Positions 1-64,000 of a DNA stretch of 64,000 nucleotides are shown one piece after another. Both the position numbers and the translations under genes were made by a program. Source of the stretch: Leptospirales bacterium (GTDB lineage Bacteria; Spirochaetota; Leptospiria; Leptospirales; Leptonemataceae). The notes beneath the pieces were generated by a model. The model searched no databases. It saw only the letters and a program-made list of their open reading frames with translations, and had not been told where the DNA came from. The stretch spans positions 1 to 64,000 of the forward strand of contig JAIBBM010000012.1 of NCBI GenBank assembly GCA_019694685.1, in the 5' to 3' direction. Position 1 is the first letter of the stretch; each line of letters starts with the position of its first letter.

Positions 1-1494
1 TTAAAACACAAAGTATATAAACGCCCCGCCTTCCGGAGCTGCAAGCTGTATGAGAGCAAGGATCATAAACGGATAGAACGCGAATTCAAGCCAGATGGGA
101 ACTTTGACCTGGAATTTCTTTTTCTCGAAGTACCAGTAGCCAAAGAGCTGTCCAAGCAGAACCACGACGGTTGAAATCAGAATCGGACGATAGATCGATG
201 GCTGTGGCGCCAGCCCCTGACTGGAAAAAGAATACATTGTCTTGAGATGAGTCCATGCAGCAGAAAGGCTCGGGCTTCTAAACACTACGTGGCTGCTGGT
301 TGTAAAAATAAACATGTAGAGCCACAACGTTAGTTGCACAGGCACAGATATGATTCTTGTAAAGGCGCCGGGTTCTGTGACTGGCTGCCCTTCTTCGCGT
401 TTCTTCTTCCATTCGCCCAGTGTGTTTTCAATGACCAGAATGATTCCCTGGGCTGTTCCCCACACTACATACGTCCAGTTCGCTCCATGCCAGAGGCCGC
501 TGATCACGAAAGAGAAAAGAAGATTCACCTTGTGACGTACAAACGAAACGCGGTTTCCACCCATCGAAATGTAGACGTATTCGCGGATCCATCTGGCAAG
601 AGACATGTGCCATCGTCTCCAGTGGTCCGTGATGGATCTGGCCATGTATGGCATGCGAAAGTTTTCGGGCAGATCAAATCCAAGCCATATGGCCGATCCC
701 CAGGCCATGTCGCTGTATCCTGAGAAGTCTGCGTAGAGCTGGGCAGAAAATCCAAGTGCAGCAAGCCAGGCACCGCTCGAATTATGGAGGAACTGTCCCG
801 CAGGATTTGCGAAGAGCATGTCCACGGCAGGCGAAACGTTATCTGCAATCACTGCCTTCTTAATAAACCCAAGTGCAAACCATCGCGCGCCGGAGCGAAG
901 TCTTTCTAGATCCAATTCCTTATCCGCATAGAGTTGCGGTAGAAATTCGCGAGCAGTGACGATTGGTCCGGCCACCAGCTGAGGGAAGAATGACTTAAAC
1001 AGCGCGAATCTGAGAAATGACTGCTCCACCGGAGTTTTACCGCGCCAAACATCGATCACATAACTCAGTGCCTGGAATGTGAAAAATGAAATGCCCAGGG
1101 GAAGAGCAATTGTATGGAAAACCACATCCGGGTGATAGCCCACAATCCCAACAAGAGTCAGTAGATTGCCCAGGAAAAAGTTATAGTATTTATAGTATCC
1201 GAGCAGTCCAACGAACGTGACAATCACTGCCAGAAGAAGCCATCCTCTCAGTTTGTCGCGCGAACCACCCGGCTGGAGATAAAAAGCAGAACCGTAGGCA
1301 GTCAGAGTGAAGAACAAGAGTAAGAATGCGTAAATCCATTCATAGGATGCAAAAAACACATACGACGCGATCAGCAATGCCGCATGACGGGCTGTGCGAA
1401 GATGGCGTGGTGGAACGAGTCCAGGCAGGATCGCCCAGTGCATGGTGAAAACTGCGGCAAAAAAGAAAAAGAAAAGTGCGCTTGAGAAGATCAT
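1..1494 (-). CDS. MBOAT family O-acyltransferase (AlgI-like)
   Basis: Polytopic membrane protein of 497 aa, the usual AlgI/DltB-type length. It carries the family hallmarks: a DFSGYSDMAWG segment near the middle and the WHGANWTYVVWG segment with the conserved catalytic His. Known family members transfer acyl groups, usually acetyl, across the membrane onto extracytoplasmic polysaccharide or similar acceptors. The stop is exactly at the window edge, so any partner gene (AlgX/AlgJ, SGNH type) would lie outside. The start overlaps the stop of the upstream CPBP gene by 4 nt, suggesting translational coupling. A second MBOAT lies at 7114-8523. The substrate is unknown. Confidence 0.9.
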   Translation of the reverse strand: MIFSSALFFFFFAAVFTMHWAILPGLVPPRHLRTARHAALLIASYVFFASYEWIYAFLLLFFTLTAYGSAFYLQPGGSRDKLRGWLLLAVIVTFVGLLGYYKYYNFFLGNLLTLVGIVGYHPDVVFHTIALPLGISFFTFQALSYVIDVWRGKTPVEQSFLRFALFKSFFPQLVAGPIVTAREFLPQLYADKELDLERLRSGARWFALGFIKKAVIADNVSPAVDMLFANPAGQFLHNSSGAWLAALGFSAQLYADFSGYSDMAWGSAIWLGFDLPENFRMPYMARSITDHWRRWHMSLARWIREYVYISMGGNRVSFVRHKVNLLFSFVISGLWHGANWTYVVWGTAQGIILVIENTLGEWKKKREEGQPVTEPGAFTRIISVPVQLTLWLYMFIFTTSSHVVFRSPSLSAAWTHLKTMYSFSSQGLAPQPSIYRPILISTVVVLLGQLFGYWYFEKKKFQVKVPIWLEFAFYPFMILALIQLAAPEGGAFIYFVF

Positions 1495-2132
1495 GCTTTT
1501 CTAAATCGCCATATGCCAAACAGGCCGCACGCAAAGCAGAGCGCTATGATCCAGAGAGGTATGGTTTCTGGCCACAGTATGCGCTGCGAGATTACAATTG
1601 CGTTGAGAGTAGCGTGAGCCACGAAAGCGGATAGGATCCCGCGCGTGGAAATCGCAATGAAACCCAGAAGCAGACCGCCGGTGAACGCGAAAGGGAGTCC
1701 TGCCAGGCTGAAATGACTCACGGCGAAGAACACTGCCTGTAGCACCACCGCTCTGGCATTTCCCCCGAACCGATCCAGTAGCAAACCTCTGAAAAAAGCC
1801 TCTTCGCATAGGGGGCCTAACAGGACCATACTGAAGAAAGCTCCCGGGAGGTCTACTGGTTCGCGCAAGAACCCTGGCAGCGGTTCTGTCATTCTGCTCT
1901 GGGCCGCAAACAGAAAAAGGCCGATGAATGCCGCACTGAGAGGACGAAAACTGCCCATTTGTGCCGGCATGATGCGTGAAGCAAGTGCGGCGAGGATCAG
2001 GCAGACTGTGGTGGAAAGAGCTCCTGGGAGCGCGGCCGTCCAGGCATTGAGTGGGATGAGGCTCGAGGTAATGAACAGAACACCCAGGTAAATGCCGCAG
2101 AAAAGGAATGCGCTCGACAAATCTGATTTCAT
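1491..2132 (-). CDS. CPBP family intramembrane metalloprotease
   Basis: Membrane protein of about 213 aa with the CPBP (Abi/CAAX protease) motifs in order: EEAFFRG, then HFSLAG within a helix, then the terminal HATLNA. Together these form the intramembrane metal site. The family covers Rce1-like proteases and bacteriocin-immunity proteins; the substrate here is unknown. I chose the Met at 2132 (MKSDLSS) because it starts just before the first hydrophobic helix. An in-frame start at 2150 would overlap the divergent flbD start. It forms a two-gene operon with the MBOAT gene downstream (4-nt overlap). Confidence 0.85.
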   Translation of the reverse strand: MKSDLSSAFLFCGIYLGVLFITSSLIPLNAWTAALPGALSTTVCLILAALASRIMPAQMGSFRPLSAAFIGLFLFAAQSRMTEPLPGFLREPVDLPGAFFSMVLLGPLCEEAFFRGLLLDRFGGNARAVVLQAVFFAVSHFSLAGLPFAFTGGLLLGFIAISTRGILSAFVAHATLNAIVISQRILWPETIPLWIIALCFACGLFGIWRFRKA

Positions 2133-2148
2133 GCGGGAAACAACATGC

Positions 2149-2370
2149 ATGATCCAGCTTCACAGGCTGAACAAGAAAGCTTTTTTTCTGAACCATCGCC
2201 AGATTGAAATCATGGAGGCGAATCCGCATACGGTCATCACTCTGGCCAATGAGAACAAGTATATTGTAGAAGAATCCATTTCTGATATCATTGCCCTGAT
2301 TCGCGATTACGAACGCCAGATCGTCGCAGACCCTGGTTCCGGAATTCACTCGCGTACTCTTTCGCCCTGA
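2149..2370 (+). CDS. flbD: Flagellar protein FlbD
   Basis: 73-aa protein starting MIQLHRLNKKAFFLNHRQIE, followed by TVITLANENKYIVEES, the classic FlbD signature. FlbD is a short protein of unknown biochemical role found in flagellar operons of spirochaetes and Firmicutes, often just before motA/motB/fliL. Start chosen at ATG 2149, where similarity begins; an ORF extension to 2092 lies inside the opposite-strand gene. The next gene is fliL 96 nt downstream; motA and motB are not between them. Confidence 0.85.
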   Translation: MIQLHRLNKKAFFLNHRQIEIMEANPHTVITLANENKYIVEESISDIIALIRDYERQIVADPGSGIHSRTLSP

Positions 2371-2466
2371 ACGGGCTGCTTTCGCTGTAAAAAAGAAGCG
2401 ATGCCTCTGCCAAATTGACCGATTATAAATCAGGACTGCCCGTGGGCGGAGCAGTCGGAGGATTGC

Positions 2467-3012
2467 ATGGCCGGTGAAGATGTCATGGACGAAGAGGAAG
2501 GGGGGAGTGGCGAAGCTCCCGCTGAAGCCGCTGGCTCGCCTGCAAGCGGTCTAGGTAAAGTTGTAAAAATCCTGATCTATGTTGCCCTGGGCGCAGTAGG
2601 TCTGGTCATTATGGCAGTCATCGCGTACTATGTTGCCTCTTTTGCCGCAGCCCGTCAGTACAAAGAGGTTGCATCCATTGCAGTGGTTAAGCCACCTCCA
2701 CCGACTGAAAATTTCAATTTCACAGATGACTTTCGCGTCAACACTGCAGATACCGGAGATCCTCACTTCGTAAAACTCAGACTGAGTCTGGGATATGAAC
2801 AAGGAAATCCAGCGCTTACAGCAGAACTTGGTCAAAGAAGTCCACAGTTAAGAAATATTATCAACTTGATTCTTGCGGGCAAGACGCGCGAAGATCTTCG
2901 CACAGTAGAAGATCAGCTTGAATTGCGCGAAGAGATCAAAGCCTCCGTCAATCACGTTCTCGCGGAAGGTAAAGTCTCCGAAGTGTATTTCAACGAATTC
3001 ATTGTCAACTGA
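2467..3012 (+). CDS. fliL: Flagellar basal-body protein FliL
   Basis: 181 aa with a short acidic cytoplasmic N-terminus, one membrane segment (about residues 34-56) and a periplasmic C-terminal domain containing the FliL pattern (VKLRLSLGYE, PQLRNIINLIL, LREEIKASVNHVL, VSEVYFNEFIVN). FliL sits around the stator and modulates motor torque. An SD-like GGAGG lies just upstream of ATG 2467. It follows flbD and ends with a 1-nt overlap (TGATG) into the glycerophosphodiesterase gene. The fliM/fliN genes that often follow fliL are absent. Confidence 0.88.
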   Translation: MAGEDVMDEEEGGSGEAPAEAAGSPASGLGKVVKILIYVALGAVGLVIMAVIAYYVASFAAARQYKEVASIAVVKPPPPTENFNFTDDFRVNTADTGDPHFVKLRLSLGYEQGNPALTAELGQRSPQLRNIINLILAGKTREDLRTVEDQLELREEIKASVNHVLAEGKVSEVYFNEFIVN

Positions 3013-3680
3013 TGCGTCAGATTACAGTCTACGCTCACCGCGGCAGCGCACTACAGGCCCGTGAAAACACTGCCGCGGCATTTGACTCCGCTCTTCATTT
3101 AGGTTTCAAAGCGTTCGAACTCGATCTGTTGCGTCTTAAAGACGGCACGATCGTAGTCTTTCACGACTTCACTCTGCGCAGACAGTTTGGTAAACTCAAA
3201 CGAATTCGTTCTGTCACTCTCAAAGAATTCAGAAAGATCAATTCTGATTTGCTTACGTTCGATGAGTTCGTGGATCGTTATGCGAAAAAGAAGATCACAG
3301 TAAATTTTGAAGTAAAAGACGATTCTAAAACTCTTCGCGCCATGCTTCCAGGAATTGCGAAATTTCACGATCCTGTCATTTCCTCTTTCCGGCGCACTGT
3401 CGTGGATGCTGCCCTCTGTGAAGGGCTTGAGGCCGGGTATCTATTTCACACTATGCGTGCTTTCAGAGCCGGTCAGAAGAAGATGAAGGGCAATCGCCTT
3501 CATATTTCAAAGAATCTCCTTCGCTCTCGAAACAAGCCAACAAAGGTTTTTTCCTCTTACAATACTCACGTGTACACGGTCAATGATCCAATCGAGGCTT
3601 TGTCTCTCTCAGCATTTCCGTTTGTTCACGGAATCTTTACAGACAAACCAGAAGTCATGCACGCCTTTCAGCGGAAATAG
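3012..3680 (+). CDS. Glycerophosphodiester phosphodiesterase family protein
   Basis: 222-aa GDPD-fold protein. Catalytic and metal-binding residues are visible: H9-R10-G, E18-N-T, E36 and D38 of FELDLL, and H51. The C-terminus keeps the typical TVND and GIFTDKP elements of the TIM barrel. The family hydrolyses glycerophosphodiesters to glycerol-3-phosphate and an alcohol. No signal peptide, so probably cytoplasmic. The start codon overlaps the fliL stop by 1 nt, so it is translationally coupled to a flagellar gene although no functional link is known. Confidence 0.87.
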   Translation: MRQITVYAHRGSALQARENTAAAFDSALHLGFKAFELDLLRLKDGTIVVFHDFTLRRQFGKLKRIRSVTLKEFRKINSDLLTFDEFVDRYAKKKITVNFEVKDDSKTLRAMLPGIAKFHDPVISSFRRTVVDAALCEGLEAGYLFHTMRAFRAGQKKMKGNRLHISKNLLRSRNKPTKVFSSYNTHVYTVNDPIEALSLSAFPFVHGIFTDKPEVMHAFQRK

Positions 3681-3708
3681 TCCTTCTGTTTTGTGCCAGG
3701 CGCGCATC

Positions 3709-4473
3709 CTACAGATACCCTTTCAGGCGATAGGCGATGATCCCTGCGTATTCTTTGAGAGCAATACCGCTTAACGTCATTCCTGCCGGGGCCGGAAAGA
3801 ACGCTTCAATCCCTGGGAATTCATCCAGGATGTAGTAATCCACTGGATAGGGAGTGATCTCGAAGCCCTCTTTTTCAAAACACAGCACACTGCGCTGCAT
3901 GTGAAAAGCGGAAGTCACCAGGATGATTTTTTTAATTCCACGAGCTCTTGCGATTTTGGCTGTTTCAACTGCGTTTTCTGCCGTGTTCCTGGACGCCTTT
4001 TCTGCAATCACTTTGTCCGGTGCGAATCCGTCTTTGATCATCCAGTTTCGCAACGTTTCTGCCTCCGGTGTTCCGATCTGCGAAATCAGCCCCGAGCCGC
4101 CGCTGATGATAAGAACAGGCGCTTTTCGCGCGGCAAGGAGCTCTCTTCCTGCCAGAATCCTGTCTACGGCGGCGGAAAACTCAGGTCTTCCTTTCGCGCG
4201 CGTGAGCGGCGTAACCATTCCGGAAAGAACTACGATGGCCTCCGCGGTGGGTGTTTCCTCCACTGTCAACGGCGCATAACGGTTTTCGAGGCCACGCATG
4301 AGAAACGCGGCAGTGACATAAGTAGATGCTACGGTGACAAGCAGCAGTGCCAGTCCGAACAATCGCCGCAAACGACCCGGTTGCATCTTCCTCAGAACGA
4401 TTCCAGAAAGAATCAAGAAAAGCGGGTAAGGAAACAAAAGGCCTGGAAGAACTTTTGAAAGAAAGAAAAACAT
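3709..4473 (-). CDS. YdcF/ElyC-type DUF218 membrane protein
   Basis: 254 aa with two N-terminal hydrophobic helices (about residues 1-60) and a DUF218 domain: AIVVLSG, VLIISGG, SRNTAENAVETA, and VTSAFHMQRS near the C-terminus. ElyC and SanA relatives act in envelope polysaccharide or undecaprenyl-phosphate metabolism and envelope integrity, but no reaction is firmly assigned. It is transcribed alone, convergent with the GDPD gene, with a 28-nt gap. Function here is family-level only. Confidence 0.83.
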   Translation of the reverse strand: MFFFLSKVLPGLLFPYPLFLILSGIVLRKMQPGRLRRLFGLALLLVTVASTYVTAAFLMRGLENRYAPLTVEETPTAEAIVVLSGMVTPLTRAKGRPEFSAAVDRILAGRELLAARKAPVLIISGGSGLISQIGTPEAETLRNWMIKDGFAPDKVIAEKASRNTAENAVETAKIARARGIKKIILVTSAFHMQRSVLCFEKEGFEITPYPVDYYILDEFPGIEAFFPAPAGMTLSGIALKEYAGIIAYRLKGYL

Positions 4474-5163
4474 TCAGACAACCTCCTGACGCACCATTTT
4501 GTGCGATGCATTGATGGCAATACAGTAATAATACTTTAGAACTACATACTGCAGTCGCTTCGGAAGCAATTCTGTTGACTGCGTCGCAGTTTTCTCGGGC
4601 GCGACCTTTTTTTTCTTGCGTCAAGTATCGACGTCAAACCCGGGACTTACGCGCCGCTTCGAGTATAACGGACAGTGTAGTGAAGAGCGGCAAGGAGGCA
4701 GGCGGATTTAAGATCAACGAGGTGGGCTTTGCCTAGCGGGACTTCGCATTTGAACTTGTGCCTCTGAAGCTTATGGAGGAGAACAAGGACGGCCTCAATC
4801 TGGGCGCACCATCCATTTGTTTTCGGACACCTGATTTGTCTAAGCTGCGTTCTCGGCTCATGGATTAGAAGGTAACGGTAACTGGATAACAGACCATTGC
4901 GGAAGTTCTCTTTCGCATTCCAGGACAATGACGGAAACTGGTTCGCCGCAACTAATGTGCCGCGCAGGTGAACGTCCTAGTATTGTCGAAACTGCTCATC
5001 AGTCCACGAGGTGACGCCACAGAATGTATATTCCGCAACTTGGTTTTGTGGTTGATCAACCTAATCTACGACGATGCAAGCTTGCGGATGCCTCTTGTGG
5101 ATTTCGGTAGCTCATTTTGACAATGAAATCTGGGTTCAGAATATTTGAGACAGGAGTTTGATT
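4474..5163. other. About 690 bp without convincing genes, upstream of the cassette
   Basis: No frame gives a recognisable protein. A minus-strand reading frame (about 4647-4928, open further upstream to a TAG near 4980) has protein-like stretches but no start with a Shine-Dalgarno and no family I recognise; it may be gene debris. The block separates the conserved DUF218 gene from a non-housekeeping cassette, which fits an old insertion junction. No terminal inverted repeats or target duplications were found by eye. Confidence 0.4.
4583..4614 (+). terminator. Possible intrinsic terminator, orphan
   Basis: A GTCGC/GCGAC stem with a 13-nt loop is followed by C and eight Ts. A small alternative hairpin (ACTGC-GTC-GCAGT) with four Ts overlaps it. 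No plus-strand gene ends just upstream, so it may insulate the cassette from antisense transcription or be chance. Confidence 0.3.
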
Positions 5164-5922
5164 TTGGTTGCTAAACCCCGGACGGGCCTTAATTCGAGTC
5201 CCGTGACAAAAAGCGGTCTAACTCTCCCAAGTGCCCCAAGAAAGGATTTCAGACGTAACTTCATCCAGGTAGCGGTATGCGAGTTGCGATTCCCAATTGT
5301 TTTGGAGCTGGAGTCGAAGCCACCTGCACGGTTGCATTCTCAGATCAGACAATCATACCCAAACTACGAAGTCCGCACGAGTTTGACGATTGAACCGCAA
5401 TCGGAAACAAGAGAGCCCGTGTACACATTTTCATCCCGCGAAAAAATATGGACCATAGCGATACGTCCCTACGCCATTGCACTCGAAACTCGCAACTATA
5501 CTTCTTTCACCGATTTCATGAAACGGATGAAGGCTTTGATAGTTCCGGCGGCCAAAGAGTTTGACACGGAAATGTACACTCGGGTCGGGCTGAGGTTCAT
5601 TGATCACATTCCTTTCAATGGTGATCCAGTTAATTCCTGGGTCAAAGAAGACCTCGTTCGTTCCGTAACAGATAGTCATCTTCAGCCCGAATCCTTTTGG
5701 CAAGTAATTCAAGGAAAAGCCTCGAAGGGGAAGTACACCTATCAGCATGGAATTCATCCGCAGCAATCCGGGACTTACGTTCTTGACTTCGATTTCTACA
5801 AAGAGGACGTGGATCTGGACGTTACAGAGCGATTAATAAAGGACTTGCACGAACAGAGTCGGGATCTCTTTTTTTGGTCGCTGGGTCAGAAAAGCTTGGA
5901 CTTCATGGCATCAGAAGGGTAG
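5164..5922 (+). CDS. TIGR04255 family protein (cassette gene 1)
   Basis: About 252 aa, the typical size of the sporadically distributed TIGR04255 family. The family pattern is visible: VAVCELRFP near residue 40, repeated beta-rich segments ending FTDFMKRMKAL, then YTRVGLRFIDHI mid-protein. No catalytic residues are known for the family. Start chosen at TTG 5164, 7 nt after AGGAG (5152-5156); TTG 5158 is too close. The next gene starts 4 nt after the stop, so it leads a three-gene operon. Family assignment is from memory of the pattern; function unknown. Confidence 0.72.
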   Translation: MVAKPRTGLNSSPVTKSGLTLPSAPRKDFRRNFIQVAVCELRFPIVLELESKPPARLHSQIRQSYPNYEVRTSLTIEPQSETREPVYTFSSREKIWTIAIRPYAIALETRNYTSFTDFMKRMKALIVPAAKEFDTEMYTRVGLRFIDHIPFNGDPVNSWVKEDLVRSVTDSHLQPESFWQVIQGKASKGKYTYQHGIHPQQSGTYVLDFDFYKEDVDLDVTERLIKDLHEQSRDLFFWSLGQKSLDFMASEG

Positions 5923-5926
5923 CCGA

Positions 5927-6349
5927 GTGTTTCCAATCGACGTATCATCATATATTACAGATCGAGAACCGCAGAGGTTCGAACTTACAGAGAGGCAATT
6001 TCCGGTAAGGAGAGATCGTCCGATTTGGGAAACTGTTACCGGTGGTCAAGCCTTCCAGAGCTTTTCAACACCGATGGTGACGGGAGCAGCCTATGGGCGG
6101 GTCGTTGATTCAACGCACAACGTTTTAGAAAGTTTACCGGATCAAAGGGTCGAACTCTTGGTTAGACAGTTTTCAGGCGGCCTATCGAGAGAGGAATTTC
6201 GTAGACTCGAACTGCTAAATCAGCGCCTGACGAAACTTCATCCACCGGTTACAAATGACGAGTATGTGCAACTCGAGAAGATTGTTGATCTCACTGAAAA
6301 AGCGCAGAAAAACAACGCCGCCATACGTAGACGGCTGAACCTGGATTGA
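5927..6349 (+). CDS. Hypothetical protein, 140 aa (cassette gene 2)
   Basis: I do not recognise this protein. The first half is polar and non-helical with a short Gly/Ser/Thr-rich stretch; the second half (about residues 70-140) is charged and looks alpha-helical, possibly a coiled coil, ending in a basic tail. No signal peptide or membrane segment. GTG start, 4 nt after the TIGR04255 stop; its stop overlaps the HNH start by 1 nt. Strict coupling to both neighbours suggests an adaptor, antitoxin or complex subunit, which is inference only. Confidence 0.65.
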   Translation: MFPIDVSSYITDREPQRFELTERQFPVRRDRPIWETVTGGQAFQSFSTPMVTGAAYGRVVDSTHNVLESLPDQRVELLVRQFSGGLSREEFRRLELLNQRLTKLHPPVTNDEYVQLEKIVDLTEKAQKNNAAIRRRLNLD

Positions 6350-7053
6350 TGTCGAAGCAAGTGGCGTTTCTCTACCCGAAGTGGAAACATCGCCGCCAGC
6401 TATCTCCCGAACATCAAAGCAACTATAAGGGGTACAAGCCATTTCTCCAGGAGGAGTTTGCGTGTCACTGTGTCTATTGTCGAACGCCAGACACGATGAA
6501 GGGATACGATGCGTTCGGCGTTGAGCATTACTTGCCCAAATCTACTCATCCCGAACTTGAACTTGAATACTCCAACTTGTACTATGCTTGCAATTCGTGC
6601 AATTCCCTCAAAGGGGACCTTGTTCCCACAAGAGACCTATTTATTCCCAACCCGTGCGATCACATCATGTGGGATCATTTGCGATGCTGGCAATATCATG
6701 TTGAAGGCAGAAGCCAGGCGGGTCGTTTTACGATCGAACTTCTCAATTTGAACAATGATGAGAGAATGATGTTTCGGAAAGCTGTTATCGATTCGATTGC
6801 AGCCGTGAGACACAAATTAGCGAGCTTGAGAATCACAGAAAGGGAGATTAGAGAAAAAATGGAACTTCATTCAAGTAGGAAGCTCAACAAGAGTCTCATC
6901 GTAATCTTGAATGCGATCGATGAGTTGGAGAATTCTCTACTAATCCTGCAAGGTGAGAGACGAGCACGATTCGATAGCGATAACAAGCCCCCCCATGACA
7001 TTTTGAACCAAATCCGTGGAAAGTTCCAGAGCTTGCGGTCTTGGTTCTATTGA
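6349..7053 (+). CDS. HNH endonuclease family protein (cassette gene 3)
   Basis: 234 aa with an N-terminal HNH/beta-beta-alpha-metal nuclease domain. Zinc-knuckle pairs are C41/C44 (CVYC) and C81/C84 (CNSCNSLKG), with the catalytic H60 in VEHYLPK and N85. This layout resembles PtuB/TIGR02646-like HNH proteins that accompany defence ATPases, but no ATPase is here. The C-terminal half is helical and charged. ATG 6349 overlaps the preceding stop; TTG 6346 is the alternative. No restriction-modification methylase lies nearby. The gene is the last of the cassette and is convergent with the MBOAT gene. Confidence 0.82.
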   Translation: MSKQVAFLYPKWKHRRQLSPEHQSNYKGYKPFLQEEFACHCVYCRTPDTMKGYDAFGVEHYLPKSTHPELELEYSNLYYACNSCNSLKGDLVPTRDLFIPNPCDHIMWDHLRCWQYHVEGRSQAGRFTIELLNLNNDERMMFRKAVIDSIAAVRHKLASLRITEREIREKMELHSSRKLNKSLIVILNAIDELENSLLILQGERRARFDSDNKPPHDILNQIRGKFQSLRSWFY

Positions 7054-7113
7054 AAGCGATAGAGGTCGGCGGATCATCCGATTTCGCATTACTCCTGGTG
7101 AAAACACATGCTT

Positions 7114-8523
7114 TTAGAACTTAAAGTAAATAAAGGATCCAGTTACATCACCGTAAAGATTTACAAGTAAACCAATAGAGAAAGTGAGCACGATGACCAT
7201 CGCAGTGGAGAAGCGGGGCCTCGCGCTGATCCATTCGCGAAATACGGGATAGTACTGAAACACATTCATCGCATACCCCAGCACAGAAAGGCCGATCAGT
7301 GTTTCAATAGCTCCTCCTGGAATTCCACGCTGCCACGACAGTACACCTTTGATGATTGCGAAGGTATGATGCATACTCGGCGATGCGAAGATCAGACAGC
7401 CAATGGAAAATACTACGTAAGTATATAGTATTCGCAGAAAGTTGAATCTACCTTCCGGTAGGAGTCTGAATCTGGAAAATCCCCACATGCGCTCGAGTGA
7501 CAGGACAAGGCCGGTGTACAATCCCCATACGATCGTATTGTAGGCTGCTCCGTGCCACAGTCCACCCACAGCAAACGTGATCATGAGATTCATATACGTG
7601 CGAAAGGGAGTAACTCGTGATCCGCCCAGCGGAATGTAGATATAATCGCGCAGCCAGAAAGAAAGAGTCATGTGCCATCTCTGCCAGAGCTCCTGATAAC
7701 TTCTGGCAACGAATGGTCCGCGAAAGTTCTCCGGGATGTGAAATCCGAGGAGCTTTGCAATTCCTCGCGCCATGTCCGTATATCCGGAGAAATCCCCGTA
7801 AATCTGGAAGGCCCAGACGAACGGAATGAGCAGCAGGAAGATCGCATCGTATTTTTCAGGATTGTGCCAGATCGCAGAAGTGGCGGCGCCCAGTCTGTCT
7901 GCGATGAGCACTTTTTTTACAATGCCCATCAGGATCAGGAGGCAGGCGTTCAGCATTCTGGTTCTGTCAATGCTAGGGTTGTCTATTTGCGGAATGAGAT
8001 CCGGCGCTCTCATAATGGGCCCGGCTACAAAGTGCGGGAAGAAGAGAGTGAACACGTAGAACTTCATGGGAGTTACTTTTTCCCGGATCATTCCTGTGTA
8101 ACAATCTGTGATGAAGGCGATCACCTGAAACGTGTAGAAGCTAATCCCGATTGGAAGGATGATTTCAAACTTATAGTCCGCGACCCAGCTGTTTCGCAGA
8201 TCAATCAGATAGGCGCTGCCTGTGATGTGCCCAACCGTTTCAGCCAAAAGGTAAAAATACTTAAATATTACCAGGACCATCACATCGACTACGATCCCGA
8301 ATATCAGAACTTTCTTGTTCTTCTTGTCTATGAGGCTCATCCCAACATAGTAGTTGATGATGAGAAGTGCCAGGAACATGAGCAGAAACGGCACACTGTA
8401 CCAGCCGTAAAACAGAATGCTCGTGATGATGATCATGTACTGCTTCGCACGCACTGGCAGGAGCCAGTAAAACGAATACACTGCGAAGAACAGCAGGATG
8501 AAGATTCCTGAGTTAAAAAGCAT
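7114..8523 (-). CDS. MBOAT family O-acyltransferase (AlgI-like)
   Basis: 469-aa polytopic protein, starting at MLFNSGIFILLFF (8523), the standard AlgI N-terminus. A longer frame to 8619 would overlap the divergent pepF start. Hallmarks are DFSGYTDMARG, FRGPFVARSYQELWQRWHMTLS and the catalytic-His segment GGLWHGAAYN. It should transfer acyl groups to an extracytoplasmic acceptor. It is a paralogue of the gene at 1-1494 but differs in the N-terminus and loops. No SGNH or AlgJ/X-like partner is adjacent, so the acceptor is unknown. Confidence 0.9.
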   Translation of the reverse strand: MLFNSGIFILLFFAVYSFYWLLPVRAKQYMIIITSILFYGWYSVPFLLMFLALLIINYYVGMSLIDKKNKKVLIFGIVVDVMVLVIFKYFYLLAETVGHITGSAYLIDLRNSWVADYKFEIILPIGISFYTFQVIAFITDCYTGMIREKVTPMKFYVFTLFFPHFVAGPIMRAPDLIPQIDNPSIDRTRMLNACLLILMGIVKKVLIADRLGAATSAIWHNPEKYDAIFLLLIPFVWAFQIYGDFSGYTDMARGIAKLLGFHIPENFRGPFVARSYQELWQRWHMTLSFWLRDYIYIPLGGSRVTPFRTYMNLMITFAVGGLWHGAAYNTIVWGLYTGLVLSLERMWGFSRFRLLPEGRFNFLRILYTYVVFSIGCLIFASPSMHHTFAIIKGVLSWQRGIPGGAIETLIGLSVLGYAMNVFQYYPVFREWISARPRFSTAMVIVLTFSIGLLVNLYGDVTGSFIYFKF

Positions 8524-8613
8524 GGCGCTGGTTCGAGCAAGGATCAGGACACGCGCTGATTTGCAAACTGTAAATTCTGGTGGACTACGGATAGTCCAGG
8601 CATACTTGAAGCC

Positions 8614-10398
8614 GTGCAAGAACTCTCTGAAAAGCCCGGCCTCCCTGCCTGGGATCTAAAAGCAATCTATCCGGATTCATCTTCTCGCGACGCGGATGTC
8701 GCACTGCTGCGCAGCCTCGTTGTCAAGTTCGTGGAAGAATACCGCGGCCGCCTGGGCTCTCTGGACGATGATGGTCTGGTCCGGGCTTTTGAAGCTCATG
8801 CAAAGATTTCTAACACATCTTCGCGCATCATGGTGCATGCATATCTGACCTTCGCAGAGAACACGGCAAGCACTGCCGCGCAAGCTCTTCTGGCAAGTGC
8901 GGAGGAACTCAGTGCTGAAGTCTGGGGCCAGCTTGTGTTCTTCGAGCTCGAGCTGGGGCGATTGCCGGGCCAGTTCTCTTCTCGCATGGATGCGTACGCG
9001 TACTTTGTTCAGAAATGCGTACAGAGAAATGCGCATAACCTTACGGAGGAACTCGAAGCCTACGGAATCGAAAAGAATCTGACCGGAGTTCAGGCAATGA
9101 CCGGCCTCTTTGATGAGGTGATGGGATCTCTTTCTTTCGAAGACAAAAATGCGTCGGGAGAGGATACAACCTTCACCCAGGAAACCGCGCTCTCTGTGCT
9201 CCATCATGCGGATCGCGCTTATCGCCTTCGCATCTACAGTAGATTTCTCGAGACTGTAGGTTCGCAGAAGACTGTACTAACCAGTATTTATAACAACGTC
9301 TTACTCGATCACAGGCTAGATTGGAAGAGGCGGAACTACACCGGTGCGATGGAGCCTCGCAATCTATCCAACCAGGTGAGTTCGCGTGCAGTCGATTCGA
9401 TGCTCGAGATTGTTCAATCCAGCTATCGCATCGTCAGGAGATACTACACCTGGAAAGCACGTTATGCGAAGATTGACCAGTTTACCAACGCGGACATCTA
9501 TGCTCCCGTTCTTCCGCGAACCAGTCCATACGATTTTGCTCATGCGCAGGATTCAGTGATTCGTGCTTACGCCGGATTCGATCCTCAGGCAGGTTCGATC
9601 GTTTCTGAATTTTTTAAGACAGCGAGAGTGGATGCGCGCGTCATTCCGGGCAAACGTCCGGGTGCTTTTTGCTACGGTGCTTCCCCTGAGCTGGATGCAT
9701 TCGTGCATCTAAACTACACCGGCGATCTTCGCTCCATTCAGACTCTCGCGCATGAACTGGGACATGGATTGCATCACCAGCTGTCACGCAGTCAAAACCA
9801 TGTGAATTTCGGAACCCCTCTTGTGACCGCTGAGACTTCCTCTGTGTTCGGAGAGATCTTGCTCAACGAGCTTCTGATTCAAGAGGCAAGATCAAAGGAA
9901 GAACAACTGGCTCTCCTCTGCGCGCAAATGGAAGGAATTCTGGCCACTGTATTTCGCCAAACAGTGCTTACGCGTTTTGAAGAAAGAGCTCACGCAGAGA
10001 GAGATTCAGGACGTGTTTCCGCGGATCGATTCAGCGAACTGTGGCTGGAAGAAAATGGAAAGCTCTATGGCGACGCAGTATCCATGGTGGATGCGTACAA
10101 ATGGGGATGGGCGTATATTCCGCATTTTGTTCACACTCCATTTTACTGTTACGCCTATTCATTCGGGCAACTCCTGGTTCTCGCATTGTATCAGGAGTTT
10201 CGCACGCACGGAGATTCGTTTAAGGACGGTTACATGAAGTTGCTATCGCTTGGTGGATCAAGAGCGCCTGCAAAACTTGTAAGCGAAACAGTGGGTCTGA
10301 ACATTGAATCAGACGATTTCTGGCTTCGCGCTGTGAGTTTCATCGAGAACATGATGGACAGAATTGAATCGATTGGGCCGGGCCCGGGAGTCGCGTGA
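8614..10398 (+). CDS. pepF: Oligoendopeptidase F (M3 family)
   Basis: 594 aa, normal for PepF. The zinc site HELGH is at residues 380-384, with the third ligand Glu expected in the TAETSSVFGEILL segment that follows. The C-terminal half has the typical YSFGQLLVLALYQEF. The enzyme is a cytosolic metallopeptidase cleaving short peptides. GTG start at 8614, since the upstream frame has no better candidate. It is divergent from the MBOAT gene (90 nt between starts) and followed after 3 nt by the thioesterase. Confidence 0.92.
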   Translation: MQELSEKPGLPAWDLKAIYPDSSSRDADVALLRSLVVKFVEEYRGRLGSLDDDGLVRAFEAHAKISNTSSRIMVHAYLTFAENTASTAAQALLASAEELSAEVWGQLVFFELELGRLPGQFSSRMDAYAYFVQKCVQRNAHNLTEELEAYGIEKNLTGVQAMTGLFDEVMGSLSFEDKNASGEDTTFTQETALSVLHHADRAYRLRIYSRFLETVGSQKTVLTSIYNNVLLDHRLDWKRRNYTGAMEPRNLSNQVSSRAVDSMLEIVQSSYRIVRRYYTWKARYAKIDQFTNADIYAPVLPRTSPYDFAHAQDSVIRAYAGFDPQAGSIVSEFFKTARVDARVIPGKRPGAFCYGASPELDAFVHLNYTGDLRSIQTLAHELGHGLHHQLSRSQNHVNFGTPLVTAETSSVFGEILLNELLIQEARSKEEQLALLCAQMEGILATVFRQTVLTRFEERAHAERDSGRVSADRFSELWLEENGKLYGDAVSMVDAYKWGWAYIPHFVHTPFYCYAYSFGQLLVLALYQEFRTHGDSFKDGYMKLLSLGGSRAPAKLVSETVGLNIESDDFWLRAVSFIENMMDRIESIGPGPGVA

Positions 10399-10401
10399 GC
10401 C

Positions 10402-10932
10402 ATGTCTGCTAAAACGCCGCGCTCTTCGTCTGTAGAAACTCGTCATTTGGTAATGCCAGATCATGCAAATCACTATGGCACGTTATTCGGCGGCACTCTC
10501 ATGGGATGGATTGATATGGTCGCGGTGATGGTGGCCCAGCGCCATTGTGGGCGCGAAGCCGTCACTGCGAGTGTGGATCGTCTAAATTTTCTTTCTCCCA
10601 TTTCTGTGGGCGATCATGTCCTTCTTCGCGCAAGCGTGAATTACACCGGTCGCACTTCTATGGAGATAGGCGTTCAGGTGTCGCGTGAAAATCCTTATAC
10701 AGGGGAAGTGGTTCGCGCAACCACCGCGTACTTGACCTTTGTTGCTCTGGACGAAAACAAGAAACCAGTGCCCATCCCTCCTGTGGAGCCTGAAACAGAA
10801 ATAGAGAAAAGACGATTTCGAAACGCCATCCTGCGCGTAGAAGCAAACAGAAACCTGGTAAAGAAAATGAGGGAGGAAATGCAATCTTCGTCCGGTCCTG
10901 ATGCTGCTGGTTCTCCGCCTCAAGACAAATGA
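10402..10932 (+). CDS. Acyl-CoA thioesterase, hotdog fold (YciA/BFIT type)
   Basis: 176 aa. The hotdog-fold signature is clear: VMPDHANHYGTLFGGTLMGWID, where Asn and the GG helix form the active site, then SVDRLNFLSPISVGD and VVRATTAYLTFVALDE. The family hydrolyses acyl-CoA to free acid and CoA in the cytoplasm. The C-terminal 50 residues are charged and family-variable. The gene follows pepF with a 3-nt gap, so they are likely cotranscribed. Confidence 0.9.
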   Translation: MSAKTPRSSSVETRHLVMPDHANHYGTLFGGTLMGWIDMVAVMVAQRHCGREAVTASVDRLNFLSPISVGDHVLLRASVNYTGRTSMEIGVQVSRENPYTGEVVRATTAYLTFVALDENKKPVPIPPVEPETEIEKRRFRNAILRVEANRNLVKKMREEMQSSSGPDAAGSPPQDK

Positions 10933-10978
10933 GACATATCGTGGCTCTCCGGGTGCGTTCTGCGGGCCAAAAAAGGGG

Positions 10979-11007
10979 TTGTCATCCCTAAATCCCCTGT
11001 CTAAGTT
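10979..11007 (+). promoter_or_regulatory. Possible sigma-70 promoter for the Fur-family gene
   Basis: TTGTCA (10979-10984) is a good -35; a 17-nt spacer leads to TAAGTT (11002-11007), a poor -10. It lies 18 nt upstream of the regulator ATG. Assigned by eye. Confidence 0.3.
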
Positions 11008-11024
11008 GATAGCGGTTACTGCCG

Positions 11025-11459
11025 ATGGAAGACCAGAAGAAGTATGGCATGTGCAAGCGAGAAGTGGCGGAGCTGCTTCGGTCGCATGACATCAATCCTA
11101 CTACGCAGCGCATTGAAATCGCGCATTTGATTTTCCAGAAAGCCCAGCACCTTTGTGCAGATGAAATCCTCGCAGAACTCAACAAAGAATACGAGCAAGT
11201 CAGCCAGGCAACAGTATACAACACTCTGAAAGTATTTGTAGATAAGAAAGTAGTCCGCGAGCTAGTATTTGCGCCGGACAGAATCTACTATGATTCCAAC
11301 ACAAGCCATCATCACCATTTCATAGATGTAGACACCGGTAAGATTTATGACGTTTCCGGAGACTGCGTCAAATGCCCTGAGCTCAGCTACGTAGATCACC
11401 TCAAAGCAGAGGTGCTTGAAGTGAGTTTGATCCTCAAGGGTCGCATGCCTCAGGCATAA
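11025..11459 (+). CDS. Fur family transcriptional regulator
   Basis: 144 aa. The N-terminal winged helix contains the Fur pattern PTTQRIEIAHLIF and VSQATVYNTLKVFVDKKVV. The dimer/metal domain has the His-rich SHHHHFIDVDTGKIYDV. Only one CxxC (CVKC) is present; the second pair that completes the structural zinc site of classic Fur/PerR is absent. It could be PerR-, Irr- or Fur-like, and the effector cannot be decided from the sequence. It sits 58 nt upstream of cydAB in the same direction, so redox or iron control of cytochrome bd is a reasonable inference. Confidence 0.88.
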   Translation: MEDQKKYGMCKREVAELLRSHDINPTTQRIEIAHLIFQKAQHLCADEILAELNKEYEQVSQATVYNTLKVFVDKKVVRELVFAPDRIYYDSNTSHHHHFIDVDTGKIYDVSGDCVKCPELSYVDHLKAEVLEVSLILKGRMPQA

Positions 11460-11517
11460 TCACTCACGCATCGTCTTTTTGTTTTGACTCTGAAACACGC
11501 TTCCAATAGAAAGCGGC

Positions 11518-12843
11518 ATGGATGACGCGCTTTTAATCGCCCGCCTGCAGTTCGCGTTCACCATCACGTTTCATTATCTTTTCCCCCAGCTGACCATGGG
11601 CCTTGCACTTTTGATCCTGGTGCAAAAGGCAATGTTCATGTTCACCCGGCAACTCTCCTACAATCATGCAGCGCAATTCTGGGCTCGCATCTTTGCTGTA
11701 AATTTTGCGATGGGCGTGGTGACCGGAATTCCAATGGAATTCCAGTTCGGAACAAACTGGGCCAGGTTTTCTGTCTTCGCGGGCGGAGTGATTGGCCACG
11801 TTCTTGCCATGGAGGGAGTATTTGCGTTTTTCATAGAATCTGCGTTCCTGGGTCTTTTTCTTTTTGGAGAAAGACGCCTTGGGCAGCGTGCTCACACCTT
11901 CACAGCATTCATGGTATTCCTTGGATCCTGGATGAGTGGATACTTGATTATCATTACGAATGCCTGGATGCAACATCCCGTTGGTTTTGAAGCTGCGTCA
12001 GGTAAGCTTGAGCTTGTTCGATTTGCGGATTTGTTTTTCAACCCCTGGGCTGGCTGGCAATATTTGCACACTATGTTCGGTGCAGTGGTCACTGCATCTT
12101 TCGTGATGGCGGCCACGGGTGCGTACTACCTTCTCTCAAATCGCGACATCAGATACGGCGAAATCTTTCTGAGAGTTGGGGTCACGTGCGGGCTGGCTGC
12201 CTCCGTGCTTATGATTTTTCCGACGGGCGACGGGCAGGGAAAGAATGTGGCGCAGTATCAACCTGTTACTCTCGCCGCGATGGAAGGACTCTTTGAAACC
12301 GGGAAAGCCGCAGAGATGATTTTGATCGGCCAGCCGGATATGGAACGCCTCCGCATTGACAATCCAATTCGCATTCCAGGAGTACTCAGTCTCCTGACGT
12401 ATTCGCGCTGGAACGCGGAGGTAAAAGGGCTCCAGGAATTTCCGCGCGAACTCTGGCCAACGAACATTCCTCTTCTCTATTATAGCTATCACATCATGGT
12501 TGGTCTGGGCACATACATGGCCGCGGTGATGGCGTTGAGCGCTCTGTTTTTGTTTCGCAGGCATCTCTTCGACCATAAGTGGCTTCTGTGGATTTTGATG
12601 CTTTCTTTTCCGGCGCCTTACATCGCGAATACGGCAGGCTGGATGACGGCGGAACTGGGGAGACAACCCTGGCTCATTTACGGAATCTTGAAAACTACCG
12701 CTGGCGTTTCGCCTACTGTGTCCGCGGGAAATAGCCTGTTTACTCTGATGGGATTTCTTGGAATGTACGGACTCCTGGGTACTCTTTTCTTGTTTGTGAT
12801 TGCGCGCGAAATCCAAAACGGCCCGGAACACGGACATCATTGA
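11518..12843 (+). CDS. cydA: Cytochrome bd ubiquinol oxidase subunit I
   Basis: 441 aa, shorter than E. coli CydA, which implies a short Q-loop (CIO-like). The N-terminus has the expected helix with heme-ligand candidate H19, then GIPMEFQFGTNWARFS and GVFAFFIESAFLGLFLFG, both diagnostic. Quinol oxidase of the inner membrane reducing O2 to water with high oxygen affinity. cydB begins 2 nt after its stop. No cydX-like small ORF was found after cydB and cydCD are not here. Confidence 0.94.
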   Translation: MDDALLIARLQFAFTITFHYLFPQLTMGLALLILVQKAMFMFTRQLSYNHAAQFWARIFAVNFAMGVVTGIPMEFQFGTNWARFSVFAGGVIGHVLAMEGVFAFFIESAFLGLFLFGERRLGQRAHTFTAFMVFLGSWMSGYLIIITNAWMQHPVGFEAASGKLELVRFADLFFNPWAGWQYLHTMFGAVVTASFVMAATGAYYLLSNRDIRYGEIFLRVGVTCGLAASVLMIFPTGDGQGKNVAQYQPVTLAAMEGLFETGKAAEMILIGQPDMERLRIDNPIRIPGVLSLLTYSRWNAEVKGLQEFPRELWPTNIPLLYYSYHIMVGLGTYMAAVMALSALFLFRRHLFDHKWLLWILMLSFPAPYIANTAGWMTAELGRQPWLIYGILKTTAGVSPTVSAGNSLFTLMGFLGMYGLLGTLFLFVIAREIQNGPEHGHH

Positions 12844-12844
12844 T

Positions 12845-13888
12845 ATGCAGATCGAAACTTTCTGGTTCATCGCTCTTGTGTTCACTCTAACCATGTATGT
12901 GGTTCTTGATGGCTTTGATCTGGGCGTCGGCATTCTTCACCTGACGGTGGCAAAAACAGACGATGAGCGTCGCACTCTGTTCAATGCGATTGGTCCACTC
13001 TGGGATGGAAACGAGGTCTGGTTGATCGCGGCAGGCGGAGTTTTGTTTTTTGCCTTTCCAGTGGCGTACGCGTCTAGCTTCAGCGGATTTTATCTTCCGC
13101 TGATGATGATTCTGTGGCTTCTCATGTTTCGAGCTCTCGCCATTGAGTTTCGTCGTCATATAGAAAACGAATTGTGGCAACAGTTCTGGGATGTCGCATT
13201 CTGTGTTTCCAGCCTGGGTCTGGTTCTCTTGCTCGGAATGGCTCTCGGAAATGTTCTTCGCGGTGTTGTTTTCGGAGAAGATCATTTCTTCTTTGCCCCG
13301 CTCTGGACGGACTTCACTCCCACCGGTGAACCCGGCATCATAGACTGGTTTACACTTTCGTTTGGACTTCTGGCGGTCAGTGCTCTCTCCGGTCACGGAG
13401 CTGCGTTCGTTGTTATGCGAACGGAAGGAGATTTGAGAGACAGGGCGGCTGGAATTTATCGAAAAATGTTCATCAGCACATTGGCGCTTTCCGCGTTGTG
13501 TCTGGGTGCGGCTTCCTGGATCCATCCAGAATATCTGGATCGGTTTACTCATTTTCCGCCTTCCATGCTCCTTCCTGCGGGATCTCTGGGTTGTTTTGTG
13601 GCCAGTCGCTTTTTCCTCTTGCGATCGGATCGACTTCCATTTGTTTTTTCCTGTTTGATGATTGTTCTGGCTGGAAGTGCAAGTGCGGCGGCTCTCTTTC
13701 CAAAGCTTTTGCCGGGTTTGTCCTCTACTGGCGGTCTCGACGCGTTCAATGCTTCGTCGGCTGCCTACGGACTTCAGATCGGCCAGTACTGGTGGCTCTT
13801 CGGAATGGCACTTGTATCAGTTGCATTTGCGTATCTATACTTTGTTTTTCGCGGCAAGGTAGGCAGCCAGAAGCGCAAGCATTACTGA
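12845..13888 (+). CDS. cydB: Cytochrome bd ubiquinol oxidase subunit II
   Basis: 347 aa with eight or so hydrophobic helices. Diagnostic segments are MYVVLDGFDLGVG near the start, NAIGPLWDGNEVWLI, and SGHGAAFVVMRTEGDL. Start at ATG 12845 because it matches the CydB N-terminus; an upstream in-frame start lies inside cydA. Partner of CydA in the bd oxidase. The gene ends about 75 nt before the next start. Confidence 0.94.
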   Translation: MQIETFWFIALVFTLTMYVVLDGFDLGVGILHLTVAKTDDERRTLFNAIGPLWDGNEVWLIAAGGVLFFAFPVAYASSFSGFYLPLMMILWLLMFRALAIEFRRHIENELWQQFWDVAFCVSSLGLVLLLGMALGNVLRGVVFGEDHFFFAPLWTDFTPTGEPGIIDWFTLSFGLLAVSALSGHGAAFVVMRTEGDLRDRAAGIYRKMFISTLALSALCLGAASWIHPEYLDRFTHFPPSMLLPAGSLGCFVASRFFLLRSDRLPFVFSCLMIVLAGSASAAALFPKLLPGLSSTGGLDAFNASSAAYGLQIGQYWWLFGMALVSVAFAYLYFVFRGKVGSQKRKHY

Positions 13889-13963
13889 TTTCAGGATTTC
13901 CTCCCGGTTAAAACTCGCTGGCTATTTCGATGCACCCAGGAAAACATTTACCCGGGATCGAAT

Positions 13964-16588
13964 TTGGATCAGAACCTTGACACTCTCCGGTCTGCGTTTG
14001 GCGAAATCAAAGATCTGTACGATCACGCGCCCTGCGGTTATCATTCCCTGGATCCAACCGGACTGATTATTAAAATCAACGAGACGGAGCTCAACTGGCT
14101 CGGGTATTCGCGCGAAGAAATTGAAGGTCGTGTAAGGCTCTGGGATCTGGTGACTCCTCAAAGCAAAGACACATGCACCACGTATTTTGCGGATCTACAG
14201 AAGTACGGCTCTGTCAAAGAAGTGGAGATTGAGCTTTTTCGAAAGAATGGCAGTGTCATTCCTCTCCTGATCAACGCTGTCGCTCTCTATGATGAAAACG
14301 GAAAGTTCATTCAGACCCGCGCAACTGTCTTTGACATCACGGAAAGAAAAAGAGCTGAAAAGAAACTGGAAGAGAGTGAAGGGCGACTTCTTGCATTTAT
14401 TTCAAACATTCCAGCCGTCATCTTCGTGAAAGACACAACAGGACGTTACCTCTTCGTCAACGAAGAGTTTCAGCGCGTCTTTGGTCTCGAAGGCGGGCAA
14501 ATTCTCTTTCGCACAGATGCGGAAATCTTTTCAGCCGAGCAGGCAGAATCTTTCAAAAAGAACGATGAACTGGTCATCAAAACCGGAAAGAGAATTGAGT
14601 TTGAGGAAACGGCTATCTATACAGATGGGCCGCGCACCAGCATTGTGCACAAGTTTCCAATTCGAGACGACTCTGGCGAAATAGTAGCGTTAGGCGGAAT
14701 TGCAACCGATATCACAGAGCGCCAGAGAATCAGTCGGGCTCTCGAAAGAGTCAACCGCGCGCTCAGGGTTCTTTCGGGAGCCAATGAGGTGATCGTTCAC
14801 GCTGAGACAGAAGAATCTCTCTATTCGTCTGTGTGTCATGTGATTGTTACTCGTGGATCTTACAGAATGGCCTGGATTGGCCTGGCTCAGCATGACGAAG
14901 AGAAGCTTGTGCGCCCTGTTGGTCATCAGGGTGGAGATAAGGATTATCTAACTTCTATTCGCGTAACCTGGGACGATTCTGAACACGGCATGGGGCCAAC
15001 CGGAATGGCAATCAAGACGGGGCTGTGTCATGTGAACCAGGATGTGTACACCAATCCAGCCATGGCACCCTGGAGAAAAGAAGCGATTTCCAGGGGTTAT
15101 ATTTCTACGATCGCCTTACCGCTGCAAGATGCTTCCGGCACGTTCGGGGCACTGAATATTTACGCGGGGGAAGCCAATGCCTTTGATGATGATGAAATAG
15201 AACTGCTGCGCAAGCTCGCGGCGGATCTGAGTTTTGGAGTGGAGGCGCTACGCACGCGCGAAAAAAGACGCCGCGCAGAGGAGGCCGTTCACAGGCTTGC
15301 GTATTTTGACACTCTCACAGGTCTGCCCAATCGAACGCAGCTGCTTGCGAGTTTAACAAATGGAATTGCGGAGTCCGCACTCAAGGCGCAATCTCTTGCT
15401 CTGTTATTCTTTAATATAGATCATTTTACCGAGTTTCAGGATGGGCTGGGAGTTCGTCAGGCGGAAGCGCTTTTGCAGAAGATCGCTCTTAGACTTCAAT
15501 CTGCCGCAGGATCCAATTTCCTGGCCAGACTGGATGGAGATCGGTTTGCGATGATTCATCCGAATGCCACCGCAGACTCCATCTCTGCTCTGGCCGTGCG
15601 CGTTCACAGAGCCATGGAAGAATCCATTGTCCAGAGTGACGTTCGCATTGATGTGCGCATCAATCTGGGTGCGGCTATGTACCCCGACCACGGTGCAGAC
15701 GCGGATTCCTTGCTTTTGCGCAGCGATATAGCATGCCGTCGCGCGAAAGCGCTGGGCGTTTCGCATATGATGTACAGTGGCGCCACGGACCAGGAAAGTC
15801 CTCACAGGCTTTCTCTCATCGCAGACCTCAGGCGTGCCATTCAATCCGATCAGCTCATTTTGCATTTTCAGCCAAAGATCGATTCTCGCACGGGTGTCAT
15901 CAGTGGAGCAGAAGCACTGGTTCGCTGGTCCCATCCAGTTCGCGGACTTATATCACCTGCAGAATTCATTCCGCTTGCAGAACACACTGGCCTGATTGCT
16001 CCTCTGACCGATTGGGTTTTGCGTGCTGCGGTAAGAGAGAGCGCAGCGTGGCTTGCAAAAGGAATTGCAGTTCCCATCGCAGTCAACGTGTCTCCACAAA
16101 ACTTGCGCGACGACGATTTGATTGATCGCATTTCTACACTGCTTCAAGAAGCGGGCGTCCCGGCTGAAAACTTGCAGCTGGAAATCACAGAAACTACTCT
16201 GATGGAAGATCCCGCTCGATCCTTTGAATTGCTTTCGCGCCTTAAGAAGCAGGGCATTCGAATCTTCGTGGACGATTTTGGCACTGGCTACTCTTCTCTC
16301 AGCTACATTGCAACCCTTCCTTTGTATTCCCTGAAGATTGATCGTTCCTTTGTGGTCAAGATGACCAGGAGCAAAGAACACCGTGCGATTGTGGCCGCGG
16401 CCATTTCTCTGGCGCATTCTCTGGGTTTGCGAGTGGTGGCAGAGGGTGTGGACGCTGTGGATCAGCTGGCTGATTTGAAGGAACTTGGATGCGATGAGAT
16501 CCAGGGATTTCTATTTTCAAAGCCACTGTCTTCAAAAGATTTTTTGTCCTGGAGTGTCGATTTCTCGAATACAGCCGTTAGGAGATGA
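13964..16588 (+). CDS. PAS-PAS-GAF-GGDEF-EAL signalling protein
   Basis: 874 aa without membrane segments. In order: two PAS domains with PAC regions (about 10-255), a GAF domain (about 262-430), a GGDEF domain (about 450-605) and an EAL domain (about 620-870). The GGDEF signature is degenerate (ARLDGDRFAM), so cyclase activity is doubtful. The EAL domain keeps EALVRW, DDFGTGYSSLSY and the KIDRSFV segment, so it is probably an active c-di-GMP phosphodiesterase controlled by the sensors. The start is TTG 13964; no better ATG is in frame. It overlaps the next gene region at its 3' end. Confidence 0.88.
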   Translation: MDQNLDTLRSAFGEIKDLYDHAPCGYHSLDPTGLIIKINETELNWLGYSREEIEGRVRLWDLVTPQSKDTCTTYFADLQKYGSVKEVEIELFRKNGSVIPLLINAVALYDENGKFIQTRATVFDITERKRAEKKLEESEGRLLAFISNIPAVIFVKDTTGRYLFVNEEFQRVFGLEGGQILFRTDAEIFSAEQAESFKKNDELVIKTGKRIEFEETAIYTDGPRTSIVHKFPIRDDSGEIVALGGIATDITERQRISRALERVNRALRVLSGANEVIVHAETEESLYSSVCHVIVTRGSYRMAWIGLAQHDEEKLVRPVGHQGGDKDYLTSIRVTWDDSEHGMGPTGMAIKTGLCHVNQDVYTNPAMAPWRKEAISRGYISTIALPLQDASGTFGALNIYAGEANAFDDDEIELLRKLAADLSFGVEALRTREKRRRAEEAVHRLAYFDTLTGLPNRTQLLASLTNGIAESALKAQSLALLFFNIDHFTEFQDGLGVRQAEALLQKIALRLQSAAGSNFLARLDGDRFAMIHPNATADSISALAVRVHRAMEESIVQSDVRIDVRINLGAAMYPDHGADADSLLLRSDIACRRAKALGVSHMMYSGATDQESPHRLSLIADLRRAIQSDQLILHFQPKIDSRTGVISGAEALVRWSHPVRGLISPAEFIPLAEHTGLIAPLTDWVLRAAVRESAAWLAKGIAVPIAVNVSPQNLRDDDLIDRISTLLQEAGVPAENLQLEITETTLMEDPARSFELLSRLKKQGIRIFVDDFGTGYSSLSYIATLPLYSLKIDRSFVVKMTRSKEHRAIVAAAISLAHSLGLRVVAEGVDAVDQLADLKELGCDEIQGFLFSKPLSSKDFLSWSVDFSNTAVRR

Positions 16589-16590
16589 TC

Positions 16591-18714
16591 ATGGGAACAG
16601 TGTATCGTTCGTGCACGCTATGCGAAGCAATTTGCGGGCTTGAGATCAAAGTAGAAGACGGAGTGATCAAAGGAATTCGCGGAGACAGCGCGGATGTCTT
16701 TTCGCACGGACACATTTGTCCCAAGGGCCCTGAACTCAAAGCAATTCATGAGGATCCAGATCGTCTGAAATTTCCACTGAAGAGAGTAGGAGACAAATGG
16801 GAGCAGGTCGCGTGGGAAACTGCATTTTCCGAAATTGCGGCCAGATTGCATGTCATCCAGACCGCAAGCGGACAGGATTCCGTTGCCTACTATGCCGGAA
16901 ATCCAAACGTACATAATTACGGTTCTCTTCTGTTTGCACCGCGGCTCATGAAGGCGATCAAGACCAGGAACATCTATTCTGCCACTTCCGTAGATCAGCT
17001 TCCGCATCACTTCGCTGCTCTCAAAATGTTCGGGCATCCTCTTCTCGTCCCTGTGCCAGATGTGGATCGAACAGACTATTTTCTGATTCTGGGTGCTAAC
17101 CCAATGGCGTCTAACGGTAGTATGATGACTGCCCCTGACATGCGCGGCAGAATGAAAGGAATTCAGAAGCGCGGTGGGAAAATTGTTGTAGTAGATCCGC
17201 GCAAAACGGAAACGGCGGACCTGGCAGACGAGCATGTCTTTGTTCGTCCGGGCAAAGACGTTTATTTCTTACTTTCGATTCTTCACGTTGTGCTTGCAGG
17301 AGAAAAGAAGAAGACCTCCAGACTCGAAAGCATCTTCCAGGGTGCCGACTTTGTGCGAAGCCTGGTTCAGGATTACTCTCCAGAAAAAACCCAGGCTCAC
17401 ACAGGAATTTCTGCGGAAACCACGAGGCGGATTGCCACTCAATTTGCGCAGGCAAAATCAGCCGTGGCTTATGGCCGAATCGGAGTTTCGACTCAAACGT
17501 TTGGCGGTCTCTGTCACTGGCTCATCAATGTTTTGAACGCTATCACTGGCAATCTGGATGAGCCAGGTGGAGCGATGTTCAGTTTGCCGGCCGTGGATAC
17601 CATTGCCGCAGAAGGAAAGCGGGAGTCCTTTGGAAGTTTTGATTCATACAGGAGTAAGGCTCGCAATTTACCGGAGTTCGGAGGAGAGCTTCCTGTGTCT
17701 GCCCTGGCAGATGAGATCTTGTTTCAGGGAGAGGGCGGCGTTCGCGCTTTGATTACTTCCGCCGGCAATCCCGTGCTTTCTACACCTAACGGCGGTAAGC
17801 TGGCGCAGGCACTTGAATCACTGCAACTGATGGTGAGCATTGACATCTATCTGAATGAAACAACGAAGTACGCTCACTACATTTTGCCGCCTACTTCTCC
17901 TCTCGAACACGATCATTACGACATTGTATTCAACATGCTGGCAGTGAGAAATACCGCTCGTTACTCCCCTCCTGTATTTGATCCGCCCGCAGGCACCATG
18001 CATGACTGGGAGATCTTTACTGCACTCACAGCAGCTATGGAGGAAGCTCGCAGCGGCGGGGCAAAGAAGGCTTCGTCAGCAAGAGCGAAGATCAAACCCA
18101 CTGATTTCCTGGATCGTATGTTGAAATCCGGACCTTACGGAAGCAATGGGCTCAATTTTCAAAAGTTGGTTGAGAATCCGCACGGAGTTGATTTCGGACC
18201 TCTAGTGCCCGTCCTGCCAGCTCGCCTCAAAACAATAGACGGCCAGATTGATCTGGCTCCGGATTTGATGAGGCGCGACATAGAGCGTGCGCGCGAAGCC
18301 ATGAAGGAAACGCCTGCCGGAATGATTTTGATCGGCAGAAGGAACCTTCGCGACAACAATTCGTGGATGCACAATATCCCGCGCCTGATGAACGGTTCAC
18401 CGCGATGCACTCTTTTCATTCATCCAGAGGATGCTGCGAAGTTTGGAATTTCAGACGGCCACGAAGCGATTGTTCGATCTCGTGTCGGCGAAATCAGGCT
18501 GCCCGTTGAGATTGTAGAGGAAATCATGCCTGGTGTCGTGAGCATCCCGCATGGGTATGGACACAAGAAATCTGGCACAAAGATGAGCACGGCTCAGAAG
18601 CACGCTGGAGTGAGCATCAATGATTTAACGGACGATTCATCCCTGGATGAGCTCACAGGCAATGCCGCCTTTAATGGTGTACCTGTGGAGATCCGCGCTG
18701 CTTCTGTTTCTTGA
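16591..18714 (+). CDS. Molybdopterin-dependent oxidoreductase, 4Fe-4S containing
   Basis: About 707 aa of the DMSO-reductase superfamily. The N-terminal CxxCxxxC plus later Cys (CTLCEAIC ... HICPKG) binds a 4Fe-4S cluster; mid-protein segments (ILGANPMASN, VVVDPRKTETADLAD) and the C-terminal MPT-binding domain (RNLRDNNSWMHN, GYGHKKSGTKMS) are clear. No Tat signal, so cytoplasmic. The Mo-ligand region reads ATSVDQLPHH, lacking the Cys/SeC of nitrate or formate enzymes. ATG 16591 is 6 nt after AGGAG (16580-16584); ATG 16585 is too near. Substrate unknown. Moco is presumably made by the cluster at 58.9-63.2 kb. Confidence 0.86.
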   Translation: MGTVYRSCTLCEAICGLEIKVEDGVIKGIRGDSADVFSHGHICPKGPELKAIHEDPDRLKFPLKRVGDKWEQVAWETAFSEIAARLHVIQTASGQDSVAYYAGNPNVHNYGSLLFAPRLMKAIKTRNIYSATSVDQLPHHFAALKMFGHPLLVPVPDVDRTDYFLILGANPMASNGSMMTAPDMRGRMKGIQKRGGKIVVVDPRKTETADLADEHVFVRPGKDVYFLLSILHVVLAGEKKKTSRLESIFQGADFVRSLVQDYSPEKTQAHTGISAETTRRIATQFAQAKSAVAYGRIGVSTQTFGGLCHWLINVLNAITGNLDEPGGAMFSLPAVDTIAAEGKRESFGSFDSYRSKARNLPEFGGELPVSALADEILFQGEGGVRALITSAGNPVLSTPNGGKLAQALESLQLMVSIDIYLNETTKYAHYILPPTSPLEHDHYDIVFNMLAVRNTARYSPPVFDPPAGTMHDWEIFTALTAAMEEARSGGAKKASSARAKIKPTDFLDRMLKSGPYGSNGLNFQKLVENPHGVDFGPLVPVLPARLKTIDGQIDLAPDLMRRDIERAREAMKETPAGMILIGRRNLRDNNSWMHNIPRLMNGSPRCTLFIHPEDAAKFGISDGHEAIVRSRVGEIRLPVEIVEEIMPGVVSIPHGYGHKKSGTKMSTAQKHAGVSINDLTDDSSLDELTGNAAFNGVPVEIRAASVS

Positions 18715-18759
18715 TTGCGTTTTGCTGGACGGGAACTGCGAATCATTCCCCATCGCTCT

Positions 18760-19083
18760 ATGCCGTCATCTGAAATGGATTTTACATTCATGAAGCAGCG
18801 CATTGAAGATGCGGTCACGGACAATCTAAAGACCATTACGAATCTCAAGGTGGATGCAGGAGCGGCAGTCAAAGAAATTCTCTCCTATGTTTTCAGGAAC
18901 GTGAATCCTGATTCTGTGCTTGCGGATCATGCGCGCTACGATTGGTACTATTCTTTACTTGGAAAGACAATCGCCATTGCTCAGGGTTGGAAAATCAACC
19001 ATGCGCCAGAAGTGAAATCTGCAGCGGAAACAACTGCGAGCGTTCGCGAATACATTGGAAAAACGTACGGAGAGAAACTTTAA
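18760..19083 (+). CDS. Hypothetical protein, about 107 aa
   Basis: Small soluble protein that I do not recognise. It is mostly alpha-helical in composition (DNLKTITNLKVDAGAAVKEIL, then WYYSLLGKTIAIAQGW). No signal peptide, Cys or known motif. The start is uncertain: ATG 18760, 18775 or 18790 are all in frame and none has a clear Shine-Dalgarno. It lies 45 nt after the molybdopterin oxidoreductase on the same strand and overlaps the convergent lipoprotein gene by 4 nt at its end. Confidence 0.55.
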   Translation: MPSSEMDFTFMKQRIEDAVTDNLKTITNLKVDAGAAVKEILSYVFRNVNPDSVLADHARYDWYYSLLGKTIAIAQGWKINHAPEVKSAAETTASVREYIGKTYGEKL

Positions 19084-19583
19084 CAGCCACACTGAAGCGC
19101 TGTGATTGTATACACTGCCTCATCGCTGTCGTTGCTGTTGATTGTTATGGTGGCGTTTCCGCCCGCTCCGTTGAAATTTCCCGCAAGGAACGTTGTACTC
19201 GAGCCTGCCGGGATTGAATTAGACACAGGCTGGAAGATTCGGTAATTTGATAAGTTTGTAATAGAAACACTCGACACAGTCAAGGTGCCGCGTCCCAGAT
19301 TTTCGATCGTGAAGGGTAGATCAGCGGCGGCAGACCCCACGAAAGAGAAAGTCCCACCGCTCAAATAGGTCACTCCACTCTGCCTAATGTTGATTTCAGG
19401 ACCAGATGGAGCAGACGCAAGAATTCCAAGTAGAAGCGAGTCCCTGGTCTGCGTGTCCGTTTTTACTTCTTCCAATCCGAGCGCATTGTTCAGAATAGAG
19501 CGATTCATGGCGGGCACGGACACAAGGCAGCCGCTGGCAGAAATAGATAGCAAAAGCAAAGAAAGAATGCGAGCTGCGATCAT
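19080..19583 (-). CDS. Lipoprotein with beta-sandwich (choice-of-anchor-like) domain
   Basis: 167 aa. A type II signal peptide with a Ser-Gly-Cys lipobox (SISASGC) near residue 19 predicts a lipoprotein. The mature part contains the pattern GPEINIRQSGVTYLSGGTFSFVG then LPFTIENLGRGTLTVSSVSI and NSNDSDEAVYTI, typical of the DUF1573/choice-of-anchor D Ig-like modules common in spirochaete and Bacteroidetes surface proteins. Such modules are structural; no enzymatic role is suggested. It overlaps the plus-strand gene by 4 nt (convergent). Confidence 0.75.
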   Translation of the reverse strand: MIAARILSLLLLSISASGCLVSVPAMNRSILNNALGLEEVKTDTQTRDSLLLGILASAPSGPEINIRQSGVTYLSGGTFSFVGSAAADLPFTIENLGRGTLTVSSVSITNLSNYRIFQPVSNSIPAGSSTTFLAGNFNGAGGNATITINSNDSDEAVYTITALQCGC

Positions 19584-19687
19584 ACAGGTTCTCCAGATCT
19601 CAAATTGAACGGCTTGCGGGAGCTTTCAAGCCTTTTAATGGAAAGAATGCTAAGCCTCTGGTTGGCCCTCAGCTTGCACCCGTTAGA

Positions 19688-19706
19688 CGATTCTCAATAA
19701 GAATCG
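19688..19706. repeat. Inverted repeat just after the HbpS/GlcG-like gene
   Basis: Perfect 7-bp arms CGATTCT / AGAATCG separated by CAATA, 5 nt beyond the stop of the 19711-20127 gene. There is no T-run on either side, so it is either a factor-dependent terminator stem or an operator for the lipoprotein gene downstream. Confidence 0.35.
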
Positions 19707-19710
19707 ATCC

Positions 19711-20127
19711 TTATAGAGCGGCCACTCCTGCGAGTGCTGTTTGAACATCATTGGCAGAAAGAGAGCCGGAAACTCCAATTGCTCCAATTATCTTTCCGTC
19801 TTTGATGAGAAGCTCGCCACCTTCGATTGGTAGAACACCTGGAATGACAAGGAGCCTCATCCCTGCGCCGCCCTTCGTAACTGCTTCGTCCATCATCTTC
19901 GTTGGACGTTTGAAATTGTTGGCCGCCGCAGCTTTGCGTTCTGCTACTTCCATGGACCCGAGCTGGGTTTGATCCATGCGATGAGCGAGCACTAGATTTC
20001 CACCTGAGTCTACAACAGCGATGGCCATATTCCATCCGTTCTTTTGTGCTTCTTCTGCGGCCGCCTTTGCAACTGCAATGGCCTGATGTAGCTGGATGGG
20101 TGTACCGTATTCAAGTGGCTGGCTCAT
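19711..20127 (-). CDS. GlcG/HbpS family (DUF336) protein
   Basis: 138 aa starting MSQPLEYGTPIQLHQAI. The family pattern is AVAKAAAEEAQKNGWNMAIAVVDSGGNLVLAHRMDQ, then GGAGMRLLVIPGVLPIEGGELLIKDGKIIGAIGVSG. Members include HbpS, which binds heme and iron, and GlcG of unknown role. No signal peptide, so cytoplasmic. TTG 20151 would add 8 residues but the ATG at 20127 fits better. It is the second gene after the NAD(P)-binding protein on the minus strand. Confidence 0.85.
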   Translation of the reverse strand: MSQPLEYGTPIQLHQAIAVAKAAAEEAQKNGWNMAIAVVDSGGNLVLAHRMDQTQLGSMEVAERKAAAANNFKRPTKMMDEAVTKGGAGMRLLVIPGVLPIEGGELLIKDGKIIGAIGVSGSLSANDVQTALAGVAAL

Positions 20128-20169
20128 AGTAGTGTCGTCCACCGTGTGCAACAGAAGTCAACTAGAACG

Positions 20170-20829
20170 CTATAAACTGAATCTTTCTGCGATTTCGAGG
20201 AGATCTGTGTTCTCGAGAATTTCTTTGTCAGATCCATTTCGTGCAACGTGAATTAAAATGCGCGCAAGTACATCTGAATCAATGACGAGAGACGGTGCGA
20301 TCAGCCGAAAGAGCGGGAAAAATGGAATGAATATCTTATTCACAAGGGGTGCGTTTGGATTTTTGTGAATGGGTCGTATGCCTCCCGGTCGCGCAATGAC
20401 GTATCGCTTGAAGTTGAGCATGCGCAGTGAATTCTCTGTTTTGCCCTTCACTCTGCCGAATATCGTGTTCGTTTGCTCTGAGGAATCGGCACCCGTGCCG
20501 CTGAGAAATACAAACGTCCCGGCTGGATTGGCCAGAAGGAGCGCCTTACCCGCAGCAACTGCATAGTCATGAGTAATGACTTCGTACTGTTCCTTGTTTA
20601 CCTGGGACTGGGACACACCCAGGCACCAGATGATCGCGTCCACTTCTCTGAGATTCACTCCACTGTAATCGAGGAAATCAGTGTGGGTGATGGAATGGAT
20701 CTTTGCATCCACAACCGGTCCGGGCCGGCGAGTCAGTGCGATTGCCTGCTCGATTCCTTTGTCTTTGATCGCTTCGCGCAATACTTCCGCGCCCACGAGG
20801 CCTGTGGCTCCAGTCACCAGTATCTTCAT
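20170..20829 (-). CDS. NAD(P)-binding atypical SDR / epimerase-like protein
   Basis: 219 aa beginning MKILVTGATGLVGAEVLREA, a Rossmann nucleotide-binding motif (GATGLVG). Later segments VDAIIWCLGVSQSQ, FVFLSGTGAD and RYVIARPGGIRP fit the NmrA/YwnB-like atypical short-chain dehydrogenases. There is no clear YxxxK, so a catalytic role is unproven. The start at 20829 is 24 nt from the divergent patatin start at 20854; a longer frame would overlap that gene. Confidence 0.83.
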   Translation of the reverse strand: MKILVTGATGLVGAEVLREAIKDKGIEQAIALTRRPGPVVDAKIHSITHTDFLDYSGVNLREVDAIIWCLGVSQSQVNKEQYEVITHDYAVAAGKALLLANPAGTFVFLSGTGADSSEQTNTIFGRVKGKTENSLRMLNFKRYVIARPGGIRPIHKNPNAPLVNKIFIPFFPLFRLIAPSLVIDSDVLARILIHVARNGSDKEILENTDLLEIAERFSL

Positions 20830-20853
20830 ATCATAGATAATCGGCTTACCGGG

Positions 20854-22842
20854 ATGAGTTTTTCTGCCGTTATTCAAAAGGTGCCCACAGATCCCGAAAG
20901 TATCCGGCGGTTTTTGCGCGGTGTGCCGCTCTTCGAAAAGATTTCCCCGGCCAGCCCGGCTCTCTCTGAGTTTGTAGCGTCGATTCAAGGGCTACAGATG
21001 CACAAAGGGGGGATCGTATACCGTCAGGGCACTTTGCCTCAGTCCATCTATCTCGTGCGCGACGGAGAGATTCGGATCACAGCGGAAGACAATGGACAAA
21101 AGAAGCTCATTGGAATGCAGAGCAGGGGAAGCCTGTTTGGAGAGGTCAGCTTTCTAACAGGCGAATCGCATTCATCGAGCGCTGAGGCCTCTCTGGATTC
21201 TACCTTGCTTGTGATTCCTGGTCCTGCCTTTTTCAAACTTCTTTCTCAAGAGAGTTCCGTCGGAGAAGGTCTGGCAAGACTTCTTTCCCAGCGTCTTCGC
21301 AATCGAATGCGCCCCGAGTCATCAACTGACTCGACCACTGCTGTGGCCGTTCTTTATCCAGACAGCCCGCGAAACGGAAGCGAGCTTTGCGCCGAGCTTG
21401 GAGAGGCCATGCTCGAAACAGGAGCGGACCAGATTCTCATTCTATCCTGGAATCCTCGCGGAGTATTCGCAGATCGCGGTGCCGGCGATCTTCGCCGGTT
21501 GATTCGATCCTGGCCCGATTTGAGGCCGGAAGGCGAGGATGGATACGTTACTGTCTATCACGCGGCACTCGAAGGCGAAGATAAAAACAAATTGTGCAGC
21601 ATCCTGGCAGGCTTGATCGCTTTGCTCAAGAAATACTATGCCGCCGTAATCATAGATCCAGGTATAGACCACTCTGATTCGCTCGTAAGAGAAGCACTCG
21701 AGCAGGCAGATCGTGTTGTTCTAGTCCAATCGTGTCGTGACCCCTCTGTTCTTCGCAGCAAGGTATTTGCTGAAACTATTTCGAGCTGCGTAAAAGCAGA
21801 CTCCGATTTCTTCTCCCGGGCCATTCTGGTGACACATGAATCTCCGGGGGAAGGAGCATTGCCGCATATCGTGGAAGGAAGATTCGAGAGACATCTTCGC
21901 CTTCGCGGAGTAAGCGAAAGAATTGAGGAAACAGATAGAACCACGCGCAGCGGCGTACGACGAATTGCTCGCGCACTGCTCGGAGTATCAAGAGCTCTCT
22001 GTCTGGGGGGTGGAGGTGCGCGGGCATTTGCACATATTGGAGTCCTTGAAGTATTCGAAGAAAACGGAATTGAGTTTGATGCTGTGGCGGGCACTTCCAT
22101 GGGCGCAGTCATGGCCGGAGCGTATGCTCTTGGTTTGAGTGCGGAAGAGATTGAATATAACGTCAGGCGAATATTGCCTCACTCTTCTGCGATTCTGGAC
22201 AAAACGATTCCTCTCGTAAGTTTCTTCACGGGCAGAAACTTGAACCGGACCATCCTCAGGTTTTTCGGAGACTTGAAATTTGAAGATCTCAGTTTGCCGT
22301 TTTTCTGCAATGCGGTGGATCTGAATTCAGGCAAAGAGATAGTTTTTGAAAAAGGGTATCTCGCGGCGGCCATTCGCGCAAGCGTCAGTATCCCGGGAGT
22401 GTTTCCTCCTTTCAGACATGGGCCCTACGCTCTCGTAGATGGTGCTGTTTTAAACAATCTGCCTGGAGACATTCTCAAATCCAGAGGATACGATATTATC
22501 CTGGGAGTGAATGTTTCCCCTCTCGAAGACCATCGTCCTGTTAGTTTTGGAATCCAGACTAGAAAGGGATGGGTGCGTGGGATCAGAGATTACTTTTCTA
22601 TTCCACCCATTTTGCGCATCATCAACCGATCGATCGCCATTGAAAGCCGTCAGCTATTGAAGATTCATATGGAGCAGTTTGAGTATTTGCTTCATCCAGA
22701 GGTTTCAGACTTTGATACCTTTGATTTTGAACGAAAAAAAGAAATCATTGATGCGGGTCGAACCGCCGCGCGCACACACATCGGAGAGATCAAAGATACA
22801 TTTACCCGGCAGAGCCTGGGGCGGCGCGAACACGAACGTTAG
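20854..22842 (+). CDS. Patatin-like phospholipase with cyclic-nucleotide-binding domain (NTE-like)
   Basis: 662 aa. An N-terminal cNMP-binding fold (about 20-140: LFEKISP, GGIVYRQGTLPQSIYLVRDG, LFGEVSFLTGESHS). A middle region (about 160-370) resembles a degenerate MinD/SIMIBI-like fold without a Walker A. A C-terminal patatin domain has the oxyanion GGGARA near residue 386, nucleophile Ser in GTSMG near 414, and the catalytic Asp in DGAVLN near 528. This matches the neuropathy-target-esterase/RssA layout: a lysophospholipase acting at the membrane, possibly gated by a nucleotide or by the middle domain. Start at ATG 20854; the 95-residue upstream extension is antisense to the SDR gene. Confidence 0.9.
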   Translation: MSFSAVIQKVPTDPESIRRFLRGVPLFEKISPASPALSEFVASIQGLQMHKGGIVYRQGTLPQSIYLVRDGEIRITAEDNGQKKLIGMQSRGSLFGEVSFLTGESHSSSAEASLDSTLLVIPGPAFFKLLSQESSVGEGLARLLSQRLRNRMRPESSTDSTTAVAVLYPDSPRNGSELCAELGEAMLETGADQILILSWNPRGVFADRGAGDLRRLIRSWPDLRPEGEDGYVTVYHAALEGEDKNKLCSILAGLIALLKKYYAAVIIDPGIDHSDSLVREALEQADRVVLVQSCRDPSVLRSKVFAETISSCVKADSDFFSRAILVTHESPGEGALPHIVEGRFERHLRLRGVSERIEETDRTTRSGVRRIARALLGVSRALCLGGGGARAFAHIGVLEVFEENGIEFDAVAGTSMGAVMAGAYALGLSAEEIEYNVRRILPHSSAILDKTIPLVSFFTGRNLNRTILRFFGDLKFEDLSLPFFCNAVDLNSGKEIVFEKGYLAAAIRASVSIPGVFPPFRHGPYALVDGAVLNNLPGDILKSRGYDIILGVNVSPLEDHRPVSFGIQTRKGWVRGIRDYFSIPPILRIINRSIAIESRQLLKIHMEQFEYLLHPEVSDFDTFDFERKKEIIDAGRTAARTHIGEIKDTFTRQSLGRREHER

Positions 22843-22845
22843 GCG

Positions 22846-23397
22846 CTATTGCGGTAGAAACATTGGCCCGGCCACGGCAGCCTTCTTCTCTGGACCAAGC
22901 AATTGTTCCACAATGTCCAATGCAAATTCGAATGCTGAACCGGCCGCGAGGCTGGTTGTAACATGCGCGTTTCGCACGACTCTTTCCTTTGTGTAAAATC
23001 CGCCATTTCCGCCCTGAACTGAATCTGGATACATGGTAAAGCGATCCTGGCCCTGAATCACGTTGTGTCTGCGAAGTGCATTGGGCGCGGCACAGATGGC
23101 GCCGATTCTCTTCTTTTTTTCGTGGAATTCTTTGAGAAGTTGTGCCACTCTTTCGTCCGCTTCCAGGGCTTTGGCGCCTGGTCCGCCTCCGGGTAGAACC
23201 AGCATGTCGAATTCCTGGCTCAAAGCCTGGTCGAGCGTAGTGTCTGCCAGATGCTTTGTTCCGCGCGCTGCCGTGATTGGTCCGTCTTTAAGAGAAGCGG
23301 AAACTACCTCAATGCCTGCACGTCTGAGCACATCAATGATGATGATGCCCTCCATTTCTTCGAAGCCATCTGCAAGTGGAACGAGAACTCTTGGCAT
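22846..23397 (-). CDS. DJ-1/PfpI family protein
   Basis: 183 aa. The family core is clear: VLVPLADGFEEMEGIIIIDVLRRAG, LVLPGGGPGAKAL, and the nucleophile elbow IGAICAAP with its reactive Cys. Relatives are DJ-1/ThiJ/YajL deglycase-like or chaperone proteins and redox sensors. Cytoplasmic. The gene abuts the convergent patatin gene (3 nt apart) and lies 6 nt downstream of asd on the same strand, so it is probably cotranscribed with asd. Confidence 0.9.
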   Translation of the reverse strand: MPRVLVPLADGFEEMEGIIIIDVLRRAGIEVVSASLKDGPITAARGTKHLADTTLDQALSQEFDMLVLPGGGPGAKALEADERVAQLLKEFHEKKKRIGAICAAPNALRRHNVIQGQDRFTMYPDSVQGGNGGFYTKERVVRNAHVTTSLAAGSAFEFALDIVEQLLGPEKKAAVAGPMFLPQ

Positions 23398-23403
23398 AGA
23401 ACC

Positions 23404-24402
23404 TCAGCTGAGCTTTTCTGCGATTTGCACCGCATTGAGAGCGGCGCCTTTCAGCAGTTGATCTCCGCAGCAAAAAAGATCAATCTCTTTGCCACTTGTG
23501 GATCCTATGTCTTTACGAATTCTGCCCACCAGGACATCGTCCTGGCCGGATGCTTCAAGAGGCATGGGGAAGTGATTGTTCTTTCTGTCGTCCTGGAGTC
23601 TCACTCCAGGGGAAGAAGAGATGGCATTGCGAATCGCATCCAGGTCCGCGCTACTTGTCAGCTCCAGGTGAACAGATTCCGCATGAGCGCGCATGGTGGA
23701 CACGCGAATGCAAGTGGGAGAAATGGGAATGTCTGAATGCAGAATTTTTCTGCACTCTTCGATTACCTTGAGTTCTTCTCCGTTGTACCCGCTTTCCAAA
23801 TCCATGCCTGCGTTGTGACTGAAGACGTTAAACGCTATTGGAAATTGAAAAACCTCTGGCACTGGCGCGCGGCCTGCGAGCACGTCCGCTGCCTGCTTCT
23901 TCAGTTCTTCCATTGCTTTTGCGCCCGCCCCGGATGCGGACTGGTATGTGGATACAATGATCCTCTTGATAGGATTGATCTTGTGGATTGGGTACACTGC
24001 CATGAGCAAGATAATCGCACAGCAGTTTGGGTTTGCGATGACACCTTTGTGCAGCTTGATGTCTTCCGGATTGATTTCAGGTACGACGAGTGGAGTTCCC
24101 GGATCCATCCTGAATGCGGAAGAGTTGTCTACGACCACGGCCCCTGCTTTGACCGCGGCAGGCGCGAACTGCTTGCTCATGGTGGCCCCCGCGCTGAACA
24201 AAGCAATGTCTACGCCGGCGAAAGATTGTTCTGTGAGTTCCTGGACGACCACGGCCTGGCCACGGAATGTCATTGTCTTTCCAGCGGAACGTTTGCTGGC
24301 CAGAAGAGTGAGCTTTGAAACCGGAAAATTTCTCTTTTCGAGAACGTGGATCATTTCCTGACCCACTGCACCTGTTGCACCGACAATAGCTATATGCTTC
24401 AT
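23404..24402 (-). CDS. asd: Aspartate-semialdehyde dehydrogenase
   Basis: 332 aa. Starts MKHIAIVGATGAVGQEM with an NADP-binding GxxGxxG, contains the catalytic Cys127 in IANPNCCAI, and the substrate-binding MRAHAESVHLEL with its His. It converts aspartyl phosphate to aspartate semialdehyde in lysine/DAP, threonine and methionine synthesis. Start 24402 matches the family; a longer frame to 24444 has no support. It is followed closely by the DJ-1 gene. Confidence 0.94.
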   Translation of the reverse strand: MKHIAIVGATGAVGQEMIHVLEKRNFPVSKLTLLASKRSAGKTMTFRGQAVVVQELTEQSFAGVDIALFSAGATMSKQFAPAAVKAGAVVVDNSSAFRMDPGTPLVVPEINPEDIKLHKGVIANPNCCAIILLMAVYPIHKINPIKRIIVSTYQSASGAGAKAMEELKKQAADVLAGRAPVPEVFQFPIAFNVFSHNAGMDLESGYNGEELKVIEECRKILHSDIPISPTCIRVSTMRAHAESVHLELTSSADLDAIRNAISSSPGVRLQDDRKNNHFPMPLEASGQDDVLVGRIRKDIGSTSGKEIDLFCCGDQLLKGAALNAVQIAEKLS

Positions 24403-24461
24403 TCTTTCTCTCCTGGCACCTGCTCGCGCAAAACGGGCATCCAATCGGATTTTTTGTTCCT

Positions 24462-25244
24462 ATGAAGCAGGTCAAGCGAGAACGAGCGGGCTTGCTCTGG
24501 CGCCTGTTGCCAGCTTCTGCCAGGCGAAAGATCGCGGCCTATCTGACACTTTCCGAGCTTCAGGATCTAAATGAATCCTATCGTCAGTATACCAAACAGG
24601 ACCCTGCCCGTCGACGAACTGTGCAAATGGAATTGAGCAGTCAGATTCGCACCCGAAGATCCATTTGGCCGGCGGCTGTCAGTCTCACACTCACCTTAGT
24701 CTCAGTTTTTCTCTGGATTGTTCAGGGGAAATTTGGAATGAGCGAATCCCTTCGTCTGGCTTTGTTTGGACCGCTTGTGATGACAGCGGCTTCTCCTTTG
24801 AGCCTGTACTTTCTATCCCCGGTTCGGCTTCGCATGCTGTTTCGACTTCCGCAAACCTTTGAAAGTGTGGCTGTGTGCATAGTAACGATGGTATTTTTGA
24901 TCTGGCTTTTGTATTTGATCGGAGAAAGCGGCGGTGGAGTACTGCGTGTAGATCGCCTAACGTTCATTGTTTTGATTCTGGGTGCCATGGGTGCGCCGCT
25001 TCTGGAAGAAGTTCTATTCAGGGAACTCATTCCTTCTATGGCGCCTGACATTCTGGCCGGCCATGCTCTGGCCGTGCCGATATTCGCCATTGCACATTTT
25101 CCAGATTCTCCTTCCATGTTCGCTCTCTATATTCTTGCAGGCGGTTTTCTATCGATGCTTCGAATTCAAAGCGGTGGATTGCTTTTGCCTCTGGTGGCCC
25201 ATGCCATGGCGAACGGCATTGTAACGGCCGCGAGATTTGGTTGA
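24462..25244 (+). CDS. CPBP family intramembrane metalloprotease
   Basis: 260 aa with several hydrophobic helices from about residue 70. Motifs in order: EEVLFRE, then AHFPDSPSMF with its helix GGFLSML, then HAMANGI. The N-terminal 60 residues are charged and cytoplasmic (LSELQDLNESYRQYTK). Substrate unknown. It is divergent from asd with a 59-nt gap and followed by nadD after 36 nt. It is distinct from the CPBP gene at 1491-2132. Confidence 0.86.
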   Translation: MKQVKRERAGLLWRLLPASARRKIAAYLTLSELQDLNESYRQYTKQDPARRRTVQMELSSQIRTRRSIWPAAVSLTLTLVSVFLWIVQGKFGMSESLRLALFGPLVMTAASPLSLYFLSPVRLRMLFRLPQTFESVAVCIVTMVFLIWLLYLIGESGGGVLRVDRLTFIVLILGAMGAPLLEEVLFRELIPSMAPDILAGHALAVPIFAIAHFPDSPSMFALYILAGGFLSMLRIQSGGLLLPLVAHAMANGIVTAARFG

Positions 25245-25280
25245 TGTTCCTGATGCCACAGTTCAATCTGCAAAAGAACA

Positions 25281-25934
25281 ATGGCAGAGAATCTTGACAT
25301 CGTAGTGTTCGGAGGATCTTTTGATCCACCGCATGCAGGTCATGAGCAAATGGCGCGGCTGGCCCTTACGCGCGCGAGTCGTTTGATCTTCATGCCTGCG
25401 CATCGATCCCCGCTCAAACATGCGCAACCCGCGCGTTTTGAACAACGTGTAAGGATGCTTGAAATTGTGTGCGCGCGCCTTGCGAAGAATGGTCTTTCGG
25501 TGTCCGTTACGGATATGGAAGGGAAGAGGCCGCCTCCGAGTTATACCATTGAGAGTCTTCGCGAAATCCAATCGCAGAATCCCAGCCTTCGCATTTCGCT
25601 CCTGGTTGGATCAGACAGTCTGGCCGATTTTGCATCGTGGAAGGATCCGGACGCAATTGCGCGCGAATTTGATTTGATGGTAGCATACAGGATCACGGAC
25701 AAAGAGGCTGAGTCTTCGATCCGGAAAGTGGAATCTGAATTCAAAGCGCGCATCACAGCTCTGCCCGGAGAAATTCCAGGGTGCGCAAGCAGGGATATTC
25801 GCCGCTGGATTCGATCGGAGGCGTCTGGTTTGGTAAAGGAAGGAGGTGAGGAGAGCCTATTAAAGGATTGCATGGCCAGAGACGTTCTCGACTATATCCG
25901 CGCACAGGGTCTTTATTTGAATGTCTCGAATTAG
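25281..25934 (+). CDS. nadD: Nicotinate-nucleotide adenylyltransferase
   Basis: 217 aa. Nucleotidyltransferase motif GGSFDPPHAGH at residues 11-21, a Thr/Ser-rich PSYTIESLREI, and GSDSLADFASWKDP near residue 113 fit NadD. It adenylates nicotinate mononucleotide to deamido-NAD. The order nadD - LCP/LytR_C - rsfS is a recurrent bacterial arrangement. Its end overlaps the next gene's start by 14 nt. Confidence 0.93.
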   Translation: MAENLDIVVFGGSFDPPHAGHEQMARLALTRASRLIFMPAHRSPLKHAQPARFEQRVRMLEIVCARLAKNGLSVSVTDMEGKRPPPSYTIESLREIQSQNPSLRISLLVGSDSLADFASWKDPDAIAREFDLMVAYRITDKEAESSIRKVESEFKARITALPGEIPGCASRDIRRWIRSEASGLVKEGGEESLLKDCMARDVLDYIRAQGLYLNVSN

Positions 25935-27039
25935 CAGAATTTTACTCGTTGCCTCCGCGATCTTTGTGATCGCTGCATCCTTTCTTTTTGTTCGCAGATT
26001 CTTCTCCAACCAGCTGGAAAAGAGAATCCTCGATCGCGATGTAGTGCCCATTCGAGTCATCGTGCGGGATCAGGACAGAATCGAAACCCTGGCGCAGATG
26101 ATCTTGTTTCCGGAACAAAAGTGGGTGTTGTTCTACTTTGTAAATACGGATGCCCGTCAGCCAGAGGGTTCTAAATCCATTGCAGATCAGACTGCGATGT
26201 TCGCAGACAGCTTTGATAAGTACTCAGGTCTTAAATCCATCTACTCTGTAGAACTTTCGAGGGATTCCTTTGCCCGTTTGATTGATCTGGGGGAAGGGCT
26301 TCCCATGTACCTGGAAACCGCACAGATCTTTCCCAATTCTAACTTTCAATATCCAGCAGGGCGAATGCGCTTTTCAGGCCAGCAGGCGGCCGAGTATGCT
26401 CTTTCCAGAAGAATGCAGCAGGGTCAAGAGCAGCTCAGCGGGCTGGAAAGAATGCGAAGGATGGAAACGATCCTTCTCAATGTGGCCTGGAACTCCGTTC
26501 AATTTGCAGACAAGATCCATTCCAAAGATCTCAGACAGTTTGCTCTTGGACTCATCGAATCTGATCTAACAAAGCCTGAACTTGCCAGTCTCTTTAATTT
26601 TCTATCAGACGCAAACATAAGCATTCTGGAAGTTCCTCTGGAGCAGGGTGCAGACAGAGCATTGTACGTGAAAGATAAGCGAGCGCGAAGCGTGTATTCT
26701 GAGTTCTTCGACAATTTGAGATCTGGTAGAATGAAGAAAGATGTCTTCTCCCTGGAAGTGCTCAACGGTACAGAGGTGGGCGGACTTGCGCGCAGAGTGA
26801 AACAATTTCTGCAGGATCGTGGCATTCTGGTGCTGAATGCTGACAACTATCCAATCAAACCCATCCCCAAAAGCGTAATTCTTGTGAGAGCCGGCAAAAC
26901 GGCCCTGGGAAAACATGTAATGGAAATGACGTCGTTGCCAAGAGAAGGTGTTTTCTTTGATAGAAGCACTCAGGACGTAGATTGTACGATTCTACTGGGG
27001 ACTGATTTCGAGATTAAGAAGCTTCAGGTATTTGAATAA
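25921..27039 (+). CDS. LCP-like, LytR_C domain membrane protein
   Basis: 372 aa. One N-terminal membrane helix (about 1-25). The extracytoplasmic part begins with an LCP-like stretch (GEGLPMYLETAQIFP, then MRFSGQQAAEYALSR and LSGLERMRRMETILLNV) and ends in a LytR_C domain (EVLNGTEVGGLARRVKQFLQD). LCP proteins attach glycopolymers to peptidoglycan. The catalytic Arg and Asp pattern of active LCP enzymes is not convincing, so an attachment role is inference. It overlaps nadD by 14 nt and ends just before rsfS. Confidence 0.75.
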   Translation: MSRISRILLVASAIFVIAASFLFVRRFFSNQLEKRILDRDVVPIRVIVRDQDRIETLAQMILFPEQKWVLFYFVNTDARQPEGSKSIADQTAMFADSFDKYSGLKSIYSVELSRDSFARLIDLGEGLPMYLETAQIFPNSNFQYPAGRMRFSGQQAAEYALSRRMQQGQEQLSGLERMRRMETILLNVAWNSVQFADKIHSKDLRQFALGLIESDLTKPELASLFNFLSDANISILEVPLEQGADRALYVKDKRARSVYSEFFDNLRSGRMKKDVFSLEVLNGTEVGGLARRVKQFLQDRGILVLNADNYPIKPIPKSVILVRAGKTALGKHVMEMTSLPREGVFFDRSTQDVDCTILLGTDFEIKKLQVFE

Positions 27040-27041
27040 GA

Positions 27042-27491
27042 ATGGCAAAGAAAGCAGTCAAAGCAAGCGCTCCCAGGAAATCTCCAACAAAGCCTGGCCC
27101 CTCAGAAAAACTTGTAAAAGAAGTCACGGAGCTCCTCCAGGAAAAGAAGGCAAGTCGGATCGTCTGGATGAATCTCACCGCGGTAAATCCGTACTTCGAT
27201 TTTTTTCTGCTGGCGTCCGCTGGATCGAGAGTGCAGCTCAAGTCTCTTGTAAAAGACATAGAGAAGAAGTTTCCGTCTCTGGAACGTCGCAATAGTTCCA
27301 TCAGCGCGGACGATATGGATTCAGGCTGGCTGGTTCTGGATTTTGGGGATGTTGTAGTTCATCTTTTCCTGGAAGAGCAACGTAGATATTACAACCTGGA
27401 AAGACTGTGGGGTGATGCGGTCATCACTGAGATTCAGGACGAGTCGACACGAGAGTCCAGACTCCTGTCAGAGCAATCAGCAGAGTCATAA
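27042..27491 (+). CDS. rsfS: Ribosome silencing factor RsfS
   Basis: 149 aa. The N-terminal 25 residues are basic. The core has RIVWMNLTAVNPYFDFFLLASAGSR (family consensus: D..DYfviatg.S), SAD...GWLVLDFGDVVVHLF and YYNLERLWGDA. It binds ribosomal protein L14 and blocks subunit joining when growth slows. ATG 27042 is 2 nt after the LCP stop. The C-terminal 22 residues overlap, on the opposite strand, the 3' end of the next gene by 68 bp. Confidence 0.92.
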   Translation: MAKKAVKASAPRKSPTKPGPSEKLVKEVTELLQEKKASRIVWMNLTAVNPYFDFFLLASAGSRVQLKSLVKDIEKKFPSLERRNSSISADDMDSGWLVLDFGDVVVHLFLEEQRRYYNLERLWGDAVITEIQDESTRESRLLSEQSAES

Positions 27492-27807
27492 TCGCAGAAC
27501 CAATTGGCAGTCCCAGCGCCAGCGGAAACGCGGCCGCGGGAATGAGAAATATCCATCCAGCAATCTTAAGAAGCTTCATTCCTCTCTCTGTTTTACGCAA
27601 AAAGAAAGCGGCAATCGGAACCAGAGAGAGGGACAATAGAACAAGAGAGAATATCAGGGCCGGGACTATCTGAGTGTTTGCCTGTGTTTGCATTTTTCCG
27701 GTGAGTGCGAGCCCGGCTGCAACGAGCATTGCGAATGCGGGCAAGAGCAGCAAGGTTCCGCAAACCAGGGCGAGAATGAAAGTGATACGAAGAGATTTTT
27801 GCATCAT
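27424..27807 (-). CDS. Hypothetical membrane protein, 127 aa
   Basis: Four hydrophobic segments (about 8-36, 45-69, 78-97, 99-118) with short loops; no family recognised. Likely a small inner-membrane protein. The 3' end overlaps rsfS by 68 bp in antisense. Its start (ATG 27807 or 27804) overlaps the stop of the ICMT-like gene by 4 nt, so the pair should be translationally coupled. Confidence 0.65.
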   Translation of the reverse strand: MMQKSLRITFILALVCGTLLLLPAFAMLVAAGLALTGKMQTQANTQIVPALIFSLVLLSLSLVPIAAFFLRKTERGMKLLKIAGWIFLIPAAAFPLALGLPIGSAIMTLLIALTGVWTLVSTRPESQ

Positions 27808-28541
27808 TCCGCTTCTGCAAGTTGGCCAGTGCGTTTCAGGACTTCAGCAATGATCTGTAACACAACCAGTGCGCCCACAATTCCCCACAAAACCGTCATC
27901 GCCTCGAGCGGAATGCCGTATCTCAAGTGAAACTTTGTAATGTTGTAGAGACATGTACCTGCGAAAATAACGAATGTGCTTCCGTGTTCCTTGCGGATCA
28001 GTCTCTTAAAAGAAAATTCCATTTCCTTCACAGTTTCAGACCACCTGCCCATGTCTCCTGGTAGGAGACGATTGACTTCTTTTGTGTACTTTACGTAATC
28101 CTCTCCGAATTTTTTTCCCAGGAATTCTTCTTCTGCCACAATGATTGCGTAGTAGATGAAGTAGAACAGAGGAAGTGCAAGTGCGTAAAACGCAATGTTG
28201 TTGATGGAAACAAGTGCGCCGGTTACAAGAAGTAGATTACCAAGATACATCGGGTTTCGTGTATGCGCGAAGACGCCTCTTCTCTGGAGAGTTTCCGCGT
28301 AGATCTTCTTGTTCAGACCGCCGCGCTTGATGTACGCATAACCGATCGTTATGCCCCGGACAAACTGGCCTGCCAGGGCAATGATCAGTCCAATGATGGA
28401 GGTGCGAACGTCCCATTGAAAGCCGTCCGGATTCAGGACTGCGATGCCTGCAGTCAGAAATGCTGTCAGAAATACGAGAGAGAACGCGGTGTCTCTCCAG
28501 CGAAAAAAGAAATTACCAAATGCAAGTACGAAGGTTTTCAT
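27804..28541 (-). CDS. Isoprenylcysteine carboxyl methyltransferase-like membrane protein
   Basis: 245 aa with several membrane helices. The diagnostic ICMT/PEMT segment HTRNPMYLGNLLLVTGALV is present, followed by the conserved EEEFLGKKFGEDYVKYTKEV motif. SAM-dependent methyltransferase of membrane-embedded substrates; bacterial substrates are usually unknown. The 4-nt overlap with the small membrane protein downstream suggests a shared function. Confidence 0.85.
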   Translation of the reverse strand: MKTFVLAFGNFFFRWRDTAFSLVFLTAFLTAGIAVLNPDGFQWDVRTSIIGLIIALAGQFVRGITIGYAYIKRGGLNKKIYAETLQRRGVFAHTRNPMYLGNLLLVTGALVSINNIAFYALALPLFYFIYYAIIVAEEEFLGKKFGEDYVKYTKEVNRLLPGDMGRWSETVKEMEFSFKRLIRKEHGSTFVIFAGTCLYNITKFHLRYGIPLEAMTVLWGIVGALVVLQIIAEVLKRTGQLAEAE

Positions 28542-28567
28542 TTTGATTCCGTTTTGAGTATTCTTGT

Positions 28568-29353
28568 CTATTTAATGGCGAGTGTGCCTTCGAAATTCAA
28601 ATAGCGCATGATTGTCATGCAGTCTTTGAAGCCGGCTCTGTGAAGCAAGTCGATGTTCCCGGCGGTTGAGAACGGTTCAAGTACACCTTTGAGGCTGCGG
28701 GCTTTTCCAATGATTTCCTCTGAGGAGTAACCCTGTTCCAATTTGTAGTCATTGTAGAGTCCGGTGAGTATGTCCTGGAAGCGCGCATCCGGGCCTCTCA
28801 CTTTTTCAAACATCAGGAATGCTCCGCCCCACTGCAGTCCTTTCCAGATTCTATTGATTACGTCCTGGCGAAATGCCGGTCTTACGAATTGGACTGTGTA
28901 GTACGCGAAGACAAAGTCAGCGGGCTGCATTTCGAATTCAAGAAGCTCAGCACATTCGAATTGAATGCGCGGATCTTCTTTACATTTGTCGCGAGCGACT
29001 TCGAGCATTCCTTCTACCCTGTCCACTCCGATCAGTCTGATATCTTTTCCAGCGTGCCGCTCTCCGATTTTGCGGAGCAATTCTCCCGTGGAACATCCCA
29101 GATCATAAATTGTGGAGCCATCTTGCACAAAGTAGTCTGAAACCTTGGCGATGATTTCGTGCCCCTCTGCGTACAGAGGCACAGATTTGCTTACATGAGC
29201 ATCAAACGATTTGGGAACATCTCCCCCGAACGTCCAACTTGAGTTTTCAGCCGAGATATTATCGCCAACGGAAGCCACAGGCCAGAATTGCACACATCTG
29301 CTGTACGGAAAAGTGTTTTCACCGGCCCCTGGTCCACATTTCTTGCAAGGCAT
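28568..29353 (-). CDS. Class I SAM-dependent methyltransferase (CmoA-like)
   Basis: About 261 aa. Motif I YDLGCSTGELLRKIGE, then IRLIGVDRVEGMLEVA, and downstream FVFAYYTVQFVRPAFRQDVINRI resemble CmoA, the carboxy-SAM synthase of tRNA wobble modification. The N-terminus WTFGGDVPKSFDAHVSKSVPLY matches the CmoA lead-in. ATG 29353 sits next to the divergent mrp start (CATATG), but the first 35 residues, Cys-rich and unlike the family, may be untranslated; an internal GTG near 29270 is an alternative. No cmoB is nearby. Confidence 0.75.
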   Translation of the reverse strand: MPCKKCGPGAGENTFPYSRCVQFWPVASVGDNISAENSSWTFGGDVPKSFDAHVSKSVPLYAEGHEIIAKVSDYFVQDGSTIYDLGCSTGELLRKIGERHAGKDIRLIGVDRVEGMLEVARDKCKEDPRIQFECAELLEFEMQPADFVFAYYTVQFVRPAFRQDVINRIWKGLQWGGAFLMFEKVRGPDARFQDILTGLYNDYKLEQGYSSEEIIGKARSLKGVLEPFSTAGNIDLLHRAGFKDCMTIMRYLNFEGTLAIK

Positions 29354-30403
29354 ATGAAAAATCAGCTTGAACAGGCAGTCCGGGAAGCCCTCGGAAAAAT
29401 CCAGCATCCAGTTTACAAAGAGAGCCTGCTCGACATTGGCGCATTTGATCGAATTGATGAGGACGATGAGTCATTCAGCGTCCATTTGAAATCACCAGAC
29501 GCAGACAGAAAACAGCAGATCGCCTTTGAGGCGCAGATCCGCGGCTTTCTGACAAAGATCAATCCTGGAAAGAAAGTAAAGATTCGCTTCGCAGTCGATG
29601 AATCGCTTAAACCTCAAGAACAGGGTAATAGAATCAAGGGCGTCAAAAACGTAATCGCCATTGGCTCTGGAAAAGGCGGTGTCGGAAAATCCACAGCGGC
29701 GGCGAACCTCGCGGCGGCATTGAAGCTGAAAGGATTGAAGGTGGGTTTGATCGATTCGGACATTTATGGTCCGTCGATAGGAAAGATGTTCGGTGTGCCG
29801 TCCAAGCTTCCTCTCACAGGAGACGGAAGCAATAAGATCCTTCCTCACGAAGTGCAGGGAATCAAGCTGATGAGTTTCGCATTTATGCTGGCTGCGGACC
29901 AGGCAGTCGTCTGGCGCGGCCCGATGCTTGGAAAAGCAGTAGAGCAGTTCCTCTATGAGGTGATCTGGGGAGACCTCGATGTGCTCTTGATCGATCTTCC
30001 GCCTGGTACTGGAGACGTTCAGCTTTCTCTGGCGCAGCTCATCGACGTAGATGGAGCTGTGATTGTGACAACTCCGCAGAACGTCGCACTACAAGATGCG
30101 GCCCGGGCTGCGTCCATGTTCCAGCAGGTGAAAATCCCGATCCTTGGTATCATTGAAAACATGTCAGAGTTCCAGTGCCCGAATTGTGGGCATATCACGA
30201 ACATTTTCTCAAAGAATGGCGGCTCTGCGATGGCGGCGAAGATGGGAGTGCCCCAGCTCGGATCCATCCCTGTGGAAAAGGAGATTATGGATTCCGGGGA
30301 GGCTGGTCTCCCGATTACTCTCAAAGATCCATCCGGCAAAGTTGCGGAAGCATATAAAAAAATTGCAGACAGGATACTCGTGGAAGTTGAGAAATTCAAA
30401 TAA
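29354..30403 (+). CDS. apbC: Mrp/ApbC Fe-S cluster carrier ATPase
   Basis: 349 aa. An N-terminal MIP18/DUF59-like domain (about 1-85) precedes a P-loop domain with the deviant Walker A GSGKGGVGKSTAA, the DSDIYGPS motif, and the CPNC pair (FQCPNCGH) that ligates the 4Fe-4S cluster at the dimer. It carries and inserts Fe-S clusters, useful for the many Fe-S enzymes nearby. Start at ATG 29354 since similarity begins MKNQLEQAVREAL. The stop overlaps the next start by 1 nt (TAATG). Confidence 0.92.
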   Translation: MKNQLEQAVREALGKIQHPVYKESLLDIGAFDRIDEDDESFSVHLKSPDADRKQQIAFEAQIRGFLTKINPGKKVKIRFAVDESLKPQEQGNRIKGVKNVIAIGSGKGGVGKSTAAANLAAALKLKGLKVGLIDSDIYGPSIGKMFGVPSKLPLTGDGSNKILPHEVQGIKLMSFAFMLAADQAVVWRGPMLGKAVEQFLYEVIWGDLDVLLIDLPPGTGDVQLSLAQLIDVDGAVIVTTPQNVALQDAARAASMFQQVKIPILGIIENMSEFQCPNCGHITNIFSKNGGSAMAAKMGVPQLGSIPVEKEIMDSGEAGLPITLKDPSGKVAEAYKKIADRILVEVEKFK

Positions 30404-30420
30404 TGCGTCAAATCGTGGGT

Positions 30421-31401
30421 ATGCGATTCTTCCTCCTGTTGCTCCTGATCGGCTTCTCATCTCTGGCTGCTGAAACCGTCTACTTGCGAGATGGTCGTGT
30501 TCTCACTGGAAGAATCACCAGTCAGACTCGCACGGATATCACGATTGTGACTCCTCAGGGTCCCATGAATATCCAGAAGGACCAGATTCGTCGCATTCAG
30601 TACGACACAGCTGCGGAAGATAAAGCCCGCGAAGATGCACGCAAGGCGGAAGAGGCGCGCAGATTGCAGGAGCAGCAGCAACGCCAGGCAGAAGAAGCAC
30701 GAAAACTGCAAGAACAGCAGCAGCGTCAGGCGGAAGAGCAGAAAAGACTCGAAGCGGAAAAGAAAGCGCAAGAGCAGAAAGTAGCAGATCAGAAGAAAGC
30801 AGAGGAAGAGAAGAGAAAAGCGGAAGAGGCCAAACGTCAGGCAGAGGGCGAATCCACTGCCAGTGCGCAGGAACGCAAACGCATAGAAGAAAAGCTTCGT
30901 CGCATGCGCGAATTCGATGAACGCGCACGTTTGATGGGGCCAACGTGGTACGGAGCGGTCGCGCGAAATGTGGCCATGCCTGGCTGGGGCGAAATTTATC
31001 AGGGAAGAAAGATTGGATATCTGTATGCAGGTGCCTGGGCCGGACTTGCCACATTTGCTCTGTACGAAAAAGATCGCTATCTTAAGGCAAAATCAGTGTA
31101 CTCTTCTACTACGCGCGGGTTCCTGTATGGGACGCCGTATGTGGCGCGGACTTTCCTCAGCTATTCAGAGACGGACGGCCAGGCTTCTTTCTGGTTCTTC
31201 AAAGGCTACGGGCAGACCAGTGCCGCTCGTGCCAGAATGCAAAAGCATGCCCTGAGATTGCGTTTTGCTCAGGGAGCACTGGTTGCATTATATGGATGGA
31301 CCATCACAGACGCTCTTCTCTTCAAACCTACGCCCAAAACTGCGGTAGGCTTCAGCAGCACCGGAGACGGAATGCGGCTGGCAGTGAGCACCGAGTTTTA
31401 G
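30421..31401 (+). CDS. Membrane protein with signal peptide and coiled coil, DUF5683-like C-terminus
   Basis: 326 aa from ATG 30421 (the in-frame ATG 30403 overlaps the mrp stop). N-terminal signal sequence MRFFLLLLLIGFSSLAAE, then a short beta domain binding-like segment (TVYLRDGRVLTGRI), a Gln/Glu/Lys/Arg-rich coiled coil of about 90 residues with an imperfect repeat (EEARRLQEQQQRQA / EEARKLQEQQQRQA), then a hydrophobic region with PGWGEIYQGRKIGYLYAGAW. The last segment resembles DUF5683/TM2-like modules of spirochaete envelope proteins. Function unknown. Confidence 0.72.
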   Translation: MRFFLLLLLIGFSSLAAETVYLRDGRVLTGRITSQTRTDITIVTPQGPMNIQKDQIRRIQYDTAAEDKAREDARKAEEARRLQEQQQRQAEEARKLQEQQQRQAEEQKRLEAEKKAQEQKVADQKKAEEEKRKAEEAKRQAEGESTASAQERKRIEEKLRRMREFDERARLMGPTWYGAVARNVAMPGWGEIYQGRKIGYLYAGAWAGLATFALYEKDRYLKAKSVYSSTTRGFLYGTPYVARTFLSYSETDGQASFWFFKGYGQTSAARARMQKHALRLRFAQGALVALYGWTITDALLFKPTPKTAVGFSSTGDGMRLAVSTEF

Positions 31402-31411
31402 TCAGGGCAAT

Positions 31412-31437
31412 AAAAAAGCCGCGGTGTTCCGCGGCTT
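31412..31437 (-). terminator. Intrinsic terminator of flgM
   Basis: A 9-bp perfect stem AAGCCGCGG/CCGCGGCTT with a 4-nt loop, followed on the minus strand by a T-rich run (31412-31415 and on). It lies 26 nt after the flgM stop. On the plus strand the A-run comes before the stem, so it terminates mainly the minus strand, though it may also act on the gene ending at 31401. Confidence 0.75.
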
Positions 31438-31462
31438 ACTTCCCCAACACTTTTTGGTTAAC

Positions 31463-31765
31463 TCAAGAACCCTGGGATCCCTGGAATGCCTTTGCCACGC
31501 GGTCTGCGACCTGGCCTAGCATCTCGTCAGAGAGTTTGTCATAGTCGCCACGGGCGAGTTTCTCTTTGACTTCCTTCAGCTTCTCAACTCTGGATTCGTC
31601 CGGGGTTGATGCGAGCCTCTGGACTCTGGCGGCGTCGGATGCACGGAGTGCTTCTTCGGAAATGCTGACATTGTCCGAGGCCCTGGCCGGTGTTTCTGCC
31701 CGGTATGCTGGCTCCGATTTTCTCGGGCCCTGATTTGGGGATATGCCGCCAATTTTATCAATCAT
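31463..31765 (-). CDS. flgM: Flagellar anti-sigma-28 factor FlgM
   Basis: 100 aa. The N-terminal half is Pro/Ser-rich and probably disordered. The second half has the FlgM pattern DNVSISEEALRASDAARVQRL, then SRVEKLKEVKEKLARGDYDKLSDEML, giving the helix that binds FliA. FlgM holds sigma-28 inactive until hook assembly lets it be exported. AGAGAGG lies 8 nt upstream of the start. Promoter and terminator are described separately; flgM is transcribed alone. Confidence 0.85.
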   Translation of the reverse strand: MIDKIGGISPNQGPRKSEPAYRAETPARASDNVSISEEALRASDAARVQRLASTPDESRVEKLKEVKEKLARGDYDKLSDEMLGQVADRVAKAFQGSQGS

Positions 31766-31788
31766 AATATGGACCTCTCTATGCTACC

Positions 31789-31815
31789 TTATCGGTCCTA
31801 TTGCAGATGAACATA
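31789..31815 (-). promoter_or_regulatory. Candidate sigma-28 promoter of flgM
   Basis: On the minus strand TATG, 15 nt, then ACCGATAA, against the sigma-28 consensus TAAA-N15-GCCGATAA. The -10 differs at one of eight positions; the -35 matches only half. Transcription would start near 31780, giving a 15-nt leader that contains AGAGAGG before the flgM ATG. Confidence 0.5.
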
Positions 31816-31990
31816 AGAAAAAAAAGCGTTCCCGGGGGGGAGAGGGGACTTGTGCAGGAAGTACACGGCGATTTCCCCGGAATTCGGCCAATTTTTTTAC
31901 GGATGGGGGGAGGGTGTATACGTGTAGACAAAAGATCCATCCCTCTGCTCTCAGGTAGAGATTTGCCTGTAATATGCGTGGAAAGCGGAT

Positions 31991-32018
31991 CTTCAGTTCA
32001 GTATCAGTTGAACTGCAA
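31991..32018. repeat. Inverted repeat / hairpin CAGTTCA-N8-TGAACTG
   Basis: Arms 31994-32000 and 32009-32015 are perfect; flanking CTT/AAG pairs extend the stem with a one-base bulge. No T-run follows. It overlaps the 3' end of the candidate small peptide. Confidence 0.4.
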
Positions 32019-32094
32019 GATATAAGCTCATGCACGCGATCGGCACGCTCAGCAGAAGCCAGAGTGCCAGTCCTTCTGTATCTGTGATCTGCAT
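31993..32094 (-). CDS. Candidate 33-aa single-span membrane peptide
   Basis: The 33-codon minus-strand frame encodes MQITDTEGLALWLLLSVPIAC then MSLYLAVQLILN: a short polar start and one hydrophobic stretch (about 9-31). Such composition is uncommon by chance at this length. There is no Shine-Dalgarno; TTGGAT-N16-TATTCT just upstream would give a transcript starting close to the ATG, so it might be leaderless. A hairpin (31991-32018) overlaps its last codons. Could be a small membrane regulator; no homologue is known to me. Confidence 0.3.
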   Translation of the reverse strand: MQITDTEGLALWLLLSVPIACMSLYLAVQLILN

Positions 32095-32267
32095 AATCGT
32101 AGAATAAGACAGTACAGAATCCATCCAAGCAGAAAAAGCGAGTTATTCTAAAAATGATTGCCTGGAAATTGGGCATTTTCGCGTAACAGCGGTTTCATTT
32201 TTTTTGGAACTGAAAGTTGTTTTTTTTGAGCTCGCGTCGTATTTTTTACGGCGCCCCGCGATTTTTT

Positions 32268-32741
32268 TTATTGGATCTTCGCCGTGATATCCGTCGGTGC
32301 GGAAGCGACGCTGAACTCGAATCGAAACAGATAGGTATTGGAAAGTAGTACGCCACAGCTCATAGAAGTGGTTGTGCTGCTGCAAGTAGAGAGGGCTGCC
32401 GGAATGCTCGACGCACTGGCAGTGGTGCATCCAGTTCCAGTGGTGGCGGCAGGAAGGACAGGGGCCGGATTCAAACTCGTTGTGGTTGAATTCAGGATTA
32501 GATTCTGTCCACCCTGAGCTCCGCCCACTGCGAAGGCCATTTGCGTTCCCGCAGAAGTTGTTCTGAAAGTAAGTGCAGTGGCAGTCGTGGAAAGAAGCGG
32601 AGAAACAGTGCAGGGATATCTCGCTGAATTCACATATTCAGAAGATAGAAACGCAAGAAGGCTTTCTCTTTCTGGATCCCCTGAATGCCTGCAAGATGCG
32701 AAGGCCAGGCAAACGCAGATGCATAGCATAAGTTTGTTCAT
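32268..32741 (-). CDS. Lipoprotein, Ser/Thr/Ala-rich
   Basis: 157 aa. Type II signal peptide MNKLMLCICVCLAFASC with the lipobox FASC. The mature protein is low-complexity, rich in Ser, Thr and Ala, with several Cys (CTVS, GTGCTTAS, LSTCSS, SMSCGV) that could form disulphides. No family recognised; typical of variable spirochaete lipoproteins. An in-frame start at 32762 is less likely because it precedes the signal peptide without adding to it. Confidence 0.62.
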   Translation of the reverse strand: MNKLMLCICVCLAFASCRHSGDPERESLLAFLSSEYVNSARYPCTVSPLLSTTATALTFRTTSAGTQMAFAVGGAQGGQNLILNSTTTSLNPAPVLPAATTGTGCTTASASSIPAALSTCSSTTTSMSCGVLLSNTYLFRFEFSVASAPTDITAKIQ

Positions 32742-32843
32742 GATGGAAATCATAGGTTTCAATTTCCGTCTGACTTTTCAAGCAGGATTCAAACACATAG
32801 AATTCCCTGTGAGCGCGGTCCCAATTTGAGGCGATCTACGTCA

Positions 32844-32904
32844 GTCCGCGGTGTGTGCGCGTCCGTCAGGCGACCAGGAGGGGAGGACGGGCACACACTC
32901 GGAC
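32844..32904. promoter_or_regulatory. Long imperfect hairpin 12 nt beyond the acs stop
   Basis: Nested arms GTCCG/CGGAC (32844-32848, 32900-32904), GTGTGTGC/GCACACAC (32851-32858, 32891-32898) and CGTCC/GGACG (32860-32864, 32885-32889). There is no T-run, so it is not a standard intrinsic terminator. It lies between acs (stop 32916, minus) and the lipoprotein start (32741). It may be an mRNA 3'-end structure, a Rho-dependent site or an RNA regulator. Confidence 0.5.
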
Positions 32905-32915
32905 CGTGAGTCGCC

Positions 32916-34865
32916 CTAGTGCCCCATTCTCTTTCTTTCTTCTACAAGCTTCTCTACTACGGACGGATCCGCCAGGGTAGAAATATCGCCCAGAGAACCG
33001 AATTCAAACTCCGCTACTTTTCGCAGGATACGTCGCATGATTTTTCCAGACCTGGTTTTAGGAAGTCCCGGAGCCCAGTGTATGATATCCGGGCGCGCAA
33101 TCTTGCCAATCTTCTCAGACACAGTGTTGAGGATCTCGTGTTTCAATTCCTCTGATGCTTCAATTCCATTCTTGAGAGTCACATACGCGTAGATGCCCTG
33201 ACCTTTGATGTCGTGTGGATAACCCACCACAGCTGATTCTGCAACGGCGCGGTGCTCTACGATGGCATGTTCCACTTCCGCACTGCCAATGCGATGGCCG
33301 GACACATTCAATACATCATCCACGCGGCCAGTGACCCAGTAGTAGCCGTCTTTGTCGCGACGCGCTCCATCTCCCGTGAAATAATATCCTTTGAATTGAG
33401 TGAAGTATGTCTGGTGAAAACGATCTGGATCTCCGTAGACTCCTCGCATGATGGAAGGCCACGGAAATTCGATCGCCAGGTTTCCTGAGCCTTCTCCTTC
33501 TATCTTCTTTCCATCGCTGTCCAGGAGCACTGGACGAATTCCGAAAAACGGGAGCGTAGCACTTCCGGGTTTAAGTGCGAAGACGGGGAGAGGAGAAATG
33601 ATGATCGATCCAGTTTCAGTTTGCCAGTAGGTATCCACGATCGGACATTTTTCTTTTCCGACGTGCTTGAAATACCACTCCCACGCTTCCGGATTGATGG
33701 GTTCGCCGACGCTCCCGAGGAGTCGCAGTGATTTCAAAGATCTTTTTTCTACATGGGCCGGCCCTTCTTTCGCAAGAGCGCGAATGGCAGTGGGCGCAGT
33801 GTAGAAAACATTCACCTGGTATTTATCTACTACGTCCCAGAATCGACCCCAGTCTGGATATTGTGGTACACCTTCAAACATGATGGAAGTGGCACCATTT
33901 GAAAGCGGTCCGTATAGAATGTAGCTATGTCCGGTGACCCATCCAATGTCTGCTGTGCACCAGTATGTATCTTCTGGTTTGTGATCGAACACGTAGAAAT
34001 GGCTGAGGCTTGCGCCAAGCAAGTAGCCCGCAGTGGTATGCAAGACTCCTTTTGGTTTTCCTGTGGAGCCGGAAGTGTACAGGATGAACATTGGATCTTC
34101 TGCGTCCATTTGCTCCGGTTCGCAAACTGCAGTGATCGAAGGGTCACGAAGAAGGTCATGCCACCAGTGGTCGCGATCTTCATACCATTTGTAGAATTGT
34201 TCTTGTCCCACTCGCCTAACAACGATTACATCTTTCACTTTCTGGGCCGACTTTTCGAGTGCCGCGTCTATGTTGCGCTTCATGTCAATGGTCTTTCCAC
34301 CGCGGTAGCCAGCGTCTGAAGTGATGATCATGACTGGTTTGCAATCTTCGATTCTGCCAACGAGCGACTCAGGGGAAAAGCCGCCGAATACAATGGAGTG
34401 AACTGCACCGATCCGCGTGCATGCCAGGGCGCTGATGGCCAGCTCTGGAATCATGGGCATGTAGATTAAGACTCGATCTCCTTTCTTTACTCCGCGTTTT
34501 CTCAATACGTTTCCTACGCGGCTGACTTCGCGATGAAGTTCCTGGTACGTAAACGTTTTGGATTCTTCCGGATTGTCCCCTTCCCAGATGATGGCGGCTT
34601 TGTTCTTGAGAGTCGAACTCAAGTGTCTGTCCAGACAGTTGTAAGAAACGTTCAGCTTCCCGCCCGTGAACCATTTGCTTTTCGCGTTTGCGAAATCATG
34701 TTCCAGGACTTTATCCCATTTCTTGAACCAGGTCAGACGATCCGCCATGCGCGACCAGAATGCTTCCGGGTTTTCTACAGATTCCTTGTATAGAGCTTCA
34801 TATTCTGATTTCTTAACATTTGCCTGGGCCGCAAAATCCGCGAAAGGCTGAACGATTCTTTCCAT
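32916..34865 (-). CDS. acs: Acetyl-CoA synthetase
   Basis: 649 aa, standard length. AMP-binding motif [20 protein letters not shown], the conserved [11 protein letters not shown] and the C-terminal [14 protein letters not shown] whose Lys is the acetylation/catalytic Lys of the family. It makes acetyl-CoA from acetate, ATP and CoA in the cytoplasm. Start at 34865 ([11 protein letters not shown]); the extended frame has no support. It is divergent from the FecR gene, with starts 90 nt apart. Confidence 0.95.
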
Positions 34866-34955
34866 AGTAATGCTGGATTTCGATTGCGAGGCGGATTGGG
34901 TCAAGAAAAATCGAACCATTCGACAGTCTGCCCCGTCCTTCCTAAGAGGTATCTC

Positions 34956-35666
34956 GTGAAGAAACTAATTGCAATCCTATTGACCGCTTCGAGCTTCCTT
35001 GCTCTGCACGCGGAAGAAAAAGCACTCGCTCTTGTCGTTCAAACGGCAGGCAAATCAGACCTGGTGCGAGACGGCAAAACTCTGGGCGTAAAAGCCAACG
35101 ATCTGGTTCGTAAAGGGGACCTTCTTCGCACATCCAAAGATGCAAGCATGTCCGTGCAGCTTTCTACAGGCGCGATCTTTCGCATGGGGCCGGACACAGA
35201 AGTGGCCCTCCAGGATCTCGTGCGCGATGGCACAGGATTTCATGTAAAGCTGGATGTGAAGAAAGGCCAGCTTGCATCCAAGCTCGATCAGTTGAGCAAG
35301 AAAGACACTTACCAGGTGCAGACTCCCACTGCTGTGGCCGGTGTTCGAGGCACTTCTTTCATAGTTGAAATTTCATCTGCAGTGCAGAGTGCAGAGGTTC
35401 TGGTAAGTGATGGCGCCGTTGCCGTCACAGACAACAAGACGGGCACAGAGCAAGTTTGTCCCAGCGGAAGCAAGATTGTAGCGGATGGAAAAGCAATGAT
35501 CCAGAGTCTCGTGGACGAGCATGAGAAAGAGAAATTCAGAATCTTCGCAGATATGAAAAAGTTTCAGCGCGAAAATTTTGAACAGCTCATCGAACAGCAG
35601 AAGCGCAATCAGGAAATGATGCGTCAGCAGCGTGAGCAGATGAACATGGACTCGGTTCGCCCATGA
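34956..35666 (+). CDS. FecR domain-containing secreted protein
   Basis: 236 aa. A signal peptide (residues 1 to about 18, ending LALHA) is followed by a FecR-type domain: [44 protein letters not shown], and [17 protein letters not shown], the diagnostic FecR core. The C-terminal 50 residues are Gln/Glu/Met-rich and helical. GTG start at 34956 with AGAGG 6 nt upstream. Not a classical iron-dicitrate anti-sigma; this type is common in spirochaetes. The 4-nt stop/start overlap couples it to the next gene. Confidence 0.83.
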
Positions 35667-37324
35667 GGAGATTGGCCCGAGTTTTACTCGCAGCCAGTCT
35701 AACATTTTTTACAACCGGGCTCTTTTCCAAAGAGCCCATTTTCCCTCCTGGACTCAAAGAGTCCGAGTTCAAGAGAATGCAGGAGTTCTACCGCGCGCTG
35801 GATGCAGGGCTTGTACCCACCCTCGATGCTGTCGCGGAAGAAACAAAAGCAGAACCTCCCACAAGAAACCTGACGGATGCAGATGAGAAATCGATTCAGG
35901 AAATATTTCCCAGAATCTTCTTCGTGGATGCCGCATCGCGCGGATCTCTGGATATTCAAGCTCCCGTTTTTGTAATCCCAAACGGAAACCTGGCTCAAAT
36001 TACGAGTTCGTGGAATCGCGTGCTCCTTCATGGCAAGAATATTCTTCGCAAACCAACAGCGGATGAGATAGAGGAAGATACAACGTTTCGTCGCGTGGAT
36101 CAGGTGGATGCTGGAAATTTTAGAACTATCATTCGCACTTCGCCTCATGATTCCGGGCCGGTTACCGCAATCGGTCAGGTAGTACTGGAATTGCCGCTGA
36201 CCTTTCATACAGCCACGTTCGACTGCGAAAAACCATCCGCAGCAAAAGTAGGAGTGTATGAATTCCAATTGAGAAGATGCACCAACGACTTTGTTGAATT
36301 CATTCAGAAAACTCCTGAGGCCCATCCTCTCGAACCCACCATCCGCATTTACGGGGCTTCGCGCGACCCCCTTGTTGTGGTGCAGTCTTCTGTAGACGCA
36401 CTTTTCCCTGGAGGAAAAGGGATTCTGGACGTGGATTTCAAATCGTTGCCGGATCGCATTGAGGCAAAGCGCTATCGATTTCTGGTCAAAGGGAAAGCAA
36501 AGCGAATCGTTCTCTCCTACAATGATCGAGTTCTAAAAAAGACTTTTTCTGTTACTGCTCTTTCCGAGCCGGACTACCAGAATCCAAAATCATCGCCTAA
36601 CAATCGTTTTGTGAAGGTGTCTCCTGTTGCGTCTCAGATGATTTCTGAAAGCGAGCTGCGATCGTCTTTGAAGGTTGCGGCCGAGCGGAATTCCGCGTAT
36701 TTTGGCTTCAATACTCCCCGACTGATTTTGGAAGCTCCTGCATTCAGTGGACTCAAATATGCGAAGGTAGAATGGAAAGACGTTCAATTGATCGATCCAA
36801 AGGGACAGCCTGTTGCTTTCTCCCTCTCTGACTCTGCCTGCGACTTTGAAAAACATTCGTGCACAGTTTCTCTGGAAGACAAAACAGGAGATGGGTTCCC
36901 CGCCTATTCGCGCGCAACGGGGAAAGTCGGCATCCGGCTGCCTCGTTCCGTACTGGTTTCGCGTGGTCCGTTCGCAGACAAAGTGGCCATCAGTGCGCGC
37001 GGGATGAGAGTGGATGTGAGTCTACCAGGTTCGCCGCCGGATTCGCCTTTGCTTGCGCCAGGAGGAGTGATCGCGTCCGGTAGAACCGGGAATTTTGTCG
37101 GGCCCCTCCAGAAGCTGGCGTTCGAATCTACAGAAAGCGAAAGTGAAAACGAAAACGGAGAATCATCGGGTCGGCCGGGTGATCGCACGGAGACGCGCAC
37201 CTTCTATTTCTGGGGGGATGTGACAGACGTTCAGCTGGTCTTGACGCGAGATTGGACTCAGGTAGAATTATCGTTTGATCTTCCGGCGCCACAAACGCTA
37301 TCTGAAGATCAGCGAGGGCATTGA
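35663..37324 (+). CDS. Large secreted protein of unknown function, 553 aa
   Basis: I do not recognise this protein. It starts with a signal peptide (about 1-22) and no lipobox. The rest is soluble and beta-rich, with four Cys in two groups (FDCEK/RRCTN; SACDF/HSCTV) that could form disulphides. A low-complexity acidic stretch (about 490-505) precedes a terminal beta segment. It overlaps the FecR gene by 4 nt and its stop overlaps the riboflavin synthase ATG by 1 nt. The FecR neighbour suggests a shared envelope function. Confidence 0.65.
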   Translation: MRRLARVLLAASLTFFTTGLFSKEPIFPPGLKESEFKRMQEFYRALDAGLVPTLDAVAEETKAEPPTRNLTDADEKSIQEIFPRIFFVDAASRGSLDIQAPVFVIPNGNLAQITSSWNRVLLHGKNILRKPTADEIEEDTTFRRVDQVDAGNFRTIIRTSPHDSGPVTAIGQVVLELPLTFHTATFDCEKPSAAKVGVYEFQLRRCTNDFVEFIQKTPEAHPLEPTIRIYGASRDPLVVVQSSVDALFPGGKGILDVDFKSLPDRIEAKRYRFLVKGKAKRIVLSYNDRVLKKTFSVTALSEPDYQNPKSSPNNRFVKVSPVASQMISESELRSSLKVAAERNSAYFGFNTPRLILEAPAFSGLKYAKVEWKDVQLIDPKGQPVAFSLSDSACDFEKHSCTVSLEDKTGDGFPAYSRATGKVGIRLPRSVLVSRGPFADKVAISARGMRVDVSLPGSPPDSPLLAPGGVIASGRTGNFVGPLQKLAFESTESESENENGESSGRPGDRTETRTFYFWGDVTDVQLVLTRDWTQVELSFDLPAPQTLSEDQRGH

Positions 37325-37923
37325 TGTTTACTGGAATTGTAGAAAGCCTGGGTCGCGTGGTTGCGATGGTGGGGGATGAAAATCAGAAGACATTCACGAT
37401 TGAATCTACTTTCGCACAAGAATTGATCCCGGGGCAAAGCGTCTCGCACAACGGAGTGTGTCTGACCGTAGAGAAAATCGATGCGAAAGCATCTGTATAC
37501 AATGTGACATTGATCCGTCAGACTCTGGAACGGAGTTCGCTGGGAGCCTTGCGAGTTTCTTCGAATGTGAATCTGGAGCGTTGCGTGAGAGCGGACGCTC
37601 GTCTGGATGGACATGTAGTGCAGGGGCATGTGGATTCAGTTGGAACGATAGTTCTCGCAGAGAATGAACCGGGGCAGAAACGTTTCAGGATAGAATTTCC
37701 GGACAAATTTGCATCATTGATTGTTCCCAGGGGAAGCATTTGCGTGGATGGGATTAGTCTAACCGTGGCGAATTCGGGTCCAGGTCAGGTTTTTGATGTT
37801 TGTTTGATTCCGCACACTCTGGAAGTGACGATCGCTTCGCAATGGGAAGTGGGAACGACCGTGAATCTAGAATTTGACATCATTGGAAAGTACGTAAAAA
37901 AATGGATGGATTTGCGAGGCTGA
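37324..37923 (+). CDS. ribE: Riboflavin synthase, alpha subunit
   Basis: 199 aa, the normal size. Two lumazine-binding repeats: MFTGIVESLGRV with QSVSHNGVCLTVEKI, and DGHVVQGHVDSVGTI with GSICVDGISLTVANS. It dismutates two 6,7-dimethyl-8-ribityllumazine molecules to riboflavin. Start ATG 37324 overlaps the preceding stop by 1 nt. The rest of the rib operon is not adjacent. Confidence 0.93.
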   Translation: MFTGIVESLGRVVAMVGDENQKTFTIESTFAQELIPGQSVSHNGVCLTVEKIDAKASVYNVTLIRQTLERSSLGALRVSSNVNLERCVRADARLDGHVVQGHVDSVGTIVLAENEPGQKRFRIEFPDKFASLIVPRGSICVDGISLTVANSGPGQVFDVCLIPHTLEVTIASQWEVGTTVNLEFDIIGKYVKKWMDLRG

Positions 37924-37945
37924 TCTCTTTTCTCTGAAACCAGAG

Positions 37946-38512
37946 ATGTTTTCAAAAATCAAAGAAGTCTATTCTCGCATCGCGCCCACTAGAACCTTTC
38001 GCATCGTGCGCGCGCTCGGCCTTGCATTGATCATTGGCGGTATCTGGCTGCAATTCATTCAGCCGCGTCTGCCGGGCAAAAAGGACATGCCCGATTTTGA
38101 GCCAGAACTGGCGGCAGAAACTGGAAAACCCAATGTGCTCGACTGGAAAAACTTACGTGAGCTGAATCTTAAAACAAATCAACCATCTGCAAAACTTAAG
38201 AAATCGGACGGACAGGTGGTGCGAATCGCCGGTTTCATGGTTCCCCTGGAAGATCAGGCGGAGCAGGTAAGTGAATTTCTACTGGTTCCGTATCCGCAGG
38301 CATGCATCCACGTTCCTGCACCACCACCCAATCAAATCGTTCATGTGAAGATGGCGGCCGGCAAGAAAGCAAACATGGTATGGTGGGAGCCAATCTGGGC
38401 AGAAGGAAAGCTGAGAATCGTTCGCACTGCGAACATTTACACTGAATCCTCTTTTCAGTTGTCGGGCCTGAAGACAGAACCATACCAGGACGACTACGAC
38501 GCTCCACACTGA
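37946..38512 (+). CDS. DUF3299 domain-containing protein
   Basis: 188 aa. One N-terminal membrane anchor (about residues 22-40), then the DUF3299 pattern: the motif VRIAGFMVPLEDQ, then FLLVPYPQACIHVPAPPPNQIVHV. The PQACIHVPAPPPNQ segment is the family hallmark. Function unknown; probably extracytoplasmic and tethered. It is followed by another anchored hypothetical 5 nt downstream. Confidence 0.82.
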   Translation: MFSKIKEVYSRIAPTRTFRIVRALGLALIIGGIWLQFIQPRLPGKKDMPDFEPELAAETGKPNVLDWKNLRELNLKTNQPSAKLKKSDGQVVRIAGFMVPLEDQAEQVSEFLLVPYPQACIHVPAPPPNQIVHVKMAAGKKANMVWWEPIWAEGKLRIVRTANIYTESSFQLSGLKTEPYQDDYDAPH

Positions 38513-38517
38513 GCACT

Positions 38518-39192
38518 ATGATGAAGAAGATACTGATTGCCCTGGTCGTGATTGCGGCCGGCCTGTACTGGTTTACCCATCGCGCCACGTCCGTAAACTC
38601 CACGGACGCACCGGGTTTCAAACCTCTGCGCGACGACGCACTGGCTCAGAAATACAGGCCTTATTTGCTCGCATCTGAATTTGGAAAGCCGCAGGCACTC
38701 TACTACAGGGCAAGCAGATCCGGAGAGAAACTATATATTACGTATCATTATGTTTGGGATCGTGAGGTAAACAACGCAGAAGGTTGGAAACCATGGTTGA
38801 GTCGCAACCTTTATACAGGTGGTCTGGCATTGCAGCGGACCATGTTTGGCAAGGGAGATATTGAAATGGTATCTCTGGTCCTGGACGGCGAAGGCAAAGT
38901 GGAAAGCGTTGTATATGAAACTGCACTTGGACACAGTCCTTCTGATTTTTCTGTAAAGCATGAGACCATTCGCACCGCGCGACCGGCTACACCTCTCGTA
39001 TTCAAAGTGATTTCGTGGAACCATCTTTTTCTGCTACAGGAAAAACCACCAGATCCATCCGCATGGTTGGACCTGGATGTGGAATACTTCACTCAACCTT
39101 TATGGGAAGAGTACGAAATGTTCAAAGAGAAAGAAACCGTTCTTAAGAGGAACCGGGCACACGAGATCTACGAGAGAGCACCCGCTCACTGA
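38518..39192 (+). CDS. Hypothetical anchored protein, 224 aa
   Basis: Membrane anchor or uncleaved signal (about 1-20: MMKKILIALVVIAAGLYWF), then a soluble extracytoplasmic domain with Tyr/Trp-rich beta strands (EKLYITYHYVWDREV, PLVFKVISWNHLFLL). No family recognised. ATG 38521 is an alternative start. It follows the DUF3299 gene by 5 nt, so a common function is plausible. Its 3' end overlaps the convergent symporter by 50 bp. Confidence 0.62.
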   Translation: MMKKILIALVVIAAGLYWFTHRATSVNSTDAPGFKPLRDDALAQKYRPYLLASEFGKPQALYYRASRSGEKLYITYHYVWDREVNNAEGWKPWLSRNLYTGGLALQRTMFGKGDIEMVSLVLDGEGKVESVVYETALGHSPSDFSVKHETIRTARPATPLVFKVISWNHLFLLQEKPPDPSAWLDLDVEYFTQPLWEEYEMFKEKETVLKRNRAHEIYERAPAH

Positions 39193-40555
39193 TCCAGCCA
39201 ACGGCCATACAGAGCAGAAGAGCAGTAAAAGTAGAACCCAGTATTTGAACGGTCCACGCGGAGTGGACTTGCAAGTTCAATACAATCGTCGCGCCCACAC
39301 TCCCTGCCACAGCAAGCACTATGGAAGCCGGATGAATGAGCCTGGGAAGAAACGTGTAGGTAATTAGAATCGCGATGAGTGCGCCGTGTATGTAACTCAT
39401 GGAGCCAAGCGCAAGATCCAGGAAGTCAGATCTTCCGAGGAGTGCAAACAGAAGCGCTGAGATGACAAGGCACTCAAGAGAAAACACAGACCAGAGTATT
39501 CCAGGATAGTTGGATTTTGTTATGAATTTCCAGATAGCTCCCGTAGAATTCGTGGCAGAGTCCAGGGAAGACATCCCAGTGGATAGAAGCAACACTACAA
39601 AACATCCCGCAAGCCAAGGATGATTCAAATGAAAGATATAGTCTACCAGAGGTGATTTTGCATCCAGCTGCCCGTGTCCCGCTTCGCGCAAGAGCACACC
39701 GATAGCGAGATACGTTAGAATCACAATGCTTGCCCCGATGCCTGAAATGAAAATGGAGCGACTGGCTCGGCGTGCGCTTTTTGTCGCGAGGATTCTCTGG
39801 ATCATGTCCTGGTCCGCTCCGTGCGATCCAATTGAAATCACCATACCACCAAGAAGCAGAGTCAGATAGTAGTCGCTGTTGGTAAAAGAAGCGCGAGCAT
39901 CTGTGAGTCTGAGTCTCTGCAGGATTCCCAGAGCGTCCGCATGAGCGTAACCTGCCTGGCCGATTTGATAGATTTCATAGCCGAGGTAGGCTACGAGGAA
40001 TAGACCCATGGCGTAGATTACACTTCCCTGGATTTGATCTGTGATGACTACTGCGCGAATGCCTCCAGTCAGACTGTACACTGCAACGATCATTGCCACC
40101 ACGACGATCCATCCAGCTATATTCCAGCCGAGCAATTGCTGCAGCGCGTAACCCGCCATGTAGAATCTCGCTCCGTTTGCGATGTATTTTGCCATCACAT
40201 ATGCGAACGCAAGAGGGACGCTTCCAGTTCTAGTCCCGCCAATCGTTTCGTATATGGAAAGCTTGTGATTTTCGTATAGCTTTCGCATAAAGAAGACTGC
40301 CACCAGGGTTCGTCCCAGGATGAATCCGAGACAGAGCCACACCAGAACGAAGTCGGACTTGAACCCTGCTGCAGGAAAAATCATCACTGTGGCAACGGAT
40401 GTCTCATTGGCTACGACGGAAAGGATCGCAGGAAGCGATCCGATCGTGCGGCCTGCCAGAAAGTATTGGTCGTCCTGTCTGTCCTGGTCTCGAAGCAAAT
40501 AAGCAACGAGCAGGAGGGAAAGCAGATACAATACGGGCGGGACGAACATAGCCAT
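39143..40555 (-). CDS. Sodium:solute symporter (SSS family)
   Basis: 470 aa with about 13 hydrophobic helices. The family signature FLAGRTIGSLPAILSVVANETS is near the N-terminus, along with GGIRAVVITDQIQG and GAILKF-like segments further on. Na+-coupled solute uptake; substrate not deducible. Start MAMFVPPVLYL at 40555; a frame to 40639 would overlap the mgtE start. The 3' end overlaps the plus-strand gene by 50 bp. Confidence 0.88.
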   Translation of the reverse strand: MAMFVPPVLYLLSLLLVAYLLRDQDRQDDQYFLAGRTIGSLPAILSVVANETSVATVMIFPAAGFKSDFVLVWLCLGFILGRTLVAVFFMRKLYENHKLSIYETIGGTRTGSVPLAFAYVMAKYIANGARFYMAGYALQQLLGWNIAGWIVVVAMIVAVYSLTGGIRAVVITDQIQGSVIYAMGLFLVAYLGYEIYQIGQAGYAHADALGILQRLRLTDARASFTNSDYYLTLLLGGMVISIGSHGADQDMIQRILATKSARRASRSIFISGIGASIVILTYLAIGVLLREAGHGQLDAKSPLVDYIFHLNHPWLAGCFVVLLLSTGMSSLDSATNSTGAIWKFITKSNYPGILWSVFSLECLVISALLFALLGRSDFLDLALGSMSYIHGALIAILITYTFLPRLIHPASIVLAVAGSVGATIVLNLQVHSAWTVQILGSTFTALLLCMAVGWISERVLSRRSRVPGSS

Positions 40556-40631
40556 GGCTCCATGGATCGTTTTTCGAATTAAAAGGAAAGGAAATTTGAC
40601 ACGACCATCCTCGGTCACGGGATGGGCGAAG

Positions 40632-42032
40632 ATGGACAAGGATCCAAAGGAGCTCGCGCGAGAGGAAGAGTATTCGTTCAGGCGGGATGATCCGGCTGCC
40701 GGCGATCAGATTGAAACTCTCCTGGATCAACACAGAGACATCGAACTCGACGAATTGCTGGTTGAGCTCTATGATGCAGACGTAGCTTACCTGCTCCAGC
40801 ACCTGGATCAGGAACAAAGAGAGAGGCTTCTTCTACGTCTTTCGCCGGAAAGACGCGGTCTGGTACTCCTGGAACTCGATGATGAAGAGAGAAAGGATCT
40901 ACTTGAGACTCTCACTCCTCGCCAGGTTGCGGAAATTGTTCAGGAGCAGGAGTCAGATGTCGCCGCGGACATCATTGAAGATCTTCCCGAAGAAACCACA
41001 ACGGAAGTCATCTCCATGCTTCCTCAGGAAGACAGACGAGATGTTGCGGAACTTCTTTCTTATCCAGAGAATTCAGCCGGCGCGCTGATGACCAAACAGT
41101 TTGCTTCCGTGCTTGAAACAAGTACTGTGAAGCAAGCAATCCAATCGATTCGTCGCGCAACCATGCAAAGCGACGACATCTACACTGTATATGTTGTGGA
41201 CGCAGGTGGACACTATAAGGGGCACCTGGCACTCGATAAGTTGATTCTTGCCAGTTCGCGCACTCGCGTGAAGAAGATTATGGAGACTGAGCTGCTTCCG
41301 ATTCCAGTGAACATGGACCGCGAAGAAGTGGCTCAGATGTTCACGCGTTATAATTTTATTTCCGTACCCGTCGTAGACGCGCAGGATGTGATGGTTGGCC
41401 GCATTACTGTGGATGACATCCTTGAGGTTGTAGAAGAAGAAGCGTCCGAGGATATTCTGCGCATGGGCGGTGTTTCTGCGGATGAAACACTCACTTCTCC
41501 TATCTTCCAGTCGTCCGTTAAGCGAAATATCTGGCTCTTTGTAAATCTGCTCACCGCTTTTCTAGCATCGAGCGTTGTGAGTCTATTTGAAGCCACCATC
41601 GAGAAGGTGGTCATACTCGCAACCTTGATGCCCATTGTTGCTGGCATGGGAGGCAATGCAGCAAGTCAGACTATGGCCGTAATCATTCGCAATATCGCTC
41701 TGGGCGATCTTTCACCCTCAGGTCTTCCGCGTGCGCTCGTTCGCGAAGCGACGATGGGAGCCATGAATGGAATTCTTCAGGGACTCATCACCGGACTCGG
41801 AGTGTTTCTGTTTACGGGCAAGATTGTTCTGGCCTGTGTGATTTCGGCAGCGATGATCATCAACATGATGATCGCGGCCACAGCGGGAACGGCCATTCCA
41901 TTGGTTCTAAAAAAACTCAATGTCGATCCGGCCATCGCATCCAGCATTTTTGTTACTACTTTCACGGATGTCTGTGGTTTCATGAGTTTCCTCGGACTGG
42001 CCCGACTCATGTTGCCCTACCTTGTTTCGTAA
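40632..42032 (+). CDS. mgtE: Magnesium transporter MgtE
   Basis: 466 aa. An N-terminal MgtE domain with helical repeats (about 40-160), a CBS pair (about 165-280) and a C-terminal five-helix channel with the hallmark PIVAGMGGNAASQTMAVIIRNIALGDL. Mg2+ channel gated by cytoplasmic Mg2+. Start ATG 40632 (MDKDPKE), not the longer frame antisense to the symporter. It overlaps the next gene's long frame but not its likely start. Confidence 0.93.
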   Translation: MDKDPKELAREEEYSFRRDDPAAGDQIETLLDQHRDIELDELLVELYDADVAYLLQHLDQEQRERLLLRLSPERRGLVLLELDDEERKDLLETLTPRQVAEIVQEQESDVAADIIEDLPEETTTEVISMLPQEDRRDVAELLSYPENSAGALMTKQFASVLETSTVKQAIQSIRRATMQSDDIYTVYVVDAGGHYKGHLALDKLILASSRTRVKKIMETELLPIPVNMDREEVAQMFTRYNFISVPVVDAQDVMVGRITVDDILEVVEEEASEDILRMGGVSADETLTSPIFQSSVKRNIWLFVNLLTAFLASSVVSLFEATIEKVVILATLMPIVAGMGGNAASQTMAVIIRNIALGDLSPSGLPRALVREATMGAMNGILQGLITGLGVFLFTGKIVLACVISAAMIINMMIAATAGTAIPLVLKKLNVDPAIASSIFVTTFTDVCGFMSFLGLARLMLPYLVS

Positions 42033-42048
42033 GACGGAGGAAGATCGT

Positions 42049-43632
42049 ATGACGGTAAATCAGTATGACGCAATTGTAATTGGAAGCGGGATCGGCGGTC
42101 TCGCGGTCGCAAGCATACTGGCGCAGAAAGAAAAGAAGAAAGTTCTGGTGCTGGAAAGACACTTTCGCGCTGGCGGATTCACTCACGAATTTACGCGAAA
42201 GCATTACCACTGGGATGTTGGCGTTCACTATGTCGGGGATATGCAAGAAGGCGGAATGATGCGTCGATTGTTCGATGTCATCACGGACAGCAAAGTAGAC
42301 TGGGAGAAAATGAATGAGCCTTTTGAAAAGTTCGTGTATCCCGATTTCACGTTTCCTGTTTTCGGAAACGAAGAACGATTCATTGCAGATTTGATAGAAA
42401 AATTCCCAGCAGAAGAAGCGGCCATTCGCAAGTACGTAGCGGATGCCAAGCGTGCTGCTTCCTGGTTTGGTCGCCACATCACCATGAAGTCTCTGCCTCC
42501 TTTTTTGGATAAGCTCACGCATCTGGTGGATTCACTGGGGCTTTCTTCCGCACTCATGACCACGAAACAATACTTCGAGGAACATTTCAAAGATCAGAAA
42601 CTCCGCGCACTCCTTGCGTCTCAGTGGGGCGATTATGGCCTTCCGCCCGCAGAAAGCGCGTTTGTAATCCATGCGATGATTGTGGTTCACTACCTTGCAG
42701 GTGGCTACTATCCTGTGGGAGGCGCGGGTAAGATTGCGGAAGCAGTTCAGGAAATCCTTGAGAGAACCGGAGGCGGGATACTCGTTTCTCACGAAGTCAC
42801 AGAAGTGATTGTAGAAGGTGGACGCGCAGTCGGTGTTCGCGCAAGGAAGCTCCCGGCGCGCGCAGACTCAGAGCAGGAGTTTCGCGCCCCTGTGATTGTT
42901 TCTGACGCGGGTGCCTGGAATACTTTTCTGAAACTTGTTCCGGAATCTGTGGAGCTGCCATTTCGAGATAGCATTCGTAGCTTTTATGATAGAGTTCCGG
43001 TCACAACCAATGTGACTTTGTATCTCGGGTTGAAAGACGATCCACGCAAACTAGGATTTCGGGGCGAGAACTACTGGATCTATTCATCTTACGACCACGA
43101 TCAGAGTTTTGCACAGCGGAGTTCCTGGATCGAATCGGGCAAACCTCCCGGTGCGTATCTTTCTTTTCCATCCTTGAAAAACAGAGAGAGCAAAAGCCAC
43201 ACGGCGGAGATCATAGCCTTTACGGACTATGGTCCGTTCGAGAAGTGGAAGGACGCCTCCTGGAAAAAAAGGGGGGAGGAATACGAGGCCATGAAAGAAA
43301 AGATCGCCCAGTCTTTGATTGCTTATGTGGATGAACGCCTTCCTGGTTTGAAATCGATCATTGATTTTCATGAACTATCTACGCCCATTACTAATGAACA
43401 TTTTACAGCCCATCCTCGTGGATCGATCTACGGGCTGGCCTGCGTGCCAGATCGATTTAGAGAAGAAAAGGTTGCATTCTGTCGGGCAAAAACTCCAATC
43501 GAAGGATTGTTTCTGTCTGGCGCGGATGTTTCCTCTCCCGGGATTGCCGGCGCGATGATGGGTGGGTTTGCATGCCTTACGCAGATTGTGAGCGGGTTTA
43601 CAATTTTGTCTTTGTTTCGCTCAAGGAAATGA
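42049..43632 (+). CDS. FAD-dependent oxidoreductase of the retinol saturase / phytoene desaturase family
   Basis: 527 aa. Rossmann FAD motif YDAIVIGSGIGGLAVASILA, then ERHFRAGGFTHEFTRKHYHWDVGVHYVG, the RetSat/CrtI hallmark. The C-terminal FAD motif is GLFLSGADVSSPGIAGAMMGGF. It would catalyse a saturation/desaturation of a polyisoprenoid or similar; no other carotenoid genes are nearby. ATG 42049 has GGAGG 10 nt upstream. Its stop overlaps the next start (ATGA). Confidence 0.88.
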   Translation: MTVNQYDAIVIGSGIGGLAVASILAQKEKKKVLVLERHFRAGGFTHEFTRKHYHWDVGVHYVGDMQEGGMMRRLFDVITDSKVDWEKMNEPFEKFVYPDFTFPVFGNEERFIADLIEKFPAEEAAIRKYVADAKRAASWFGRHITMKSLPPFLDKLTHLVDSLGLSSALMTTKQYFEEHFKDQKLRALLASQWGDYGLPPAESAFVIHAMIVVHYLAGGYYPVGGAGKIAEAVQEILERTGGGILVSHEVTEVIVEGGRAVGVRARKLPARADSEQEFRAPVIVSDAGAWNTFLKLVPESVELPFRDSIRSFYDRVPVTTNVTLYLGLKDDPRKLGFRGENYWIYSSYDHDQSFAQRSSWIESGKPPGAYLSFPSLKNRESKSHTAEIIAFTDYGPFEKWKDASWKKRGEEYEAMKEKIAQSLIAYVDERLPGLKSIIDFHELSTPITNEHFTAHPRGSIYGLACVPDRFREEKVAFCRAKTPIEGLFLSGADVSSPGIAGAMMGGFACLTQIVSGFTILSLFRSRK

Positions 43633-44210
43633 GATTCGCATACTTGCTGTTAGTTGCGAGTTTCGCGCTAGTTTCTCCTGTCGCAAGTCGCGATTTGCAG
43701 AACCACGAATTGGAGATTCGCTACGGGCCGGCGCAAACATGCGGAACATGCGCTGGACAGCATCTGTGGCAGCCCATGGCAAAAGCGGATGCTTTGTTCC
43801 AGGGAACATTGAATGTTTCCGATGACTGGATCCTGGGCGGTTACGGCAAGGCTTCTGTCTATGATCACATCTTCCAGGGAGCAAGTGGCTTCTTGCTTGG
43901 CTGGAATCTTGGTTTGGTGGAAGCGCGGGGTTATGCTGGAATTGCCTACGCGGGTGGAGTGACGGAGCGTGTGCGAAGAGGATTCTTTGTCTATGATGGG
44001 CAGACTCGGGCCACCTACGATTTGGGTGTGTCGCTTCGCTACCCGGTGGCAGATCGATGGCGCCTAACGTTGAACTATGCGCACAATTCCAACGGAGAAG
44101 ATATAGGAATGAATTTTACCGGGCTGCGAAGAAAGAATCCTGGGATTGATTCCATTTCTTTTGGTGTATCTTACGTGCTTGGCCAGACACCGGCGCTCCT
44201 TCTACCCTGA
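43629..44210 (+). CDS. PagL-like acyloxyacyl hydrolase (lipid A 3-O-deacylase)
   Basis: 193 aa. Signal peptide (about 1-19), then an eight-strand outer-membrane barrel pattern. Near the end is AHNSNGEDIGMN with NPGIDSISFGVSYVLG, matching the His-x-Ser-Asn element and the terminal region of PagL. PagL removes the 3-O-acyl chain from lipid A in the outer membrane. The His/Ser/Glu triad needs structural confirmation. The start overlaps the stop of the preceding gene by 4 nt. Confidence 0.72.
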   Translation: MRFAYLLLVASFALVSPVASRDLQNHELEIRYGPAQTCGTCAGQHLWQPMAKADALFQGTLNVSDDWILGGYGKASVYDHIFQGASGFLLGWNLGLVEARGYAGIAYAGGVTERVRRGFFVYDGQTRATYDLGVSLRYPVADRWRLTLNYAHNSNGEDIGMNFTGLRRKNPGIDSISFGVSYVLGQTPALLLP

Positions 44211-44218
44211 CGCGCCTT

Positions 44219-47200
44219 TCAGAGGTCGCGCGCAATGATCTCAGTCAAATCTTCTGCTCTGCGAGGTGGGGAGAAAAAGAAACCCTGCGCCATATCGCAT
44301 TTCATATCCGAGAGAGTGTTGAGCGTCCTTTCGTCTTCCACACCTTCTGCAATCACAATGAGGCCGAGGGTATGAGCCAGGCGAACGGTTGAATTCACAA
44401 TGACCATGTTTCTTTCACTTTCCATCATCTGACGTACGAATGAAAGATCGATCTTGAGCGCATCAATGGGCAGGCGCGATAGATAAGCGAGCGAAGAGTA
44501 CCCCGTTCCAAAGTCATCAATCGAAAGATCCACACCCAGCGAATGCAAACGATTCAATACGCTCAGAGCTCTCTCTGGATCCGCCATGATTGCGCTTTCA
44601 GTGATTTCGAGCTCAAAGCAGCTTCTTTCTACTTTATGTTTCTTAAGTATCGCGTCTACTGTGAGCGGGTATTGCTCATCCATAAGGTTTCGCACGGATA
44701 GATTGACTGCGATCTTTACCGTATGACCCGCGTTCTTCCAGACTCTCCACTGACGGGACGCTTCTTCGAATACCCAGTTTGTAAGCGGAATGATCAGGTT
44801 TCCAGTTTCCGCCAGAGGAACGAATTCTCCAGGAGAAACCATTCCGTGCACTGGATGATGCCATCGCACTAAAGCTTCTACTCCAACGAGTTTTCGATCG
44901 TGCAAACTGTATTTGGGCTGATAATGAAGAGTGAGCTGGCTCTCGCGAATGGCAAGACCGAGCTCTGTGAGAAGTGCAAGTCTTCTGCGCGAATAACGGT
45001 CCTGATCCGGGGCATACATGGCTACGCCAACGGACTTCTTCTTTGCCAGATACATGGCAACATCCGCACAACGCAAAAGGGAAATAGGATCCTGACCATG
45101 GAACGGATATACAGCGACGCCAATGCTGCAGTCAATTTCCAGGTTCATTCCCTCGAGCAGGAATGGTTCGCGCAAAAGGTGATGCAATGTCTGTGCAATG
45201 CCTTCCGCTTCCGCGGGTTCGTCTATTCTGGGGAGAAGAATTCCGAATTCGTCTCCACCCAGACGCGCCATCTCCGCTCCAATGGATTTCAGATAGGATT
45301 CCATGCGCGGGCCAATCCTCTTGAGCAGAAGGTCACCTGTGAAATGCCCCAGTGTGTCGTTGATTTCTTTGAATCGATCCAGATCCATCAGGAGCAATGC
45401 CAGCTGACGTCCCTCTTTTTCTGCGCGGCCAATTGCTTCGAGCGCGCTTTCAATGAGAAATTGCCTGTTTGGTAGATCTGTCAGCGAATCGTGCGAAGCC
45501 TGGTGTTCGAGCCTTGCCACATCCTTTTTTCGCGCTGTGATATCTGTGGCTACGAGCAAGGCCGCTGTAATGGCCCCTTCATGGCGAATCGGAACAATCC
45601 TGCTTGCGTAGTGACGTTCTTCTCCGGGAGAACCCGCTGCGGCTTGTTCATATTCGATTTCCAGGCCGCGCTCAAATACGTCTGCGAGGCGTACTGGTGT
45701 TAGAGTTTGTTCTTCTGGTGGCATGAAATCAGCGATTTGCTTTCCGATGATTTCTTCGCGCTTCCAACCAGGAAACAAATGGTTGATGAATAGAATTTTT
45801 CCCTGACGATCTACGAGTAGAATGAATGCGGGAACGTTCTCGGCAATCAGCTTCCATTTTTCTTCCGAGTCGCGCAGCGCGATTTCAGCCGCGAGTCGCG
45901 CTCCCATTTCTCGAGCGATTCCCAGAGTCAAAGCGGGTGTGATCGGGCGCGCATTGATTTCTGCCTCGAGAATTGTGCCGTCTTTTCTTCGCAGCTTGCG
46001 CCGGACGACCACTCCCGGTTGCTCAAACATATCCTTTGTTCGCAGTGGATTTTTTTCCAGATCTTCTTTAGAGACAAGGTCCGCGGGGCCCATGCGAAGC
46101 AGTTCTTCTTTCGTGTACCCGAGCATGTCCAGGCCCGCTTGATTTACGTCGACGTAGCGAGGGGTTCGATCCGCGAGAAACAGACCATCTCCGGCGGCGT
46201 CAAAAATCGATTTGTAGAGCAGTTCATTTTCTTTCGCACGTGCTTCCGCTTTCTTTCGATCTGTGATATCGCGCACTACTACGAGCACTGCAGGTTTATT
46301 TCTCCATGTGTGCGGCGCACCGGAGGCTTCTACATCTATGAGGCCTCCATCAAGGCGAACCAGTTTCTCTTCGCGAAGAGGGGCGATTTTGCCTTCTGAA
46401 AGTATTCCTTGAATTCTATCTTTGATCTCTTGCTGCATTTCTGGCGCAACTAAATCAAGAACCCTCCTTCCAATCAAATCAGCGGGCCCGTGAGCACCCA
46501 GGATTCGCGCCATGGCACGGTTCGCATAGACGAGCACACCTTCCTGATGAACCACTACGCCATCCGGTGAAAGCTCAATGAATCCGCGATACTGCCTCTC
46601 ATTGTCTCGCAGCGCTGTCTCTGCCGTCTTGATCGCGGAGATGTCTGTGAATGTGCAAAGAACCTGGACTACGGATCCATCAGCGGAAATTTCTGGAATT
46701 GCATTTACAAGCAACCATGCTCGATCCTGTCGTGCGGGCCGGAAGACTCCCATCACAACGTTCTGTACCGCTTTCTTCTCGCGGATTGCTCTAGGAACTG
46801 GATGATCCGGAGGCGGAAAGTCGCTGCCGTCTTCGTGCACTACATTCCATGATGGATCAAAACTTGTTTTTCCAAGAATCTGAGAGTTGGTAAGCCCGAG
46901 CAAATCGAGAGCCGCAGGATTCACAGAAAGAATTTCAGACTCGGGTCCCTGGACGATGATCCCAACGTGAACATGATCCACAAGGTGGCGGAATCGTTTT
47001 TCACTTTGCTCAATCACAAGCGCTGCTGCCTTGCGATGAGTGATATCTACGACAGTCCCAACCATTCTTTCTGGCTGACCGCTCGAAGATCGTAGCAGCA
47101 TGCCATGACATTCCATCCACAACGTTTGCCCGACGGCGAGCACACGGTGTTGAACAGAAAAAGAACCGGGCGGCCCGAGGGCCAGAGTGATGGATTGCTT

Positions 47201-48004
47201 CAGCGCGTCGCGATCTTCGGGGTGAATGAGTGCGAGAAAGGCTTCGTATGTTTGAGTAAAGGATCCGCGCGGAATGCGGAAGAGATCTTCCGTAACGGGA
47301 GACCACGTTACCTTGCCTGAAGCAATGTCCCATTCCCAGAGACCCATTCTGGCTGCCTGGAGCGCCAGGTTTAGTCGTGTTTCCGCCTCGCGGTATCCGG
47401 TTTCTGCGGCCTTTCTCTGAATGACCTCTTCGCGGGTACTATTGAAGGCAGCTCGCATCTTCATGGAGCTGAACCCGACAATACCAGCGCAGAGGAAGAA
47501 TAGAGTGCTCTCTCCGGCCCACGAAGAAAAAAGATTCAGCCAGTCGTCGTGGGATGCATGATTCGTTTGAAAGTAGAGCATCACTCCTCCGGTGATGCTC
47601 GCGGCCAGTGCGGTCAAAAGACCGATTCTCATTCCCAGAAGGAGAGATGCGGTCACAGTGAGGACCGTATAGCCGGCAAAGCCAATGCCAAGTACTCCCC
47701 GGTTTTGGAAGCCCGACAGTGCCAGTGTGAATCCTACTCCAATGACAGTGATTTGACTGGCGAGGCGCAAATGTCCCTGCCTGAGAACCAGAGTCACAAA
47801 TGCGAGAATTACCAGAGTAGTGAGAACCGTTTGAATTCTGCGTGCAGCAACGTGCTCAAAGCCGATCACCAGGGCCAGGGCGACGCCATAGATGGTCAGC
47901 ATCACGAAGCCAATTCCGATGAGAGCAAAGAGGATCTGAGAGGACGTTTCTTTTTCTACGTCCTCGAAGCGCGGTGGCCTTATAATAGAGAGTAAGCGCT
48001 TCAA
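44219..48004 (-). CDS. Membrane PAS(5)-GGDEF-EAL c-di-GMP signalling protein
   Basis: 1261 aa from TTG 48004, which has GAAAGG 8 nt upstream; the frame runs to 48268 but without support. An N-terminal six-or-so-helix membrane domain (about 20-190), then five PAS/PAC domains (about 210-830), GGDEF (about 840-1000) with the intact ARLGGDEFGILL site, then EAL (about 1005-1255) with EALVRW and DDFGTGYSSLAYLSRLPIDALKID. Both catalytic signatures look intact, so it may make and break c-di-GMP according to sensory input. It is divergent from the aminotransferase gene. Confidence 0.9.
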   Translation of the reverse strand: MKRLLSIIRPPRFEDVEKETSSQILFALIGIGFVMLTIYGVALALVIGFEHVAARRIQTVLTTLVILAFVTLVLRQGHLRLASQITVIGVGFTLALSGFQNRGVLGIGFAGYTVLTVTASLLLGMRIGLLTALAASITGGVMLYFQTNHASHDDWLNLFSSWAGESTLFFLCAGIVGFSSMKMRAAFNSTREEVIQRKAAETGYREAETRLNLALQAARMGLWEWDIASGKVTWSPVTEDLFRIPRGSFTQTYEAFLALIHPEDRDALKQSITLALGPPGSFSVQHRVLAVGQTLWMECHGMLLRSSSGQPERMVGTVVDITHRKAAALVIEQSEKRFRHLVDHVHVGIIVQGPESEILSVNPAALDLLGLTNSQILGKTSFDPSWNVVHEDGSDFPPPDHPVPRAIREKKAVQNVVMGVFRPARQDRAWLLVNAIPEISADGSVVQVLCTFTDISAIKTAETALRDNERQYRGFIELSPDGVVVHQEGVLVYANRAMARILGAHGPADLIGRRVLDLVAPEMQQEIKDRIQGILSEGKIAPLREEKLVRLDGGLIDVEASGAPHTWRNKPAVLVVVRDITDRKKAEARAKENELLYKSIFDAAGDGLFLADRTPRYVDVNQAGLDMLGYTKEELLRMGPADLVSKEDLEKNPLRTKDMFEQPGVVVRRKLRRKDGTILEAEINARPITPALTLGIAREMGARLAAEIALRDSEEKWKLIAENVPAFILLVDRQGKILFINHLFPGWKREEIIGKQIADFMPPEEQTLTPVRLADVFERGLEIEYEQAAAGSPGEERHYASRIVPIRHEGAITAALLVATDITARKKDVARLEHQASHDSLTDLPNRQFLIESALEAIGRAEKEGRQLALLLMDLDRFKEINDTLGHFTGDLLLKRIGPRMESYLKSIGAEMARLGGDEFGILLPRIDEPAEAEGIAQTLHHLLREPFLLEGMNLEIDCSIGVAVYPFHGQDPISLLRCADVAMYLAKKKSVGVAMYAPDQDRYSRRRLALLTELGLAIRESQLTLHYQPKYSLHDRKLVGVEALVRWHHPVHGMVSPGEFVPLAETGNLIIPLTNWVFEEASRQWRVWKNAGHTVKIAVNLSVRNLMDEQYPLTVDAILKKHKVERSCFELEITESAIMADPERALSVLNRLHSLGVDLSIDDFGTGYSSLAYLSRLPIDALKIDLSFVRQMMESERNMVIVNSTVRLAHTLGLIVIAEGVEDERTLNTLSDMKCDMAQGFFFSPPRRAEDLTEIIARDL

Positions 48005-48050
48005 ATAAATTGCCTTTCGGCCCTCCGTTTGTCCACCCTGGACCAGCTCG

Positions 48051-48062
48051 TTGCAATTGCAA
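48051..48062. promoter_or_regulatory. Perfect 12-bp palindrome TTGCAATTGCAA between divergent genes
   Basis: It lies between the GGDEF/EAL start (48004) and the aminotransferase. Downstream are TTCATG (48068-48073), an 18-nt spacer and TATAAA (48092-48097), a candidate promoter for the aminotransferase. The palindrome could be an operator. Confidence 0.35.
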
Positions 48063-48176
48063 TTCCCTTCATGAATTTTCCAATTTGCCGATATAAAATG
48101 TATGGCGCGACTTCCACTTTTGCATTCTTCCGTCGGTGTTCCATACCCCGCAAATCCCAGGAAAGAGCAGCGACGT

Positions 48177-49358
48177 GTGCGAAAGAAGAGTCTTCCATTT
48201 GCGCGTCCAGACATTTCGCAGCGCGAAAGGGACGCCGTCGATCGCGTACTGAGATCCGGATGGCTCACTTCAGGTCCTGAAGTTCACGCTTTCGAAGAAG
48301 AATTCGCGCGATCCGTTGGTGCAGATCATGCGATCGCCGTAAATTCGGCCACGGCCGGTCTTCATCTTGGACTCCAGGTTCTTGGAATTGGGAAAGGAGA
48401 TCTCGTAGTACTTCCTTCGATTACATTTACAGCGACTGCAGAAGCAGTTCTCTATACTGGCGCGAAACCTGCGATTCTGGACGTCGGAAGATCAGATTAT
48501 CTGTTGAATGCTGAAGTAATTCTGAAATTCATTCAGGATCGATGCGAAACGCGCGAAGGGAAAATTTTTGAAAAGGCCTCCGGTCTTCGCCTCAAGGCGA
48601 TCATGCCTGTGCATCTGGGCGGAAGACCTTGCGACCTGGATGCCATTCAAGCGATCGCGGATAAGCATGACTTGCATGTAGTGGAAGATGCGGCTCATGC
48701 ATTTCCAGCAAAATACAAGAATCGCATGATTGGCAACATCAGCGATATGACCGCATTCAGCTTCTATGCCACCAAGAACCTGGCCACAGGCGAAGGCGGA
48801 ATGATAACGACTAACAATGAGAAGGCGGCCGGAAGACTGCGCAGACTTCGTCTCCACGGCATCAAAGGCCAGACCTGGGGTCGCAAACGCTGGAAATATG
48901 ACGTGGTGGAACAGGGTTATAAGTACAATATGACGGATCTCGCGGCAGCCATGGGTCGTGTCCAGCTAGCGCGCATGAACGAGATGCAGGAAAGACGTAT
49001 GTCGATTGCAGCTCGCTATCGCGAGGCCTTCGCGGATATCAAAGGAATCCAAATCGTACCCGATCCCGATGGGTCTTCTCAACATCTCTTTACAATTGAG
49101 ATTGGTAAGGAAGCGCCGGTCAGTCGAGACCGATTCGTTGAAGAGATGTACGCCCGCGGGATTGGAACGAGCCTTCATTTCATTCCGCTCTATCGCCACA
49201 CTTTCTACAAGGAAATGGGCTATTCACCCGCGGATTTCCCCGCGAGCGAAGAGATTTACAGACGCATTGTATCTCTGCCTCTTTACAGCGCTATGACGGA
49301 CGATGACATGGAAGATGTAGTGTTCGCAGTGCGCGAAACGTTCGCAATTTCCAGGTAG
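48177..49358 (+). CDS. DegT/DnrJ/EryC1/StrS aminotransferase
   Basis: 393 aa from GTG 48177, which begins with the family N-terminus SLPFARPDISQRERDAVDRVL. AGGAAAG lies 10 nt upstream. An ATG at 48102 is an in-frame alternative that lacks a ribosome-binding site. PLP-lysine expected at K200 in SFYATKNLATGEGG. The family converts ketosugars to aminosugars for surface polysaccharide. No other sugar genes are adjacent, so the substrate is unknown. Confidence 0.87.
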   Translation: MRKKSLPFARPDISQRERDAVDRVLRSGWLTSGPEVHAFEEEFARSVGADHAIAVNSATAGLHLGLQVLGIGKGDLVVLPSITFTATAEAVLYTGAKPAILDVGRSDYLLNAEVILKFIQDRCETREGKIFEKASGLRLKAIMPVHLGGRPCDLDAIQAIADKHDLHVVEDAAHAFPAKYKNRMIGNISDMTAFSFYATKNLATGEGGMITTNNEKAAGRLRRLRLHGIKGQTWGRKRWKYDVVEQGYKYNMTDLAAAMGRVQLARMNEMQERRMSIAARYREAFADIKGIQIVPDPDGSSQHLFTIEIGKEAPVSRDRFVEEMYARGIGTSLHFIPLYRHTFYKEMGYSPADFPASEEIYRRIVSLPLYSAMTDDDMEDVVFAVRETFAISR

Positions 49359-49361
49359 AAA

Positions 49362-50747
49362 TCAAGCCGCTGTGTGTTCGGACTTACCTGATCCGCACAC
49401 AGGGCATGCGTACGATTCCGGAAGATCCTCAAATGCGAGTCCAGGCGCAATCTGCGTAAACGGTTCACCGACTTCAGGGCTATATACGTTGCCGCAGAGG
49501 GTGCAGACAAATTCGCCACTTCTTCCAGGTTCCCTTACACCCGGATTCAACTCAGCATTGGACGCTTTGACATCGGGCTGTGCGTGCACGGAATCGCTTT
49601 CTGCTGCATTTTCTCCGGATCGTTGCTTTTGATTGCGAGCTCTTTGATCACAGATGATTTGAATCTCGCGTGCTGCGAATGCTTCGAGGAATGTACCGTG
49701 CTTGTCCCATGGTTCGTTTAGATTGTCTCTCTTGTAAATGATGCAGCGAAACAAACTCGTTGGCTCGATTCCAAGCAGTGCCGGCTGTCCTTCCAGGTCT
49801 TTTCCCACAACGAATGGAATCTGCCCTGTTGATTTGTCAGTGGATCCAAGCTGGTGAATGATCTTTCTGTGAATGCGATTGGATTGATTGCTTCTGCCGT
49901 TTGAGAATCTCCAGTACAAAGAAGAACCTGCGTGGCGAGTTTCGATTCCTTTTCGCAAAAGAAAATTTCGCCAGAGGTCTAACTGTTTTTCTTGTATCCC
50001 TTTGATCAAGAAGGAGTGCCAGGGAGTCATATGAATCTTGCCTATGCTGCTCTGGCTGCAAAGATAGGCGAGCTCTTCGAGCATCTCGCAGTCGTACTGT
50101 CCGCTGGAGACGAAGAACCCGAGTGTGCCACGTTTCGCGCTGAGGCCTTCATATGGTGGCGCCGAGGGTTCAGGAGGGAGAGGTTCGGCAGGCATGGAGG
50201 ATCGGGTCATCGTGCTTCGAAAGAATGCCGTGAGTGCGTCTGTGCCTCCCTTTTTAGAGGCGGAATACCAGCGTGCCGCGCCAACCACATCGCCTGTTGC
50301 GATTCTGCTCCCCAGATCGATCCTTTTTCCCTCTGGAGCAAGCACAGGTTGCCAGAACTCGTCCTGCTCACAAGAAACGAAGTTCAATTCGCTCAGAGTT
50401 CTGCCCACCAGACCCTGCTGTGCATCTATGAGCGAAATACTCACGTGCGGATTCAAAGAGGCCACTTCTTCTGCCATTTCCAGAAGCTGACTTTCTCGAA
50501 CCCAGTTTGAGGAGTCAAAGCCCGCAGCAGGCGCAGAAGAGATGACGTTAGGCGCCATCTTAAAATCAATCCCGTCTATCCTTGCAAGAATTTTTGAGAC
50601 ACCGGCACCGGCCGGTATGACTGGGTTCATTCTTGGTCCAATTTCAATCGAGCGTACATCCGCCTGCAGACAAATGCTTGCCGTTTGTCTCAAACGATCT
50701 GCAGAGATCGCACCACCCGGAGCAAGAATCTGTGCAAAGTGCTTCAT
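49362..50747 (-). CDS. Rubredoxin fused to a nitrite/sulfite-reductase-like ferredoxin domain protein
   Basis: 461 aa. The C-terminus (about 413-458) is a rubredoxin: FVCTLCGNVY and YACPVCG give the four Fe ligands. The first 340 residues look like a duplicated nitrite/sulfite-reductase ferredoxin half-domain or CobG-like region (ILAPGGAISADRLRQTA; later IHMTPWHSFLIKGIQ). The siroheme-[4Fe-4S] cysteine pairs are absent, so it should not reduce nitrite itself. The start overlaps the nitrate reductase stop by 4 nt, so it likely carries electrons or aids assembly in nitrate assimilation. The N-terminal homology is by eye. Confidence 0.7.
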   Translation of the reverse strand: MKHFAQILAPGGAISADRLRQTASICLQADVRSIEIGPRMNPVIPAGAGVSKILARIDGIDFKMAPNVISSAPAAGFDSSNWVRESQLLEMAEEVASLNPHVSISLIDAQQGLVGRTLSELNFVSCEQDEFWQPVLAPEGKRIDLGSRIATGDVVGAARWYSASKKGGTDALTAFFRSTMTRSSMPAEPLPPEPSAPPYEGLSAKRGTLGFFVSSGQYDCEMLEELAYLCSQSSIGKIHMTPWHSFLIKGIQEKQLDLWRNFLLRKGIETRHAGSSLYWRFSNGRSNQSNRIHRKIIHQLGSTDKSTGQIPFVVGKDLEGQPALLGIEPTSLFRCIIYKRDNLNEPWDKHGTFLEAFAAREIQIICDQRARNQKQRSGENAAESDSVHAQPDVKASNAELNPGVREPGRSGEFVCTLCGNVYSPEVGEPFTQIAPGLAFEDLPESYACPVCGSGKSEHTAA

Positions 50748-53700
50748 GCAACTCTCTCCTCGTTTTCCTTTGGTGCTTTTTCATTTTCAAGAGACGCCGC
50801 CAGAATCCTGGCCACTTCAGGCCGACAGCTTCCGCATCCTGTTCCAGCCTTACATTTTGCAGTGAGCTCTTTAAAGTCGGTGATTCCGGCAGAGATACAG
50901 TCTTCGATGTTTCCTTTTCCTACGGAATTGCAGGAGCATACTAGATCTCCTTTCAGTGGGGCGATTTCTTCAAATCGCATCAAGAGAGAGCGTCGCAATT
51001 CCCCGAGTTCCGTGCGAGATGCAATGAGAGCGCGAAACTGTTCCATTTCGCTCAAATCGCCGAACAGGATGCAGCCTATGAGACGATCGCCCTCCACGAC
51101 GCACTTCTTGTAAATGCCGGCGGATTCATCCGTATAGACCAGTTCTTCCTGGCCAGGATGTGAAGCTTCCACGCGGCCGATGCTTGCGAGTCGAACTCCT
51201 TCCACTTTGAGAATGTTCATTCGGATTGATCCGCTGTAAACGGCCCCTGGATCCCCGCAGAGCGCGCGCGCAGCCGTGCGCCCCTGATCTTCCGCCGCAA
51301 GAGTAGTGCCGTATAACGTTCCGCGATGCTCCGCCGCCTCTCCGATGGCGTAAATGTGCGGATCTGAGCTCTGCATGCGGTCATCCACGCACACTCCGCT
51401 TTCGCACGCCAGTCCCGCATCCCGCGCCAGATCAATGTCAGGTTCGGTGCCCGCAGCACAGATCAAAGTCTCGCAGTCTACAATTCGTCCGCTCGTCAAC
51501 CTGACTGAATCGATTCTGTCCACACCGCGACATGCAGCAATGCTATCATTGACGATCGTCTGGATTCCGCGATCTATCATGGCGCTTCTAAGAAGCCGAC
51601 CGGTGGTTGCGTCCACCTGCCTGCTCATGAGCGCAGAGCTACGATGAATGACGGTCACGGAAAGCCCGCGTTCGCTGAGTGCTCCCGCCGTTTCCAGGCC
51701 CAGGACTCCTCCACCGAGTACCACGACCGGGCCCTTTGCATCTGCCAGGATTTGCTCTGCGTCCGCAAGCTTGCGAAGAGTGTGCACTCCACTGAGTCCG
51801 GCCAGGCGTGGAGGTAGAATTGCCCGACTGCCTGTTGCGAGAACAAGAATGTCGTACGGATGCGATTGACCCCTCGAATCGAGAACGGTGCGAGAAATCC
51901 GATCTATGGAAGTGGCCCGCGTTTCTGTCGCGAGCTTGAGTTTCCATTCAGTCACTTGCGCCGCGTCCACAAGCGACAGACTATCCTTTTCTTTTCGGCC
52001 GGAGATAACATCCGGAAGGAGGATTCGATTGTAAAAAGATTCCGACTCCGCGCAGATCAGAGTGATGTCATCTGTCTGGTTCATTCTCCTGTATTCTTCG
52101 AGGAAGCGAAATGCGGATGCGCCTGCGCCAATGATTACCACTTTTCGCCTGGTAAAGACTGGCTTTCGCACCTGCACTGCGGCATATTTTAGATCAGGCT
52201 GTTTTGAGAAGTCATCCAGGGCGGGAGAAGTAACGTTATTCGCCCTTGTGCCATCGTCTCCAATCGTGCTTCCCCAGTGCATGGGAACAAATACGAGCCC
52301 AGGTCGAATTCTTTCATCCAGGCGGGCTCTGAGCCTGACGCTTCCTCTTTTGCTGTGAACTTCTGCCAGATCCCCTTCCGCAATGCCACGCGAAAGAGCG
52401 TCTTCGGGGTTGATCTCTACATACGGTTCTGGGATATGAGTGCCCAGTTTGTTTACTTTTCCCGTTCGGGTCATTGTGTGCCATTGATCTCGGATTCTTC
52501 CAGATGTGAGCACCAGCGGGTACTCTGCGCTGAGTGCTTCTGAACGATTTTCAAATCGAAATCCATGGATCTTCGCGCGACCGCTCTGTGTGTGGAATTT
52601 CAGGTCTTGAAAGAGGCGCGGAGTGCCCGGATGATCCGGATGAGGAACGGGCCATTGCATGCTGGATTGTTTGAGTCGATCGTAGGATAGTCCGGAAACG
52701 TCTATGTTTGTTCCTCGAGTGAGGGCGCAGTGCTCCGCGTAGATTTCTTCGGCGCTTTTGTATGCGAATGCATCTGCATAACCCATTCTACGTGCAAAGT
52801 CCCCCCAGATTTCGCTATCAGGTCTCGCTTCCCCCGGCGGTTCGATGAGCTTTGGAAGATACGTTATGCGGCGTTCAGAGTTGGTCATCGTTCCTTCTTT
52901 TTCCAGCCAGCCTGCCGCAGGGAGAACGAGATCTGCATATTTGACTGTTTCTGATCTTTCAGAAATATCCTGCACCACCACAAATCTTGCTTTCTCAAGT
53001 CCTTCCTGCACTGCCATGGAGTCCGGAAGGCTAACGATCGGATTTGTGCATGCAATCCAGATCGCTTTCATCTCTCCGCTTCGCAGAGCATCAAACATCT
53101 CCGTCGCGGTTCTGCCCGGCTTCGGGGAAATGTCTTTCGAATTCCAAAAGGTTTTCACTTCTTCGCGATGTGCCTGGTTTCCAATGTCGCGATGAGCGGC
53201 GAGCATGGTGGCCAGTCCGCCGACTTCGCGTCCACCCATCGCATTTGGTTGACCTGTAAGAGAGAACGGGCCGGATCCAGGCTTGCCGATGTGACCTGTG
53301 ATCAAATGAAGATTGATGAGAGATAGATTCTTGCGAACTCCCTGCGCGCTCTGGTTGAGTCCCATGGCCCAGAAGCTCAGGAATCCGCTGGAGTCTGCAA
53401 TCCAGTCCGCGCATTTCTCAATATCAGACGCGGACAGGTCGCATATTTCCGCCGCTTCGCGAACGCTGATCGAAAGCGCCGCTTCTTCGAGAGTGGAATA
53501 GTTCTCCGTATGATTGGAAATGAAGTTCGAGTCTATGTTCCCTTTTTCTATTAGAATTCGTGCGATCGCATTGTAGAGTGCGACGTCTGTTCCCGGGCGA
53601 AGCTGAAGATGAAGATCTGCCAGGGAGGCCGAATCCGTTTTTCTTGGATCAATCAAGACTACTTTTCGAACTCGCTCTCCCTTCTCCTCCATTCTGCGAA

Positions 53701-54244
53701 ATAGAATTGGATGACACCATGCCGGATTGGCTCCTGCGATCAGGTATAGATCTGCCAGTTCAATGTCTTCATAGTTGATAGGTACGCAATCTTCTCCGAA
53801 TGCCATCTTCTGTGCTGTCACAGCCGAACTCATGCAAAGGCGCGAATTCGTATCTATGTTGTTCGTCCCAATGAATCCTTTGGTGAGCTTGTTTACGATG
53901 TAGTATTCCTCTGTGAGAAGCTGGCCGGATACATAGAAACCAACGCTGTCCGGGCCGTATTTTTCGGTGATGGATCTAAAAACATTTGCTGCGCGATTGA
54001 GCGCTGTGTCCCACGTTACACGACTTTGAGAATGACCACGACTCGCCCTGAGGCGCGGATAGAGGATACGATCTGTTTTGTCCGCAATTGTGTAACCGAG
54101 AGTGCGGCCCTTGGAGCAGAGCATCCCCCGGTTGACAGGATGCTCTGGATCACCTTCTACTTGTAAGGTGCCTTTGTGCTCGCGGACTACAATTCCGCAG
54201 CCAACGCCGCAGTAGGAACAGGTAGTCCGCGTGCCACTCAGCAT
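50744..54244 (-). CDS. nasC: Fused assimilatory nitrate reductase: molybdopterin catalytic + FAD/NAD(P)H + BFD domains
   Basis: 1166 aa. Residues 1 to about 690: NasA/NapA-like catalytic part with 4Fe-4S ligands C9, C12, C16, C43, Mo-ligand candidate C137 (TNSRLCMSS) and a C-terminal MPT domain. About 698-1090: pyridine-nucleotide-disulphide oxidoreductase with two Rossmann motifs (VVIIGAGASAF, VVVLGGGVLGLETAGAL) like NirB. About 1100-1150: bacterioferritin-associated-ferredoxin-like 2Fe-2S domain (CSCNSVG ... CKAGTGCGSCRPEV). Nitrate to nitrite with NAD(P)H as donor, without a separate NasB. Cytoplasmic, no Tat signal. It overlaps narK by 7 nt. Confidence 0.9.
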   Translation of the reverse strand: MLSGTRTTCSYCGVGCGIVVREHKGTLQVEGDPEHPVNRGMLCSKGRTLGYTIADKTDRILYPRLRASRGHSQSRVTWDTALNRAANVFRSITEKYGPDSVGFYVSGQLLTEEYYIVNKLTKGFIGTNNIDTNSRLCMSSAVTAQKMAFGEDCVPINYEDIELADLYLIAGANPAWCHPILFRRMEEKGERVRKVVLIDPRKTDSASLADLHLQLRPGTDVALYNAIARILIEKGNIDSNFISNHTENYSTLEEAALSISVREAAEICDLSASDIEKCADWIADSSGFLSFWAMGLNQSAQGVRKNLSLINLHLITGHIGKPGSGPFSLTGQPNAMGGREVGGLATMLAAHRDIGNQAHREEVKTFWNSKDISPKPGRTATEMFDALRSGEMKAIWIACTNPIVSLPDSMAVQEGLEKARFVVVQDISERSETVKYADLVLPAAGWLEKEGTMTNSERRITYLPKLIEPPGEARPDSEIWGDFARRMGYADAFAYKSAEEIYAEHCALTRGTNIDVSGLSYDRLKQSSMQWPVPHPDHPGTPRLFQDLKFHTQSGRAKIHGFRFENRSEALSAEYPLVLTSGRIRDQWHTMTRTGKVNKLGTHIPEPYVEINPEDALSRGIAEGDLAEVHSKRGSVRLRARLDERIRPGLVFVPMHWGSTIGDDGTRANNVTSPALDDFSKQPDLKYAAVQVRKPVFTRRKVVIIGAGASAFRFLEEYRRMNQTDDITLICAESESFYNRILLPDVISGRKEKDSLSLVDAAQVTEWKLKLATETRATSIDRISRTVLDSRGQSHPYDILVLATGSRAILPPRLAGLSGVHTLRKLADAEQILADAKGPVVVLGGGVLGLETAGALSERGLSVTVIHRSSALMSRQVDATTGRLLRSAMIDRGIQTIVNDSIAACRGVDRIDSVRLTSGRIVDCETLICAAGTEPDIDLARDAGLACESGVCVDDRMQSSDPHIYAIGEAAEHRGTLYGTTLAAEDQGRTAARALCGDPGAVYSGSIRMNILKVEGVRLASIGRVEASHPGQEELVYTDESAGIYKKCVVEGDRLIGCILFGDLSEMEQFRALIASRTELGELRRSLLMRFEEIAPLKGDLVCSCNSVGKGNIEDCISAGITDFKELTAKCKAGTGCGSCRPEVARILAASLENEKAPKENEERVA

Positions 54245-55668
54245 GGGTATGCTGCTTTCTTACGATAGTAGAAGTAGTATGTCGCCGCCAGACATCCAAT
54301 GTAGAATGCGAGGAAGAGAATGAGCGCTCCGGAAGGCCCGCCGGTCAGTTCAATGGAAGTTCCATAGCTTTTAGGTACAAAGAATGCTCCGTATGCTGCG
54401 ATGGCCGATGTAATTCCGACCACCACTCCGGACTGACGGTTTGCGCGGTTGAGACTTTCGGTGGTTGCGGTTGCTCCTTCATGCGCATTGTTCTTTCTCA
54501 TGTAGATGATAGGAATCATGCGATACGTGGAGCCGTTTCCAATTCCCGCCGCCACAAAGAGAATGAGGAACATCGCAAAGAACCCGTAGAATGCACCTGG
54601 TTCAGTCTTGATGCTCAAGAAATAGATTACGCCACTCACTGCGAGGCCCATCACTGCGAAATTCCAGAAGGTGACGCGCGCGCCTCCAATCTTGTCTCCC
54701 AGCCATCCGCCTACGGGACGAATCACGGATCCAACCAGTGGACCAATGAATGCGAACTGGAGAGGATTGACGTTGGGGAATTGCGATTTGATGAGGAGAG
54801 GAAATCCTGCAGAATATCCAATGAAAGATCCGAATGTTCCCATGTAGAGAAGACTCATGATCCAGGCGTTTTTGTCTTTGAGCATGGTCAGCTGTTCTTT
54901 CACTGAAGAGCGGCTAACGTGTAGATTGTTCATGAAGAACCATGTGGTACCGAACGCGATGACGATAAACGGAATCCAGATGAGGGCTGCGTTTTGCAGG
55001 AACAGAGTTTTCGTGCCTGCCATCTGGCCTGAACCGCCAAAAGATCCAAAGATAGAAAGACCAATCACAAGAGGAGTGACAAACTGCACTACACTCACTC
55101 CAATGTTTCCGCCGGCTGCGTTGAGACCCAGGGCAAATCCTTTTCTTCTTTTAGGAAAGAAGAAGTTGATGTTTGCCATGCTTGAAGCGAAGTTACCTCC
55201 GCCAAATCCGCACAGAAGTGCAAGAGTGAGGAAGACCCAGTAGGGAGTCTCTGGATTCTGCACCGCCATCACAATGCCGACTGCCGGGAATAGCAGCAGC
55301 GCGGTTGAAATCAAAGTCCAGTTTCTGCCGCCAACAATCGGAACCATGAAGGCATACGGCATGCGCAAAGTGGCACCGGTTAGACCAGGCAGTGCCGCGA
55401 GCCAGAACAGTTCATTCAGAGTGAACTTGAATCCCACTGCAGGGAGCTGTGTAGCTACCGCACTCCACACCTGCCAAATTGTGAAGGCCAGGAACTCTGC
55501 GAAGATGGAGAACGCAAGGTTGCGCAGAGCAATGGCGCGGCCCGTAGTTTTCCAAAAGGATTCATTTTCCACATCCCAGTGTTCAATGGTGCGTGGGTTT
55601 GTTTTCACTTCGGGCATTTTGAATTCGAGCGTTGATTCGCTCTGCATGGTAATTGCTTCTCTCGACAT
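54238..55668 (-). CDS. narK: Nitrate/nitrite transporter (MFS, NarK/NasA type)
   Basis: 476 aa, 12 transmembrane helices. NarK signatures: the GNFASSMANINFFFPKRRKG segment, LTGATLRMPYAFMVPIVGGR, and GIGNGSTYRMIP. It imports nitrate for assimilation. The first ATG is 55668, but the sigma-54 promoter above it would start RNA at about 55669, which favours ATG 55647 (MQSESTLEF) with a 22-nt leader. It heads the operon narK-nasC-rubredoxin protein. Confidence 0.92.
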   Translation of the reverse strand: MSREAITMQSESTLEFKMPEVKTNPRTIEHWDVENESFWKTTGRAIALRNLAFSIFAEFLAFTIWQVWSAVATQLPAVGFKFTLNELFWLAALPGLTGATLRMPYAFMVPIVGGRNWTLISTALLLFPAVGIVMAVQNPETPYWVFLTLALLCGFGGGNFASSMANINFFFPKRRKGFALGLNAAGGNIGVSVVQFVTPLVIGLSIFGSFGGSGQMAGTKTLFLQNAALIWIPFIVIAFGTTWFFMNNLHVSRSSVKEQLTMLKDKNAWIMSLLYMGTFGSFIGYSAGFPLLIKSQFPNVNPLQFAFIGPLVGSVIRPVGGWLGDKIGGARVTFWNFAVMGLAVSGVIYFLSIKTEPGAFYGFFAMFLILFVAAGIGNGSTYRMIPIIYMRKNNAHEGATATTESLNRANRQSGVVVGITSAIAAYGAFFVPKSYGTSIELTGGPSGALILFLAFYIGCLAATYYFYYRKKAAYPC

Positions 55669-55972
55669 GGGATGCCTTCAGCAAGAACGGTGCCACGTGA
55701 TGTTTTGTTCTGCTGGCATGGCTGGCCGCAGTGTACTTTCGCCTAACACCTTCCTTTAATGGAAGAAAGACGCAAAGATCAACAGAAAGTCGGACGAATT
55801 CTGCAAATCGCCGAGCGGGTCGCAGTGTGTGTAAACTTGAGGCACTAGGGTATAAAATCGGGCGGTTATTTCACGGATTCATATAATTGCCTGTTATGTG
55901 GGCGGATTGTGTCCCAAACTATCCGCTTTGACCTGCTTCTGTCATTGGTATGCTTATTGCTCTAGATAAACC
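55669..55972. promoter_or_regulatory. Divergent control region between narK and nirB
   Basis: 304 bp. Besides the narK sigma-54 site it holds TATAAT (55882-55887) as a possible -10 for nirB with no good -35, so activator dependence is possible; an inverted repeat GCGGAT-N13-ATCCGC (55902-55926) in the resulting leader; and a weak sigma-54-like TTGGTATGCTTATTGC (55945-55960) too near the nirB ATG. nirB has no clear Shine-Dalgarno. Confidence 0.45.
55681..55695 (-). promoter_or_regulatory. Sigma-54 promoter of the narK operon
   Basis: On the minus strand TGGCACCGTTCTTGC, against the consensus TGGCACG-N4-TTGC: 10 of 11 conserved bases, and the exact GG-N10-GC spacing. The start of transcription would be near 55669. 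Sigma-54 with an NtrC-type activator fits nitrogen control. Confidence 0.75.
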
Positions 55973-58447
55973 ATGAAACGCAAGGTGATAGTAGTCGGTC
56001 ACGGGATGGTGGCTCATCGGTTTATAGAGAAGCTCTCTTCTGCCACGGACGTAGAGATCACAGTATTCGGTGAGGAAAAATATCCAGCGTACGATCGAGT
56101 GCACCTTTCCAGTTTCTTTGATACGAACTCTCACGAGGGGCTCCTCCTGGCTGACCCTGCTGCCTATGCAGAAAAAGGAATTCAACTGAAGACTGGCGTT
56201 CGCGTGGATTCCATTGATCCCGCGGCCAGGACGATCGTAGATTCAAACGGTACTTCTTATCCCTACGATATCCTGGTTCTTGCGACGGGTTCCACTCCTT
56301 TCGTTCCACCTCTTCCAGGAAGACAGAAGACAGGAGTGTTTGTTTATCGCACGATTGATGATGTCATGGCCATGCGCGATTTCAGTAAGAAGGCCACAAG
56401 TGCGGCTGTCATCGGTGGCGGCCTTCTTGGTCTCGAAGCTGCGAAGGCTTCGCTGGATATGGGCCTGAAAACGCATGTCATTGAATTTGCACCCAGGCTT
56501 ATGCCCAGACAGATTGATGAAGATGGTTCTTCTTTCCTCTGCGACAAAATCAAATCGCTTGGAATTGAATTGCATCTCGGTGCGGAAGTCGGGGAAATTC
56601 ACGGAGACGATTCTGTATGCGGAGTTGGACTCAAAAGCGGTGAGCAGCTTTCTGTTGAAATGGTGATTATCTCCGCGGGGATTCGTCCCCGGGACGATCT
56701 TGCGAAAAGTTGCGGTCTGACTGTCGGAGAACGAGGTGGCATTGCAGTGGATGACTCCATGCGCACTTCTGATCCAAACATCTTCGCGATTGGCGAGGCG
56801 GCTCTGCACAGAGGTTTTGTGTACGGTCTCGTGGCTCCTGGATATGAAATGGCGGCAGTGGCAGCAGACGCTATTGTGGGCGGTGAGCGGCAATTCACTG
56901 GCTATGATTTATCCACGAGCCTGAAACTGGTGGGCGTAGACGTTGCGAGCTTTGGAGATCCATTCGGTAATAAAGAAACGAAACCAATTGTTTTTGCAGA
57001 TCGCTATTCTGGTGTATACAAACGTTTGAATCTGTCCGCGGACGGTCGCAGGCTTCTAGGCGGCATTCTAGTGGGTGATGCATCCGACTACGGCATGCTC
57101 ACTCAATTCACTTCTGCCGGGACAGTTCTTCCGGAAGATGCGTCTGCACTGCTATTAGGCGGAAAATCCGCGAAAATGCCGGAGCTTGCCGGGACGGCTG
57201 AAATCTGCAAATGTAATAATGTGAGCAAGGACACAATCGTGGCTGCTGTTACAGCAGGTTGTACGGAGCTGGGTGCCCTTAAGAAACAGACATGCGCCGG
57301 TACTGGATGCGGTGGATGTTCGCCTATGGTTTCTGAAATTCTAAACAAGACTCTAAAGGATCTGGGTCAGACGGTGGACATGAGGTTGTGTGAACATTTT
57401 CCACACACCAGACAAGAGCTCGTTCACATCATTCAGATCAGACAGTTGAAATCTTTTAGGGAAGTTCTCAGTGCCTGTGGCCAGGGAGTTGGATGCGAAA
57501 TCTGCAAACCAGCGGTTGCATCCATTCTCGCAAGTTCCTGGAACGATTTGATTTTGCGCGATGATGTAGTTCAGGACACAAACGATCGTTTTCTGGCAAA
57601 CATTCAGAAAGGCGGCACTTATTCTGTGATTCCGCGAATTCCTGGTGGAGAGATCACACCGGAACGCTTGATTGTCATTGGACAGGTTGCAAAGAAATAC
57701 AATCTATACTGCAAGATCACAGGCGGACAGAGGATTGACCTTCTGGGCGCACGCGTAGATCAACTTCCTCAGATATGGGAGGAATTGATTGATGCTGGCT
57801 TTGAAAGCGGGCACGCGTACGGCAAGGCTCTTCGCACAGTGAAGAGTTGCGTTGGGTCTACCTGGTGTCGCTTTGGAGTCCAGGATTCAACGAGCTTTGC
57901 GATTCGAATCGAGGAGCGTTACAAAGGGATTCGCGCGCCGCACAAACTCAAGTCGGCCGTTTCCGGCTGCATTCGCGAATGTGCAGAAGCGCAAAGTAAA
58001 GACTTTGGTTTGATCGCTACAGAGAAGGGTTGGAACCTGTATGTTTGCGGAAATGGTGGAGCGCGTCCGCAACACGCAGTTCTTCTGGCGTCTGACATTA
58101 GCGAAGATCTGGCTATCAAATATCTGGATCGATTCATTGTGTACTACATACGAACTGCGGAGAGACTCACGAGGACCAGTGTCTGGTTTAATTCTCTGGA
58201 GGGTGGAATTGATCACCTTCGCAGCGTGATCATTGATGATTCTCTGGGGATTTGCGCGGAACTCGAACAGCAAATGGAGCTTCTGGTGAAGAACTACAAA
58301 TGCGAATGGAACGAAGTCGTGTCGAGCCCGGCGCTTCGCGCGCGATTCCGGCCTTTTGTAAACACGGATGAGACAGACGAAACGATTCGCTTTGAATATG
58401 AACGCGGACAAAAGAAACCCGCTGAGCCCGTCGGGGCAGGGGTATAA
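55973..58447 (+). CDS. nirB: Assimilatory nitrite reductase, large subunit
   Basis: 824 aa. FAD/NAD(P)H domain (about 1-390: VIVVGHGMVAHRFIEKL, AAVIGGGLLGLEAAKASL), BFD-like 2Fe-2S domain (about 411-460: CKCNNV ... CAGTGCGGC), ferredoxin-like half-domain (NIQKGGTYSVIPRIPGGEITPERL), and the siroheme/4Fe-4S site with cysteines near 624-630 (SCVGSTWC) and 663-667 (SGCIREC). It reduces nitrite to ammonium with six electrons from NAD(P)H. ATG 55973 matches the family N-terminus though no SD is present. nirD follows 3 nt later. Confidence 0.94.
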   Translation: MKRKVIVVGHGMVAHRFIEKLSSATDVEITVFGEEKYPAYDRVHLSSFFDTNSHEGLLLADPAAYAEKGIQLKTGVRVDSIDPAARTIVDSNGTSYPYDILVLATGSTPFVPPLPGRQKTGVFVYRTIDDVMAMRDFSKKATSAAVIGGGLLGLEAAKASLDMGLKTHVIEFAPRLMPRQIDEDGSSFLCDKIKSLGIELHLGAEVGEIHGDDSVCGVGLKSGEQLSVEMVIISAGIRPRDDLAKSCGLTVGERGGIAVDDSMRTSDPNIFAIGEAALHRGFVYGLVAPGYEMAAVAADAIVGGERQFTGYDLSTSLKLVGVDVASFGDPFGNKETKPIVFADRYSGVYKRLNLSADGRRLLGGILVGDASDYGMLTQFTSAGTVLPEDASALLLGGKSAKMPELAGTAEICKCNNVSKDTIVAAVTAGCTELGALKKQTCAGTGCGGCSPMVSEILNKTLKDLGQTVDMRLCEHFPHTRQELVHIIQIRQLKSFREVLSACGQGVGCEICKPAVASILASSWNDLILRDDVVQDTNDRFLANIQKGGTYSVIPRIPGGEITPERLIVIGQVAKKYNLYCKITGGQRIDLLGARVDQLPQIWEELIDAGFESGHAYGKALRTVKSCVGSTWCRFGVQDSTSFAIRIEERYKGIRAPHKLKSAVSGCIRECAEAQSKDFGLIATEKGWNLYVCGNGGARPQHAVLLASDISEDLAIKYLDRFIVYYIRTAERLTRTSVWFNSLEGGIDHLRSVIIDDSLGICAELEQQMELLVKNYKCEWNEVVSSPALRARFRPFVNTDETDETIRFEYERGQKKPAEPVGAGV

Positions 58448-58450
58448 AAT

Positions 58451-58843
58451 ATGAACAACGCAAATTTGAATTGGATGCGCGCTGGCGCGGAAGCGGATTT
58501 TCCTCGCGACGGCGGAGTTGTAGTCAAGCTGGGAAATCGTCAGATTGCAGTGTATCGTTTTGAGAATGAAACAGACACATGGTATGCATGCGACAATGTT
58601 TGTCCGCACCAGAACGAAGCAGTACTCGGTCGTGGAATCATTGGAGACAAGAAAGGAGAGCCCGTTGTTGCCTGTCCCATGCACAAGAAAGTGTTTTCCC
58701 TGAAGTCAGGGAATTGCATCAGCGATGCCGGCTATTCTGTGAATGTGTATCCTGTGCAGCTTAAGGACGGCTCTGTTTTTGTCATGGTTCATGAAACTGC
58801 ATCGAATGCGGAATCTTTGCCCGCTGAGCAGAAAGTGCGATAG
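58451..58843 (+). CDS. nirD: Nitrite reductase small subunit, Rieske type
   Basis: 130 aa. Rieske-like fold with intact 2Fe-2S ligands: CPH in NVCPHQNE and CPMH in ACPMHKKVF. Many NirD proteins lack these ligands, so here it may bind a cluster and pass electrons to NirB. Start ATG 58451, 3 nt after the nirB stop. Confidence 0.9.
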   Translation: MNNANLNWMRAGAEADFPRDGGVVVKLGNRQIAVYRFENETDTWYACDNVCPHQNEAVLGRGIIGDKKGEPVVACPMHKKVFSLKSGNCISDAGYSVNVYPVQLKDGSVFVMVHETASNAESLPAEQKVR

Positions 58844-58890
58844 TTGCGCGTTCGTTTGACAGCGGCCGGTGATTTGTCTCGCTGGGCGTT

Positions 58891-59802
58891 GTGAAGGACA
58901 TCGCGGCTCGAATCAATACACTCAGAATTGCAACAGCATCGGCGCGGCTGAAGTATTCTCCGGACGTAGAGGAAATTGTTGCCAGGGGAATTACTCCCAA
59001 AGGAAACATTTACGAGATTTCGAAGACGGCGGCATTGATTGGAGCCAAGCAGACGCCCATGTTGATTCCGTTCTGTCATCCTCTGTCTATAGATGGAATG
59101 TCTGTGACTTTTGAAAAAGAGCCCGGTTCTATCATAGTGAGAGTGGAGGCGAAATCCATTGGTCGCACCGGACTCGAGATGGAAGTACTCACCGCGGCCT
59201 CCGTGGCTGCTTTGAATTTGTATGATCTACTGAAGCCTTACGATGCAGAAATGAGCATCGAGAAAATTCAGTTGGACAAGAAGACAGGCGGCAAATCGGA
59301 AAAATGGAATCGCATCAAGGAAGGCACAACGGCAGCAGTGCTAACTGTTTCTGATACAGTAGCTGCAGGCAAGAAACCGGACGGGTCCGGGACAGCCATC
59401 AAAGATCGCCTGACGTCTCTCGGAGTAACAGTGGCGGACTACAGAGTGGTCGCGGATGAACCGCAACAGATCCAGCAGTGGGTGGAGAAGTGGATTGCAG
59501 AAAAGATTCCCTTCATTTTTACCACGGGCGGAACCGGACTTGGTCCGCGCGACGTCACGGTAGAAACACTTAAGAAACTCATACAAAGACCTGTTCCGGG
59601 AATCGCAGAGGCAATGCGAGTTCATGGTGGGCAGAGGACTCCTGTTGCTATGCTTTCTCGTTCCGTCGCGGGCACCGCAGATCAGTCTATCATTGTAGCG
59701 TTTCCAGGAAGCACCCGTGGGGTGACAGAAAGCATGGATGCAATTTTTCCGGCTGTGTTTCACGGTGCTGGAATTCTGCGCGGCGGCAGGCATGATGATT
59801 GA
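58891..59802 (+). CDS. moaCB: Bifunctional MoaC-MoaB/Mog molybdenum cofactor protein
   Basis: 303 aa fusion. Residues 1 to about 150: MoaC, with GKNIYEISKTAALIGAKQT-like core, LIPFCHPL, and PYDAEMSIEKIQLDKKTGGKS containing the catalytic Asp/Lys. Residues about 150-303: MoaB/Mog, with VLTVSDTVAAGKKPDGSG, FTTGGTGLGPRDVT, and IIVAFPGSTRGV. The first makes cyclic pyranopterin with MoaA; the second adenylates molybdopterin. GTG start, 47 nt after nirD. Its 3' end overlaps moeA by 8-11 nt. Confidence 0.92.
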   Translation: MKDIAARINTLRIATASARLKYSPDVEEIVARGITPKGNIYEISKTAALIGAKQTPMLIPFCHPLSIDGMSVTFEKEPGSIIVRVEAKSIGRTGLEMEVLTAASVAALNLYDLLKPYDAEMSIEKIQLDKKTGGKSEKWNRIKEGTTAAVLTVSDTVAAGKKPDGSGTAIKDRLTSLGVTVADYRVVADEPQQIQQWVEKWIAEKIPFIFTTGGTGLGPRDVTVETLKKLIQRPVPGIAEAMRVHGGQRTPVAMLSRSVAGTADQSIIVAFPGSTRGVTESMDAIFPAVFHGAGILRGGRHDD

Positions 59803-60973
59803 TTCTGCTTCCGCCTTGCAGTTGTTACTCGATCGAACTCCTACAACTGTGAGAACTGAGTCTGTTTTGCTCGAACACTCTGCCCGCCGCGTTCTGGCCC
59901 AGGACATTCTGGCGGATCGTCATTATCCTCCCTTTCATAGATCCGCCATGGACGGGTTCGCAGTCAGGTTTGATGATCTCATTGCTTCACGCAGTTTGTC
60001 TATTTTTGCAACTATTCTGGCGGGCGATGATCCACCGACATCTGTGCCACCTGGTAGTGCCGTTCGAATCATGACTGGTGCTGCGGTTCCTGAGGATCTG
60101 GACACTGTAGTCAAGGTAGAAGAAAGCCAGGTGACGGGGGATCATGTGGTTCTCTCTCCCGCAAAAAAAATCTGGCAGAATATAGCGAAGAGGGGAGAAG
60201 ACGCGGAGCCGGGGGATCAGATCGTTCTGGCTGGACGAATCATAGACGCATCCGTTCAGGCCGCGGCTGCTTCCTGTGGACAGGATAGTATGAGAGTGCT
60301 TGCTCCCCGAATTCATTTGATCACAACTGGAAACGAAATTGTGGAACCGGGTGCAGTTCCTCGCGCTGTGGAAATCCGAAACAGCAATCGTTACACCATT
60401 GCGTCTTTGTTCTCGTACTACGCCTTGCATCCTGCCACTGTCTCACACGTGGCAGATGATCCTGCAGAGCTTAAAAAACGGCTCGAGAGTTCGCTTGATT
60501 CTGAGTTACTTGTATTGTCCGGTGGAGTTTCTGCGGGAGAAGCAGACTATTTGCCTGGTGTGATGGAGAAATGCGGTGTGGAGAAATTGTTTCACGGAGT
60601 GTCCATTCGTCCGGGAAAACCAGTATGGGCGGGCTTTTTTGATTCCTGTATGGTAATTGCGCTTCCCGGGAATCCAGTTTCTACTCACGTAACTGCCCGG
60701 TTATTCGTAGAACCAGTTCTGCGCAAGATCCTGGGTTTAAGAAGAGAACAGTATCCTTTCAAACGACTTGCGAAATCGATTGCAAAGAATCACAAGCTTC
60801 AGGAATATCTGCGAGTGACTCTGCGAGAGGACGATACTCTAGAATCAGTGCCGCATAACGGAAGCGGAGACGCATTTGCATCTGTGCGGGCTACTGGTCT
60901 GGCTGTTATGCCTCCACAGTCCTCCAGTATTCCGGTTGGCAGCCCCGTTGAATACATTCCCTTTCTGTGGTGA
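59792..60973 (+). CDS. moeA: Molybdopterin molybdenumtransferase
   Basis: 393-394 aa. MoeA motifs: RSAMDGFAVRFDDL, PGSAVRIMTGAAVPEDLDTVVKVE, the conserved ITTGNEIVEPG, VLSGGVSAGEADYLP and FALPGNPVS-like VIALPGNPVSTHV. It inserts molybdate into adenylated molybdopterin. Starts ATG 59792 or 59795 overlap the moaCB stop. The next gene begins within 3 nt of its stop. Confidence 0.93.
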   Translation: MMIDSASALQLLLDRTPTTVRTESVLLEHSARRVLAQDILADRHYPPFHRSAMDGFAVRFDDLIASRSLSIFATILAGDDPPTSVPPGSAVRIMTGAAVPEDLDTVVKVEESQVTGDHVVLSPAKKIWQNIAKRGEDAEPGDQIVLAGRIIDASVQAAAASCGQDSMRVLAPRIHLITTGNEIVEPGAVPRAVEIRNSNRYTIASLFSYYALHPATVSHVADDPAELKKRLESSLDSELLVLSGGVSAGEADYLPGVMEKCGVEKLFHGVSIRPGKPVWAGFFDSCMVIALPGNPVSTHVTARLFVEPVLRKILGLRREQYPFKRLAKSIAKNHKLQEYLRVTLREDDTLESVPHNGSGDAFASVRATGLAVMPPQSSSIPVGSPVEYIPFLW

Positions 60974-60975
60974 TC

Positions 60976-61962
60976 ATGACAAAGCAATCATTGGCTGAAT
61001 CTTTGATCGTGTCTGGTGCGGGACCATTGATTGCGGATGCAATGGGACGATCCTTTGCGACGTTACGATTGAGCGTTACAGATCGCTGCAACTTCGCCTG
61101 TGTCTATTGCGCGGGAGACTCTCCTTTCAAAGCGGACTCCCGCCCTTTTCGCAGTGCGGAGGAAATTTTCTCAAGCGCCATGCCGCTTATAGAAATCGCT
61201 GGCATTAAGAAGATTCGAATCACGGGAGGAGAGCCCACGCTTCACCCTGGACTCGTAGATCTGGTGGCTCTGTTCGGGAAGGCAGGACTCAATTCGATTC
61301 ACCTTACAACTAACGGTTGGAATTTAAGGGAGCTGGTTCTGCCTCTGCGAGATGCCGGATTGACTTCTTTGAATGTTTCTCTGGATGCCGCAGGAGAAGA
61401 AGGGTTTCGTCGCATGGCACGAAGGGGCGGATTCGCTGGAGTCTTGCACGGGATTGACGTGGCCCGTGCCTTGTTGCCGGTGAAGATCAACTGCACACTG
61501 GTGCGCGGACAGAATGAAAACGAGATTTTGCCGGTTTTTAAATTGGCAAGATCTCTGGGTGTAACCGTACGATATCTGGAGCTCATGGCTATGGGACCAT
61601 TGCGTAAAGATGCAAGGTCTCTGCTCGTGAAGGAGCAAACCATCCTGGATGCAATCGCAACCGAAGAATCTTTTACCCCCGTACCTACCGAGAAATCATC
61701 TACCGCTCATTACTTTCGCCTTACGGACGGTTATATGTTCGGAGTGATCGCAAATGAATCCATGCCTTTTTGCTCTGACTGCAACCGTCTTCGAATGGAT
61801 GCGCGTGGGAACATATACGGTTGTATCAGTGACGCGAGGGGTATTAATATAAACGGGCTGCAGAAATCGGAACTAGAGAACGCTCTTCGCACAGCACTCT
61901 CGAGAAAGCAGCCAGTCCGATTTGTAGGGAGCGAGAAATCCATGCAGGAGCTGGGAGGATAA
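60976..61962 (+). CDS. moaA: GTP 3',8-cyclase MoaA (radical SAM)
   Basis: 328 aa from ATG 60976 (GTG 60967 also in frame). Radical-SAM CxxxCxxC is C38, C42, C45 (DRCNFACVYC). A second cluster is bound by FCSDCNRLRM plus a later Cys (IYGCISD). It ends in GG, the tail that enters the active site. It converts GTP to 3',8-cH2GTP, the first Moco step. Confidence 0.94.
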   Translation: MTKQSLAESLIVSGAGPLIADAMGRSFATLRLSVTDRCNFACVYCAGDSPFKADSRPFRSAEEIFSSAMPLIEIAGIKKIRITGGEPTLHPGLVDLVALFGKAGLNSIHLTTNGWNLRELVLPLRDAGLTSLNVSLDAAGEEGFRRMARRGGFAGVLHGIDVARALLPVKINCTLVRGQNENEILPVFKLARSLGVTVRYLELMAMGPLRKDARSLLVKEQTILDAIATEESFTPVPTEKSSTAHYFRLTDGYMFGVIANESMPFCSDCNRLRMDARGNIYGCISDARGININGLQKSELENALRTALSRKQPVRFVGSEKSMQELGG

Positions 61963-61964
61963 GC

Positions 61965-62201
61965 ATGGAAATCAGGATCCAATTTTTCGCATCCCTCAGG
62001 GATACATTTGGTGAATGGCTGGATTTGTCTGTGAAAGAAGGGGCATCGGCCGCAGACGTACTGACCGCACTGGCAGATCTGAATCCACAGGCTGCGTCTC
62101 TGCTCGGTGTTTCCTGCTGCGCGACGGACGATCGAGTTCTGGGCAAAGGGGAGCAAGTTCCGGCCACAATTTGCGTCTTTCCGCCCATGAGCGGAGGTTG
62201 A
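61965..62201 (+). CDS. moaD: Molybdopterin synthase sulfur carrier MoaD
   Basis: 78 aa, beta-grasp fold, ending in the essential C-terminal Gly-Gly (PPMSGG) that is thiocarboxylated. ATG 61965, 2 nt after moaA. Partner of MoaE. The MoeB activator is not in this window. Confidence 0.9.
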   Translation: MEIRIQFFASLRDTFGEWLDLSVKEGASAADVLTALADLNPQAASLLGVSCCATDDRVLGKGEQVPATICVFPPMSGG

Positions 62202-62668
62202 TGATGACCGGTTCACAGGCTACACAATCAATTCATCCGCGTCTGCTCACAGATGAGCCCATCGATCTGGGACTTTTTACGAAGCAGTCCGATTTGCGCG
62301 CGGGGGCCCAGGTGATCTTTGCAGGTCGAGTTCGAAATCACCACGGCGGAAGAGAGGTGAATCATCTGGAATACAGCGCGCACCAGAAGCTTGCGCCCAT
62401 CATGATCAGCCAGATTCTTCGCGAAGAGAGCGACAAACTGCGGTTATACGAAGCTATGGCCGTGCACAGAATCGGCAGAGTTGGGCTTGGAGAAATCGCA
62501 GTGGTTGTGGTTACTTCTGCTGCACATCGCGCGGAGGCCTATGAGGCCAACCAGAGAATCATTCATCGCATCAAACATGAAGTGCCCATCTGGAAAAAGG
62601 AATATTTCGCGGACGGAAGCTGGGAATGGGGAACCTGTGATCATAGTGCCGGACCTGGTTCATTGTAG
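62201..62668 (+). CDS. moaE: Molybdopterin synthase catalytic subunit MoaE
   Basis: 155 aa. MoaE pattern: GAQVIFAGRVRNHHGGREVNHLEYSAH, MAVHRIGRVGLGEIAVVVVTSAAHR, and VPIWKKEYFADGSWEWG with the active-site Lys. Start 62201 overlaps the moaD stop by 1 nt. Adds two sulfurs to cyclic pyranopterin. Its 3' end overlaps mobA by 28 bp (convergent). Confidence 0.93.
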   Translation: MMTGSQATQSIHPRLLTDEPIDLGLFTKQSDLRAGAQVIFAGRVRNHHGGREVNHLEYSAHQKLAPIMISQILREESDKLRLYEAMAVHRIGRVGLGEIAVVVVTSAAHRAEAYEANQRIIHRIKHEVPIWKKEYFADGSWEWGTCDHSAGPGSL

Positions 62669-63243
62669 TTTCTGAGTTCAGCCGTCTGATTTTCGTCTGC
62701 TTGAATGAAGAGAGTGCGAGATCGTTCGAGCAAGCGTTCCAGGCTGAATGTTTCTGGATGATGATCGCGTAGTTGCTTCAGGATGTTTTTTCCGTAAATC
62801 GCGCATAGAGGCTCCACTCTCGCAGTCCGGTAGGCCAGGCAATCGTAGTCTGGATTTTCTTCGCGTAGTTGAAGAAGATGGCTCAGGCTCTGTCTCAGAT
62901 CTGGCATATCGCAGCCAACCAGCAGGATGTCTGTGTCGCATTTCAAAAAGGAGCTGATGAGTCCACGCATCGGTCCCTGCACTGTGTCCACAGAATCTCC
63001 AATCAGAACTTCCGACGAAAACACCTTCTCGTAAGTCGCCCGTTGTTCTTCTCGTATGGAAACGAGTACATTCTTTAGAATAAGGGAAAGAGAATCATAG
63101 ATGATTCTGGCCCACGGAATTCCGTTTCGTTCGATGAGGCCTTTGTCCCGTCCCATGCGCGAACTGTGACCGCCGCAAAGCACCACGCCTGAAACGTGAG
63201 AAGCGTGAGCTGACGAACCTCCAGGGGATTCTCGCGAGTTCAT
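62641..63243 (-). CDS. mobA: Molybdenum cofactor guanylyltransferase MobA
   Basis: 200 aa. N-terminal nucleotidyltransferase motif VVLCGGHSSRMGRDKGL (about residues 20-37) and the metal site CDMPDL. It attaches GMP to Mo-MPT to make the MGD cofactor needed by the DMSO-reductase-type enzymes encoded here (50.7-54.2 and 16.6-18.7 kb). The start overlaps the DUF4202 stop by 4 nt. Confidence 0.9.
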   Translation of the reverse strand: MNSRESPGGSSAHASHVSGVVLCGGHSSRMGRDKGLIERNGIPWARIIYDSLSLILKNVLVSIREEQRATYEKVFSSEVLIGDSVDTVQGPMRGLISSFLKCDTDILLVGCDMPDLRQSLSHLLQLREENPDYDCLAYRTARVEPLCAIYGKNILKQLRDHHPETFSLERLLERSRTLFIQADENQTAELRNYNEPGPAL

Positions 63244-63824
63244 GCGCTGGAAGATTCAAGTAGCTTTGCAACATGAACTGCGGCCGGAAGTTTCATCGCA
63301 TGTTCTTTCGCGGATTCAGACATTCTGCGAAGAGTCTTTTGAACAATGTCTATCATCTTTTCGCGACCCTGCGTGGGCGCAAAGTCCATGTAAAACATTT
63401 CAATGAATACGAGGCATGCGCAATCTTCTAGAATTTGCGTTTCCGGATCTCTCCCGAGGCCCTGTTTCTTCAGCAGCCTGGAAACTCGCGCAATGAATTC
63501 ATTCGGAAATTTCATTTCTTCGAGAATGGCGGCTGTGGTTTCCGCGTGAATTTGCAGCAGAGCCGCCTTCCACTTCAGATAGCCTGTGCGTCCTTCCGGA
63601 TATGTTTTGCGAGGATGTTTGAATCTGGCGATATGCTGCGCGAAGACTGCGACGCGAAGTTCGTCGGATGCATTTGGAGCGAGAACGTTTAACCAGTGCG
63701 TCATCCTTTTTGAATAGAGTACTTCCTGTGGCAGAGATGTGCCTGTTTCTGGATCTACGAGTCGTCTTTCATCCTCGGAGTTGATCAGATTGATTCGCTC
63801 GAATACCTCTTGCAGATTGTGCAT
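63240..63824 (-). CDS. DUF4202 domain-containing protein
   Basis: 194 aa. The family pattern is nearly complete: YSKRMTHWLNVLAPNASDELRVAVFAQHIARFKHP, RTGYLKWKAALLQIHAE, and LEDCACLVFIEMFYMDFA. The His and Asp residues look HD-domain-like. DUF4202 genes are often found beside nitrogen or sulfur assimilation genes. The 4-nt overlap with mobA supports a role in Moco or nitrate assimilation. Biochemistry unknown. Confidence 0.83.
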   Translation of the reverse strand: MHNLQEVFERINLINSEDERRLVDPETGTSLPQEVLYSKRMTHWLNVLAPNASDELRVAVFAQHIARFKHPRKTYPEGRTGYLKWKAALLQIHAETTAAILEEMKFPNEFIARVSRLLKKQGLGRDPETQILEDCACLVFIEMFYMDFAPTQGREKMIDIVQKTLRRMSESAKEHAMKLPAAVHVAKLLESSSA

Positions 63825-63836
63825 GAATGCTCCCGA

Positions 63837-64000
63837 TTAAACTTTTAGTTTTCGCGCGATGATCCTATCTTTTTCGAGACGTGATTTCAGATCGTCTACA
63901 GATGAGAATTTGATTTCGTTTCGAATGTGTTTGCGGAAATGAATGCGAAGTTGCTGCCCGTAGAGGTCTCCATCAAAGTCGAGCAAATGCGCTTCTACAG
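63837..64000 (-). CDS. ribF: Riboflavin kinase/FAD synthetase, C-terminal end (truncated by window)
   Basis: The last 53 codons read VEAHLLDFDGDLYGQQLRIHF then a basic tail ending RKLKV. VExHLLDFxxDLYG is the C-terminal signature of the RibF riboflavin kinase domain. The gene continues beyond the window. Confidence 0.85.
   Translation of the reverse strand, partial: VEAHLLDFDGDLYGQQLRIHFRKHIRNEIKFSSVDDLKSRLEKDRIIARKLKV

Follow-up and report, generated by a model that had tools for sequence, protein, structure and literature searches.

A recurring three-gene cassette with a TIGR04255 protein and a PtuB-like HNH nuclease, a candidate anti-phage system in a Leptospirales bacterium

The three genes and their products

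The DNA analyzed is a stretch of 64,000 nt from a Leptospirales bacterium, here termed the window. Three open reading frames on the plus strand form a cassette, at the coordinates given in a first-pass annotation of the sequence: g1 (5158..5922) encodes a TIGR04255 family protein, g2 (5927..6349, start GTG) a coupled small protein of 140 aa, and g3 (6346..7053) a PtuB-like HNH nuclease with a long helical C-terminal part. The 4 nt spacing between g1 and g2 is as first described. However the 1 nt spacing given for g2 and g3 is not a gap; the two g3 starts considered, ATG 6349 and TTG 6346, fall within g2, and thus the junction is an overlap of 1 or 4 nt, respectively. The ATG is the more likely start of g3. 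For g1, TTG 5164 is probably a better start than position 5158; it lies 7 nt after an AGGAG and yields a product of 252 aa, which equals database copy P0006 in length. A promoter-like site (TTGACA-17-AATATT, 10 of 12 matches) is found just 5′ of g1 at 5117..5145 of the plus strand, and is a weak candidate, with four such sites observed in the region vs. 2.8 expected.

The cassette has a GC content of 0.470, whereas window stretches of the same size average 0.506 (sd 0.014). This places it in the lowest 1% and bears out the A/T-richness noticed earlier. It is flanked by a DUF218 gene and an MBOAT gene, both on the opposite strand, which we take to be YdcF-like and AlgI-like, respectively. All ten window neighbors tested (1-12843) belong to housekeeping Pfam families, in agreement with the placement of the cassette between conserved genes, and no defense family is found among these ten. 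Thus the window locus is not a defense island. Two MBOAT genes are present near the cassette, at 1-1494 and 7114-8619, and the second has 17 matches in the window genome.

The g1 product scores 103.9 bits against the NCBIfam model TIGR04255 (cut-off 30), as expected from its initial assignment to this family. No Pfam model matches g1 at E values up to 1, and thus there is no match to a SecB model; PADLOC models likewise match neither g1 nor g2 at E up to 1. The structure predicted by AlphaFold2 (pLDDT 92.8) is a saddle-like alpha/beta fold, for which Foldseek finds matches to AdoMetDC and TBP. The TBP match is weak, with an E value of 2e-3, a probability of 0.99, TM scores of 0.31 (query) to 0.41 (target) and an rmsd of about 10. 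Residues conserved in the g1 alignment include the acidic D210 and D212.

The g2 product was initially described as unrecognized, and no family scores above cut-off in Pfam, NCBIfam, PADLOC or PHROGs (best E 0.068); Pfam recognizes no DNA-binding domain in g2 of the HNH type. In an alignment with P0003 and 33 open reading frames at the equivalent place in other loci (called at 144-240 aa, some with a start that makes them too long), the C-terminal parts are alike. The N-terminal part of g2 is variable and the C-terminal ~65 aa are better conserved. We propose that g2 is an adaptor or antitoxin. Database proteins P0002, P0003, P0004 and P0005 have in common with g2 its C-terminal part (39-61% of it, 89-100% identity) and differ at the N-terminus, which in P0003-P0005 is found in no other protein. 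Judged from these sequences, recombination has likely occurred within g2.

The g3 product matches the HNH family PF01844 with 28.8 bits (Pfam gathering cut-off 21.4). With residues counted from TTG 6346, C42, C45, C82, C85, H61 and N86 are invariant in 30 of 30 aligned sequences, that of the window included. Thus the complete zinc knuckles and the catalytic His reported earlier hold, the former H60, counted from ATG 6349, being H61 here. PtuB is the best match of g3 among PADLOC models (76.6 bits), among PDB sequences (E 2.6e-5) and among structures (9nnb), where the alignment spans residues 10-203, most of the g3 length. There is also a weak match (31.7 bits) to M01B of the PADLOC candidate PDC-M01.

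Recurrence of the unit and its genomic setting

A search with an alignment of 35 g1 sequences found 65 g1 loci, 61 in genome contigs and four in virus-collection contigs. An HNH gene lies downstream of g1, after a middle open reading frame, in 35 of the 65, and thus the layout is more than chance. By record title, hosts include Myxococcales, Gammaproteobacteria, Betaproteobacteria and Deltaproteobacteria. The three families are therefore co-located in other genomes and recur together in distant bacteria and in virus-collection contigs, so that the first outcome named in the first-pass annotation as refuting did not occur. The 30 loci devoid of HNH comprise 24 from other TIGR04255 branches, five contig-end cases or fragments (L011, L019, L020, L025, L059), and L030, where g2 is kept and no HNH is detected by tblastn. 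It should be noted that the 35 include two broken copies, L039 and L052, both Cupriavidus plasmid copies, and that the set contains repeats: the g1 and g3 of L073 are identical in every letter to those of L035, and the HNH of L044 is identical to that of L031. At L020 (5161-6375) the TIGR04255 sequence continues into GGDEF-like sequence, possibly by a contig misjoin.

In a "quick" tree of g1, with third-gene labels that rest on motif patterns and on reading, several of them assigned by hand, all HNH-labeled rows and the window fall into one clade of 37 rows (SH-aLRT 98). Four rows of this clade carry no HNH label, and these are three contig-end cases and L030. Chimeric, short or repeated sequences and those without a g1 hit were excluded from the tree (L020, L033, L044, L059, L063, L064, L073, L131, L132, L144, L146). 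The distances of g1 and g3 correlate over 29 rows (r 0.88, 0 of 5000 permutations), and the two genes are inherited jointly. No HNH hit above 100 bits lies away from a cassette in any of the 29 genomes or records that carry one; the next hit, at 65 bits, is the broken copy L052, and the remainder are below 43 bits. The cassette is real and conserved.

Among 61 genomes searched, TIGR04255 and g2 are present only in that of the window and absent from 60 relatives, some of which are incomplete. G001, a congener, has its homologs of AlgI and YdcF ~0.1 kb apart with their order kept, and the site is uninterrupted. The congener G002 has ~4.8 kb of other genes between the two homologs (L105, G002 C5, 1767-6163), and thus the content of the site varies. 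Either the cassette was gained locally or the relatives have lost it. Absence from the relatives, the uninterrupted site in G001, the low GC content, the presence in virus-collection contigs and phage genes in the flanks together indicate that the cassette is probably mobile.

Flanks were scanned with 142 of 172 listed proteins of at least 140 aa from 22 of 29 loci, and compared with 131 of 144 proteins from 16 same-contig control regions. The counts are small and come from raw open reading frames, some of which are surely not genes: 199 PADLOC models were matched in the flanks vs. 40 in the controls. The flank models shown are mostly of type I restriction-modification, each with two or three members. 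By reading, restriction or methylase genes lie within 6 kb of L016, L022, L028 and L047, an integrase-like gene lies near L071 and a terminase-like gene near L074. Pfam identifies three phage integrases, one terminase and one phage scaffold protein among the 142 flank proteins. Thus the enrichment of defense genes that had been put forward as a check is suggestive only, and does not extend to the ten neighbors in the window.

Third genes in the wider TIGR04255 family

A survey of one class with the NCBIfam model found TIGR04255 in 35 of 369 genomes. From 45 places listed, 30 were fetched and g1 was found again by profile in 27. The third genes of the 30 loci, by reading, are of a type termed QDCD in 11 and a two-gene "PHGN" type in up to seven; two are PIN genes, above Pfam cut-offs (L123, L135), one is an HNH gene, and nine are without clear type, among them a protein judged HEPN-like by eye, with no hit in Pfam (L139). 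The single HNH gene is that of the genome at the center of this study, and thus a pairing of TIGR04255 with HNH across the family is not borne out. The QDCD family has a T-Q-D-C-D-like motif (L065, L066, L069, L117, L121, L138 and others), and the members tested gave no usable hit in Pfam, NCBIfam or PADLOC.

In these other branches the order of g1, small coupled gene and third gene is mostly kept and the third gene differs. The middle genes show weak helix-turn-helix matches below cut-off. Thus g1 looks like a hub, with a partner that stays constant inside the HNH branch and changes from branch to branch. Metabolic neighbors, by reading, are downstream in four of 23 distant g1 loci with listed downstream genes (L049, L051, L055, L056), and so a pairing of TIGR04255 mostly with metabolic genes, the other outcome that had been named as refuting, is not seen in these loci. 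At L049 and L051, GNAT, nicotinamidase and nicotinate phosphoribosyltransferase-like genes lie beside TIGR04255, where a different role is possible.

We tentatively suggest, with rather more doubt than assurance, that TIGR04255 marks a class of tripartite immune modules with a saddle-fold hub, a coupled adaptor-antitoxin and a swappable effector slot that holds PtuB-like HNH nucleases, PIN RNases, QDCD proteins or others. The window cassette would be the HNH type, with the hub in place of PtuA. If so, TIGR04255, a family of unknown role, would acquire a function, and the third genes would point to several undescribed effector families.

Resemblance to known systems and possible mode of action

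The cassette resembles Septu (PtuA and PtuB) in its PtuB-type HNH with invariant H61 and N86, but has no adjoining PtuA ATPase and has instead the TIGR04255 protein and g2. In a scan of 30 genomes or records, 29 of which have any match and some of which have short contigs, the ATPase part of one PtuA model (PDLC00292, positions ~300-720) adjoins none of the cassettes, although this model is loose and rings in 12 of 14 control genomes. A Walker A pattern occurs in seven of the 142 flank proteins, none judged PtuA-like by reading. Apparent PtuA-PtuB pairs are present elsewhere in some cassette genomes (such as G087 C78, G073 C66, G076 C3, G081 C11). Retron type I-A (Ec78/Eco7: RT, msr-msd, PtuA, PtuB) shares the nuclease family, 9nnb being the best structural match, but the ten tested window neighbors include no reverse transcriptase or PtuA, and no Rfam RNA matches 3600-8700, although Rfam coverage of retron RNAs is incomplete. 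Restriction-modification differs in that no methylase occurs in the unit or these ten neighbors. PDC-M01 is similar through its HNH alone, with no PADLOC counterpart of g1 or g2. Thus the early view that the cassette matches no known layout stands for Septu, restriction-modification and retrons, with the qualification that g3 is a PtuB relative: the effector is Septu-like and the partners are not. The cassette is not named in the literature searched, which included DefensePredictor in part, and no paper was found for the name TIGR04255, supplements and preprints aside in both cases.

PtuAB deplete tRNA-Tyr and abort infection (PMC11555353, PMC13096335), where both H and N in the HNH motif are required. 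The recurring unit, which lies outside the named layouts, is likely an undescribed anti-phage system, as first suspected, with neighborhood enrichment contributing a suggestion only. More specifically, we give an even chance to a mobile system that acts against phages through the PtuB-like nuclease, under control of the TIGR04255 protein and g2. We infer the defense itself, and each binding step, the trigger and the target, as follows. The products of g1 and g2 would hold and control g3, the job of the PtuA ATPase in Septu. Sensing or holding would fall to the saddle-like g1 protein, which would bind g2 at its N-terminal part, and g3 would be bound and kept inactive by the better conserved C-terminal part of g2. 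On infection the g1-g2 hold would be disturbed and g3 released to cleave nucleic acid, either tRNA or phage DNA, and so to halt phage growth, probably at the expense of the cell. If this is true, a nuclease known to date from studies with an ATPase (and retron) partner would obey an unrelated pair of control proteins, and this would suggest that the trigger is set by the partner and not by the nuclease.

The cassette may instead be a toxin-antitoxin-chaperone addiction module, with g3 the toxin, g2 an unstable antitoxin and g1 a chaperone that protects it, defense being secondary. This is the less probable reading, though one to be taken seriously: known TAC modules follow this logic (PMC5105189, PMC11618068). 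TAC and CmdTAC modules and the cassette are alike in having three coupled genes and a small middle protein, with third genes of several kinds in the wider family. The PIN third genes and the helix-turn-helix matches in middle genes of other branches are consistent with it. However g1 has no sequence match to any Pfam model, SecB included, so that a relation to SecB, if there is one, would be at the level of the fold, and g2 of the HNH type lacks a recognized DNA-binding domain.

Direct restriction, in which g1 would bind foreign DNA as a saddle, mark it and bring in the HNH nuclease via g2, is improbable. The TBP-like matches, the nuclease in the g1 operon and the restriction-modification neighbors at some other loci would fit, but the fold match is weak, D210 and D212 are acidic, the unit has no self-protection gene, and the g1 family also precedes PIN genes.

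HNH nucleases are common in mobile elements, and some TIGR04255 relatives adjoin metabolic genes, as would suit a selfish homing nuclease or some function other than immunity, e.g., in regulation or repair. We regard this as quite improbable given the joint inheritance with g1 across long divergence and the layout in the window, where three intact genes form an operon and do not interrupt a host gene. Finally, a Septu variant served by a PtuA-type ATPase elsewhere in the genome would agree with the relationship of g3 to PtuB along most of its length and with the apparent PtuA-PtuB pairs in some cassette genomes, but is very improbable, as those pairs have their own PtuB-like part, the PDLC00292 ATPase part finds no match in the window genome at E up to 0.001, and it is g1 that accompanies the HNH gene at the cassettes.
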